Positions 1 to 45,647 of a stretch of 45,647 bases of DNA are shown piece by piece. The position numbers and the translations under genes were made by a program. Under the pieces are notes generated by a model that worked only from the letters and a program-made list of their open reading frames with translations, did no database searches and was not told the origin of the DNA. How positions within the stretch are numbered: the stretch's first letter is position 1; the number at the start of each line of letters is the position of its first letter. Source of the stretch: Fictibacillus sp. FJAT-27399 (GTDB lineage Bacteria > Bacillota > Bacilli > Bacillales > Fictibacillaceae); assembly GCF_001510655.1 (NCBI RefSeq), contig NZ_LMVC01000004.1, positions 1 through 45,647 on the forward strand, in the 5' to 3' direction.

Positions 1-13
1 ACTCTCCAATAAA
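1..13 (-). rRNA. rrs: 16S rRNA gene, 5' end only (partial)
   Basis: Read on the minus strand, the window edge ends in TTTATTGGAGAGT. This is the conserved start of Bacillus 16S rRNA, just before the TTTGATCCTGGCTCAG stretch that would lie outside the window. It is preceded on the same strand by tandem promoters and a boxA-like antitermination element, as expected for an rrn operon next to gyrA. Only about 13 bases are present, so the call rests on the match plus context. Confidence 0.8.
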
Positions 14-86
14 GTGTTTGATATAGCTCTTAAAGTTTAAAAATTGATGGGATTGTAAAATCCCTGACTTACCTGGCTTTTGTTTG

Positions 87-100
87 GTTTTCAAAGAACA
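87..100 (-). promoter_or_regulatory. boxA-like antitermination element in the rrn leader
   Basis: The minus strand reads TGTTCTTTGAAAAC, matching the boxA-type sequence of Bacillus rrn leaders, where Nus factors are recruited to prevent premature termination. It lies between the rrn promoters and the 16S start, as expected. Confidence 0.6.
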
Positions 101-131
101 AGTTTGCGCCGCTCGTTTTGGCGACTTTATT

Positions 132-161
132 AGATTACCATACTAGCATCTATTAAGTCAA
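132..161 (-). promoter_or_regulatory. rrn promoter P2 (sigma-A type)
   Basis: The minus strand has TTGACT (161-156), an 18-base spacer and TAATCT (137-132), about 120 bases ahead of the 16S start. Tandem P1/P2 promoters are typical of Bacillus rrn operons. The -35 is strong and the -10 weaker. Confidence 0.65.
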
Positions 162-228
162 CCGTTTTTCTGAAAAAGTTTTTATCAGAAGTTCGCCTGA
201 AAGAATAGGCAAAACAAGAAGCTCAATA

Positions 229-257
229 AATATACCACCATAATGGATTTATTGCAA
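229..257 (-). promoter_or_regulatory. rrn promoter P1 (sigma-A type)
   Basis: The minus strand has TTGCAA (257-252), a 17-base spacer and TATATT (234-229), roughly 95 bases upstream of the second promoter. This gives the tandem arrangement known for Bacillus rrn operons. Confidence 0.65.
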
Positions 258-286
258 GTGTTTTTTAAATAAAGTTGTATAAACAT

Positions 287-320
287 AAAAAAGAGAGTCC
301 CTGCTGGCTTTGGGACTCCC
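287..320 (-). terminator. Rho-independent terminator of the HD-GYP gene
   Basis: On the minus strand GGGAGTCCC pairs with GGGACTCTC (one G-U pair) and is followed by six T. It lies right after the HD-GYP stop codon and insulates it from the rrn promoters downstream. Confidence 0.8.
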
Positions 321-329
321 TTGTTTCCG

Positions 330-1418
330 TTATTCAGAGAGAACTTCTTCAATAAAGAGATCATTGTTGTCCCTTAAAGAGATAATGGCGGACGATTGAT
401 CCAGCTGGATAATCGGTCTCGCAGGATGAGAGTCTTCCTTAAAAACGATAGATCCTGTCTGGCCGTCCGATAGTCTTACTCTCGTCCCTGCTGAAAAGAT
501 AGACAGTCCGTCCGTCACCGCCCGAATGATAGCTGGATCAAACTGGCCGAATTGATCTTTCATCATTAGCTCGATGACTTTAAAAGGACTTAGTTTTTTC
601 CGGTAGGGCCTTTCTGAAGTCATCGCAAGGTAGACGTCCGCTGCGGCAAGGATTCTGCTGTAAGGATGAAGCTTGCTTCCATGAACCTTGAGTGGATAGC
701 CGCTTCCATCCTGACGTTCATGATGCTGCAGGACCCCGAGAAGAACACCCTCTTTTATAGCAGGCAATTTTTTAAGCATGTTATAGCCTTGGATGGAATG
801 CTGCTTCACTTCTTTAAGCTCATGAAGGTTCAAGGGCCCTTTTTTCTTTAAGATAGCTGGAGATATTTTGGACATGCCGCAGTCGCACAGCGCGCCTGCC
901 ACTCCAATCTGGAGACAGTCCCCTCTTGAAAATCCAAGTTTTTTAGCTATGAAAGCACTAAGTACAGAAAGAGACACTGCATGGTGATACAAATAATCGT
1001 CTGTATTTTGCGCCTGCTGCATGTCCTTTAATCCCCCAGGCTGGTCCATTCCTTTTTCCACAACAGGTACGATTGCTTTCCTTAATGTAAGCACATCGAT
1101 TTGAGCACCTGCTCTCCAGTTGGTGAACAGCACTTTAAATCGCTTTACGGCTTCGTTATAGAGAGGCAGGAAGGCACCGGGCATCTCTATAGAAGAAACA
1201 GGAGATGGCTTGCTTTTTTCAGGAGCAGTCTTTGTTGTCTGTTTATTTTTGGAAGTTTCAGAGACAATTTCAATTTCCCTGATCATGAACAACGATAAAA
1301 TGTCCAGGTGCTCAGCTGTCAGGACAGTATTCTTCTTTATAATCGGATGATTCGTACGGCCGAAATGATCGGTAGCAAGAACTTGGCCGACTTTTGCCGC
1401 TGAAGGATGGATTATCAT
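330..1418 (-). CDS. HD-GYP domain protein with an altered HD dyad
   Basis: This 362-residue soluble protein has a C-terminal HD-GYP domain (about residues 140-310), a fold that in active members hydrolyses cyclic di-GMP or related nucleotides with bound metals. Visible elements are the first-helix His (about H146), the downstream His in VKQHS (about H207), and the HHE...DGSGYP signature (about 232-242). The usual LHDIGK segment instead reads LCDCGM, so the HD histidine is cysteine (about C178) while Asp179 remains. The N-terminal 80 residues resemble the small beta-rich cap of similar Bacillus proteins and end in a Lys/Pro/Ser-rich linker. The start is an ATG after a modest GGGGAA ribosome site. 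It follows gyrA across a terminator and is probably its own unit. Active phosphodiesterase or degenerate sensor cannot be decided from sequence. Confidence 0.85.
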   Translation of the reverse strand: MIIHPSAAKVGQVLATDHFGRTNHPIIKKNTVLTAEHLDILSLFMIREIEIVSETSKNKQTTKTAPEKSKPSPVSSIEMPGAFLPLYNEAVKRFKVLFTNWRAGAQIDVLTLRKAIVPVVEKGMDQPGGLKDMQQAQNTDDYLYHHAVSLSVLSAFIAKKLGFSRGDCLQIGVAGALCDCGMSKISPAILKKKGPLNLHELKEVKQHSIQGYNMLKKLPAIKEGVLLGVLQHHERQDGSGYPLKVHGSKLHPYSRILAAADVYLAMTSERPYRKKLSPFKVIELMMKDQFGQFDPAIIRAVTDGLSIFSAGTRVRLSDGQTGSIVFKEDSHPARPIIQLDQSSAIISLRDNNDLFIEEVLSE

Positions 1419-1468
1419 CTTGGTTCCCCGCTTTTTATGTATATGAAATTCATTTTCATTTTACATAT

Positions 1469-1505
1469 AAAAAAGAGGAAAATATATGATTATTTTCCTC
1501 TTTTT
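1469..1505 (-). terminator. Terminator after gyrA
   Basis: An inverted repeat AAAAAGAGGAAAATA / TATTTTCCTCTTTTT has a short loop. On the minus strand it ends gyrA with a T-run, and the A/T symmetry would allow it to act in both directions. Confidence 0.8.
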
Positions 1506-1510
1506 ATCAA

Positions 1511-4036
1511 TTATTCTTCTGTATCGTTTTCATTAGAAGATTCTTCTGGAGCCTGTGTTTCTTCGTGGCCTTCCAATTCTTCTTCCAATCCGTCTTCAAT
1601 ATCTTCATCAAGCTCTTTTTCTACAACCGCAACAGTGGCTACATGGTTGCCTTCGTGCATGGAGATCAATTTCACACCCTGAGTATTTCTTCCCATGGAT
1701 GAGATGCCTGACATGTTCATACGGATCAGGATGCCGTCAGCGGTAATAATCATGAGGTCTTCATCATTCGTTACCGTTTTAAGCGCGATGATCGCTCCGT
1801 TTCGATCGGTGATGTTACAGGTTTTGATTCCTTTTCCGCCGCGTGACTGCAGACGGTATTCTTCCATTGGTGTACGTTTTCCGTAACCTTTTTTGGTAAC
1901 GATTAATACATCCTGTGCTTCATCGAGAACTTCCATTCCGACAACATAATCGTCTTCGCCAAGAGTTACAGCTTTTACTCCTGCAGCTGTACGGCCCATT
2001 GATCGTACATCATCTTCTTTATAGCGAATCGCCATTCCCTGGCTCGTTCCAACGATAATCTCCTTGCTGCCATCTGTCAGTTTAACACCCATCAGCTCGT
2101 CATCTTCACGCAAGGTAATGGCAAACAGACCGCCTTTTCGGATATTAGCAAACTGAGAAAGCGGAGAACGTTTCGTAATCCCATGTCTCGTCATGAAGTT
2201 GAGGTACCACGTATCCTCGAATTCTTCTACAGGAATGACAGCTGAAATCGTTTCATCCCGTTCAACCTGAAGCATGTTGACAATCGGAATTCCTTTTGCC
2301 GTTCTGCTCATTTCAGGAATCTCATAACCTTTCAGGCGGTACACTTTACCTTTATTCGTAAAGAAGAGGATCGTATTATGAGAGTTTGTTGTAAAGAGAT
2401 GTTCCACGAAATCATCTTCACCCGTTCCCATGCCTTGGATGCCGCGGCCGCCTCGACGCTGTGAGCGGTAGGTAGAGATGGGAAGACGCTTAATGTATCC
2501 CTTGTTCGTTAAAGTAATGACGATATTTGTTCTTGGAATGAGGTCCTCATCTTCAATCATGTCGAAGCCGACGGTAATGTTCGTACGGCGCGCATCACTG
2601 AAGCGTTCTTTGATCTCAGTGAGTTCTTCACGAATGATTTCGAGAATCCTTTCCTCATCTGCCAGGATGGCTTTCAGCTCTGCAATGAGAGCGACAAGCT
2701 CTTTATACTCATTTTCAATCTTGTCCCGCTCCAGGCCTGTCAAACGTTGAAGCCTCATTTCCAGGATGGCTTGAGCCTGTTCATAGCTTAGAGAGAATTT
2801 CACCATCAAGCCGTCTCGCGCAATCTCTGTTGTTCTTGAAGAACGGATAAGGGCGATGACTTCATCAAGATGATCCAGCGCAATTCTTAAGCCTTCAAGA
2901 ATATGAGCACGCGCTTCTGCTTTCCGAAGATCGAACTCTGTTCTGCGGCGGATGATGACCTGCTGATGTTTCAAGTAATAATACAGACATTCTTTAAGGT
3001 TCAGTACTTTCGGCTGTCCATCGACCAATGCCAGCATATTGATGCCGAAGCTGGTTTGCAGCGCCGTCTGTTTATAAAGGTTATTTAAGAGTACATTGGC
3101 ATTCGCATCACGGCGGACTTCAATGACAATACGCATTCCATTTCGGTCTGACTCGTCGCGAAGATCAGTGATGCCGTCAATCTTTTTATCCCTGACTAAT
3201 TCTGCGATTTTTTCGATCAGGCGGGCTTTGTTGACTTGGTAAGGAATTTCATTAACGATAATCGTACTTTTGCCGTTCGCCTGTTCTTCAATCTCTGCTT
3301 TGGCACGGATAATGATGGAGCCTCTTCCAGTCTGGTAAGCTTTCCTGATTCCTTCTCGTCCTAAAATTTCACCTGCTGTCGGGAAATCCGGCCCAGGAAT
3401 GAATTCCATTAGTTCCGGAATAGAAATATCAGGATTTCGGCTGAGTTCCAAAATACCGTCGATGACTTCTCCGAGATGGTGAGGAGGAATATTGGTTGCC
3501 ATCCCAACAGCAATCCCGGAAGTACCGTTGACCAAGAGGTTTGGAAAACGGGAAGGCATAACAATCGGTTCACGTTCGGAGCCGTCATAGTTATCCTTAT
3601 AGTCAATCGTGTCCTTGTTGATGTCACGGACCATTTCCATCGCAATTTTTGACATTCTTGCTTCTGTATAACGCATTGCCGCAGCGGCGTCCCCATCCAC
3701 GGAACCAAAGTTGCCGTGGCCGTCGATCAGCATGTGGCGATATGCAAAATCCTGCGCCATACGAACCATCGTTTCATATACGGCAGAGTCGCCGTGAGGG
3801 TGATACTTACCGATAACTTCCCCGACGATACGAGCGGACTTTTTGTACGCTTTATCGGCGGTCATGCCCAGGTCGTTCATCGCATAAAGAATCCGCCGGT
3901 GAACAGGCTTCAGGCCGTCACGGACATCAGGAAGTGCACGGCTCACGATAACGCTCATCGCATAATCCATAAATGATGTACGCATTTCCGAGCTGATATT
4001 TATTTCCTTCACCCGGGATTGATCTGCTTCAGACAT
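1511..4036 (-). CDS. gyrA: DNA gyrase subunit A
   Basis: This 841-residue subunit cuts and rejoins DNA in the A2B2 gyrase that introduces negative supercoils. The catalytic tyrosine is Tyr123 in [10 protein letters not shown]. The quinolone-resistance region around residues 80-90 ([10 protein letters not shown]) carries the ordinary Ser84 and Glu88, so no classic resistance substitution is seen. The GyrA box QRRGGRG that marks true gyrase (not topoisomerase IV) is present in the C-terminal half, followed by beta-pinwheel repeats and an acidic tail of about 35 residues rich in Glu and Asp. It starts at an ATG with a GGAGG site and lies 124 bases downstream of gyrB on the same strand. Identification is certain. 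Confidence 0.98.
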
Positions 4037-4129
4037 TAGTTCTAACCTCCATTTACTGCATGATCCATAAGAAATTCTCTTTACGGTGCACTCATTTCCT
4101 TACAAATAATATCTATAAAAACGGTAAGA

Positions 4130-4152
4130 GAAACAGGGGTATGCCCTGTTTC
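4130..4152 (-). other. Perfect stem-loop between gyrB and gyrA
   Basis: GAAACAGGG (4130-4138) and CCCTGTTTC (4144-4152) form a perfect 9-bp stem with a 5-base loop, just after the gyrB stop. On the minus strand it is followed by TCTTACCG rather than a T-run, so it is a poor terminator. It may be an attenuator or mRNA-stabilising hairpin between the two gyrase genes. Confidence 0.6.
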
Positions 4153-4160
4153 CACTGTTG

Positions 4161-6095
<1,935 letters not shown>

Positions 6096-6134
6096 CTACA
6101 TTTCGGTTTCGGGAACAATTTCAAATAAAGCCTT

Positions 6135-6404
6135 TTATTTTAAATACCAGCTATGGGCAAAATCAATACGTTCTCCTGCCCGTTTTTTCAGTGTGATCGA
6201 GGATAGAGGGGAGATATAAACCTGTTTCTTTGTGATGATAACGGATTTTGGATTTGTGTCGCATAGATTGACCATGCTTTTCTTTTCTTTGTGCTGCCTT
6301 AAAAAGTCGTTCATTAATTCCGAGCTTTCAAGAGCATGGTAATCCAGAATAGCTACGATATCTTTTTGCTGGATCACCGCTTCTTCGCCAATATGAAGTA
6401 ACAT
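6135..6404 (-). CDS. remB: Extracellular matrix regulator RemB (DUF370)
   Basis: This 89-residue protein occupies the conserved recF-gyrB slot where B. subtilis has RemB/YaaB. It has the DUF370 pattern: an N-terminal LHIGEEAVIQQKDIVAI strand and a C-terminal block PKSVIITKKQVYISPLSS followed by TLKKR. RemA-family proteins are DNA-binding regulators of biofilm matrix and osmoprotection genes; RemB's own biochemistry is less defined. The gene begins 8 bases after the recF stop with a strong GGTGAGGTG site, so it is translationally linked to recF. Confidence 0.9.
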   Translation of the reverse strand: MLLHIGEEAVIQQKDIVAILDYHALESSELMNDFLRQHKEKKSMVNLCDTNPKSVIITKKQVYISPLSSITLKKRAGERIDFAHSWYLK

Positions 6405-6412
6405 GGTTCACC

Positions 6413-7534
6413 TCACCTTATCCGTTCAATCGCACCTTGTTCGACATGGTACGTTGCCGCCTTTTCCAGCGTTTCATGATGAATACCTTCCACACTTGTT
6501 GTCGTAACAAACGTTTGTACTTTGCCTTGAATAGTGTTCAGCAGATGAGACTGCCTGTAATCATCAAGTTCTGATAAAACGTCATCCAGCAGCAGCAGTG
6601 GATATTCCCCGACTTCTGAATGAATGAGATCGATTTCTGCAAGTTTGATCGAAAGCGCAGTAGTTCTCTGCTGGCCCTGTGAACCGAACGTTTGCACATC
6701 TTTTCCGTTCACGTGGAAAAGCAGGTCGTCACGGTGCGGTCCGAAAAGAGTGGTCCCTCGCTCTAGTTCTCTATCTTTTATTTTAACAAACTTTTGTTCA
6801 TAAGCTTCTATCATTTTCGACAAATCTTGCTCTTCACATACCTCAATGGTCGGTTTATATAAAACTTCCAGCCTTTCAAGCCCTCGGCTGATCCCGTGAT
6901 GGATCGGATCGGCCCAGCTTTGAAGCAGTTTCATATAGCTCATGCGTTTTTCTGTAACTCTTGCAGCCGACTGAATCATTTGTTCAGTCAGGATATCCAG
7001 CATGACTCCGTTTTCTTTTGAACGGTTCCGCTGCATATCCCGCAAAAGCGAGTTGCGCTGAGCGAGGACTTTTTGATATTGGGTCAGGTAGTGGAGATAT
7101 ACAGGATTGACCTGTCCGATCTCCATATCGATAAAACGACGTCGCACCTGCGGACTCCCTTTTACAAGATTCAAATCCTCAGGTGCAAACATGACGACAT
7201 TTAATGCCCCTATATAATCAGTCAGCCTCCGCTGTTCAAGTCCATTGACTTTTGCTTTCTTTCCTTTTTGCGAAATGACCAGGCTTAAACTGAATGATCC
7301 GGTCCTTTTTTGAACCCGTCCTTCTATTTTAGCATATTCTTCGTCCCAATAGATTAATTCTTTATCACGGGGAGTCCTGTGGGATTTAGCCATCGCAAGC
7401 ACATAGATGGCCTCCATCACATTTGTTTTACCCTGTGCGTTTTCACCAAGAAACACGTTCACTTTGTTTTCAAAGTTAATCTCCTGGGACGAATAATTCC
7501 GGTAGTTCCTAATGTTTAATTCTTCAATATACAA
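6413..7534 (-). CDS. recF: DNA replication and repair protein RecF
   Basis: This 373-residue SMC-like ATPase loads RecA at gaps during replication repair, together with RecO and RecR. Visible are Walker [10 protein letters not shown] (about residues 30-38), the ABC-type signature FGSQGQQRT, and Walker [13 protein letters not shown]. The start codon is TTG at 7534, giving the family N-terminus [14 protein letters not shown], with a GGGGGT site 5 bases upstream. It lies 14 bases after yaaA and just before remB. Confidence 0.97.
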
Positions 7535-7548
7535 CGGGATACCCCCAT

Positions 7549-7761
7549 CTATCTCGCTACAGTAAATTCACCTAAATCGGGAACAGAAACCGCATCGCCT
7601 TCATAAAGCTTTCTGCCTCTGCGGTTTTCAGGTTCACCGTTAACCAGCACTTCATTCTCTGCTAAATACCATTTTACCATTCCTCCGCTAGAGATGGCAT
7701 CTACCTGTTTTAAAAGCTGCTGCAGCGTAATATACTCGGTTGTTATTTTTACAGTTTCCAT
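7549..7761 (-). CDS. yaaA: S4-domain RNA-binding protein YaaA (RlbA)
   Basis: This 70-residue protein is an S4-like RNA-binding domain, with the pattern [20 protein letters not shown] then [19 protein letters not shown]. It is the small gene always found between dnaN and recF in Bacillus and has been linked to 50S ribosome assembly. The ATG has an AGGGGTG site. It is preceded by a terminator that separates it from dnaN, so recF expression probably begins at a promoter here or by readthrough. Confidence 0.92.
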
Positions 7762-7813
7762 CGTTACACCCCTTTTTAGCTAGTATTTTCATTTTTATCC
7801 TCTTTATGAAAAG

Positions 7814-7853
7814 GCATAAAAGCTGCCGGATAAAGACCAGCAGCTTTTTATGC
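7814..7853 (-). terminator. Terminator after dnaN
   Basis: GCATAAAAGCTGC and GCAGCTTTTTATGC form a long stem (one bulge) with a 13-base loop, 14 bases after the dnaN stop. It partially insulates the dnaA-dnaN operon from yaaA-recF. Confidence 0.75.
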
Positions 7854-7866
7854 GTTATTTATGTTC

Positions 7867-9009
7867 TTAATACGTTCTGACAGGAAGAATGAGCTGTTTA
7901 ACTGTCTCATTTTCTACAGGTGTGATAAGGAACGGCCGCATAGCACCTGTAAACAAGACTTTAATTTCTGTACAATCCATCGCTTTAAGGGCATCAATCA
8001 TATACTTCGCGTTGAACGAAATCTTAAGTTCTTCTCCCTCCATCGATTCAGTGATGACATTCTCGTAAACTTTTCCGATTTCCGGTGAGTTGGAAGAGAT
8101 CTCGATTGTCTGGTTATCCAATGTGGCCAGCTTGACCACATTATTTCTGCCCTCTCTTGCTAAAAGGGAGGCTCGGTCAATCGCCTGCAGGAAATCTTTC
8201 GTAGATAATCCGAGTGTTGTTTTGCTCTCACTGGGAAGCAGCTTGCTCGTATCAGGATAATTGCCGTCAAGCAGGCGGGAGAAGAACAATGTATTTTTCG
8301 TTTTGAACAGTACTTGATTATCGGTCACAACGATTTGAACCAGTTCACTGGATTCTTCTACGATCTTCGAAAGTTCATTCAGGCTTTTACCTGGAATGAC
8401 AACATTCTGGAACGATAATTCTTCCGTGTTGCTCTCAATTCTTGCTGTGCGCAGTGCGAGGCGATGGCTGTCTGTTGCTACACAGCTTAATACGCCATCC
8501 TCAAGCTTGATGTTCACCCCAGTTAATATAGGGCGTGTTTCTGACGTGGACACCGCGAAGACAGTTTGCCTGATAATTTGGCGAAGCAGATCTCCTTGAA
8601 TACTGAACACATTTTGTTCTTCAATCTGAGGAAGGCGAGGATATTCTTCAGGATCCAGGCCAACCAGGCTGAATTCGGATGCTCCCGAACGAAGCTTTGT
8701 TTCAAAACGTTCTCCGACTTCGATTTCAACCGTATCATTTGGCAGTTTTTTAACGATTTCAGAGAAATACCTTGCTTGCAGCACGATACTTCCTGGTTTT
8801 TGAACTTCTAAATTGACAGTTCCGTTCTCTTCCATAGGAATCAAACGTTCAATGGATATATCGGAATCACTGCCGGTTAATGTCATTCCTTCACTATGTA
8901 CGTCCATTTTGATCCCTGTCAAAATTGGTATCGTTGTTCGTGAAGAAACGGCCTTCATTACATCTTGAACACCTTCAATTAGCTGGCTTCGGTTAATTTG
9001 AAATTTCAT
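7867..9009 (-). CDS. dnaN: DNA polymerase III beta sliding clamp
   Basis: This subunit forms the ring-shaped dimer that tethers the replicative polymerase to DNA and recruits many partners. The sequence begins MKFQINRSQLIEGVQDV and has the three-fold repeated clamp fold over its full length. The start is placed at the ATG at 9009, where AGGGGG stands 6 bases upstream. In-frame ATGs further upstream (up to 9033) lack a site or overlap it. The resulting 380 residues agree with the family (378 in B. subtilis). It lies downstream of dnaA across the second half of oriC and is probably co-transcribed with dnaA. Confidence 0.97.
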   Translation of the reverse strand: MKFQINRSQLIEGVQDVMKAVSSRTTIPILTGIKMDVHSEGMTLTGSDSDISIERLIPMEENGTVNLEVQKPGSIVLQARYFSEIVKKLPNDTVEIEVGERFETKLRSGASEFSLVGLDPEEYPRLPQIEEQNVFSIQGDLLRQIIRQTVFAVSTSETRPILTGVNIKLEDGVLSCVATDSHRLALRTARIESNTEELSFQNVVIPGKSLNELSKIVEESSELVQIVVTDNQVLFKTKNTLFFSRLLDGNYPDTSKLLPSESKTTLGLSTKDFLQAIDRASLLAREGRNNVVKLATLDNQTIEISSNSPEIGKVYENVITESMEGEELKISFNAKYMIDALKAMDCTEIKVLFTGAMRPFLITPVENETVKQLILPVRTY

Positions 9010-9032
9010 CGTCATCCCCCTGAACATTTTCA

Positions 9033-9105
9033 TTTTGAAATTGTGTTATATTATTCATTTTTTTTAAATAAAAAATAGTCGTAGTAATAGTAGGGCCTGT
9101 GAATC
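9033..9105. other. oriC unwinding element with DnaA-trios
   Basis: Between dnaN and the DnaA boxes lies an almost pure A/T stretch (9033-9077). It is followed on the plus strand by six triplets TAG TCG TAG TAA TAG TAG (9076-9093), then the GC-rich GGGCC, and then a degenerate box TGTGAATCT next to a perfect DnaA box at 9106. Read 3' to 5' from the boxes, the triplets are GAT GAT AAT GAT GCT GAT. They correspond to the DnaA-trio element of the B. subtilis basal unwinding system, where DnaA forms a filament on single strand to open the origin. Confidence 0.85.
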
Positions 9106-9198
9106 TGTGGATAACTGCAAATAGTTAAAGGAAGAACAGCCTATCCACATGTGGACAGGCTGTGTATAAGCATGTACCGGTTATTCACAGTATTCACA
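9106..9198. other. oriC DnaA-box cluster between dnaA and dnaN
   Basis: Boxes matching TTATNCACA on either strand are 9106-9114 (perfect, minus), 9161-9169 (TGTGTATAA, minus) and 9181-9189 (TTATTCACA, plus). Near matches are at 9141-9149, 9150-9158 and 9190-9198. This is the equivalent of incC in the bipartite Bacillus origin. The box at 9106 is positioned to start loading onto the adjacent DnaA-trios. Confidence 0.88.
9136..9163. repeat. 28-bp palindrome overlapping two DnaA-like boxes
   Basis: Arms ACAGCCT-A-TCCACA and TGTGGA-C-AGGCTGT meet at 9149/9150, with a single mismatched pair (9143/9156). The centre contains two near-match DnaA boxes facing each other. On the minus strand it follows the dnaA stop and is trailed by TTCTTCCTTT, so it may act as a weak dnaA terminator as well as a DnaA target. 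Confidence 0.7.
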
Positions 9199-9223
9199 GC
9201 AAAAACAGGTGCTTATAGAGGCA

Positions 9224-10576
9224 CTACGATTTTAACTGATCGTGAATTTCCTTGATATTCTTTTGCAGCAGCTGGTCGGAAACCATTAAGTTTGAAATTT
9301 TCTCATGAGCGTGCAGGACAGTCGTATGGTCCCTTCCCCCAAATTCTTCGCCGATCTTAGGCAGTGAATTGTCGGTCAGCTCCCTTGCGAGATACATGGC
9401 GATCTGTCGAGGAAAGGCAACAGACTTTGTCCTCTTCTTGGCAGTGAAATCTTCAAGCTTGATATTATAATGCCTGCCGACAATCTCTTGAATATGAAGA
9501 ATTGTGATCATACGCGGTTTAGAGGAAGGAATGATGTCCTTCAATGCCTCTGCTGCCAGATCTGCATTCATATCCTGGTTTATAAGAGAAGAATAGGCAA
9601 CAACACGGATCAAAGCACCTTCCAGTTCACGGATGTTGGTGTCGATTTGATTCGCGATGTAAAGCATCACTTCATTTGGAATGTCCAATCCTTCTGCTTT
9701 CGCTTTTTTACGCAGAATCGCAATTCTCGTCTCAAGGTCCGGCGGAGTGATATCTGTAATCAGCCCCCATTCAAAACGGGAACGGAGCCTGTCCTCTAAT
9801 GTAGGAATCTCTTTTGGAGGACGGTCACTTGAAATAACAATCTGCTTGCTTTCTTCATGAAGAGCGTTGAACGTATGGAAAAATTCTTCCTGAGTCTGTT
9901 CTTTTCCCGCCAAAAACTGAATATCATCAATCAATAGAACGTCAACACTCCTGAATTTATTTCTAAATTCGACAGTTTTGTTGTCACGGATCGAGTTAAT
10001 GAACTCATTTGTAAACTTTTCAGAGGACAAATACGCCACTTTGGCATTGGGTTTATGGTCGATCACATAATGGCCGATCGCATGCATCAAGTGGGTCTTC
10101 CCCAAACCTACGCCTCCATAGATAAACAAAGGATTATAAGCTTTGGCAGGAGCTTCAGCCACCGCTAGAGAAGCAGCATGGGCGAATCGGTTTCCTGACC
10201 CGATAACGAACCGGTCAAATGTGTACTTCGGATTCAGCATGCTTTGTTTCACTTCTTCTTGCTGCTCCACATTTACTTTTTGTGTTTTCTTTAACACTTT
10301 TTCAAGGTCAACTTCTTCTTCCATCTGATTTTGAGGAATGATGAATTTGACATCCAGCGCAGCACCGGTTACATCCTGAAGGGTTTCCGAGATCAGGGTG
10401 GAATAACGGGATTCCAGCCAGTCACGGGCAAACTCGTTCGGTGCAGTAATGATAAGCGTATCATTTTGCAGTGCATGTGCCGCTGTGGACTTCAACCATG
10501 TCTCAAAGCTGGGCTTGCTGACCTTCTTTTCCATGGCAGCCAGTGCTTTGTTCCATAGGTCATTAATATTTTCCAC
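9224..10576 (-). CDS. dnaA: Chromosomal replication initiator DnaA
   Basis: This AAA+ protein binds DnaA boxes and opens oriC. Domain I is residues 1-80 ([22 protein letters not shown]), then a variable linker, then the AAA+ domain with Walker [10 protein letters not shown] (about 154-162), Walker [10 protein letters not shown] and an arginine-finger region. The C-terminal domain IV has the DnaA signature [13 protein letters not shown] choose the GTG at 10576 (450 residues), because AGGAGG is 8 bases upstream and the product then begins MENINDLW like other DnaA proteins. The TTG one codon earlier is only 5 bases from the site. Confidence 0.98.
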
Positions 10577-10662
10577 CAACTGTCCCTCCTAAAAATATTT
10601 ATATAAACGAGGCTTTTTCTTCCTTGCGTACAGCTTAAATTCAAAGGCAGCGCGAAAGAAAA

Positions 10663-10756
10663 CCTCAAGACAGTCGAGGGCAATTTTTAATGAGTGAAAC
10701 CAGATTTGATGTTCCAATCATAAAATAGCCGTCGAGGGTAAAGGTTCATCTTGAGG
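10663..10756 (-). repeat. Paired repeats in the dnaA leader
   Basis: The stretch is bounded by CCTCAAGA (10663-10670) and its inverted copy TCTTGAGG (10749-10756). Inside, next to each arm, is the directly repeated octamer GTCGAGGG (10673-10680 and 10731-10738). It lies between the candidate dnaA promoter and the dnaA start, so it would be in the 5' leader. No known regulator site is recognised in it. Confidence 0.5.
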
Positions 10757-10829
10757 CTTATAAAGGCACTTTTCACAAAACGCTTGATGTTGTTCAAGCC
10801 TTGTACAGCGATATGTATATAATCGAATA

Positions 10830-10858
10830 AATATACTATTCACAGCAAAAGTGCACAA
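10830..10858 (-). promoter_or_regulatory. Candidate dnaA promoter
   Basis: The minus strand has TTGTGC (10858-10853), a 17-base spacer and TATATT (10835-10830). It lies downstream of the DnaA boxes and about 250 bases ahead of dnaA. DnaA bound in the array could autoregulate it, as in B. subtilis. Confidence 0.45.
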
Positions 10859-10905
10859 TCTATTAATATAGTAGAAAATCAGTATAAGGTAAGTCATACA
10901 GAGGA

Positions 10906-11169
10906 TGTGGACAACCTTATAAACATCAATTTTAAACTGTCCACAACTTTATCCACACGCTGTGGATAAAAACATGGTCGCATGAAGTTATCAACGAGTT
11001 AAAACACAACAATCATAACAAATAAATCCCATGAATGCAATGTGTTTTTCGTACTTATCCACAACCCCTACAACTTGTGTACGGATGTTGTCCACAGCAC
11101 TAGATTTTGTGTAAAACTTGTCGATAAAGGGTGTGGATAATGAAAAAAGTGTCGAAAAAAGTATCCACA
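10906..11169. other. oriC DnaA-box array between dnaA and rpmH
   Basis: Perfect boxes are 10949-10957 and 11055-11063 (TTATCCACA) and 10961-10969 and 11132-11140 (TGTGGATAA). One-mismatch boxes are 10906-10914, 11088-11096 and 11161-11169, and a two-mismatch box is at 10937-10945. The pair at 10949/10961 is head-to-head with a 3-base gap. This matches the incA/incB half of the Bacillus origin, upstream of dnaA. The intergenic stretch 10577-11337 holds no other gene. Confidence 0.9.
11150..11156 (+). promoter_or_regulatory. Spo0A box inside the DnaA-box array
   Basis: TGTCGAA is a perfect 0A box, placed between DnaA boxes at 11132 and 11161. A near match, TGTCGAT, lies near 11119. In B. subtilis Spo0A binds such boxes in oriC and restrains initiation at the onset of sporulation. 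The motif is short, so chance occurrence is possible. Confidence 0.45.
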
Positions 11170-11259
11170 GGGGGGATGAAAACGAAAACTGCCGTACGGA
11201 TCAGCAAAAGTTTTACTCTGGGGAGTTTTCCTGTTTTTATAATTAAATTCTGTGAAGAC

Positions 11260-11289
11260 TTGACAAATCGAGGGTAGCATCCTTATACT
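11260..11289 (+). promoter_or_regulatory. rpmH promoter
   Basis: TTGACA (11260-11265), an 18-base spacer and TATACT (11284-11289) form a near-consensus sigma-A promoter 49 bases before the rpmH start, transcribing away from oriC. Confidence 0.8.
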
Positions 11290-11337
11290 TACTTAGACTG
11301 TCTTTTTTGATATATCCTCAGGGAGGTGTAATATATA

Positions 11338-11472
11338 ATGAAACCAACGTTCCAACCAAATAACCGTAAACGTAAGAAAGTACATGGTTTTCGTGCGCGT
11401 ATGGCAACTAAGAACGGCCGTAAAGTTCTTGCTCGCCGCCGCCAAAAAGGAAGAAAAGTATTATCTGCATAG
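11338..11472 (+). CDS. rpmH: 50S ribosomal protein L34
   Basis: This 44-residue, strongly basic protein begins [14 protein letters not shown] and continues [13 protein letters not shown], the canonical L34 sequence, ending [21 protein letters not shown] site precedes the ATG. It is a small structural protein of the large ribosomal subunit, in its conserved place beside oriC and upstream of rnpA. A terminator follows immediately. Confidence 0.98.
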
Positions 11473-11498
11473 GCCACTGACATCAGTGGTCTTTTTTC
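11472..11498 (+). terminator. Terminator after rpmH
   Basis: GGCCACTG and CAGTGGTC form a hairpin with a 4-base loop followed by six T, starting at the rpmH stop codon. Confidence 0.8.
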
Positions 11499-11607
11499 TG
11501 ATGTAGGAATAGCAGAAATCAGTTTAGATTAAAATAAGTAACCGATACTGTTAATAGTAATTGAATGATTAAATAAGCCGTATCAGATCCAGGTGGAGTG
11601 TTGCCGG

Positions 11608-11967
11608 ATGGAAAAGAAAAAGCGCATCAAGAAAAATGAAGAATTTCAAGAAGTATTTAAAAGAGGAAAATCGTCTGCCAATCGCCAATTTGTAATATAT
11701 GCGCTGGAAAAAAGCGATCAGCCTTATCTGCGGCTTGGATTATCAGTCAGCAAGCGGGTCGGAAATGCGGTTACCCGGAACCGGATAAAGCGTGTGGTCA
11801 AAGAAATCTTCTTGAAACATGAAGAAGAGATCACATCCGGAAGAGATTACATCATTATTGCCAGAAATCCAACAGCAGATATGGATTTTTTTGAGATGGA
11901 AAAAAGCCTTCTACACGTTTTACAGCGAGCCGGTTCGATCAGACAGTCTAAGGGAAGGCGAAAATGA
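11608..11967 (+). CDS. rnpA: Ribonuclease P protein component
   Basis: This basic protein assists the RNase P RNA in maturing tRNA 5' ends. The RNR signature is visible as [17 protein letters not shown], preceded by the N-terminal [16 protein letters not shown] use the ATG at 11608 (119 residues), with GGAG 9 bases upstream. The GTG at 11593 would place the start inside the ribosome site. The stop overlaps the yidD start by 4 bases, indicating coupled translation. Confidence 0.95.
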
Positions 11968-12194
11968 AACGGCTCTTTATTTTGATCATCCGTTTTTACC
12001 AGCGATTTATTTCCCCAATGACTCCGCCAGCTTGCCGGTTTTATCCCACATGTTCGACCTATGGAATTGAAGCAATTCAGCGATTTGGAGCAATCAAAGG
12101 AACCTGGCTGACTTTAAAACGTATATTAAAATGCCATCCTTTCCATCCAGGCGGAATTGATCCTGTGCCTGAAAGAAAGAATCGCCGAAAATAA
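11964..12194 (+). CDS. yidD: Membrane protein insertion efficiency factor YidD
   Basis: This 76-residue protein has the YidD hallmarks: an N-terminal amphipathic stretch ([15 protein letters not shown]), the [10 protein letters not shown] motif, and the [13 protein letters not shown] motif. YidD works with YidC in inserting membrane proteins. Its ATG overlaps the rnpA stop (ATGA), and spoIIIJ follows 28 bases later. B. subtilis 168 lacks yidD at this position, but the rnpA-yidD-yidC order is common elsewhere in bacteria. Confidence 0.95.
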
Positions 12195-12222
12195 AGAAAC
12201 AACGCTTTAAGGAGGATGAGGA

Positions 12223-12996
12223 GTGCGAAAGAAATTAGGAATTACGTTTGCCTTAGTCAGTTTAATGGTACTGTTATCTGGCTGCAGCTCGACTAAAACG
12301 CCGATTACCCCCGAAAGTACCGGATTTTGGGATGAATATTTTGTTTATCCGCTCTCATGGGTTATTACACAGTTTGCTGAAATGATGGGCAACAACTATG
12401 GTCTGTCCATTGTGGTTGTAACGATTCTTATTCGTTTGGCTTTGCTGCCGCTCATGATTCAGCAGACAAGAAGTTCGAAAGCTATGCAAAACATCCAGCC
12501 AGAACTTCAAAAACTGCGTGAGAAATACAGTTCCAAAGATGCAACAACGCAGCAGAAGCTTCAGCAGGAAACAATGCAGCTGTTCCAATCCCAAGGGGTT
12601 AACCCTTTGGCGGGCTGTCTGCCATTGCTGATTCAGATGCCGATCCTGCTTGGTTTTTACCATGCGATTATGCGTACTCAGGAAATTAAGAATCACAGCT
12701 TCCTATGGTTCGATTTAGGTGTGCATGACCCTTATTATATCTTGCCTGTTGTTGCGGGTCTTACCACCTTCCTTCAGCAGAAAATTATGATGGGCGGCAC
12801 GGACAACCCGAACCCGCAAATGAAAATGCTTCTTTATATCATGCCGGTCATGATTGTTGTATTTGCGATTAATTTCCCTGCAGCATTATCACTCTACTGG
12901 GTAATTGGTAACTTATTTATGATCGTACAGACTTATTTTATTACAGCCCCGAAAAAGAATAAGAAAAATGAAATTGATAGGGGAGCTAAAAAGTGA
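12223..12996 (+). CDS. spoIIIJ: Membrane insertase YidC1 / SpoIIIJ
   Basis: This 257-residue YidC/Oxa1 insertase carries a lipoprotein signal with lipobox LLSGC (lipidated Cys21). The conserved core begins [24 protein letters not shown], with the functional Arg in the first conserved transmembrane helix. Further hydrophobic segments follow around [20 protein letters not shown] and [21 protein letters not shown]. In Bacillus, SpoIIIJ inserts membrane proteins in growing cells and is needed for forespore sigma-G activity. The start is GTG with an AAGGAGG site. It overlaps jag by 4 bases. Confidence 0.95.
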
Positions 12997-13613
12997 AACA
13001 GATAAAGGTAACGGGAAAAACAGTAGAAGAAGCAGTTTCCACAGCATTGGCCGAGCTTCATGCTTCTAAAGAAGAGGTTGAGGTAAAAGTACTCGAAGAA
13101 TCTAAAAGAGGGTTTTTGGGTTTTGGCGGAAAACCGGCTTTAATAGAAGTCTCTCTTAAACCAGATCCGGTAAAGCTGGCTGTTGCTTTTTTACAGGAAG
13201 TCACCGATAAAATGGGTGTGCCTGTTACCATTTCACTGAAAGAAACGCGGGAAGAAATCATCTTGGAATTAACAGGTGAAAAGATTGCCATTTTGATCGG
13301 AAAAAGGGGACAGACCCTTAACTCCCTTCAGTACCTAACCAATCTTGTAGCCAATAATCACTCGAGCCGTTATCTCCGCATCATCATTGATGCAGAAAAT
13401 TACAGAGAACGACGCCGCGAATCGCTTGAAAGACTGGCTGTCCATACAGCTCAAAAAGTTTCGGCGACTGGTAAAGGAGTAGCACTCGAACCGATGCCTT
13501 CCAACGAAAGAAAAGCCATACATATGGCATTGCGAAACAATAAAAAAATAGAAACTACTTCTGAAGGGGCAGAGCCATTCCGCAAGGTCATCATCCGCCC
13601 CTTGAAAAAGTAA
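12993..13613 (+). CDS. jag: RNA-binding protein Jag (KhpB)
   Basis: This 206-residue protein has three parts: an N-terminal Jag-N domain (residues 1-50, with [13 protein letters not shown]), a KH domain with the [13 protein letters not shown] loop (about 100-112), and a C-terminal R3H domain ([14 protein letters not shown] ... [14 protein letters not shown]). It is a single-strand RNA-binding partner of YidC1, linked in other Firmicutes to cell elongation and division. The GTG start overlaps the spoIIIJ stop (GTGA). A strong terminator ends the operon. Confidence 0.95.
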
Positions 13614-13619
13614 GATCTG

Positions 13620-13646
13620 CTCCGGGCTGATGCCCGGAGTTTTTTA
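13620..13646 (+). terminator. Terminator after jag
   Basis: CTCCGGGC and GCCCGGAG form a GC-rich 8-bp stem with a 4-base loop, followed by a T-run six bases long. Confidence 0.88.
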
Positions 13647-13768
13647 GTTGGAAAAGCTGAAACGACCTAAGACGGAATAGTTTCTTTTCGTCATTGGACA
13701 CTGAAGCTGGATCCTGGTTTGAAAAGGAAGATACCCGCCAAAATTAACAAAACACCCGGCTTTTTTCA

Positions 13769-13798
13769 TTGCCTTTTATATCCCTGCTAGGTTAAACT
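13769..13798 (+). promoter_or_regulatory. Candidate mnmE promoter
   Basis: TTGCCT (13769-13774), an 18-base spacer and TAAACT (13793-13798) lie directly upstream of the DnaA-box group at 13808. DnaA bound there would overlap the transcription start region. Confidence 0.4.
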
Positions 13799-13807
13799 AA
13801 AAGGTAT

Positions 13808-13857
13808 TGTGGATAATTATGTCTGTTTTTTTCAGGGAAGTTATCCACTGTGGATAT
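13808..13857. other. DnaA-box cluster between jag and mnmE
   Basis: A perfect TGTGGATAA is at 13808-13816. One-mismatch boxes are at 13841-13849 (TTATCCACT) and 13849-13857 (TGTGGATAT), the latter two head-to-head. B. subtilis has an oriC-proximal DnaA-box cluster in the equivalent jag-thdF interval, thought to titrate DnaA, and this appears to be its counterpart. Confidence 0.7.
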
Positions 13858-13929
13858 GTTAGAAACATAAATAAAGGAAATAATACAATAGATACAGTAT
13901 GTTTTGGGTTTCAAAGAGAGGTGAGAAGG

Positions 13930-15306
13930 ATGGAATACGATACAATTACGGCCATTTCCACACCGATGGGGGAAGGTGCTATAGCCATTGTACGATTGAG
14001 CGGCAGTGAGGCTATAGCCATTGCCGATTCCATATATAAAGGGAAAAAGATGCTTCAGGAAGTGGAGTCACATACGATTCATTACGGCAAACTCATTGAA
14101 CCAAAAACGGGGGAACCTGTTGAGGAGGTCATGGTTTCGGTCATGAAAGGCCCTCGTACGTTTACGAGGGAAGATGTGGTTGAGATCAACTGCCACGGGG
14201 GTATTGTTTCTGTAAACCGTGTACTTCAGCTGGTACTCAACAATGGTGCAAGACTGGCTGAACCAGGCGAATTTACAAAACGCGCCTTTTTGAACGGCAG
14301 GATTGACCTGTCCCAGGCTGAAGCGGTTATGGATTTGATCCGTGCTAAAACAGACCGGGCGATGAACGTGGCGCTTAACCAGATGGAAGGGCGGTTATCC
14401 AAGCTGGTCGGAAAACTAAGGCAGACACTGCTGGAGACCATTGCACATGTCGAGGTGAACATTGACTATCCGGAATACGATGCAGAGGAAATGACTCATT
14501 CCCTTTTGAACGAGAAATTGACGTTTGTTAAACAGGAAGTAGATAAGATCCTGACTACAGCACAGCAAGGGAAGATTTTGCGTGAAGGCCTGTCTACCGC
14601 TATTATCGGCCGCCCCAACGTCGGAAAATCCTCGCTGATGAATGCGCTCGTTCATGAAAACAAAGCCATCGTAACAGATGTTGCCGGAACGACCCGCGAT
14701 GTGATTGAGGAATACGTGAATGTAAGAGGAGTTCCCCTTCGCCTTGTTGATACAGCAGGAATCCGTGAAACTGAAGATATCGTTGAACGAATCGGCGTTG
14801 AAAAATCGCGAAAAGTCCTTAAAGAATCAGATCTTATTTTACTTGTAGTCAATAATAACGAACCTTTGTCCCAAGAAGACGAGAATCTTTTTGAAGCAGT
14901 AAAAGGGCTTGATGTTATCGTAATCGTCAACAAAACAGACCTTAAACAAGAAATAGAAATGGACAGGGTAAAAAAATTGGCAGGACAACATCCTGTAATC
15001 ACCACTTCTCTCCTTGACGAAGAAGGAGTGGACTTGCTTGAAGAAGGGATCGCTCAGCTTTTCTTCCAGGGAGGCATCGAGTCACAGGATATGACGTATG
15101 TTTCCAATTCAAGGCATATTGCCCTTTTGCAGCAAACCATTCACCATATAGATGAAGCGTTAAACGGAATAGATTTGAACCTGCCGATCGATATGGTTCA
15201 GATTGATATTACCAGGGCTTGGGAGATTCTCGGTGAGATTATTGGAGATACGGTTTCCGAGAGTTTAATTGACCAATTGTTCTCCCAGTTCTGCTTAGGG
15301 AAATAA
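13930..15306 (+). CDS. mnmE: tRNA uridine-5-carboxymethylaminomethyl(34) synthesis GTPase MnmE
   Basis: With MnmG this enzyme modifies the wobble uridine of several tRNAs. An N-terminal formyl-THF-binding domain ([11 protein letters not shown]...) is followed by a helical region. The inserted G domain carries [17 protein letters not shown] and NKTD, and the protein ends in the family tail FCLGK with its conserved Cys. The start is the ATG at 13930 (458 residues; B. subtilis 459) with a GAGGTGA site. The open frame continues upstream to 13807, but that part is unlike any MnmE and covers DnaA boxes. Confidence 0.97.
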
Positions 15307-15319
15307 AGGAGGAAGAAAA

Positions 15320-17206
15320 ATGGGATATGATGCAGGCCGGTTCGATGTCATTGTTGTCGGAGCAGGCCACGCAGGGGTTGAAGCCGCACTTGCTTCGGCA
15401 AGAATGGGGGCAGAAACTCTGTGTTTAACCCTTAACTTAGATACCATTGCCTATATGCCGTGCAATCCATCGGTCGGCGGTCCTGCCAAAGGGATTGTCG
15501 TCCGGGAGCTTGACGCTCTTGGTGGAGAAATGGCCCGGAATATTGATAAAACACACATTCAGATGCGAATGCTGAATACAGGTAAAGGCCCGGCTGTACG
15601 TGCTTTGCGTGCCCAGGCCGATAAATTTCTGTACCAGAACGAAATGAAAAGAACGATGGAAAACACGGAGCATCTTACCTTAAGACAAGGTATGGTGGAA
15701 CGTCTCTTAATCGAGGACGGCGTCTGTAAAGGTGTCGTTACGAAAACCGGAGCGGAATATCATGCTTCAGCTGTTGTTCTGACGACGGGAACTTACTTAA
15801 GAGGCAAGATTATTATCGGTGAGCTGTCCTATGAAAGCGGACCGAATAACATGCAGCCATCCGTTAACTTGTCATACCATCTTCAAGAGCTTGGTTTTCA
15901 GATGGTCCGTTTCAAAACAGGTACTCCTCCGCGCGTGAACAGCAAAACCATTGATTATTCCGTGACGGAAATTCAACCAGGTGATGAAGTACCCCGTGCT
16001 TTTTCATATGAAACAACGAAGTATATTACAGACCAGCTTCCATGCTGGCTGACCTATACCAGTCCTGAAACTCATGAACTCATTAATGGAAACCTTCACC
16101 GTTCACCTATGTATTCAGGGATGATTGAGGGTACAGGCCCGCGTTATTGCCCGTCTATTGAAGATAAAATCGTGCGTTTCAATGACAAGCCGCGCCATCA
16201 GATCTTTTTAGAGCCTGAGGGAAGAAATACGGAAGAAGTGTATGTTCAAGGACTTTCGACGAGCTTGCCTGAAGATGTTCAGCGAAAAATTCTTTCGACT
16301 ATTCCAGGATTGGAAAAAGCAGAATTAATGCGTGCAGGCTATGCAATTGAATATGATGCCATCGTACCGACACAGCTATGGCCGTCCCTTGAAACGAAGA
16401 ACGTCGAAGGGCTTTTCACTGCCGGCCAGCTGAACGGAACGAGCGGCTATGAAGAGGCTGCAGGCCAAGGGGTCATGGCAGGAATCAACGCGGCTTTAAA
16501 AGTTCAAAACAAAGAACCGCTTATTCTCAGCAGATCAGATGCCTACATTGGTGTGCTGATTGATGACCTGATTACAAAAGGGACAAATGAACCCTACCGT
16601 CTTCTTACATCTCGTGCAGAATACCGTCTGCTTCTCCGTCATGATAATGCAGACCTCAGGCTGACGGAAAAGGGATATGAAATTGGATTAATTCCTCAAG
16701 AGCGTTATGACCGTTTTGTTGAAAAGCAAGAAAAGATCAAACAGGAAATCGACCGTTTGGAGCATCTGACAGTCAAACCGTCGCCTGAAGTTCAGGAAAT
16801 TCTTGAGGGGGCAAAAAGCTCCCCGCTTAAAGAGCCAATGACAGCAGCGACGCTCCTGAAGAGACCCGAAATTACCTACGATGTAGTGGCTCAAATCCAT
16901 CCTTCTGAAACGCCTGTGGACGAAGTTATTGCCGAGCAGGTTGAAATTCAAGTGAAATATGCAGGTTATATCGATAAGCAGCTTGCACAGGTTGACCGGA
17001 TGAGAAAGATGGAAAACAAAAAACTTCCGGTGGATCTGGACTACGGTGCAATCAACGGCCTGGCTACTGAAGCTAAACAAAAACTGCTTGAAGTCCGTCC
17101 TCTATCAGTAGGACAGGCATCACGGGTGTCGGGAGTTAACCCTGCGGATATTTCGATTTTGCTTGTTTACCTTGAGCAAGGGAAACTAGCTAAGCTTGCA
17201 CGTTAA
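15320..17206 (+). CDS. mnmG: tRNA uridine-5-carboxymethylaminomethyl(34) synthesis enzyme MnmG
   Basis: This 628-residue FAD protein is the partner of MnmE. The N-terminal dinucleotide-binding motif [12 protein letters not shown], the [11 protein letters not shown] motif and the second signature [21 protein letters not shown] are visible. The C-terminal helical region binds MnmE and tRNA. An AAAGGAGG site stands before the ATG, 13 bases after the mnmE stop, so the two are co-transcribed. Confidence 0.98.
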
Positions 17207-17222
17207 GTTTTTGGAGGACAAA

Positions 17223-17939
17223 ATGAATATTACAACCTTTCAAGAAAAGTTGGCAGAGAAGGGTATCAGCCTTTCTCCCCGCCAGCTCCAGCAGTTCGAA
17301 GACTATTTTCATATCCTGGTCGAGTGGAATGAGAAAATGAACTTAACGGCTATTACGGATAAAGAAGAAGTGTACTTAAAACACTTTTATGATTCTTTAT
17401 CAGCAACCTTCTATTTCGATTTTAATCAGGAGTTAACGGTGTGTGATGTAGGTGCAGGAGCGGGTTTTCCGGGAATTCCGCTGAAAATTTGTTTCCCGCA
17501 AATTAAGCTCTCGATCTGTGATTCGCTGCAGAAGAGAATCACTTTCTTAGAACACCTTTCAAAAAAACTGGAATTAACCGATATTTCGTTGTATCATGAC
17601 CGTGCAGAAACGTTCGGACACCGCCCCGATATAAGAGAGGCTTATGATCTTGTCATGGCCCGCGCGGTTGCCAGGATGTCGGTATTGAGCGAGCTTTGTC
17701 TTCCCCTTGTTAAAAAGGGAGGCCATTTCCTTGCTATGAAAGGCTCCCAGCTTCCGGACGAAATGAAGGATAGCAAAAAAGCCGTTCAAATGCTGGGCGG
17801 CAGCGTAAAAGATGTTTATTCCTTTAAGCTTCCGGTTGAGAACAGTGACAGATACATCGTTCTGGTGGATAAAGTAAAAACCACACCAAAGAAATACCCA
17901 AGAAAGCCTGGGACGCCAAATAAGAATCCTCTTTCCTGA
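17223..17939 (+). CDS. rsmG: 16S rRNA (guanine527-N7)-methyltransferase RsmG
   Basis: This SAM-dependent methyltransferase acts on G527 of 16S rRNA; its loss gives low-level streptomycin resistance in many bacteria. The sequence shows [11 protein letters not shown], then the SAM motif [12 protein letters not shown], then VMARAVARM. The start is the ATG at 17223, just after a GGAGG site and 16 bases past mnmG, giving 238 residues (B. subtilis 239). The frame extends upstream into mnmG, but that part is not family-like. Confidence 0.97.
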
Positions 17940-17952
17940 TTCATAAGCCGAA

Positions 17953-17968
17953 TGTTTCACGTGAAACA
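17953..17968. other. parS site 1 (perfect)
   Basis: TGTTTCACGTGAAACA is a perfect 16-bp parS palindrome, lying in the rsmG-noc gap. Spo0J/ParB nucleates here with CTP and spreads to load condensin, keeping sister origins apart. Confidence 0.93.
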
Positions 17969-18075
17969 TCCGGTCTACATATCCCGCGAGGAACAAAGAA
18001 ATTTCAAAATCTGGCAGGAAAACTGATGGACAGAGCGAAAATCTAAGATAGATAACAAAAGGTGGTGTCATTCAT

Positions 18076-18930
18076 ATGAAACATCCTTTTTCACGCTTAT
18101 TCGGCATCGGTGAGAAAAATCAGACAGCTGAAGCTGAAGAGAAGAACGAAAATGAAGAAATACTGCAACTCCAGGTCAAAGATATCCATCCGAATCAATT
18201 CCAGCCTCGTACCGTTTTTATAGATGAAAGAATTGAAGAGTTATCCCAAACGATTGAGACTCATGGGATCATCCAGCCGATTGTTGTCAGGTCAGCGGGA
18301 GACCAAACTTATGAGATCATCGCCGGTGAACGGCGGTGGAGGGCAGTACAAAAACTGGGCTGGGATACGATTCCGGCTATTATAAAGGAATTTGATGACT
18401 CACAGACAGCCTCTGTTGCACTGATCGAGAACCTGCAGAGGGAAGAGCTGACAGCCATTGAGGAAGCCATGGCCTATGCAAAACTTCTTGAAATCCACGG
18501 CCTTACCCAAGAGAGTCTTGCTCAGAAACTTGGAAAAGGCCAATCTACGGTCGCCAACAAGCTCCGGCTGCTGAAACTTCCCCAGCCTATCCAGGATGCA
18601 TTATTGTTGAAGCAGATCACAGAACGGCATGCAAGAGCTCTCATCATTTTAAAAACTCCAGACAAACAGGAAGCGGTCCTGCAGGAAATTTTAGAGAAGC
18701 ATCTGAATGTAAAACAGACAGAAGAACGTGTGAAACGGATGATCGAAGGGGAAAATACCGAGAAAAAGCCTGTCGCAAAGAGAAAATCTTTCAGTAAAGA
18801 TACTCGGCTTGCCATTAATACGGTCAGACAATCTGTCGACATGGTATTAAAGAGCGGATTGACGATTAACACGGAAGAAGAAGATCACGAAGAATTCTAT
18901 CAGTTCACTATTCGAATTCCGAAAAAATAA
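18076..18930 (+). CDS. noc: Nucleoid occlusion protein Noc
   Basis: This 284-residue ParB paralogue binds its own DNA sites and the membrane to keep the division septum off the chromosome. The short N-terminal amphipathic segment [11 protein letters not shown] fits the membrane-binding helix of Noc. The ParB/Srx CTP-binding domain follows with [14 protein letters not shown] and GERRWRA, then [14 protein letters not shown] and a helix-turn-helix ([21 protein letters not shown]). The neighbour order rsmG-noc-soj supports Noc rather than Spo0J. The start ATG has a GGTGGTG site. A terminator follows. Confidence 0.95.
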
Positions 18931-18933
18931 TGC

Positions 18934-18973
18934 AAAAAGCCCTTCTTATTTTGATGTGAGAAGGGCTTTTTAT
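18934..18973 (+). terminator. Terminator after noc
   Basis: AAAAAGCCCTTCT and AGAAGGGCTTTTT form a symmetrical hairpin with a T-run at the end, four bases after the noc stop. Confidence 0.88.
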
Positions 18974-19093
18974 TATGTTCTCTTATAAAAAACTTTTTCT
19001 GTTTTTTTTTGATAGATTTCCATAAGAAAATGCAGATATTCATGATATGATAAAGGAAATGAACTCTCGTAAAGAATTGAGGTAGGTGTCATC

Positions 19094-19867
19094 GTGGCTA
19101 AAACCATTGCAATTGCCAATCAAAAGGGTGGTGTTGGAAAAACAACTACATCCGTAAACCTCGGAGCATGCCTGGCTTATTTCGGCAAAAAGGTTTTACT
19201 TGTTGATATAGACCCACAGGGGAATGCTACTAGCGGTGTGGGAGTTGACAAAGGCGATATTGATCAATGTATCTATAACGTCCTTGTTGACGATGCAGAA
19301 GTGAAGGACATCATTTTAGAAACGATTTGTGAAGGATTACATATATTGCCCTCTACGATACAGCTGGCAGGTGCAGAAATTGAGCTGGTGCCGACGATTT
19401 CCAGGGAAGTTAGACTGAAAAGAGCTCTTTCTTCGGTCAGCAGCCAATATGATTTCATTATCATCGACTGTCCTCCCTCTTTGGGATTGCTGACGATCAA
19501 TTCACTTACCGCAGCGGATGCAGTGCTCATTCCGGTGCAATGTGAATATTACGCGCTGGAAGGTCTGAGCCAGCTGTTAAACACTGTCAGGCTAGTGCAA
19601 AAGCATTTGAATACGGACCTGATGATTGCCGGAGTGCTTTTGACAATGCTTGATGCCAGAACCAATTTAGGAATTCAGGTAATTGAAGAAGTGAAAAAGT
19701 ACTTTCAGGATAAAGTCTATACGACCATTATTCCAAGAAACGTTCGACTTTCTGAAGCGCCAAGCCATGGAAAACCGATTATCATTTACGATCCTAAATC
19801 CAGAGGTGCAGAGGTTTATTTAGAATTAGCAAAGGAAGTGATTGGCAGTGGCGAAAGGGTTAGGTAA
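19094..19867 (+). CDS. soj: Chromosome partitioning ATPase Soj (ParA)
   Basis: This 257-residue ParA-type ATPase starts MAKTIAIANQKGGVGKTTTS, with the deviant Walker A lysine motif KGGVGKTT. It continues with VDIDPQGNATSG and the Walker B-like IIIDCPPSLG. Soj binds nucleoid DNA when ATP-bound, is switched off by Spo0J, and as monomer or dimer inhibits or activates DnaA. The GTG start follows a GGTAGGTG site. Its 3' end overlaps spo0J by about 20 bases. Confidence 0.97.
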   Translation: MAKTIAIANQKGGVGKTTTSVNLGACLAYFGKKVLLVDIDPQGNATSGVGVDKGDIDQCIYNVLVDDAEVKDIILETICEGLHILPSTIQLAGAEIELVPTISREVRLKRALSSVSSQYDFIIIDCPPSLGLLTINSLTAADAVLIPVQCEYYALEGLSQLLNTVRLVQKHLNTDLMIAGVLLTMLDARTNLGIQVIEEVKKYFQDKVYTTIIPRNVRLSEAPSHGKPIIIYDPKSRGAEVYLELAKEVIGSGERVR

Positions 19868-20693
19868 AGGAATCAATGCATTCTTTCCGGGTACAGAACT
19901 TGAAAAAGAGGATGCTGTTACTGAAATTAACGTAAAGGAATTGCGCCCCAACCCCTATCAACCGAGGAAAGTGTTCAGTGAGTCAGCCATTGCAGAATTA
20001 AGCGACTCAATTAAGGAGCACGGAGTTCTGCAGCCTATTATTGCAAGAAAAAGCATCAAGGGTTATGAGATTGTAGTAGGTGAACGGCGTTTCAGAGCTG
20101 CTAAAGAAGCTGGGCTGAAAACAATACCTGTTATCGTCCGTGAATTTACAGAGCAGAAGATGATGGAGATCGCCCTCATCGAGAACCTGCAGCGTGAAGA
20201 TCTTAATCCGATTGAAGAAGCTCAGGCTTATCAAAAGCTGATGGAGCACCTCAAACTCACTCAGGAAGAACTTGCAGGGCGGGTAGGCAAAAGCAGACCC
20301 CATATTGCTAATTTTGTCCGCTTATTGCAGCTTCCTGAGCCCGTTCAGGACATGCTGTCAAAAGGCGCATTGTCTATGGGGCATGGCAGAGCACTGCTTG
20401 GTTTGAAAAAGAAAGCAAAAATGCAGGCTGTTGTTGAGAAGTGCTTAAACGACAAAATGAACGTCCGCCAGCTTGAGAAGCTGATTCAGCAGGTCAATCA
20501 GAATGTTTCACGTGAAACAAAGAAAAAAAATCAGGAGAAAAACATCTTCTTGATTGAAAAAGAATCGAATCTCCGTGATCATTTTGGCACCTCTGTTTCT
20601 ATCAAACGAACGAAGCGGAAGGGCAAGATAGAAATTGAGTTTTTCTCTGATGAAGATTTGGAGAGGATTTTGGATCTGATCGGAAAGCAGTAA
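19848..20693 (+). CDS. spo0J: Chromosome partitioning protein Spo0J (ParB)
   Basis: This parS-binding CTPase begins MAKGLGKGINAFFPG, then shows the CTP-binding domain (NPYQPR, GVLQPIIARK, GERRFRAAK), the helix-turn-helix (LTQEELAGRVGKSRPHIANFVRL), and a C-terminal dimer domain ending KGKIEIEFFSDEDLERIL. I use the GTG at 19848 (281 residues; B. subtilis 282). The TTG two codons earlier is possible but gives a non-family N-terminus. The gene contains a parS site encoding NVSRET at its 3' end, as in B. subtilis. Confidence 0.97.
   Translation: MAKGLGKGINAFFPGTELEKEDAVTEINVKELRPNPYQPRKVFSESAIAELSDSIKEHGVLQPIIARKSIKGYEIVVGERRFRAAKEAGLKTIPVIVREFTEQKMMEIALIENLQREDLNPIEEAQAYQKLMEHLKLTQEELAGRVGKSRPHIANFVRLLQLPEPVQDMLSKGALSMGHGRALLGLKKKAKMQAVVEKCLNDKMNVRQLEKLIQQVNQNVSRETKKKNQEKNIFLIEKESNLRDHFGTSVSIKRTKRKGKIEIEFFSDEDLERILDLIGKQ
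20504..20519. other. parS site 2 (perfect, inside spo0J)
   Basis: TGTTTCACGTGAAACA lies in the spo0J reading frame and encodes part of NVSRET. The same placement is known in B. subtilis, where the in-gene site is a strong ParB nucleation point. Confidence 0.93.
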
Positions 20694-20723
20694 AACCATC
20701 ATACGGTGGTTTTACTTTTTTTT
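20690..20723 (+). terminator. Terminator after spo0J
   Basis: GTAAAACCA and TGGTTTTAC make a 9-bp stem with an 8-base loop followed by eight T. The spo0J stop codon is part of the stem. Confidence 0.88.
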
Positions 20724-20802
20724 GATTTGGCTCTTTTCTAAAGGTTCTTTTCTAAAAGATTGTGGCTTTTGGAACATTTTCACAAATAGCCTTCATTGCT
20801 AT

Positions 20803-20980
20803 GTTGATTGGAGTGGAAGGTGCGAGACTCCTCGAAAATGAATTTCACATTTTCCTCGTGCGATATAACGCTGCCGAAGCCTTCCTTGTCCTGCGGGGGA
20901 AGCGGGACAGGTGAGACCCACAGGCGCTGTCGCCGGTAAGGCTCAGCGCGGAAAGCGAGAATCCTGTAACGGAAATCAAC
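20803..20980 (+). repeat. Dispersed repeat, copy 1 (with 60-bp insert)
   Basis: The element runs from GTTGATTGGAGTGGAAGG to CGGAAATCAAC, so its ends are inverted repeats (GTTGATT/AATCAAC). It shares GTGCGAGACTCCT, CGCGGAAAGCGAG and ATCCTG-AACGGAAATCAAC with copies at 26641, 42775 and 45447. Bases 20833-20892 are a 60-bp insertion flanked by TCCT, identical in place to copy 4. There is no coding capacity; reading frames through it on the minus strand are chance. It fills most of the spo0J-DUF554 gap. Confidence 0.85.
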
Positions 20981-21071
20981 CACTCCTAAGGCAACAAAGG
21001 TTACGAAAACAGACTTAGATTTTAAGCTTGAAAACGCAGCTTGTACATTAGATGAAAAGGCGGGAAAGACA

Positions 21072-21806
21072 TTGGCATTATTAGGGACTTTGGTAAACGG
21101 CCTTGCAATAGTAATCGGAAGCTTGCTTGGCTTGTTCTGGCGGAATATACCCGAAAAAACAAAAGTGACGATCATGCAGGCGATGGGGCTTGCAGTCATT
21201 ATTCTCGGAATCGGCATGGGGCTGAAAAGCAAACAGTTTTTAATCGTGATTGCCAGTCTTGCCATCGGAGGCGTTCTTGGCGAACGGCTGGATCTTGAAG
21301 GAAAGCTTGGCCAACTGGGCGACTGGCTTGAAAAGAAGCTGGGCGGGAAAGAAAAAGGGGGTATAGCAAATGCGTTTGTTACAGCAACCCTCGTCTTTGT
21401 CATAGGCGCAATGTCCATTGTAGGTGCTCTGGACAGCGGACTAAGACATGACCATGCCGTACTCTATACGAAAGCCCTGATCGATGGATTTTGTGCTATC
21501 TTTTTTACGTCGGCTTTAGGAGTCGGTGTGATATTTTCAGCCGTTCCTGTAATACTGTATCAAGGAATTATTGCCTTGTTTGCTACCCAGATCGACCGAA
21601 TCGTCCCTGCTGATCTAATGAAGCAGATGATTGTGGAAATTACGGGTACAGGAGGGATCATGATTCTGGCCATTGGCTTGAATATCCTGGGATTAACCAA
21701 AATAAGGGTAGCCAACCTCCTCCCTGCGCTTCTCTTTACGATCACCATCGTTAGTATCGTTTACTATTGGGACAAGCTTTCTGGTTTTGCCGGGAATTTA
21801 ATTTAA
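21072..21806 (+). CDS. DUF554 family membrane protein
   Basis: This 244-residue, very hydrophobic protein has about six to seven predicted membrane segments (for example GTLVNGLAIVIGSLLGLFW near the start, then AMGLAVIILGIGMGL and FVTATLVFVIGAMSIVGAL). The conserved GALDSGLRHDHAVLYTKALIDG pattern marks the DUF554 (YdfK/YqgA-like) family. Its function is not established; transport has been suggested. The start is TTG at 21072, giving the family N-terminus MALLGTLVNG with a GGGAAAG site. It occupies the position between spo0J and yyaC held by yyaB in B. subtilis and faces yyaC across a shared terminator. Confidence 0.85.
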   Translation: MALLGTLVNGLAIVIGSLLGLFWRNIPEKTKVTIMQAMGLAVIILGIGMGLKSKQFLIVIASLAIGGVLGERLDLEGKLGQLGDWLEKKLGGKEKGGIANAFVTATLVFVIGAMSIVGALDSGLRHDHAVLYTKALIDGFCAIFFTSALGVGVIFSAVPVILYQGIIALFATQIDRIVPADLMKQMIVEITGTGGIMILAIGLNILGLTKIRVANLLPALLFTITIVSIVYYWDKLSGFAGNLI

Positions 21807-21841
21807 AAAAGCTGTTCAGGATATCCTGAACAGTTTTTTTT
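21805..21841. terminator. Bidirectional terminator between DUF554 gene and yyaC
   Basis: CTGTTCAGGAT and ATCCTGAACAG are a perfect palindrome with AAAAAAG before and eight T after, serving the convergent genes on both strands. Confidence 0.9.
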
Positions 21842-22463
21842 ATTGAATGTTATAAAGATCGTCTTTGATTGGAAGGGTTGAAATATTCTTCTTTACCCGA
21901 TGGCTCATTGAGGCGAAATAAAGGGAATCTGCAATAAGTTCGGCCATTTTCATGACGACGCTCAACCGGGTATTCTGAAGTACGAAATATTCCATGAATC
22001 CGCTGACATTTACAATTCCTGTCATATGCATATCTCCTACCGGAGGAAGTTCTTTATTCACGCCTGCTCCCGGTTTAACCGGTCCATCTCCAATTGAGAT
22101 CATCCCGACATGATTCAGCTTTCCAAGGCAGGCATCAATACCGATGATATAAGCGTTTGGATGATTTTTTTCAATCATTTTAAGTTTGTCTGAGAGGTTT
22201 ACAGCGTGAACAGGTTCATCCAGTGTTCCGTACACATGGAAGGGAAATGCTTTTATCGCATGAAGTTTAGTGCCTACAAGAGGACCTAATGCATCGCCAG
22301 TGGATCGATCTGTCCCGATGCAAACCACCACTACGGGAGTTGTTTGCGTGTTAGGAAGAAGGTTCCCAATTTTTTCAGTAATGACCATGCATGCATCTTT
22401 TTCCTCGTGGTGCAATTTATATTGAAAAAGCTTGTCGGGAACGAGCTTCCTTTTAAGGAACAT
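21840..22463 (-). CDS. yyaC: Spore protein YyaC (DUF1256, GPR-protease-like)
   Basis: This 207-residue protein matches YyaC, a sporulation-associated relative of the germination protease fold. The patterns are VVVCIGTDRSTGDALGPLVG, HAVNLSDKL, and IGIDACLGKLNHVGMISIGDGPVKPGAGV-KELPPVGD, including the conserved GTDRSTGD and DACLG acidic residues. The start is the ATG at 22463, 8 bases after AAGGAG. The upstream GTG (22472) overlaps that site and is not used. It is one of the few genes here that face oriC, which fits separate, sporulation-specific expression. Confidence 0.92.
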   Translation of the reverse strand: MFLKRKLVPDKLFQYKLHHEEKDACMVITEKIGNLLPNTQTTPVVVVCIGTDRSTGDALGPLVGTKLHAIKAFPFHVYGTLDEPVHAVNLSDKLKMIEKNHPNAYIIGIDACLGKLNHVGMISIGDGPVKPGAGVNKELPPVGDMHMTGIVNVSGFMEYFVLQNTRLSVVMKMAELIADSLYFASMSHRVKKNISTLPIKDDLYNIQ

Positions 22464-22492
22464 AGAATCCACTCCTTTAAAATGTTACTACC

Positions 22493-22522
22493 AGTATACG
22501 GACTAAATGGCAATACTATACA
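22493..22522 (-). promoter_or_regulatory. Possible sporulation-sigma promoter of yyaC
   Basis: The minus strand has TGTATA, a 17-base spacer and GTATACT, about 30 bases ahead of the yyaC start. This loosely resembles forespore (sigma-G-like) promoters. A sigma-A reading with TTGCCA and TAGTAA is also possible. The rest of the gap 22530-22719 shows nothing recognisable. Confidence 0.28.
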
Positions 22523-22719
22523 TTGTGAAGCGGGTTACGAGATGCATTTTTTATTAAAGCAGGAAAGGGGTCAAGCTGTTTTTTTTTGAAAAAATATAAC
22601 TGTGGCAAGCACTGACATTTGCCTGGCAGCTAAACTGCTTAATTTAGGGTTAAGGGTTTTATACCCCCTTCGGCCTCTTTTTAACCAGTGCAGATGGAGA
22701 GAAGAATTAGTTTTATTCG

Positions 22720-22748
22720 TTGAAAGTTCAACCGAAATTGGGTACATT
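22720..22748 (+). promoter_or_regulatory. Promoter of the MscS-family gene
   Basis: TTGAAA (22720-22725), a 17-base spacer and TACATT (22743-22748) make a good sigma-A promoter 37 bases before the GTG start. Confidence 0.6.
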
Positions 22749-22785
22749 AATGCATAGTTAAGAACATTATGGAGGTTGGAATCGA

Positions 22786-23664
22786 GTGGAACTACTCAGT
22801 GTGATCCATCAGGCAGAGGATATTTATAAGCAGGTAGGGAATGGAGATTTATGGATTAACCTTGGCATGAAAGTGCTTAAGATTGCCGCCATAATCTTTG
22901 GCTCTGTCATTGTCGTGAAAATTGTACGTGCAGCCATATCCAATGTTTTTAAAATTCGAATGAAGAGCCCGCTTAGAATGTCGGAGCGGCGTGAGAACAC
23001 ACTTATTCGGCTTTTAGACAATGTAGCAGCTTATCTTATTTATTTCATCGCTATGCTAATGATTTTGAGCGAATTCAATATAGATGTGAAGGCATTGCTC
23101 GCAGGTGCCGGTGTGGTTGGACTAGCCATCGGTTTTGGCGCACAGAACCTGGTGAAAGACGTAATTACCGGATTCTTTATCATTTTTGAACAGCAATTTG
23201 CGGTAGGGGATTTTGTGAGAATCAATAACTTTGAAGGAACCGTCGAGGAGATCGGCCTTCGTACGACCAAATTGAAACAATGGACAGGAGAGCTGCATAT
23301 CCTTCCGAACTCATCCATAATGGAAGTGACCAATTTTTCCATTCATAACAGTGTCGCAGTCGTTGATGTCAGTATCGCTTATGAAGAAGACATCGACAAA
23401 GCCCAGGCAATCATTGAAGATGTGGTAAGAGAGAAAACACCAGAATACCCTGAAATGGTCGCTGAACCAGAAGTTCTTGGCATCCAGGCTGTCGGCACGA
23501 CCGAAATTGTCATCAGGGTAACAGCCGAAGTGCTTCCCATGACACATTTTAAAGTGGCAAGAGAGCTCAAGAAAGCGATTAAGATCAAACTGGATGAAGA
23601 AGGCATCGAATTGCCTTATCAGAAGCTGGTTTCCTATCACAAAACTACGGTATCCGAGACTTAA
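22786..23664 (+). CDS. Small-conductance mechanosensitive channel (MscS family)
   Basis: This 292-residue channel protein has three membrane segments (about residues 25-50, 75-95 and 100-130). The third is the glycine/alanine-rich pore helix LLAGAGVVGLAIGFGAQNLVKDVITGFFII, shown here in part, followed by the beta-domain motif QFAVGDFVRINNFEGTVEEIGLR and LPNSSI. Such channels open under membrane tension to release solutes on osmotic downshock. The GTG start has a GGAGG site 10 bases upstream. It is followed by the DUF951 gene, and the pair is probably co-transcribed. Confidence 0.93.
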   Translation: MELLSVIHQAEDIYKQVGNGDLWINLGMKVLKIAAIIFGSVIVVKIVRAAISNVFKIRMKSPLRMSERRENTLIRLLDNVAAYLIYFIAMLMILSEFNIDVKALLAGAGVVGLAIGFGAQNLVKDVITGFFIIFEQQFAVGDFVRINNFEGTVEEIGLRTTKLKQWTGELHILPNSSIMEVTNFSIHNSVAVVDVSIAYEEDIDKAQAIIEDVVREKTPEYPEMVAEPEVLGIQAVGTTEIVIRVTAEVLPMTHFKVARELKKAIKIKLDEEGIELPYQKLVSYHKTTVSET

Positions 23665-23739
23665 TATATAAAGCCGTTGTCTCAAGACGATTTTCTCTAT
23701 AAAATAGAAAAAAAGCGAATGTCTGGGGGAGTGAACGAC

Positions 23740-23937
23740 TTGGAAGGTAAAGAATTTTTTTTAAACGACGAAGTAGAAATGAAAAAACCTCACCCATGCG
23801 GTACGAACCGCTGGAAGATCATCCGTATGGGGGCTGATATCCGAATCAAATGCATGGGATGTCAGCACAGTGTTTTGATCCCCAGAAAAGATTTTGTTAA
23901 AAAACTGAAAAAAGTGCTCGTTTCACATCAGGAGTAA
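23740..23937 (+). CDS. yyzM: DUF951 zinc-ribbon-like protein YyzM
   Basis: This 65-residue protein of unknown function has the conserved core VEMKKPHPCGTNRWKIIRMG followed by DIRIKCMGCQHSVLIPR. Three cysteines (one in CGTN and a CxxC-like C-M-G-C pair) suggest metal binding. The start is TTG at 23740, 8 bases after GGGGGAG, matching the family length. Longer starts (TTG 23677, GTG 23731) either lack a site or overlap it. It sits between mscS and ychF as in other Bacillaceae. Confidence 0.85.
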   Translation: MEGKEFFLNDEVEMKKPHPCGTNRWKIIRMGADIRIKCMGCQHSVLIPRKDFVKKLKKVLVSHQE

Positions 23938-23950
23938 GAGACAGACACAG

Positions 23951-23966
23951 CGTTCCACGTGAAACA
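23951..23966. other. parS site 3 (one mismatch)
   Basis: CGTTCCACGTGAAACA matches the parS consensus TGTTNCACGTGAAACA at 15 of 16 bases; only the first base differs. It lies between yyzM and its terminator, about 3.4 kb from the site in spo0J. Confidence 0.8.
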
Positions 23967-23972
23967 TCAGTA

Positions 23973-24004
23973 ACAGAACCGGCAATTCCGGTTCTGTTTT
24001 TTTT
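23973..24004 (+). terminator. Terminator after yyzM
   Basis: ACAGAACCGG and CCGGTTCTGT form a 10-bp stem with a 5-base loop followed by eight T. Confidence 0.9.
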
Positions 24005-24077
24005 GTGATTACCAGCTCCAGTTCTTGCTGGAAATTATCAGTGGGCTTGCCGCTCTTCTTACTTTGGCGGGTTCAAC

Positions 24078-24106
24078 TTGTTTTTTATCTGCTGACACCC
24101 TATAAT
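24078..24106 (+). promoter_or_regulatory. ychF promoter
   Basis: TTGTTT (24078-24083), a 17-base spacer and a perfect TATAAT (24101-24106) lie 76 bases ahead of the ychF start. Confidence 0.65.
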
Positions 24107-24182
24107 TATGAAAGATGTGCAAACAAGTATGGAACGACAAAATATATAATCAAATTGATGAGATCAATGAGGAGTGGAATAT

Positions 24183-25280
24183 ATGGCTTTAACAACTGGG
24201 ATTGTCGGTCTTCCCAATGTAGGGAAATCGACGCTTTTTAATGCCATCACGCAAGCCGGGGCTGAATCAGCCAACTATCCGTTTTGTACGATTGACCCGA
24301 ACGTAGGAATTGTTGAGGTGCCGGATGACCGTCTGCACAAGCTGACCGAGATGGTCCAGCCTAAAAAAGTAGTGCCGACAGCCTTTGAATTTACAGATAT
24401 CGCCGGAATCGTAAAAGGCGCGAGCAAAGGTGAGGGACTTGGAAACAAGTTCTTGTCACATATCCGCCAGGTGGACGCTATTCTTCAAGTTGTCCGCTGT
24501 TTTGAAGACGAAAACATCACTCACGTTTCCGGAAAAGTCGATCCGATCGATGATATTGAAGTCATCAATCTGGAATTGATTTTTGCAGACATGGAGACGG
24601 TGGATAAGCGGATTGTCCGTGTTGAGAAACTGGCCAAGTCAAAGGACAAAGAAGCCGTTGCTGAATTCAGTGTTCTTGTAAAAATTAAGGATGCGCTTTT
24701 AAATGAATTGCCTGCAAGAAGCGTCGAACTTACGCCGGAAGAAAAGAAAATCGTTTATGGACTGCATCTGCTGACCATGAAACCGATTCTTTATGCTGCG
24801 AATGTAAGTGAAGAAGACTTGCTGGAAGGCGGAAACGAGCATGTTGAGAAGGTAAGAGAATATGCTACCCGTGAACATGCTGAGGTTATCGTTATCTGTG
24901 CAAAGATCGAAGAAGAGATCGCAGAGCTTGACGGCGACGAGAAAAAAGCATTTTTGGAAGAGCTGGGCATCAAGGAAGCGGGTCTTGATCAATTGATTCG
25001 TGCTTCATACTCATTGCTTGGCCTGGCTACGTATTTTACAGCCGGAGTTCAAGAGGTCCGTGCATGGACATTCCGAAAAGGCATGAAAGCTCCGCAATGT
25101 GCCGGGATCATCCATACAGACTTTGAACGCGGGTTCATCCGTGCTGAAGTTGTAGCATATGATGATCTGACGGCTGCTGGAAACATGGCAGCAGCGAAGG
25201 AAAAAGGAAAAGTAAGGCTGGAAGGTAAAGAATACGAAATGAAAGACGGAGATGTCGTTCACTTCCGCTTTAATGTTTAA
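24183..25280 (+). CDS. ychF: Redox-regulated ATPase YchF (YyaF, Obg-family)
   Basis: This 365-residue P-loop protein of the Obg/HflX-like group prefers ATP. Visible are GLPNVGKSTLFNAIT, the switch region FTDIAGIVKGASKGEGLGNKF, a NVSEED segment in the place of the usual NKxD guanine-binding motif, and the C-terminal TGS domain (VRAWTFRKGMKAPQCAG ... DGDVVHFRFNV). It associates with ribosomes and is linked to stress responses. The start is the ATG at 24183, 7 bases after AGGAG; the GTG at 24174 is inside the site. The length matches B. subtilis YyaF (366). Confidence 0.96.
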   Translation: MALTTGIVGLPNVGKSTLFNAITQAGAESANYPFCTIDPNVGIVEVPDDRLHKLTEMVQPKKVVPTAFEFTDIAGIVKGASKGEGLGNKFLSHIRQVDAILQVVRCFEDENITHVSGKVDPIDDIEVINLELIFADMETVDKRIVRVEKLAKSKDKEAVAEFSVLVKIKDALLNELPARSVELTPEEKKIVYGLHLLTMKPILYAANVSEEDLLEGGNEHVEKVREYATREHAEVIVICAKIEEEIAELDGDEKKAFLEELGIKEAGLDQLIRASYSLLGLATYFTAGVQEVRAWTFRKGMKAPQCAGIIHTDFERGFIRAEVVAYDDLTAAGNMAAAKEKGKVRLEGKEYEMKDGDVVHFRFNV

Positions 25281-25298
25281 TAGATAAAGATAGAATCC

Positions 25299-25329
25299 GG
25301 GAAAAAGCTGAATGCTTTTTCCTTTTTTT
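25299..25329 (+). terminator. Terminator after ychF
   Basis: GGGAAAAAGC and GCTTTTTCC form the stem (5-base loop) followed by seven T. Confidence 0.82.
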
Positions 25330-25338
25330 ATTCATGTC

Positions 25339-25367
25339 TTGTGTTTCGCTAGAGTTTTTGCTATAAT
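25339..25367 (+). promoter_or_regulatory. rpsF operon promoter
   Basis: TTGTGT (25339-25344), a 17-base spacer and TATAAT (25362-25367), with the extended TGC just before the -10, give a strong promoter for rpsF-ssb-rpsR. Confidence 0.75.
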
Positions 25368-25410
25368 TCTTTATTGTGAGTAATTATCGATTTTTATTGA
25401 AATGTTGATA

Positions 25411-25457
25411 GTTTACTCCTTGCCCTATTGTTGGGCCGTTTAGACCAAAAGGAGGTG
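25411..25457 (+). promoter_or_regulatory. Candidate S6:S18 autoregulatory leader
   Basis: Upstream of rpsF, GCCC (25422-25425) and GGGC (25433-25436) form a small hairpin immediately followed by CCGTTTA. An outer CTCC (25416-25419) can pair with GGAG of the rpsF ribosome site (25451-25454). A hairpin with an exposed CCG is the hallmark of the known S6:S18 leader motif, in which the S6-S18 complex represses its own operon. Confidence 0.6.
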
Positions 25458-25463
25458 ACCGGA

Positions 25464-25751
25464 ATGAAAAAGTACGAAATCATGTACATCGTCCGTCCAA
25501 ATCTTGAAGAGGATGCTCTTACATCTGTTAAAGAAAGAGCGAAGACTATCCTTACTGATAATGGTGCGGAAATCGCTAACGAGAAAGAAATGGGTAAAAA
25601 GCGTCTAGCCTATGAAATCAACGACCATCGTGATGGCTATTACACGCTTTTAAGCGTAAATGCTCCTGTTGAAGCGATCAATGAATTCGACCGTCTTATG
25701 AAGATCAACGAAGATGTTCTTCGTTTCATGACAATTGCAGACGCGAGATAA
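25464..25751 (+). CDS. rpsF: 30S ribosomal protein S6
   Basis: This 95-residue protein ([19 protein letters not shown] ... [18 protein letters not shown]) pairs with S18 on the platform of the small subunit. The ATG at 25464 follows a strong AAAGGAGGTG site. The frame is open upstream to 25428, but that part lies in the leader. First gene of rpsF-ssb-rpsR. Confidence 0.98.
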
Positions 25752-25776
25752 TTTTTAACTTTGAGGAGAGGTTCTT

Positions 25777-26286
25777 ATGCTAAATCGTGTAATCCTTGTT
25801 GGACGTTTAACGAAGGACCCGGAATTACGCTATACTCCAAACGGTGTGGCTGTTGCTAACTTTACACTGGCAGTAAATCGAGCATTTACGAATCAGCAAG
25901 GTGAACGCGAAGCAGATTTCATCAACTGTGTAATCTGGCGCAAGCCGGCTGAGAATGTGGCTAACTTCCTTAAAAAGGGGTCACTTGCCGGAGTAGACGG
26001 GCGCGTTCAGACACGCTCTTATGATAACAACCAAGGTCAGCGTGTTTACGTGACCGAAGTCATGGCAGAAAGTGTTCAATTCTTGGAGCCGAAGAATGCG
26101 AACGCCGGCGGAGGACAGCAGCAATACCAAAGCCAGGGCGGGAACAACTTTGGCGGACCATCAGGTGACCGCGGTTATGGCCAGCAGCAACAGCAGCAGA
26201 GCCAAAAGCGCAATAACTTTAATGATGATCCATTTGCCAATGATGGCACTCCAATCGACATCTCTGATGACGATTTGCCATTCTAA
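25777..26286 (+). CDS. ssb: Single-stranded DNA-binding protein SSB
   Basis: This 169-residue SSB has the OB-fold domain in the first 110 residues ([23 protein letters not shown] ... [18 protein letters not shown]), a glycine/glutamine-rich flexible linker, and the acidic C-terminal tip ISDDDLPF that recruits replication and repair proteins. This is the full-length SsbA type. It lies between rpsF and rpsR, with its own GAGGAGA site. Confidence 0.98.
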
Positions 26287-26343
26287 GACAACACATATGT
26301 GATCGAATAAATATAAAATTCAACAAGAAGGAGGGAAATACTC

Positions 26344-26577
26344 ATGGCTGGACGTCGCGGTGGACGCCAAAAGCGTCGTAAGGTTTGTTTCTTCACTGTA
26401 AACAAAATCACTTACATCGACTACAAAGATGTAGATCTTCTTAAACGTTTCGTATCAGAACGCGGAAAGATTCTTCCTCGTCGTGTGACAGGAACATCTG
26501 CTAAATACCAACGTCAATTGACTCGTGCTATCAAACGTGCTCGTTTCATGGCGCTATTACCATACGTAACTGAATAG
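26344..26577 (+). CDS. rpsR: 30S ribosomal protein S18
   Basis: This 77-residue basic protein carries the S18 signature ([22 protein letters not shown]) and ends [13 protein letters not shown]. The N-terminus [15 protein letters not shown] includes one cysteine. An AGGAGG site precedes the ATG. Last gene of the S6-SSB-S18 operon. Confidence 0.98.
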
Positions 26578-26589
26578 TATTCAGTCTTG

Positions 26590-26625
26590 AAGCACGGTAA
26601 AGATTACTCTTTGCTGTGCTTTTTG
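26590..26625 (+). terminator. Terminator after rpsR
   Basis: AAGCACGG-TAAAG and CTTTG-CTGTGCTT form an imperfect stem ending in TTTTT. Confidence 0.7.
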
Positions 26626-26640
26626 GTTTCACAAAAACAA

Positions 26641-26862
26641 CAAAAGGAGCTGTCCGGAAAGTCATAAACTGACCTTCTGGAAGCTCCTTTTGTTGAATCT
26701 TCAGTGACAAGTTGATTGTAGTGGAAGGTGCGAGACTCCTGCGGGGGTGGCGTTGCTGGTAAGACCAGGTAGGCGCTTGTGCCGTGGGGCTTACCGCACG
26801 CCCCGCGGAAAGCGAGCATCCTGAAACGGAAATCAACTGCTTCCAGATAGACAGCCTGTTTC
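26641..26862 (+). repeat. Dispersed repeat, copy 2 (complete form)
   Basis: This is a full copy in three parts. First is a terminator-like hairpin (26641-26692, arms around AAAAGGAGCT and AGCTCCTTTT with CATAAACTGACCTTCTGG inside). Second is the core 26711-26837 from GTTGATTGTAGTGG to CGGAAATCAAC. Third is a tail starting TGCTTCCAGATA. The core holds GC-rich self-complementary segments (for example around CCTGCGGGGG and CCCCGCGG). Copy 3 is its near mirror at 42775. Minus-strand frames here are not genes. It separates rpsR from ytoQ. Confidence 0.88.
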
Positions 26863-26904
26863 AAAGATAACGGCTTATTGTCAGCCGCTTTTTTATTACT
26901 GCTG

Positions 26905-27348
26905 TCAGCTTTCAAAGATGTAGGAAAGTGCCTGCATCGCCTGCTGAGGGGTTTCCACCACAAGGCTGGCTTTGCTGGACAGTTCTTTTAAAGGATGGTG
27001 AAGGGCTTCAGGCCTGATCAAAATGAGCGGCTTATGGAGCGAGGCTGCTCTGGCGGCATCCATGGCAGTGTTCCATTGTTTGTATTTTTCTCCGAAGAGA
27101 GCGACCACTACATCCGCCTTGTTGATCAAGATATCGGTACGCAGGTTATTGATGCTTGATGCAGCTTCGTCTTTAAAGATGGCGTTCGGCTGTTTGCCGA
27201 GGATCTCTTCTCCGATGTTGTCGGACCGTTCATGGTCTTCCATCGGGCCAACAAAGGTTAATGGAAGGTTCATTTCTTTTGCCTGAGATTTGATCTGTTC
27301 CCGCCAATCATCGTGAATCTGACCTGCCAAGTAAACTGTTAGTTCCAT
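26905..27348 (-). CDS. ytoQ: YtoQ family protein (nucleoside 2-deoxyribosyltransferase-like fold)
   Basis: This 147-residue protein aligns over its whole length with YtoQ of Bacillus: MELTVYLAGQIHDDWR, then LTFVGPMEDHERSDNIGEEILG, then ALFGEKYKQWNTAMDA and IRPEALHHPLKELS. The fold resembles nucleoside 2-deoxyribosyltransferases and SLOG-type nucleotide-binding proteins, but no activity is proven. The start is the ATG at 27348 after GGAGGAGA. It is a single gene on the minus strand between a repeat copy and yybS; in B. subtilis ytoQ is elsewhere, so it has been relocated or retained differently. Confidence 0.88.
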   Translation of the reverse strand: MELTVYLAGQIHDDWREQIKSQAKEMNLPLTFVGPMEDHERSDNIGEEILGKQPNAIFKDEAASSINNLRTDILINKADVVVALFGEKYKQWNTAMDAARAASLHKPLILIRPEALHHPLKELSSKASLVVETPQQAMQALSYIFES

Positions 27349-27461
27349 GCTATCTCCTCCTCTAAATCTAGAATACCGCATTCAGCCCGCCTGTAAACGG
27401 TTTGTCTGGTTCCATTATAACGGCCATCATGATAAGGTAGATACTGTTGTGTATGTTTTAT

Positions 27462-27491
27462 TTGGCACGATGGGGTTAAGCTAATTAATAT
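27462..27491 (+). promoter_or_regulatory. Candidate yybS promoter
   Basis: TTGGCA (27462-27467), an 18-base spacer and TAATAT (27486-27491) lie 65 bases before yybS in the divergent ytoQ-yybS gap. Confidence 0.42.
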
Positions 27492-27556
27492 AATTGGATT
27501 TACAGCAAATAATTTACTACAATAAAGACCGTAGGCAATAAAGCCAGAGGTGAACC

Positions 27557-28495
27557 ATGCGTAAAACATCAACAATCGTAGACGGAGCGGTTATGGCCGG
27601 CGTCTACATTATTTTAATGATTATCAGTCTAAATCTGCCGCTGATCGGTGCATTTACTTTCTTTTTGCTGCCTTTGCCCATTATCCTGTTTGTTTTCAAA
27701 CACGGCTGGAAACCAGGGCTGCTCGTCTGGGCAGTTACTCTTGTGTTATCCGGAGTGATAGGGGGAGCCGGCGGCATCATCTACGCATTTCCTTCAGGCT
27801 TTGCCGGTATTGTGATGGGTGAACTGTACAAGCGAAAAAAATCGGCCTTTGGTGTACTGCTCGGCGGAAGCCTTGCCGGCATATTCAATCTGCTTTTGCT
27901 GCTTGTCTTTGCTAAGTATTTATTGCATTTTAATCTCGTAAAAGTAACCCAGGGGCGATTTAACGATATTATTGATCAAGCCGCACAGTTCTATAAAGAT
28001 GGCGGCCCCGAAACGGCGCGGCTTGACCTTTTGCGTGAACAGGTGGCTATGATTCCGTATATGCTGCCGATCTCTATTATTATAGGAGCCGTGCTCTCTA
28101 CATTATTGACGCAGTGGCTGGCTTCACTTGTATTAAAAAGAATGAGGATGGAATACAGGACGTTTCCGCCGTTCCGGGAGTGGTCGTTTCCAAAATCATT
28201 TTTGTGGTATTATATTTTAGCCCTTGTCTTGACCTTAACAAGGCCTGAACATGGGTCTGGACTCTACATTCTTACGATTAATCTATATATTATTTTGTCC
28301 CTCGTACTTGTTGTACAAGGGCTTACCGTTATCTTTAGTTATGCCAAGAAAAAGCAATGGCCCAAAGCCCTTCCCGTTTTTCTAGCTGTTCTAGTAATAT
28401 TTACTTCCTCCTTTCTGCCAATTCTTATGGAAGTCGTTAAATTCTTAGGTATAATTGACTTAGGGTTCGAATTAAAGAAACGGATAAATACCTGA
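27557..28495 (+). CDS. yybS: Multi-pass membrane protein YybS (DUF2232)
   Basis: This 312-residue integral membrane protein has about eight predicted helices, beginning with GAVMAGVYIILMIISLNLPLIG in two short runs, then FFLLPLPIILFVFKHGW and further segments. The DUF2232 family is always encoded next to gdpP, as here (17 bases before it), suggesting a shared role, but its biochemistry is unknown. An ECF-S-like transport fold has been proposed for the family. The ATG has a GAGGTG site. Confidence 0.9.
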   Translation: MRKTSTIVDGAVMAGVYIILMIISLNLPLIGAFTFFLLPLPIILFVFKHGWKPGLLVWAVTLVLSGVIGGAGGIIYAFPSGFAGIVMGELYKRKKSAFGVLLGGSLAGIFNLLLLLVFAKYLLHFNLVKVTQGRFNDIIDQAAQFYKDGGPETARLDLLREQVAMIPYMLPISIIIGAVLSTLLTQWLASLVLKRMRMEYRTFPPFREWSFPKSFLWYYILALVLTLTRPEHGSGLYILTINLYIILSLVLVVQGLTVIFSYAKKKQWPKALPVFLAVLVIFTSSFLPILMEVVKFLGIIDLGFELKKRINT

Positions 28496-28512
28496 TAGTA
28501 GGAGCTGAAAGT

Positions 28513-30486
28513 ATGCCTAAGTTTTTATTAAAACGGTGGCATGGTTATCCCGTGATAGCCTTGTTCGTCATATCGGTCCTTTTTGTAAGCATCATTACGT
28601 ACTATCAATGGATAATTGGAGCAGTTGGTTTTCTTTTATTAGGCTTGCTCTTCTATTTCGTAATGCGGGCCGAAAATTCTTTCCAGGAAGAGTTGGGCGA
28701 TTATATCTCCACCCTCTCCCATCGCATCAAAAAGGTCGGAGAAGAAGCTCTGATGGAAATGCCGATCGGAATCATTCTGTATGACGAAGATTATAAAATT
28801 GAATGGGCGAATCCTTTTATGGGGGCATGGGTTGAAGAAGAGGCTTTTATCGGCCACTCGCTTAATCTTATTTCCGAAGATTTAGTGCCGTTTATAAAAA
28901 GTGATGCGCTTGAAGAAATCGTAATCTTAAAATCAAGGAAGTTTGTAGTCCATTTCAAAAAAGAGGAACGGCTCCTCTATTTCTTTGATGTTACAGAGCA
29001 AATTGAAGTTGAGCGGATGTATGAAGAAGAACAGACATGCATCGGGATCATCTACCTTGATAACTATGAAGAGGTAACACAAGGACTTGACGACCAGTTC
29101 CGTTCCAGCATTAACTCCAAGGTCACCTCCATTTTGAACAAGTGGGCCAATGACCATGGAATCTTCTTAAAACGCACGTCTTCAGAGCGCTTTTTGGCCG
29201 TTTTCAACCAGCGGATCTTAAGTGAGCTTGAAAAAAACCGCTTTTCCGTCCTGGATGAAGTAAGGGATTCGACCACAAAGGAAAACGTTCCTCTTACCTT
29301 GAGTGTTGGTGTTGCCTCAGGACCGTCTGCATTGCCCGAGCTGGGACAGCTGGCGCAATCGAGTCTTGATCTGGCACTGGGACGCGGAGGAGACCAGGTG
29401 GCGATTAAACAGCAGAATGGAAAAGTCCGTTTCTATGGCGGAAAGACCAATCCTGTGGAAAAAAGAACGAGAGTGCGTGCACGTGTGATATCTCACGCCT
29501 TGAGCGAGCTTGTTCTCGACAGCGACAAAGTAATCATCATGGGCCACAAAAGCCCTGACATGGATTCTATGGGATCGGCGATGGGAATATTGAAAGTGGC
29601 TCAGGTCAACGGTAAAGATGGTTATATCGTGCTCGATACATCTGATCTTGATACTGGTGTCCAGCGGTTGATGAATGAGATCAAAGGTACAGACTCACTT
29701 TGGAAACATTTCATCACACCGGAAGAAGCGCTTGAGATCTCAACAGCCGGCACGCTGCTGGTTGTCGTGGATACCCACAAACCATCGATGGTCATGGAAG
29801 AGCGTCTTCTTTCCAAGCTCGATCATGTCGTTGTGATTGATCATCACCGGCGCGGAGAGGAATTTATCGCAGATCCTGTTCTCGTCTATATGGAGCCTTA
29901 TGCATCCTCTACAGCAGAGCTGGTGACCGAGCTTCTGGAATATCAGCCTAAACGGCTTAAAATGCGTATGCTTGAAGCCACTGCCCTGCTCGCGGGGATT
30001 ATCGTGGATACGAAAAGCTTTACACTGCGCACTGGTTCACGGACGTTTGATGCGGCCTCCTACTTAAGGGCCCATGGAGCAGATACCATACTCGTCCAGA
30101 AGTTCCTAAAAGAAGATTTGGAAACCTATAACAAACGTTCAAAACTGATTGAAAATGCTGTAGCCTATAAAAATGGAATTGTCATATCCAAAGCAGAGCC
30201 AAGCGAAGAATGCGGCCAGGTGCTTATTGCACAGGCTGCGGATATCCTGCTTTCCATGAACGATGTGAGCGCATCCTTCGTTATTGCCAAAAGACATGAT
30301 CAAAAGATCAGCATAAGCGGCCGTTCTCTGGGGGATGTAAACGTGCAGATGATAATGGAAGGCTTGGGAGGCGGCGGACACTTAACCAATGCAGCCTGCC
30401 AGCTTGAGAACGAAACATTGGATGGCGCCGAGAAAAAACTTAAAGCTATTATCGACGAGTATTTTGAAGGGGGAGAAGAAGAATGA
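28513..30486 (+). CDS. gdpP: Cyclic-di-AMP phosphodiesterase GdpP
   Basis: This 657-residue membrane enzyme hydrolyses c-di-AMP to pApA, controlling potassium, osmotic and cell-wall homeostasis. Two N-terminal membrane helices (about residues 10-55) are followed by a PAS domain ([22 protein letters not shown]) and a degenerate GGDEF domain. The catalytic DHH-DHHA1 part follows, with [13 protein letters not shown] (about 344-356), [16 protein letters not shown], and the C-terminal [10 protein letters not shown] motif. All metal-binding Asp and His motifs are intact. Its stop overlaps the rplI start by 4 bases. Confidence 0.96.
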
Positions 30487-30926
30487 AAGTAGTTTTTCTT
30501 AAAGATGTTAAAGGTAAAGGAAAAAAAGGGGAAATAAAAAACGTTTCCGAGGGCTATGCACGAAACTATTTATTGCCCAACAACCTTGCAACTGAAGCGA
30601 CAAAAGGAGCTCTCTCCGTCGTAGAAGGCCAAAAGAAAAGCGAAGAGAAAAAAGCGGCAGCCGTCCTGGAAGAAGCCAAGCAGTTAAAAGAAAAGCTTGA
30701 TGAAATGACGGTTGAAATCAAAACCAAGTCAGGAGAGGGCGGCCGTGTCTTCGGATCCGTCACAAGCAAACAAATTGCAGATGGCCTAAAGAAAATGAAC
30801 ATTACCATCGATAAACGAAAAATCGATCTGACAAATCCGATCCGATCTTTAGGATATACAGATGTACCCGTTAAGCTTCACCCTGAAGTAACTGGTACGA
30901 TCAAAGTACATGTAGTTGAAGAATAA
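30483..30926 (+). CDS. rplI: 50S ribosomal protein L9
   Basis: This 147-residue protein ([21 protein letters not shown], ending in the C-terminal domain [16 protein letters not shown]) has the typical two globular domains joined by a long helix rich in Lys and Glu. It stabilises the L1 stalk side of the 50S subunit. The ATG overlaps the gdpP stop. Confidence 0.98.
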
Positions 30927-30937
30927 GCAGAATGACT

Positions 30938-30999
30938 GGGACCGGGTTCAACCGGTCTCATCTGCTGTAAACAGGATATTCCCTGCTGATTGCAGCAGG
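30938..30999 (+). other. Two stem-loops between rplI and dnaB
   Basis: GGGACCGG (30938-30945) pairs with CCGGTCTC (30952-30959). CCTGCTG (30982-30988) pairs with CAGCAGG (30993-30999), 24 bases before dnaB. Neither has a T-run, so readthrough into dnaB is expected; they may tune or process the mRNA. Confidence 0.5.
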
Positions 31000-31022
31000 T
31001 TATCTTTTCAGGAGGAAGTATT

Positions 31023-32387
31023 ATGAGTGATCTTTTTGTTGATCGCATTCCACCACAGAATATAGAGGCCGAACAGGCGGTCCTGGGAGCTGTTTTTCTG
31101 GAGCCCGAAGCATTGGTTACCGCTTCAGAGATTTTGATCCCAGAGGACTTTTACCGCGCCTCACATCAGCGTATCTATCAGGTGATGCTTGATCTGTCAG
31201 AGAAAGGGGAGCCCGTCGACCTTATTACGGTCACCTCCGATCTTGCTGACCGGAAGCTGCTCGACGAAATCGGCGGCGTCTCCTATTTAAGTGACCTGGC
31301 AAACAGTTCACCGACCGCGGCCAATATTGATTACTACAGTAAGATTGTCGAAGAAAAATCCCTGCTCCGCAGGCTTATTCGTGCAGCCTCGGAAATTGCA
31401 GCAAACGGCTACGCCCGTGAAGAAGAAGTAGAAGCTGTCCTGAATGAGGCGGAAAAGTCGATCCTGGAAGTGGCCAACCGTAAAAACGGGGGAGCCTTTA
31501 TCTCCATCAAAGACGTGCTTGTCGCGGCCTATGACAATATTGAACAGCTTCATAACCGTAAAGGTGACATTACCGGGATCCCGACCGGATTTGCTGACTT
31601 GGACCGCATGACTGCAGGTTTTCAGCGAAATGATCTGATCATCGTCGCAGCCCGTCCTTCCGTAGGTAAAACGGCCTTCGCTCTGAATATCGCGCAGAAC
31701 GTGGCCACCAAAACAGAAGAAAATGTGGCGATCTTCAGTCTGGAGATGGGTGCCGAGCAGCTCGTCATGCGTATGCTTTGTGCGGAAGGAAATATCGATG
31801 CACAGCGTCTCCGTACCGGTTCCCTTGTCCCGGAAGACTGGCAGAAATTAACGATGGCGATGGGAAGCCTCTCGGCAGCAGGCATCTTTATCGATGACAC
31901 ACCAGGTGTACGAATTGGAGATATCCGTTCCAAATGCCGCCGTCTCAAACAGGAAAAAGGCCTTGGCATGATCCTGATTGACTATTTGCAGCTCATCCAG
32001 GGAAACGGCAGAGCGGGCGAAAACAGGCAGCAGGAGGTTTCTGAAATCTCACGTTCCCTGAAGGCACTTGCCCGTGAACTTCAGGTACCTGTCATCGCGC
32101 TCTCCCAGCTTTCCCGTGGCGTAGAATCCCGCCAGGATAAACGCCCGATGATGTCTGATATCCGTGAATCAGGAAGTATCGAGCAGGATGCCGATATCGT
32201 AGCGTTCCTATACCGTGATGATTACTATGACAAAGAGTCAGAAAGCAAAAACATTATCGAAATCATCATCGCCAAGCAGCGTAACGGCCCAACCGGCACC
32301 GTCGAACTCGCCTTCGTCAAAGAATACAACAAATTTGTGAACCTCGACCGGAGGCATGACGAAAGCAGTATGCCATCCGGCGCATAA
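31023..32387 (+). CDS. dnaB: Replicative DNA helicase (DnaB; called DnaC in B. subtilis)
   Basis: This hexameric 5'-3' helicase drives the replication fork. The N-terminal domain (residues 1-150; PPQNIEAEQAVLGAVF) binds primase. The RecA-like domain has Walker A ARPSVGKTAFALNIA, Walker B ILIDYLQLI, and LSQLSRGVESR with SDIRESGSIEQDAD. The ATG at 31023 follows AGGAGG and gives 454 residues, the same length as the B. subtilis protein. Confidence 0.98.
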   Translation: MSDLFVDRIPPQNIEAEQAVLGAVFLEPEALVTASEILIPEDFYRASHQRIYQVMLDLSEKGEPVDLITVTSDLADRKLLDEIGGVSYLSDLANSSPTAANIDYYSKIVEEKSLLRRLIRAASEIAANGYAREEEVEAVLNEAEKSILEVANRKNGGAFISIKDVLVAAYDNIEQLHNRKGDITGIPTGFADLDRMTAGFQRNDLIIVAARPSVGKTAFALNIAQNVATKTEENVAIFSLEMGAEQLVMRMLCAEGNIDAQRLRTGSLVPEDWQKLTMAMGSLSAAGIFIDDTPGVRIGDIRSKCRRLKQEKGLGMILIDYLQLIQGNGRAGENRQQEVSEISRSLKALARELQVPVIALSQLSRGVESRQDKRPMMSDIRESGSIEQDADIVAFLYRDDYYDKESESKNIIEIIIAKQRNGPTGTVELAFVKEYNKFVNLDRRHDESSMPSGA

Positions 32388-32395
32388 AATAGATC

Positions 32396-32435
32396 AAAAA
32401 CAGGCATTCTCAAATATGAGGATGCCTGTTTTTTA
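32396..32435 (+). terminator. Terminator after dnaB
   Basis: AAAAACAGGCAT-CTC and GAG-ATGCCTGTTTTTT form a long hairpin, 9 bases after the dnaB stop. Confidence 0.9.
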
Positions 32436-32444
32436 TGAGTGACA

Positions 32445-32538
32445 AGAAGTCATACTGATGCTGAGAGGAGCACATCAAAAGCAAGTCGTACTGACGCTGA
32501 GAGAGGCCCACTAAAGCAAGTCATCAGCGCTGAGGAGC
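32445..32538 (+). repeat. Degenerate 35-bp tandem repeat, about 2.7 units
   Basis: Units start at 32445, 32480 and 32515 and share AGCAAGTC-TACTGA-GCTGAGAG. The third is shortened and runs into a stem-loop. It lies in the 347-bp dnaB-purA gap and has no coding potential. Confidence 0.65.
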
Positions 32539-32565
32539 CGTAAAGGACAAAGCCCTTTACGCTCC
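32534..32565 (+). other. Strong stem-loop upstream of purA
   Basis: GGAG-C-CGTAAAGG and CCTTTACG-CTCC form a 12-bp stem with one bulged base and a 7-base loop. No T-run follows (CACCCACCC), so it is not a typical terminator. It is 16 bases upstream of the PurBox pair. Confidence 0.65.
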
Positions 32566-32580
32566 TCCACCCACCCACAC

Positions 32581-32625
32581 AAACACGAACGGAAAAACTG
32601 TAAATATTTTATAATGTTCGTGTTT
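32581..32625. promoter_or_regulatory. PurR operator (inverted PurBox pair) before purA
   Basis: AAACACGAAC (32581-32590) and GTTCGTGTTT (32616-32625) are a perfect 10-bp inverted repeat with central CGAA, 25 bases apart. The second abuts the -35 element of the purA promoter. This fits the PurBox pair bound by the purine repressor PurR, which controls purA in B. subtilis. Confidence 0.82.
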
Positions 32626-32627
32626 TG

Positions 32628-32656
32628 TTGACTTTCACCCTGATAATTGATAAACT
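32628..32656 (+). promoter_or_regulatory. purA promoter
   Basis: TTGACT (32628-32633), a 17-base spacer and TAAACT (32651-32656) lie immediately downstream of the PurBox pair, about 80 bases before the purA start. Confidence 0.68.
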
Positions 32657-32686
32657 AAGCATGGTTTTTTAATTTACTAGAAATAA

Positions 32687-34021
<1,335 letters not shown>

Positions 34022-34040
34022 TATCATTAGAAAATTGGTG

Positions 34041-34072
34041 AACCGGCCCTGTATGTGGGGCCGGTTTTTGTT
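34041..34072 (+). terminator. Terminator after purA
   Basis: AACCGGCCC and GGGCCGGTT form a GC-rich 9-bp stem followed by TTTTTG-TTTT. Confidence 0.9.
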
Positions 34073-34121
34073 TTGAGGAAAATCTGGTTCATGGGGTGCC
34101 GCTAGTTGACCATAATCCCAG

Positions 34122-34154
34122 TTTGGCCAGTAAATCATGAGTTTTGGCTAGTAA
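34122..34154 (+). repeat. Short direct repeat (12 bp, 21-bp period)
   Basis: TTTGGCCAGTAA (34122-34133) and TTTGGCTAGTAA (34143-34154) repeat with a 21-bp period. A further degenerate unit (TAGTTGACC) may lie just upstream. It sits in the 290-bp purA-tRNA gap; no gene is seen there. An AAAGGAGG at 34156 precedes only a 7-codon frame. Confidence 0.5.
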
Positions 34155-34249
34155 AGGAGGAATGCGGGCAGTGGACACTGAATTTTCGCACTGAATTAAC
34201 CTTCTAAACGAAGAAAATACTTAATTCTACAATTTTTTTAAAAAACTGC

Positions 34250-34279
34250 TTGCCAAAAAAGAGAAAATGATGATATGAT
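34250..34279 (+). promoter_or_regulatory. tRNA cluster promoter
   Basis: TTGCCA (34250-34255), an 18-base spacer and TATGAT (34274-34279) lie 35 bases before the first tRNA. Confidence 0.65.
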
Positions 34280-34313
34280 AACTCTTGTCGTGTTAAAACG
34301 ACTTTTACAGTAA

Positions 34314-34389
34314 GAGCCATTAGCTCAGTTGGTAGAGCATCTGACTTTTAATCAGAGGGTCGAAGGTTCGAGTCCTTCATGGCTCACCA
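34314..34389 (+). tRNA. tRNA-Lys (UUU)
   Basis: The acceptor stem GAGCCAT/ATGGCTC, D-arm TAGCTCAGTTGGTAGAGCA, anticodon loop CTTTTAA (anticodon TTT at 34347-34349) and T-loop GGTTCGAGTCC are complete, and CCA is encoded. Confidence 0.97.
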
Positions 34390-34405
34390 TTTTTTCTTAT
34401 AGAGT

Positions 34406-34480
34406 GGCCCGTTGGTCAAGCGGTTAAGACACCGCCCTTTCACGGCGGTAACACGGGTTCGAATCCCGTACGGGTCACCA
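34406..34480 (+). tRNA. tRNA-Glu (UUC)
   Basis: The acceptor stem GGCCCGT/ACGGGTC, anticodon loop CTTTCAC with anticodon TTC, T-loop GGTTCGAATCC and encoded CCA are complete. It is the second tRNA of the cluster, 16 bases after tRNA-Lys. Confidence 0.97.
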
Positions 34481-34529
34481 AGTTATTTTCATGACAATGA
34501 AAAAACCCCAGTTATTAATTTCATTTTTT

Positions 34530-34605
34530 GGACTCGTGGTGTAGTGGTTAACATGCCTGCCTGTCACGCAGGAGATCGCCGGTTCGACCCCGGTCGGGTC
34601 CGCCA
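34530..34605 (+). tRNA. tRNA-Asp (GUC)
   Basis: The acceptor stem GGACTCG/CGGGTCC, anticodon loop CTGTCAC with anticodon GTC, T-loop GGTTCGACCCC, discriminator G and encoded CCA are complete. Confidence 0.97.
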
Positions 34606-34622
34606 TTTTTTTCTTAATTTTT

Positions 34623-34670
34623 ACAGAACTACTAAATGTTGGCTTGATAGCTCAGTCACGAGCAACACAA
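34623..34670 (+). pseudogene. Decayed duplicate of the tRNA-Phe 5' half
   Basis: Bases 34623-34657 repeat, with one indel and about three changes, the spacer plus 5' half of tRNA-Phe at 34748-34783 (ACAGAA-CTACTAAAT, GGCT-GATAGCTCAGTC). After the D-loop the similarity fades (ACGAGCAACAC), and no anticodon or T-arm follows. It is a tRNA remnant, not a working gene. Confidence 0.7.
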
Positions 34671-34766
34671 TGTGATTAAGCAGCGAGTTGTCTCGACGGA
34701 TACCCATCGTCAGATTCACATGCAGAGGAAGAGACAGGGACCGACGGACAGAAATTACTAAATCTT

Positions 34767-34842
<76 letters not shown>

Positions 34843-34878
34843 TTTTACTTACAATTACTATACCTGATCGATTATGAC

Positions 34879-34913
34879 AAAAGGCATGCAGCTACCATTC
34901 TGCATGCCTTTTT
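34879..34913 (+). terminator. Terminator of the tRNA cluster
   Basis: AAAAGGCATGCAG and CTGCATGCCTTTTT form a 13-bp stem with an 8-base loop. Confidence 0.9.
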
Positions 34914-35002
34914 AATACACTCTTTGATTTTTACACCAATAGCGGGCGGTGCCCATATAGTAAGAACAAAGGAAGAATAGCCGTTGGAAGGAAGACAGAT
35001 AT

Positions 35003-35584
35003 ATGGGCACGATTCAGCTGGTTCTCTATTTGATCGCGTGTTATTTTATCGGAAACATTATGACAGGGTATCTTGTTGCTAAATGGTTAAAGGGAGTCGA
35101 TCTCAGAACTGAGGGAACAGGAAATATTGGGGCTCGAAATGCCGGCCGCGTAATCGGGCCTTGGGGATTTATTCTGACGCTTGCAGGAGACCTGCTCAAG
35201 GCAGCTCTGGCTGTTCAGCTGGCAAAATCCTATTTTGGCCTCCCTCCGACCCTGCAGCTGGCCGCTTTCTTCATGGTCATAGCGGGCCATCTATGGCCTG
35301 TTGCGCTTAAGTTTCATGGCGGCAAAGGAGTAGCATCCTTTATTGGCGGAATTCTTGTTTTTGATTGGAAAATCACGGCGGCGGCAGCTGTACTGTTCCT
35401 CCTCCTTTTTGCCATCAGGAGAAGTTTGACCGTAGCGGGGCTCATTGCGTTTCTGGCGGTGCCGATTCTGCATTATGCCTTTTATCAGATGCTGAGGGTT
35501 GCCCTTCTGCTCCTGTTGATCTCTGTGCTTGTCGTGTATGTGCAAAAAGATGATTTAGCGCTCCGCTTTACGGGGAAATCATGA
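35003..35584 (+). CDS. PlsY-like glycerol-3-phosphate acyltransferase family protein
   Basis: This 193-residue membrane protein has about five helices. It retains PlsY motif 1 as GTGNIGARNAGRVIG (usually GSGNIGATN) and motif 2 as GHLWPVALKFHGGKGVAS. The C-terminal motif 3 of PlsY (N-I-RL-x2-G-x-E) is missing; the tail reads QKDDLALRFTGKS. PlsY acylates glycerol-3-phosphate from acyl-phosphate. The divergent motifs and the usual presence of a separate canonical plsY in Bacillaceae suggest a paralogue with altered activity. The ATG has a GGAAGGAAG site. It stands alone between the tRNAs and walR. Confidence 0.8.
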   Translation: MGTIQLVLYLIACYFIGNIMTGYLVAKWLKGVDLRTEGTGNIGARNAGRVIGPWGFILTLAGDLLKAALAVQLAKSYFGLPPTLQLAAFFMVIAGHLWPVALKFHGGKGVASFIGGILVFDWKITAAAAVLFLLLFAIRRSLTVAGLIAFLAVPILHYAFYQMLRVALLLLLISVLVVYVQKDDLALRFTGKS

Positions 35585-35586
35585 AT

Positions 35587-35618
35587 GATCCTCTTTTTAA
35601 AAAGGAGGATTATTTTTA
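35587..35618 (+). terminator. Terminator after the plsY-like gene
   Basis: ATCCTCTTTTT and AAAAAGGAGGAT pair (one bulge), followed by TATTTTT. The gap to walR (35619-35830) holds only weak promoter-like sequence (TAAAAT at 35742) and nothing else recognised. Confidence 0.65.
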
Positions 35619-35830
35619 TGATTTAAAGAAGCTTACATAGAAGTAATGTCCAGATTCAGCGCCTGTCGGACCTAAACAGGTTGCTTCCGCTTTTCTTACA
35701 GAGCGAGAAGACTGACGTTATGGAGAATTTAGATATTGTGGTAAAATAAAGGATAGACAAACTATTTCATTCAACCAATTTATATAAAAGAGACTTGAAA
35801 TTACGGTTTCCAAAAAGGAGCGACTACCGG

Positions 35831-36535
35831 ATGGACAAAAAGATTCTTGTAGTAGATGATGAGAGGCCGATTGCGGATATTTTACAGTTCAATCTGGAGA
35901 AAGAAGGGTTCCAGGTAACGTGCGCATATGACGGTGTATCGGCAATTGAAAAAATAGAAAACGAGAAACCGGACATGATTCTTTTGGACATCATGCTTCC
36001 AATGAAAGATGGAATGGAAGTATGCCGTGAGGTCCGGAAAAAATACGATACCCCGATTATTATGCTTACAGCCAAAGACTCAGAGATTGATAAGGTCCTT
36101 GGCCTTGAGCTTGGTGCCGATGATTATGTCACGAAGCCTTTCAGTACACGGGAACTGATCGCACGCGTTAAAGCAAATCTGCGCCGCCATCAACAAGAAA
36201 CAGAACGTGAAGTTGATGAGAACAACGAAATCGTGATCGGCTCTTTAACCATCCATCCAGATGCTTATCTCGTAACGAAACGCGGTGAGTCGATTGAACT
36301 CACCCATCGGGAGTTTGAACTTCTGTATTATTTGGCCAAGCATATCGGCCAGGTGATGACACGTGAGCATTTGCTGCAGACCGTATGGGGCTATGATTAT
36401 TTTGGCGACGTCCGTACAGTAGATGTGACTGTCCGCCGTCTTCGCGAGAAAGTGGAAGACAACCCAAGCCATCCTCTCTGGATCATTACCAGACGCGGAG
36501 TGGGCTACTATTTACGAAATCCTGACCAGGAGTAG
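35831..36535 (+). CDS. walR: Essential response regulator WalR (YycF)
   Basis: This 234-residue OmpR/PhoB-type regulator controls cell-wall hydrolase and wall-homeostasis genes. The receiver domain (1-120) has the acidic pair Asp9-Asp10, phospho-acceptor Asp53 in LLDIMLP, and Lys in VTKPF. The winged-helix domain follows ([21 protein letters not shown] ... [14 protein letters not shown], shown in parts). The ATG at 35831 follows AAGGAGCG. The open frame upstream to 35795 is not family-like. First gene of walRKHIJ; walK follows after 4 bases. Confidence 0.97.
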
Positions 36536-36539
36536 ACAA

Positions 36540-38384
36540 ATGGATAAGGTAGGCTTTTTCAGATCAATACACGTTAAATTTGTATTGATCTATGTTTTGC
36601 TCATTTTAATCGCCATGCAGGTCATCAGTGTGTATTTCATCAATAACCTGGAAGCTAATCTTCGGAATAACTATGACAACGCACTGAAGAATAATTTGGA
36701 CTTCTTCGAGTTTAATGCGGAGCAGAAGATCCTGGATGCCCAGCAGATGAAAGAAGCAACAGAGGACAAGAACAGTACGCTGAGAGATGACATTGCACAG
36801 CTTATTAACGAAACGAAGGATCAGAACATCAAGGAAGTTCAGGTCCTTAACAAAGACGGTGTCGTTCTTGGCAGTGATAAACGGAATCTGATCGGCCAGG
36901 TCAGCACGAACAGTAAAATTAAGCTCGCTCTTAACGGCACGGAGGCTCAGACCGAAATGTATGACCCCGACTCAAAACAGCGGGTCATTGTCTGGGCGAA
37001 ACCGATCATTGCCGGAAAAGAAAAGCAGGTCGACAAGAATAAACAAATTCTCGGAGCGATTTATGTCGAATCGTCTATCGAGAGTGTGTACAAGCAAATC
37101 AGTGATATTAATAAAATTTTGACGACCGGTACGGTTATTGCCCTGGGAATAACAGCGATACTCGGTATTTTTCTTGCCCGGACAATCACAAGGCCGATGG
37201 CGGATATGCGTAAACAGGCGCTTGTTATGGCAAGGGGCGATTTTTCCCGAAAAGTGCAGGTTTATGGCGATGATGAGATCGGCCAGCTGTCGATGACATT
37301 CAACGATCTGACGAGAAAGCTACAGGAAGCGACCGCCATTACTGAGAGTGAGAGAAGGAAGCTGCGCTCTGTCCTCACTTATATGACGGATGGTGTGATT
37401 GCCACCGACCGGGACGGATGCATTATACTAATGAACGACCGTGCCGAAGAAATGCTGAACATCTCCCGGCAGCATGCACTAGGAAACACGCTGCTTGAGC
37501 TTCTTCGGCTCAATGACCAGTATACGTGGGACGAGCTGTACAACGAGTATGAGAGCATGCTGCTCGATTTCAGTACAGATAAAGTGCATTATGTCCTTAG
37601 AGCGAACTTCTCTGTGATCCAAAAAGAAGGCGGTCCGGTAAACGGATTGATCGCCGTTCTGCATGATGTGACAGAGCAGGAGCAGATTGAGAATGAGCGA
37701 AGAGAGTTCGTATTCAACGTTTCCCATGAACTCCGTACGCCGCTTACGACGATGAGAAGCTACCTGGAGGCGCTTGCTGAAGGAGCATGGCAGGATGAAA
37801 ACATCGCACCCCGCTTTTTGGAAGTGACGCAGAACGAAACCGAGCGGATGATCCGTCTCGTAACCGATCTTCTGCAGCTCTCCAAAATGGACAGCAAGGA
37901 TTACCGGTTTAATTTTATTCAAACGGACCTTGTTCAATTTCTGCAGGACATTATTGAACGCTTTGAAATGCTTCAGCATGAGCATCTCCATTTTGTAAGG
38001 AATTTGCCTGAGCGCTCGATTATGGTGCAGATCGATACCGACAAGATGACGCAGGTCGTGGATAATATTATTTCCAACGCGATCAAGTATTCTCCGGAGG
38101 GTGGAACGATTTCCGTTTCCGCTTCTCTTCACGGCAGAAAGATTAAGGTCAGCGTGGCCGATCAGGGTGTCGGCATCCCGAAAAACAATGTCTCTAAAAT
38201 CTTTGACCGCTTTTTCCGTGTAGACCGTGCCCGCTCCAGGGACTTAGGCGGTACAGGTCTAGGACTTGCGATCACAAAAGAAATCGTGCTTGCCCATGGC
38301 GGGGATATTTGGGCTGAAAGTGAATGGGGCCAAGGAACAACTATACATTTTACCCTTCCTTTAAAAAAGGTAAGGGGGGAGTAA
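36540..38384 (+). CDS. walK: Sensor histidine kinase WalK (YycG)
   Basis: This 614-residue kinase pairs with WalR. It has a first membrane helix (about 13-33), an extracellular Cache-like domain (34-190), a second helix (about 195-214), HAMP (215-265), PAS (270-380), then the dimerisation domain with the phosphorylated His396 in VSHELRTPLTTMR. The ATPase domain follows with N-box DNIISNAIKYS and GTGLGLAI. The kinase senses wall-synthesis state, and its activity is restrained by WalH and WalI encoded next. GGAG precedes the ATG. Confidence 0.97.
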   Translation: MDKVGFFRSIHVKFVLIYVLLILIAMQVISVYFINNLEANLRNNYDNALKNNLDFFEFNAEQKILDAQQMKEATEDKNSTLRDDIAQLINETKDQNIKEVQVLNKDGVVLGSDKRNLIGQVSTNSKIKLALNGTEAQTEMYDPDSKQRVIVWAKPIIAGKEKQVDKNKQILGAIYVESSIESVYKQISDINKILTTGTVIALGITAILGIFLARTITRPMADMRKQALVMARGDFSRKVQVYGDDEIGQLSMTFNDLTRKLQEATAITESERRKLRSVLTYMTDGVIATDRDGCIILMNDRAEEMLNISRQHALGNTLLELLRLNDQYTWDELYNEYESMLLDFSTDKVHYVLRANFSVIQKEGGPVNGLIAVLHDVTEQEQIENERREFVFNVSHELRTPLTTMRSYLEALAEGAWQDENIAPRFLEVTQNETERMIRLVTDLLQLSKMDSKDYRFNFIQTDLVQFLQDIIERFEMLQHEHLHFVRNLPERSIMVQIDTDKMTQVVDNIISNAIKYSPEGGTISVSASLHGRKIKVSVADQGVGIPKNNVSKIFDRFFRVDRARSRDLGGTGLGLAITKEIVLAHGGDIWAESEWGQGTTIHFTLPLKKVRGE

Positions 38385-38387
38385 AAG

Positions 38388-39782
38388 ATGACGTGGAGCA
38401 AAATTTACAACATTATTAAATCTGTGGCAAAGTCTGTATATCGGAATTTTGAAGTCATTAAGTCGGTCTTACTGATCTTTTTGATCATGCTAAGCCTGAT
38501 TATGACATGGAGTCTGTGGACGCTTAAGCCGAACTACAGCAATTTGGAAGAAACAAGGACTTTGAAAAAAGCACAAGTGACAGATACGAAAAAAATTACG
38601 GATGTCATCAGGCCTAGCCAGATCATCTATTATGACAAGAACTCATACAGGGGAATGCCCGCCAATGATAATTTTATCGAGCGGGTAAACCAGATGCTTG
38701 AAAACACGAAGTTTTATGAAAGCCGAAATCGGCCTTCAACGAACATTGATGAAAAGCTGAAGAATAAAGAGTACATCGAGGTCATCTATCCGACCGATAT
38801 GACAGCGGATATCTACAGCCAGATCTTCAACCTGACATCCTCAGGCGGAACGTTTACTATCCCATCTGCAGACCGTGTCATTTTCTATAAAAAAGATACA
38901 AATGAAGTGGAGGCGCACATCATCTCCTATACACAGAGGAAGATGATCACTGCAAGCACAACCTTCCCGTTTGATTCTTTGAAGAACATTATCAATAACG
39001 CGAAAAGCGGTGTGCTTGAATATGAGCCGTATGATGTGGAGCGCGATACTGACCAAGGGGCAGAAGTTTCCAGACGCTTCTATTTCCCAAAACAAAGCTT
39101 TGAGCTTAACTCCTACAGTTATCTCTCCCGTTCCATTAATAGTGATACGATTGACCGCTACAAGAACGCGCTGTTCCGTGATCCAGGCAACGTCAAGAGC
39201 GGCAACACCGGAGAATATTATACTGATGAAAGCTCCGCACTGGACGTGAACCGCGACACGAATCGAATTAAATATACTAATTTCACACAAGGCCCTGATG
39301 AAGATATGACCCAGCAGACGAGAAGCCCGCTCTTCAACAGTGTTGATTTTATTAATAACCATGCGGGCTGGGGAAATCCATATTATTTTTACAATTTGGA
39401 CCCTACAAGCGGTTCAGTCGAATTTCTGCTGTTTGTCAGAGGCATTCCAGTGATCAAGAGTGATATGGAAATGAAACTCGGCTGGACGAACAACGAATTG
39501 AATGAATATCAGCGTTCCTTGGTAGAGCTCGTCATGGACGAAAATGAATATTCATTCAAACCGAAAAAAGTGAAGCTTCAGTCTGCAGCAGAAGTTAAGG
39601 CTGCTCTTAAGGATTATGACATGTCCCTTGTTAACAAACTGGCAGTCGGCTATGAGATGACGCATGCAAGAGGACAGGAAAATGTGTACAATCTCCAGCC
39701 GAAATGGTTTGTCAATTATGGACCAAGCCATGACTGGCAGCCATTATTCCGTGACAGTCAAAGGCCTGGAGGAGAATTCTAA
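38388..39782 (+). CDS. walH: WalRK regulator WalH (YycH)
   Basis: This 464-residue protein is anchored by one N-terminal membrane helix (about residues 25-45, VLLIFLIMLSLIMTWSLWTL) with a large extracytoplasmic part. It matches the YycH family by length, topology and position. With WalI it forms a membrane complex that dampens WalK. GGGGGAG before the ATG overlaps the walK stop. Its stop overlaps the walI start by one base. Confidence 0.92.
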   Translation: MTWSKIYNIIKSVAKSVYRNFEVIKSVLLIFLIMLSLIMTWSLWTLKPNYSNLEETRTLKKAQVTDTKKITDVIRPSQIIYYDKNSYRGMPANDNFIERVNQMLENTKFYESRNRPSTNIDEKLKNKEYIEVIYPTDMTADIYSQIFNLTSSGGTFTIPSADRVIFYKKDTNEVEAHIISYTQRKMITASTTFPFDSLKNIINNAKSGVLEYEPYDVERDTDQGAEVSRRFYFPKQSFELNSYSYLSRSINSDTIDRYKNALFRDPGNVKSGNTGEYYTDESSALDVNRDTNRIKYTNFTQGPDEDMTQQTRSPLFNSVDFINNHAGWGNPYYFYNLDPTSGSVEFLLFVRGIPVIKSDMEMKLGWTNNELNEYQRSLVELVMDENEYSFKPKKVKLQSAAEVKAALKDYDMSLVNKLAVGYEMTHARGQENVYNLQPKWFVNYGPSHDWQPLFRDSQRPGGEF

Positions 39783-40582
39783 TGGATTGGAAAAAAACTA
39801 AGACGATTTTTATTCTGACGTTCCTGATTCTGAATATCTTTCTCGGGTACCAGCTCTCGCAGAAAATGGACAAGAGCAATCTCAAGTACCTGTCTGAGCA
39901 GCCTCTTGAAAAAAGGCTGGCGGACAACAATATTGATTATAAAGATAGTCTTCCGCAGAGCTATAAAGACCATCAAACCCTGATTAGCGGTCAGCGGGCT
40001 CCTTTTTCAGCGAACGAGATTAAATCAAAAACGAGTAAGCTGGACAGCAGCAGTACAGATACGACGCTCATTTTTAACTTAAAAAAGCCGCTGGAACTGG
40101 ATAAGAACGACCTTGTCAAAGATGTTTCTCAATTTCTGAAAGATGACGTCTACCGGGGCGATGAATATCGATTCTATAAAAAAGACACGAAGAACCATAA
40201 GATTTGGTTTACACAAATCTATCAAGGAAAACCACTTTTCTTTGATACGAATGATGATACGAACCGCCCGAGCGGAATGGTGATGTTCGAATGGAATGAA
40301 AAAGGCTATCTCACCCGCTATACACAAACTTTTATTTCTGTGTACAGACAGGGTACGCCGCAGGAAATTATTTCACCTATGAAAGCATTAGGTAGCTTGT
40401 TTAATACCCAGCATCTTTCAAGCGGTGACAAAATTAATAAGATTGTTCTCGGTTATTATAGTCTGGCAAATGTGGAGGATGTGCAGGTATATGCGCCAAC
40501 GTGGTCAATTGAAACGGAGGATGCGCATTTTCTCGTGAACGCAACAGACAGTTCCATTCAGGAGATTGACAGAGAACAATAG
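39782..40582 (+). CDS. walI: WalRK regulator WalI (YycI)
   Basis: This 266-residue single-pass protein (helix about residues 7-24, TIFILTFLILNIFLGYQL) has an extracytoplasmic YycI domain. It works with WalH to inhibit WalK. The GGAGG site lies at the end of walH, and the ATG overlaps the walH stop. Confidence 0.92.
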   Translation: MDWKKTKTIFILTFLILNIFLGYQLSQKMDKSNLKYLSEQPLEKRLADNNIDYKDSLPQSYKDHQTLISGQRAPFSANEIKSKTSKLDSSSTDTTLIFNLKKPLELDKNDLVKDVSQFLKDDVYRGDEYRFYKKDTKNHKIWFTQIYQGKPLFFDTNDDTNRPSGMVMFEWNEKGYLTRYTQTFISVYRQGTPQEIISPMKALGSLFNTQHLSSGDKINKIVLGYYSLANVEDVQVYAPTWSIETEDAHFLVNATDSSIQEIDREQ

Positions 40583-40595
40583 AGAGGATTGAACA

Positions 40596-41393
40596 ATGAG
40601 TTTGCAATTCAGCGTGCTGGCAAGCGGCAGTACCGGAAACGCGATTTACGTGGAAACGGGGAATGCGCGCCTGCTTGTTGATGCCGGCCTTAGCGCAAAG
40701 CAGATGAAACTCTTATTTGAAAAAGCAAGCTGCTGTGAACTGGATCAGCTGGACGGAATTCTCGTAACCCATGAACATAGCGATCATATAAAAGGACTCG
40801 GCGTTTTGGCACGAAAGTATAAACTGCCGGTCTATGCCAACGCAAAAACATGGAAAGCGATGAACGGACTGATCGGTGAAGTGGATACGGAACAGAAATT
40901 TGATTTCGAAATGGAAACGGTCCGCACATTCGGTGATCTGGAGGTTGAGTCCTTCGGTGTTTCCCATGATGCGGCCGAGCCGATGTTTTATGTGTTCCAT
41001 CATGAAGGAAAAAAGCTGACGCTTATGACGGATACCGGCTATGTCAGTGACCGGATGAAAGGAATCACAAAGCACAGCGATGCGTTTGTGATCGAATCGA
41101 ACCATGATATCAACATGCTTATGATGGGGCGCTATCCTTGGAACATCAAACGAAGGATCCTTGGCGATCACGGCCATATTTCCAATGAAGACTGCGGGTT
41201 TGCTCTTGCAGATCTGATTGGCGACCAGACGAAACGAATCTACCTCGCCCATCTGAGTAAAGACAACAATATGAAAGATATTGCTCACCTTGCTGTAAAA
41301 CAGACACTTGAAAACAAAGGGTTTGTGATCGGTGAAGATCTGCAGCTTTATCATACGGATGCAGCCCAGCCGACTGACTTGGTGCTTGTTTAA
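40596..41393 (+). CDS. walJ: Metallo-beta-lactamase fold hydrolase WalJ (YycJ)
   Basis: This 265-residue MBL-fold protein shows the metal-binding [10 protein letters not shown] (about residues 58-67), further ligands in [10 protein letters not shown], and TDTGYVS. The family includes 5'-3' DNA exonucleases implicated in mismatch repair. It ends the wal cluster; a 161-bp gap to htrC follows. The ATG has an AGAGAGGA site. Confidence 0.93.
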
Positions 41394-41484
41394 CTGCTCT
41401 CTGTTTAAGGGACACCGTTTAAGGAAATAACAATAAATGTGGAAAAGTGTGAAAAATAACCCATATTTTTTAAGTTAGGGATTT

Positions 41485-41509
41485 GATTTTTTATAATAAA
41501 TAAAAAATC
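41485..41509. promoter_or_regulatory. Perfect AT-rich inverted repeat upstream of htrC
   Basis: GATTTTTTAT and ATAAAAAATC flank AATAA, 45 bases before the htrC start. The right arm overlaps a possible -10 (TATAAT at 41492). It could be an operator or a terminator-like hairpin for walJ; no regulator is identified. Confidence 0.4.
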
Positions 41510-41554
41510 ATTACAGCATTCATTTTATTGTTGAAAGGAACGGTGAAGCAGGGA

Positions 41555-42763
41555 ATGGGCTATTATGATGACGATTATGAATCTAGTCCAAGAAAGCAAA
41601 AAGGTAACCGAGGCGGATTTTTGCTGGCCGCTCTTGTAGGCGCTATATTAGGCGGCCTGCTCATATTATTTTCAATTCCTGCCCTTGGAGGCATGGGGCT
41701 TCTGCCTGATAACTATTCAAGCAATGAAGATAATGCCGGCGTTAATGAGCAAAACGGGATCAACAAAAACGTGAATGTGAACGTCACGACCAACGTCACT
41801 GATGCTGTCAGTAAGGCACGGGATGCAGTTGTCGAAGTGCTGAACATCCAGCAAGGTGAGTTCTGGAACCAAGGCCAGCAGGCTGCCGGTTCAGGATCAG
41901 GTGTGATCTATAAAAAAGAAGGTGGAAAAGCCTATATCGTGACAAACAATCACGTCGTAAAAGGTGCCAGCCGCCTTGAGATTACACTAAGTAACGGCAC
42001 GAAGCTGAAGGGCACACTGCGCGGTACGGACCCGCTGATGGACCTGGCGGTAGTTGAAATCGACGGCAGCAGGGTGAAAAAAGTGGCTCAATTTGGGTCA
42101 TCCAGCTCACTGAAACCGGGTGAGCCTGCCATTGCAATCGGTAACCCGCTCGGAACATTTCCAGGCTCTGTAACAGAGGGGGTTGTCTCCAGTGCTGACC
42201 GAACCATGCCAGTTGACAGCGATGAGGACGGCAATCCGGACTGGCAAGCCGAAGTTATCCAAACGGATGCGGCGATCAACCCTGGTAACAGCGGAGGCGC
42301 CCTTCTGAATATCGGCGGCCAGGTTATCGGCATTAACTCCAGTAAAATTGCACAGCAGGAAGTAGAAGGAATTGGATTCGCCATCCCTTCTGATACAGCT
42401 AAGCCGATTATCGCAGACCTTGAGCGTTACGGCGAAGTTAAACGCCCATTCCTGGGTGTTGGCCCTATCCCATTATCACAAGTCAGCAGCTATCACCGTC
42501 AAACGACGTTAAAGCTGCCGCCAAGTGTTAAATCAGGTGTCGTGGTTATGGATGTTGATCCATTATCACCAGCTGACCGGGCGGGGATCAAAGAGATGGA
42601 TGTTATTGTCGCACTCGATGACAAGAAAATCGGCTCTCCACTGGAGCTTCGCAAATATCTGTATACGAAAAAAGAAGTAGACGATAAGATGAAAATTACG
42701 TACTACAGCAAAGGCAAAAAGAAAACCACGACCATTAAACTGGGTCTTCAGAAGTCTTCATAA
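41555..42763 (+). CDS. htrC: HtrA-type serine protease HtrC (YyxA)
   Basis: This 402-residue membrane-anchored DegP/HtrA protease has a cytoplasmic N-terminus rich in charged residues, one membrane helix (about residues 22-45), the trypsin-like domain with the triad His in VTNNHVV, Asp in DLAVVEI and Ser in NPGNSGGAL, then one PDZ domain (GVVVMDVDPLSPADRAGI). It degrades misfolded exported proteins. I use the ATG at 41555 with GGTGA 8 bases upstream; a TTG at 41528 in frame is an alternative. In Bacillus the gene follows walJ and is linked to envelope stress. Confidence 0.92.
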   Translation: MGYYDDDYESSPRKQKGNRGGFLLAALVGAILGGLLILFSIPALGGMGLLPDNYSSNEDNAGVNEQNGINKNVNVNVTTNVTDAVSKARDAVVEVLNIQQGEFWNQGQQAAGSGSGVIYKKEGGKAYIVTNNHVVKGASRLEITLSNGTKLKGTLRGTDPLMDLAVVEIDGSRVKKVAQFGSSSSLKPGEPAIAIGNPLGTFPGSVTEGVVSSADRTMPVDSDEDGNPDWQAEVIQTDAAINPGNSGGALLNIGGQVIGINSSKIAQQEVEGIGFAIPSDTAKPIIADLERYGEVKRPFLGVGPIPLSQVSSYHRQTTLKLPPSVKSGVVVMDVDPLSPADRAGIKEMDVIVALDDKKIGSPLELRKYLYTKKEVDDKMKITYYSKGKKKTTTIKLGLQKSS

Positions 42764-42774
42764 GAGAAGGGGCT

Positions 42775-42995
42775 GTAAAGCAGGTTGTTTATCTGGAAGC
42801 AGTTGATTTCCGTTCCAGGATTCTCGCTTTCCGCGGGGCGTGCGCTGAACCCCTCGGCGCTTGCGCCTGCGGGTTTCATCTGTCACGCTAGTCCCGCAGG
42901 AGTCTCGAACCTTCCACTACAATCAACTTGTCACTGTAGATTAAACAAAAGAGCTTCCAGAAGGTCAGTTTATGACTTTCTGGAAGCTCCTTTTT
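42775..42995 (-). repeat. Dispersed repeat, copy 3 (complete, inverted; doubles as terminator)
   Basis: This is the reverse complement of copy 2: tail (TATCTGGAAGCAG), core 42802-42927 from GTTGATTTCCG to CTACAATCAAC, and a hairpin 42951-42995 (GAGCTTCCAGAA-GGTCAG ... CTGGAAGCTC then TTTTT) that could terminate htrC transcription. Inside the core CCTGCGGG and CCCGCAGG, and GGCGC and CGCC, are self-complementary. A plus-strand frame through it is not a gene. The rest of the gap (42996-43117) holds one DnaA box and nothing else recognised. Confidence 0.88.
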
Positions 42996-43091
42996 GTGTT
43001 TGCTTGGATGAAGCGTGTAAAGGTGATTTAAATGTTGCAGGATATGGAATAGGAGTGGCTTTCTTTGTGTTAAAATACGAAGAGATCATCA

Positions 43092-43337
43092 TGTGGATAA
43101 ATAAAGGAGAATGACTGTTGAAAAAATTTTGCTGCGATGAACATGTGGATATCGGGATCGATGAGATCGTTGATGAATTGGAAATCTATCCGAATCTGGA
43201 GTTATTAACAGAATCAGAAAAGTTATCAACAACATGTACGTATTGCGAAAAAAAGGCCATATATAAAGTATCGAACGAGTGATCCTATACTAAATGTGGA
43301 TAGATTTTGTGTATATGTGGATAACTTTTGTGGATAA
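43092..43337. other. DnaA-box cluster upstream of rlmH
   Basis: Perfect TGTGGATAA boxes are at 43092-43100, 43316-43324 and 43329-43337. One-mismatch boxes are at 43144-43152, 43223-43231, 43295-43303 and 43309-43317. Nearly all have the same orientation, with two perfect copies 13 bases apart. The cluster overlaps the small CxxH/CxxC gene and the rlmH leader. B. subtilis has a DnaA-box cluster near the rlmH orthologue (yydA). Confidence 0.75.
43118..43282 (+). CDS. yyzF: CxxH/CxxC small protein (YyzF-like)
   Basis: This 54-residue protein starts at TTG (43118), 8 bases after AAAGGAG. It has the CxxH pair near the N-terminus (CDEH, residues 6-9) and a CxxC pair (CTYC, residues 40-43), the defining pattern of the CxxH/CxxC (BA_5709-type) family found beside rlmH in Bacillus. 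The four ligands suggest a bound zinc; the function is unknown. Its coding sequence contains near-match DnaA boxes. It is too short for ordinary gene callers to favour. Confidence 0.85.
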   Translation: MKKFCCDEHVDIGIDEIVDELEIYPNLELLTESEKLSTTCTYCEKKAIYKVSNE

Positions 43338-43363
43338 GTTGTTTATAAAAGGAGTTTTCCCCT

Positions 43364-43843
43364 GTGAATATCTTAGTAGTAACCGTTGGCAAACTGAAAG
43401 AAAAGTATTTGAAAATGGGAATTGATGAATACGTAAAGCGGCTCGGGCCATATGCCAAAATAGAAATTATCGAGGTAGCGGACGAAAAAGCGCCTGAAAC
43501 CTTGAGTGATCAGGAGATGCAGATCGTGAAAAAAGCAGAAGGTGAGCGAATCCTGGCGAAAATCCCACAGGATGCTCATGTTGTTGCCATGGCGATTGAG
43601 GGAAAGCTGATCTCTTCAGGAGATTTAGCCAAAAACTTGGACCAGCTGGCGACCTACGGTAAGAGCAAAGTGGCGTTCGTCATCGGCGGATCCCTGGGAC
43701 TCAGTGATGAGGTGATGAAGCGGGCGAATGAGAAAATTTCCTTTGGCCGAATTACGTATCCGCATCAGCTGATGAAATTGGTGCTGGTGGAACAAATTTA
43801 TCGGGCTTTTCGGATTAATCGGGGTGAACCGTACCATAAGTAA
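43364..43843 (+). CDS. rlmH: 23S rRNA (pseudouridine1915-N3)-methyltransferase RlmH
   Basis: This 159-residue SPOUT methyltransferase shows [17 protein letters not shown], the SAM-knot region [13 protein letters not shown], and the C-terminal [24 protein letters not shown] (in parts), ending GEPYHK as in the family. It methylates pseudouridine 1915 on the assembled 70S ribosome. The start is GTG with AAAGGAG 9 bases upstream, directly after the DnaA-box cluster. Confidence 0.97.
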
Positions 43844-43891
43844 TTTTGCAATTGTTCGATGACTTTTTTTAGGTAAGCATATAGTCAATAT

Positions 43892-43943
43892 AAAAAAAAG
43901 AAGTGCCAATGAACCAAGCTGCGTTCTTGATACTTCTTTTTTA
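43892..43943. terminator. Bidirectional terminator between rlmH and the MFS gene
   Basis: AAAAAAGAAGT and ACTTCTTTTTT pair around a loop of about 27 bases, between convergent genes. Confidence 0.65.
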
Positions 43944-43966
43944 TATTTTATTTGAAAGATTAACTG

Positions 43967-45160
43967 TTACGCTGCTTTCTTTTGTTGTTTTTGGTCTAAG
44001 CGATGACTTTGGAAAGTTAGAAGACTTGCAAAGATAGCAACCAGTCCCCCGACCCATGTCACATTCATCAAGTTTCCTTGATGGTAAACGAATCCGCCTA
44101 ATGCGGAACCAAAGGCAATACCTACATTGCTTGCGACTGGCATCAGGGAAGCAGCGAGTCCTGTTGCTTTTGGCTGATAAATACGGGCAAGGTCTATCAA
44201 ATAAAGCTGGGTAGATGTTGTTAAAAGGATGGCCATTAATGACATCAAGCCTATGTTAACCAATCCAAAGATAAAGTGATTTGTCGTCCAATATAAACTG
44301 ATCAGAACCAAGGCCTGCAAAAAGAAAACAAACCTAAGGCGTCCAATAGCATTGTAGCTGGCAATTTTACCAGCGAGTATGTTGCTGAAAATCGAAATAA
44401 ATCCGTAGCCAAACAAGATCAAACTAATTGAACTACGTGGTACTTCCATTCCTTTCAGGATCGGGACCAGATACGTATAAATGGCATACGTCGCTCCAAA
44501 ACCAAGTGATGGAATGAAAAAAGCCATTAAGATTCGTGGGTGTGTTAATAAAGAAAGTTGATCACGCATCGAACTGCGAATTTGACTGTGCATTTTAGGC
44601 AAAATGAAGAAAGATGCCAAAAATGAAATTCCCCCCAGAAGAGTCGTAAACAGGAAGGTTGAATTCCAGTTGTACCATTGAGCGATGACCGTGCCTATCG
44701 GTACCCCAATCACGTTTGCAAGAGTAAAACCACCGAAAACGAAGGATATAGCAAGTCCGCGTTTTGCGATCGGCATGGTTTCACTTGCAACAATCATAGC
44801 AAGAGAGATTAAAACTCCTGTTACAATCGCCGTCATCATCCGAAGTGCAAGGAGTATGATGTAGCTCGTCGAAAACACGCACAAAGCATTCAGGATAATG
44901 AACGATCCTATCAAAAGCAACATCCATTTACGCTTTGGAAAATGGCTTGTGGCTGACATTACGATTGGTGTGCCAATAGCAAACGTAATTGCAAATGCAG
45001 AAACGAGTGTACCTGCTTTCGCATTAGTTATATGAAGACTCGAGGAAATATCGGTTAAGATTCCAACGATAACAAATTCGCTTGTCCCGAGAACAAATGT
45101 TAATAAAGTAAGTGTAAAGATGAGTAACCAATGTCGCTTGGATAATTCTGCGGCGTGCAT
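43967..45160 (-). CDS. MFS transporter (DHA1-type, AraJ-like efflux)
   Basis: This 397-residue protein has 12 predicted membrane helices. The first carries the DHA1-family pattern LLTFVLGTSEFVIVGIL. A motif-A-like loop GTPIVMSATSHFPKRKW follows helix 2, and the motif-C-like GGFTLANVIGVPIGT lies in helix 5. Such proteins export sugars or drugs; the substrate cannot be told. The ATG has an AGAGGT site, and an extended -10 (TGGTATGAT, minus strand near 45220) lies upstream. It faces the origin, borders a repeat and an ABC remnant, and is not part of the conserved core, so it is a likely accessory insertion. Confidence 0.88.
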   Translation of the reverse strand: MHAAELSKRHWLLIFTLTLLTFVLGTSEFVIVGILTDISSSLHITNAKAGTLVSAFAITFAIGTPIVMSATSHFPKRKWMLLLIGSFIILNALCVFSTSYIILLALRMMTAIVTGVLISLAMIVASETMPIAKRGLAISFVFGGFTLANVIGVPIGTVIAQWYNWNSTFLFTTLLGGISFLASFFILPKMHSQIRSSMRDQLSLLTHPRILMAFFIPSLGFGATYAIYTYLVPILKGMEVPRSSISLILFGYGFISIFSNILAGKIASYNAIGRLRFVFFLQALVLISLYWTTNHFIFGLVNIGLMSLMAILLTTSTQLYLIDLARIYQPKATGLAASLMPVASNVGIAFGSALGGFVYHQGNLMNVTWVGGLVAIFASLLTFQSHRLDQKQQKKAA

Positions 45161-45334
45161 AACTACCTCTTTTCTTAGATGAATGTAAATGTGTCACATG
45201 GCTGGTAAACAATCTAACTATCATACCATAAAAATATTTTCTTGGATCTCCCAAATTTATTAAAAACTATTTTTGTCATTAAAGAAGCACCTATCCATCT
45301 ATTTGGTGGCAGGTGTTTTTTGGAATTTTATTTT

Positions 45335-45433
45335 ACTGGAATTTCCTTCGCTTGCTATTAGTTGGACAATTCCATGGGCTGTTTTAGAATCAGGGCTTGC
45401 TGTAGGTTCATCAGCTAAAATAATTTGCTGACA
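45335..45433 (-). pseudogene. Remnant of an ABC transporter ATP-binding protein
   Basis: On the minus strand about 33 codons read C-Q-Q-I-I-LADEPTASPDSKT, then AHGIVQLIASEG. This is the Walker B/D-loop stretch of a MacB/LolD-type ABC ATPase. There is no start, Walker A or signature motif; upstream the frame meets the repeat at 45447, and downstream it runs out in A/T sequence. It is a fragment left by deletion. The gap 45161-45334 otherwise holds only the MFS promoter region and a weak hairpin near 45286-45322. Confidence 0.75.
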
Positions 45434-45446
45434 TGAAAAGAAAATG

Positions 45447-45647
45447 AAAAAGGGGCTGTCCAGAAAGTCGAAAATTGACCTTCAGGCAGCCCCTTTTTGG
45501 CTTGAAAAATCTTCAATGAAAAGTTAATTGAAGTGGAAGATGCGAGACTCCTCGAAAATGAACTTCACATTTTCTTCGTGCGATAAAAAGCTGCCGGAGC
45601 CTTCCTTGTCCTGCGGGACTAGCGTGCAGGTGAGACTCCCGCCGGTG
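45447..45647 (+). repeat. Dispersed repeat, copy 4 (with 60-bp insert; cut by window end)
   Basis: It begins with a terminator-like hairpin (AAAGGGGCTG ... CAGCCCCTTTTT, 45447-45498), then the core from 45523 (GTTAATTGAAGTGGAAG). It carries the same 60-bp insert as copy 1 (45553-45612, flanked by TCCT). It runs off the window at GCCGGTG. Confidence 0.82.

Follow-up and report, generated by a model that had tools for sequence, protein, structure and literature searches.

Small repeats of Fictibacillus and its relatives: one structured core within interchangeable transposon ends, with probable IS1182-type insertion into stem-loops

What are the repeats of about 220 bp that recur on contig NZ_LMVC01000004.1 of Fictibacillus sp. 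FJAT-27399, and how do they spread? The window, the whole stretch of 45,647 nucleotides that was analysed, had been read from its letters alone as holding a four-copy family of one design, with a terminator-like hairpin (lacking in copy 1), a core with inverted ends and GC-rich self-complementary blocks, and a common tail. The copies were taken as a feature of one origin region and as noncoding, similar sequences were said to be common in Bacillaceae genomes, and the repeat was considered either a MITE-like element mobilised in trans or a structured DNA/RNA element that might double as a terminator. A search of this and related genomes, a covariance model, and a comparison of loci for target-site duplications were proposed; a mobile or structured family was held to be unlikely if the four copies were the only ones and lacked compensatory changes. 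The reading preferred here, with a probability of about 0.82, is that the repeats are non-autonomous MITE-like elements in which a conserved structured core is combined with interchangeable transposon ends, and that those with IS1182-type ends insert into stem-loops.

A sequence search of the window yields four related copies at roughly the places reported before, and copy 3 was matched by the copy 2 query at E 2.8e-67, far above chance. Their parts are given below; the end-type labels A, B, C, and D are this analysis's own.

20721..20728, + strand: left target duplication of copy 1, 8 bp, TTTGATTT; 7/8 match to 21015-21022, TTAGATTT
20729..21014, + strand: copy 1, type B, long-core variant, GGCTCTTTTC...GAAAACAGAC; ends located, 8-bp duplication class
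20803..20980, + strand: copy 1 core, which includes an optional insert (20831-20890)
26641..26692, + strand: left terminal hairpin of copy 2; fold -29.9 kcal/mol, z -8.4; aligns with two IS1182 left ends
about 26646..26888, + strand: copy 2, type C, with a left end best read as IS1182-type; ends read in the sequence
26711..26837, + strand: core of copy 2, from core alignment and fold
about 42769..42994, - strand: copy 3, type C; right terminal repeat partly lost
42802..42927, - strand: core of copy 3, from core alignment
42943..42994, - strand: left terminal hairpin of copy 3; fold -29.3 kcal/mol, z -7.8
45448..45499, + strand: left terminal hairpin of copy 4; fold -27.4 kcal/mol, z -6.1
45452..45757 (in the window 45452..45647), + strand: copy 4, type A, long-core variant; right end at contig position 45757

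The existence of the family, the hairpins, the inverted core ends, and the GC-rich blocks are thereby borne out, with extents wider than had been proposed. Of the single design, the shared core stands, but the hairpin and the tail belong to particular end types. Copy 1 does not merely lack the hairpin; it has other ends, of the GGCTCTTTTC/GAAAACAGCC type. The tail TGCTTCCAGATA, thought to be common to all, is limited to copies 2 and 3; copy 1 has CCACTCCTAAGGCAACAAAGG instead, and the tail of copy 4, read past the window end, is ACAGCTTACAGACTTCTTGGACAGCCCC. Copies 2 to 4 carry ends of the GG[A/G]GCTGTCC/GGACAGC[C/T]CC type, shared by types A and C, and the right terminal repeat of copy 2 is degenerate (TTATTGTCAGCCGC). 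The gene before copy 1 is presumably parB/spo0J-like, judging by its translation. Copy 2 lies between a gene that we take to be rpsR-like and a gene at 26905, and copy 3 between presumed htrA-like (ending at 42763) and rlmH-like genes. Mechanical open reading frames of 212, 119, and 109 amino acids span copies 1, 2, and 3, respectively; as Pfam gave no match to any of them at E 0.001, they are read as spurious.

The window end falls inside copy 4, one base ahead of an N at 45648. All five Ns of this contig (45648, 102083, and 147456-147458) fall within element copies. Single Ns with repeated flanks are also present in copies of the loci L039, L040, and L041, so that what appears there as tandem copies was probably joined during assembly.

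Comparison of copies and their flanks revealed a constant core of approximately 130 nt, from GTTGATT to AATCAAC (about GTTGATTGGAGYGNAAGGTGCGAGACTCC to GCGGAAAGCGAGCATCCTGGAACGGAAATCAAC), inside ends that differ:

Type A ends: GGGGCTGTCC.GAAAGTCGAAAATTGACC ... GACTTCTTGGACAGCCCC
Type C ends: GGAGCTGTCC.GAAAGTCATAAACTGACC ... CTTATTGGACAGCTCC
Type B ends: GGCTCTTTTCTAAAAGATTGTTG ... GCAACAAAGGTTACGAAAACAGCC, that is, GGCT.../...AGCC
Type D ends, in other genera: GGCTNTGTTAAA ... TTTAACANAGCC

On 172 typed cores, B ends were present on both sides in 59 and on one side in 25, A/C ends on both sides in 14 and on one side in 7, and D ends on both sides in 3 and on one side in 7; two cores had mixed labels and 55 were without recognised ends. 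The core is thus carried between different transposon ends, and the repeat is more than one design. The A/C end pattern was counted 133 + 127 times, against 0 for a reversed-pattern control. A right end was found in all 38 left-end rows and the core in 37 of these (30 places, as eight rows duplicate a copy). Elements of types A and C measure 213-344 bases (56 elements) and are without transposase. Some cores contain optional inserts, which are common to types A and B. Long variants with extra hairpin-like modules in the core were seen in the window (20831-20890) and in L011:3685-3970, L029, L040:152-543, L238, and L249; these modules, some of which occur in both type A and type B copies, resemble optional helices. 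Two hybrids, L031:2001-2251 and L034:2001-2241, begin with the left hairpin of type C but continue into a left arm resembling that of type B, and L031 also has a type B right end.

The copies are not a feature of one origin region. With 26641-26862 as query, at least 48 rows were obtained genome-wide from the 40 scored of 219 first-look candidates, the rows including pieces of single copies and two opposite-strand matches to hairpins. With a profile, 26 core copies are detected in the window's contig (297,083 bases), 15 in the corresponding contig (289,756 bases) of G004, a genome of the same species, and 1 in 200,000 bases of the congener G006; these uneven counts indicate that the copies are genome-wide and vary between strains. 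Types A and C are estimated from end counts at about 130 in the window's genome, and an extrapolation for the two strains under comparison gives 240-390 core copies per genome. The earlier statement that such sequences are common in Bacillaceae is confirmed and extends to the order: the core was found in 176/249 genomes and 78/105 genera of an order sample (at most 13 candidates scored per genome) and in 62/299 genomes and 24/119 genera of a class sample that includes members of the order (at most 11 candidates scored per genome). Among the matches listed, carriers are Peribacillus, Cytobacillus, Fictibacillus, Mesobacillus, Metabacillus, Neobacillus, Niallia, and Rossellomorea.

The version with IS1182-type ends is far more restricted. 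Among the matches listed, it was present end-to-end in five of seven genomes of the genus (G000, which is the window's own, G004, G001, G002, and G006) and in no other genus, and alignments in other genera of the family start at position 61 or later of 227. The congener G003 gave no match, among those listed, in either the core or the end-to-end searches. In a tree of 146 cores, end labels cluster (37 changes vs 63 when shuffled). The 16 A/C tips share a clade of 38 tips (support 0.87) with copies of the same genus, 11 of them B and 11 unlabelled, and there are six changes of A versus the rest. The tree is short and weakly resolved and is taken only as consistent with a change of ends inside the genus; such a clade fits the capture of new ends there. 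From these sequences we infer that the IS1182-type ends were captured within the genus by a type B-like ancestor.

One core used as query against 50,697 phage records gave no match, and 17 plasmid records match the core. Core fragments of about 90 bases with 81.7% identity are located on plasmids of several genera, for example on the Bacillus subtilis plasmid NZ_CP028214.1 (22986-23075) and on the Paenibacillus urinalis plasmids NZ_CP118105.1 and NZ_CP118110.1. Core fragments on plasmids would permit transfer between species.

The suggestion of a structured element is supported by covariation. A MAFFT alignment of 32 cores gives a rod-like fold of 34 pairs, 17 of which show double changes, a MAFFT-only figure obtained without control. 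A covariance model made 114 matches in 100 core loci. In the model-fitted alignment, which flatters pairing counts, 93.3% of cells pair, vs 31-45% with the partner slid, and double changes occur at 29/34 pairs, vs 13-16 when slid and 12.5 when shuffled, none of 500 shuffles being as high. The copies are neither limited to four nor devoid of compensatory changes. With a nearly fixed wobble set aside, G-U outnumbers A-C by 159:52 in the model-fitted alignment, and by 23:2 in the MAFFT-only one. Pairs with more G-U than A-C number 25 vs 5 in the former (3 ties, p=0.0003) and 12 vs 2 in the latter (19 ties, p=0.013), p-values that are generous as the sequences are related. A U-G pair is kept in 90 of the 110 sequences having both letters. 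The asymmetry points to folding of one particular strand, as RNA or single-stranded DNA. The fold of one strand thus appears constrained, and the core may act as RNA or as strand-specific single-stranded DNA.

The same data bear on the view that an old MITE merely carries the core as inert filler, with the fold being kept at the DNA level by hairpin-dependent transposition or gene conversion and the ends being swapped by recombination of neighbouring elements. High copy number, near-identical subfamilies, the hybrids L031 and L034, and the intermixing of A and B cores within one clade are all as this view would have it, and it is a possibility of roughly one in three. Compensatory changes over many genera and the retained U-G pair do not suit a filler, however, and strand-symmetric drift should not yield three times as many G-U as A-C.

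Orientation relative to genes was scored using a simple ORF caller, copies being kept only when a close gene was present on both sides. Between co-directional genes, type B elements are mostly sense, with 40 sense and 8 antisense when all are pooled, orthologous copies from two strains included. In a stricter set (ORFs of at least 110 amino acids; copies sharing 60 bases of the left arm removed, so that few type A copies are left), the type B ratio is 18:3 for the named species (p=0.0015), 11:3 for the window's own genome, 7:1 for G004, and 5:3 for other genomes. A large ORF across the core was found in none of 180 kept contexts, the filter favouring intergenic copies. The type B bias, the G-U asymmetry, and the presence of the same core in B, D, and A/C end contexts could be explained if the core were a host-useful or selfish structured RNA that different transposons have captured repeatedly, with the transposon ends being mere vehicles. 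This is somewhat unlikely: in types A and C, the left hairpin would stop upstream transcripts ahead of the core, and the bias is absent there (type A, 9:10). Little bias is seen for copies with unrecognised ends (29:14 pooled; in the stricter set, 16:12 in named species and 8:3 elsewhere), and that of type B may in part come from insertion beside terminators. On the latter point, T-tracts within 20 nt of the left end of type B (18/49, vs 13/49 mirrored at the right) are equivocal. Twenty-three of 42 type A elements are located between convergent genes and none between divergent genes, the pattern expected if terminators are targeted.

At the gathering score, Rfam yielded no family match for the repeat, four tRNAs being the only matches in the window. 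At E up to 1, matches were to two microRNA families in the copy 2 region and to a CPEB3 ribozyme (E 0.82) beside the core of L171; membership was rejected. The idea that the GTT...AAC ends resemble integron attC sites was considered and dropped.

The end types differ in their insertion footprints. Type B elements are flanked by an AT-rich 8-bp target duplication: on average 7.10 of 8 bases are identical, compared with 3.79 upon shuffling (maximum of 200 shuffles, 4.37), and 40 of 52 elements have 7 or 8 identical bases. Repeats of 5, 6, 7, 9, or 10 bases gave means at or near the shuffled range, 8 being the strongest by far. No direct repeat flanks type A (1.64/8 vs 1.69/8 shuffled, n=56), the flanks of which are in most cases rich in A to the left and in T to the right. 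The target-site duplication is a property of type B and is lacking in types A and C. For type D it was seen in 3/5 elements, with one shuffle equalling the observed mean.

An 8-bp target duplication and GGCT ends are traits of the ISL3 family, and type B fits both. Nevertheless, filing type B as an ISL3-family MITE was rejected, as no ISL3 transposase with a matching terminal repeat was found. The window's genome has no match to PF01610 (the ISL3 transposase), the ends of ISL3 loci in relatives share just about the first seven bases with type B, and a paired-end scan found no ISL3 element with the type B terminal repeat. Searches for ISL3 transposases and the ends of their loci, and for IS1595 transposases by profile (PF12762), did not bring up the partner, and an ISL3-like enzyme for type B is only a guess.

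A likely source for the ends of types A and C did emerge. A search with PF13751 for IS1182-family transposases gave a match in 29/60 relatives, and 20 loci were taken with wider flanks. Ends near those of types A and C are present in three of these (L294, L296, and L300); the other 17 have different ends or none that were found. L296, from another genus of the family, and L300, from another family of the order, are A/C-like at both ends. L294, from the window's genus, has an A/C-like right end, with its left end lying off the contig and its ORF running off it. The left end GG[AG]GCTGTCC.GAAAGTC matches L296, and also L300 with one base different; the right ends, as reverse complement, match all three with a few differences. 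The left end of L296 aligns including the type C hairpin (GGAGCTGTCCAGAAAGTCAGTGAAAACTGATCTTCTGGCAGCC), and on this alignment with IS1182 elements the hairpin of copies 2-4 is best read as an IS1182-type left end. The transposase ORFs of the three loci contain PF13751 and PF01609, and two of them also PF05598. The ORF of L296 is disrupted, the intact one being that of L300. In the window's genome itself, only a PF13751 remnant of 49 profile positions is present, so the moving transposase has been lost, lies outside the assembly, or is a different one. Two other IS1182-type loci, L301 and L302, have different ends, GGGGCTGACTC, with a hairpin-like GGGGCTGACTCAAAA....

The sites at which types A and C reside were compared with orthologous sites in G004 and G006 for 13 loci of the 297-kb contig. 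By eye and RNA folding, a stem-loop, mostly terminator-like, was found at the empty site in 9 of the 10 assessable loci, each with its own local sequence. Seven of these were read against G004 (42802, 78378, 95182, 106796, 147373, 223871, and 272868) and two against G006 only (26690 and 194565), where divergence leaves the boundaries less exact. The tenth, 101943, has no clean hairpin at the empty site. Left out were three loci: 45499 and 197876, where G004 also carries the element and no site in G006 is usable, and 52012, for which an orthologous flank pair is lacking. At locus 106796, the empty allele reads AAGAAAGGAGCCTTTACACTGGGCTCCTTTTTGCAA and the filled one AAGAAAGGGGCTGTCC...GGACAGCCCCTTTTTGCAA; at locus 78378 these are AAAAAGCATGGCGCGTTTGCACCATGCTTTTTTATAAGG and ATAAAAGGGGCTGTCC...GGACAGCCCCTTTTTTATAAGG. 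The argument for replacement rests on absence of the hairpin from the filled allele. At 42802 (copy 3), 78378, and 147373 the same kind of hairpin is present both in G004 and in the more distant G006, which makes its loss in the window's lineage the simpler reading. The G004 counterpart of window positions 26590-26900 (L123) has an oppositely oriented type B element next to a terminator-like hairpin that is still intact; the locus of copy 2 is perhaps an insertion hotspot.

IS1272 of the IS1182 family is reported to target hairpins, with blunt removal of the stem-loop and without a duplication (PMC4923244). Types A and C display this mode, with the stem-loop lost at 9/10 loci and no duplication in the repeat test (n=56). 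Filled and empty alleles differ among two genomes of one species and a congener, and at the level of sequence this comparison shows mobility with two kinds of footprint. The MITE-like character suggested earlier is hence upheld by polymorphic insertions, IS1182-like ends, and the type B duplication, and mobilisation in trans by an IS1182 transposase is the proposed route for types A and C. Movement by a hairpin-binding single-strand transposase of the IS200/IS605 or RAYT type instead of IS1182 would account for a hairpin at one end and a strand-biased fold; it is very improbable given that both ends have IS1182-like terminal inverted repeats, that the footprint is of the IS1272 type, and that type B makes an 8-bp duplication. 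That the repeats are non-mobile transcription terminators only, as the left hairpins with T-runs in copies 2-4 might suggest, is scarcely credible and is contradicted by the empty sites, the type B 8-bp duplications, the IS1182-like ends, and the strain-specific copies.

For the MITE-like elements of types A and C, the following course of events is proposed. An IS1182-type transposase acting in trans would insert them into stem-loops, most of which are intrinsic terminators, and the stem-loop would be removed while the outer A- and T-tracts stay. As the left end of the element forms a strong hairpin with T residues after it, a terminator is probably re-established on insertion; with a terminator restored, insertions would be nearly neutral, allowing a high copy number. 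Termination by the left hairpin, which the sequence-only reading had also considered, is predicted and plausible with the elements residing at former stem-loops, although the left hairpin of copy 2 was not among the terminators listed by a consensus scan.

Among known systems, IS1272 and TnSha1 (IS1182 family) resemble types A and C most in that they insert into hairpins or terminators, with part of the stem-loop deleted and no duplication made (PMC4923244). IS1272 encodes its transposase, whereas the elements described here are about 0.2-0.35 kb, lack a transposase, and contain the core. The bcr1 element of the Bacillus cereus group is likewise a dispersed repeat with mobile traits. A title cited in PMC2267715 calls it specific to the group, in contrast, by description, to the order-wide core. 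Bhal-1 of Bacillus halodurans (74 bp, 36 copies, type I) is also a Bacillus stem-loop repeat family, the likeness being by the description tabulated in the portion available (PMC2267715). SPRITE and BOX of Streptococcus pneumoniae are small repeats too, SPRITE being terminator-like; the likeness is by description, and terminator replacement is unmentioned in the portion available (PMC10969869). A word search of open-licence PMC text found no description of the repeat family, nor do the available parts of PMC2864571 and PMC8632094 contain one, which leaves its absence from print unproven. The letters of the core gave nothing relevant in open-licence PMC text, just cancer papers sharing one 12-mer.

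The usual view of small non-coding mobile elements is that each derives by deletion from a single insertion sequence. One covarying core between at least two unrelated sets of ends departs from such a derivation, and the main novelty is that a conserved core is shared by two or more transposition systems whose footprints differ, one of these systems overwriting terminators. The loci described would constitute a natural large-scale case of terminators being swapped for a mobile copy, in which read-through and 3' ends are testable between strains, and the recurrence of the core invites a search for the factor that recognises it. A bolder version, to which we give somewhat less than even odds, is that the core, folded strand-specifically as RNA or single-stranded DNA, is a 'transposon-hopping' passenger that has changed carriers several times, between differing chemistries, across the Bacilli; within the genus, IS1182-type ends would overwrite terminators with a replacement hairpin, making about a hundred gene ends element-derived.

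A further candidate set of ends, GACTGTAGRCAAA, was found in seven rows, four of which have both ends. Loci with such ends are L160, L166, L169, L187, and L196, which are Peribacillus records, and L200 and L251. Cores with these ends often have a right-hand hairpin, GTAGACAAACTCG...CGAGTTTGTCTACAGTC, and this is possibly another set of ends.
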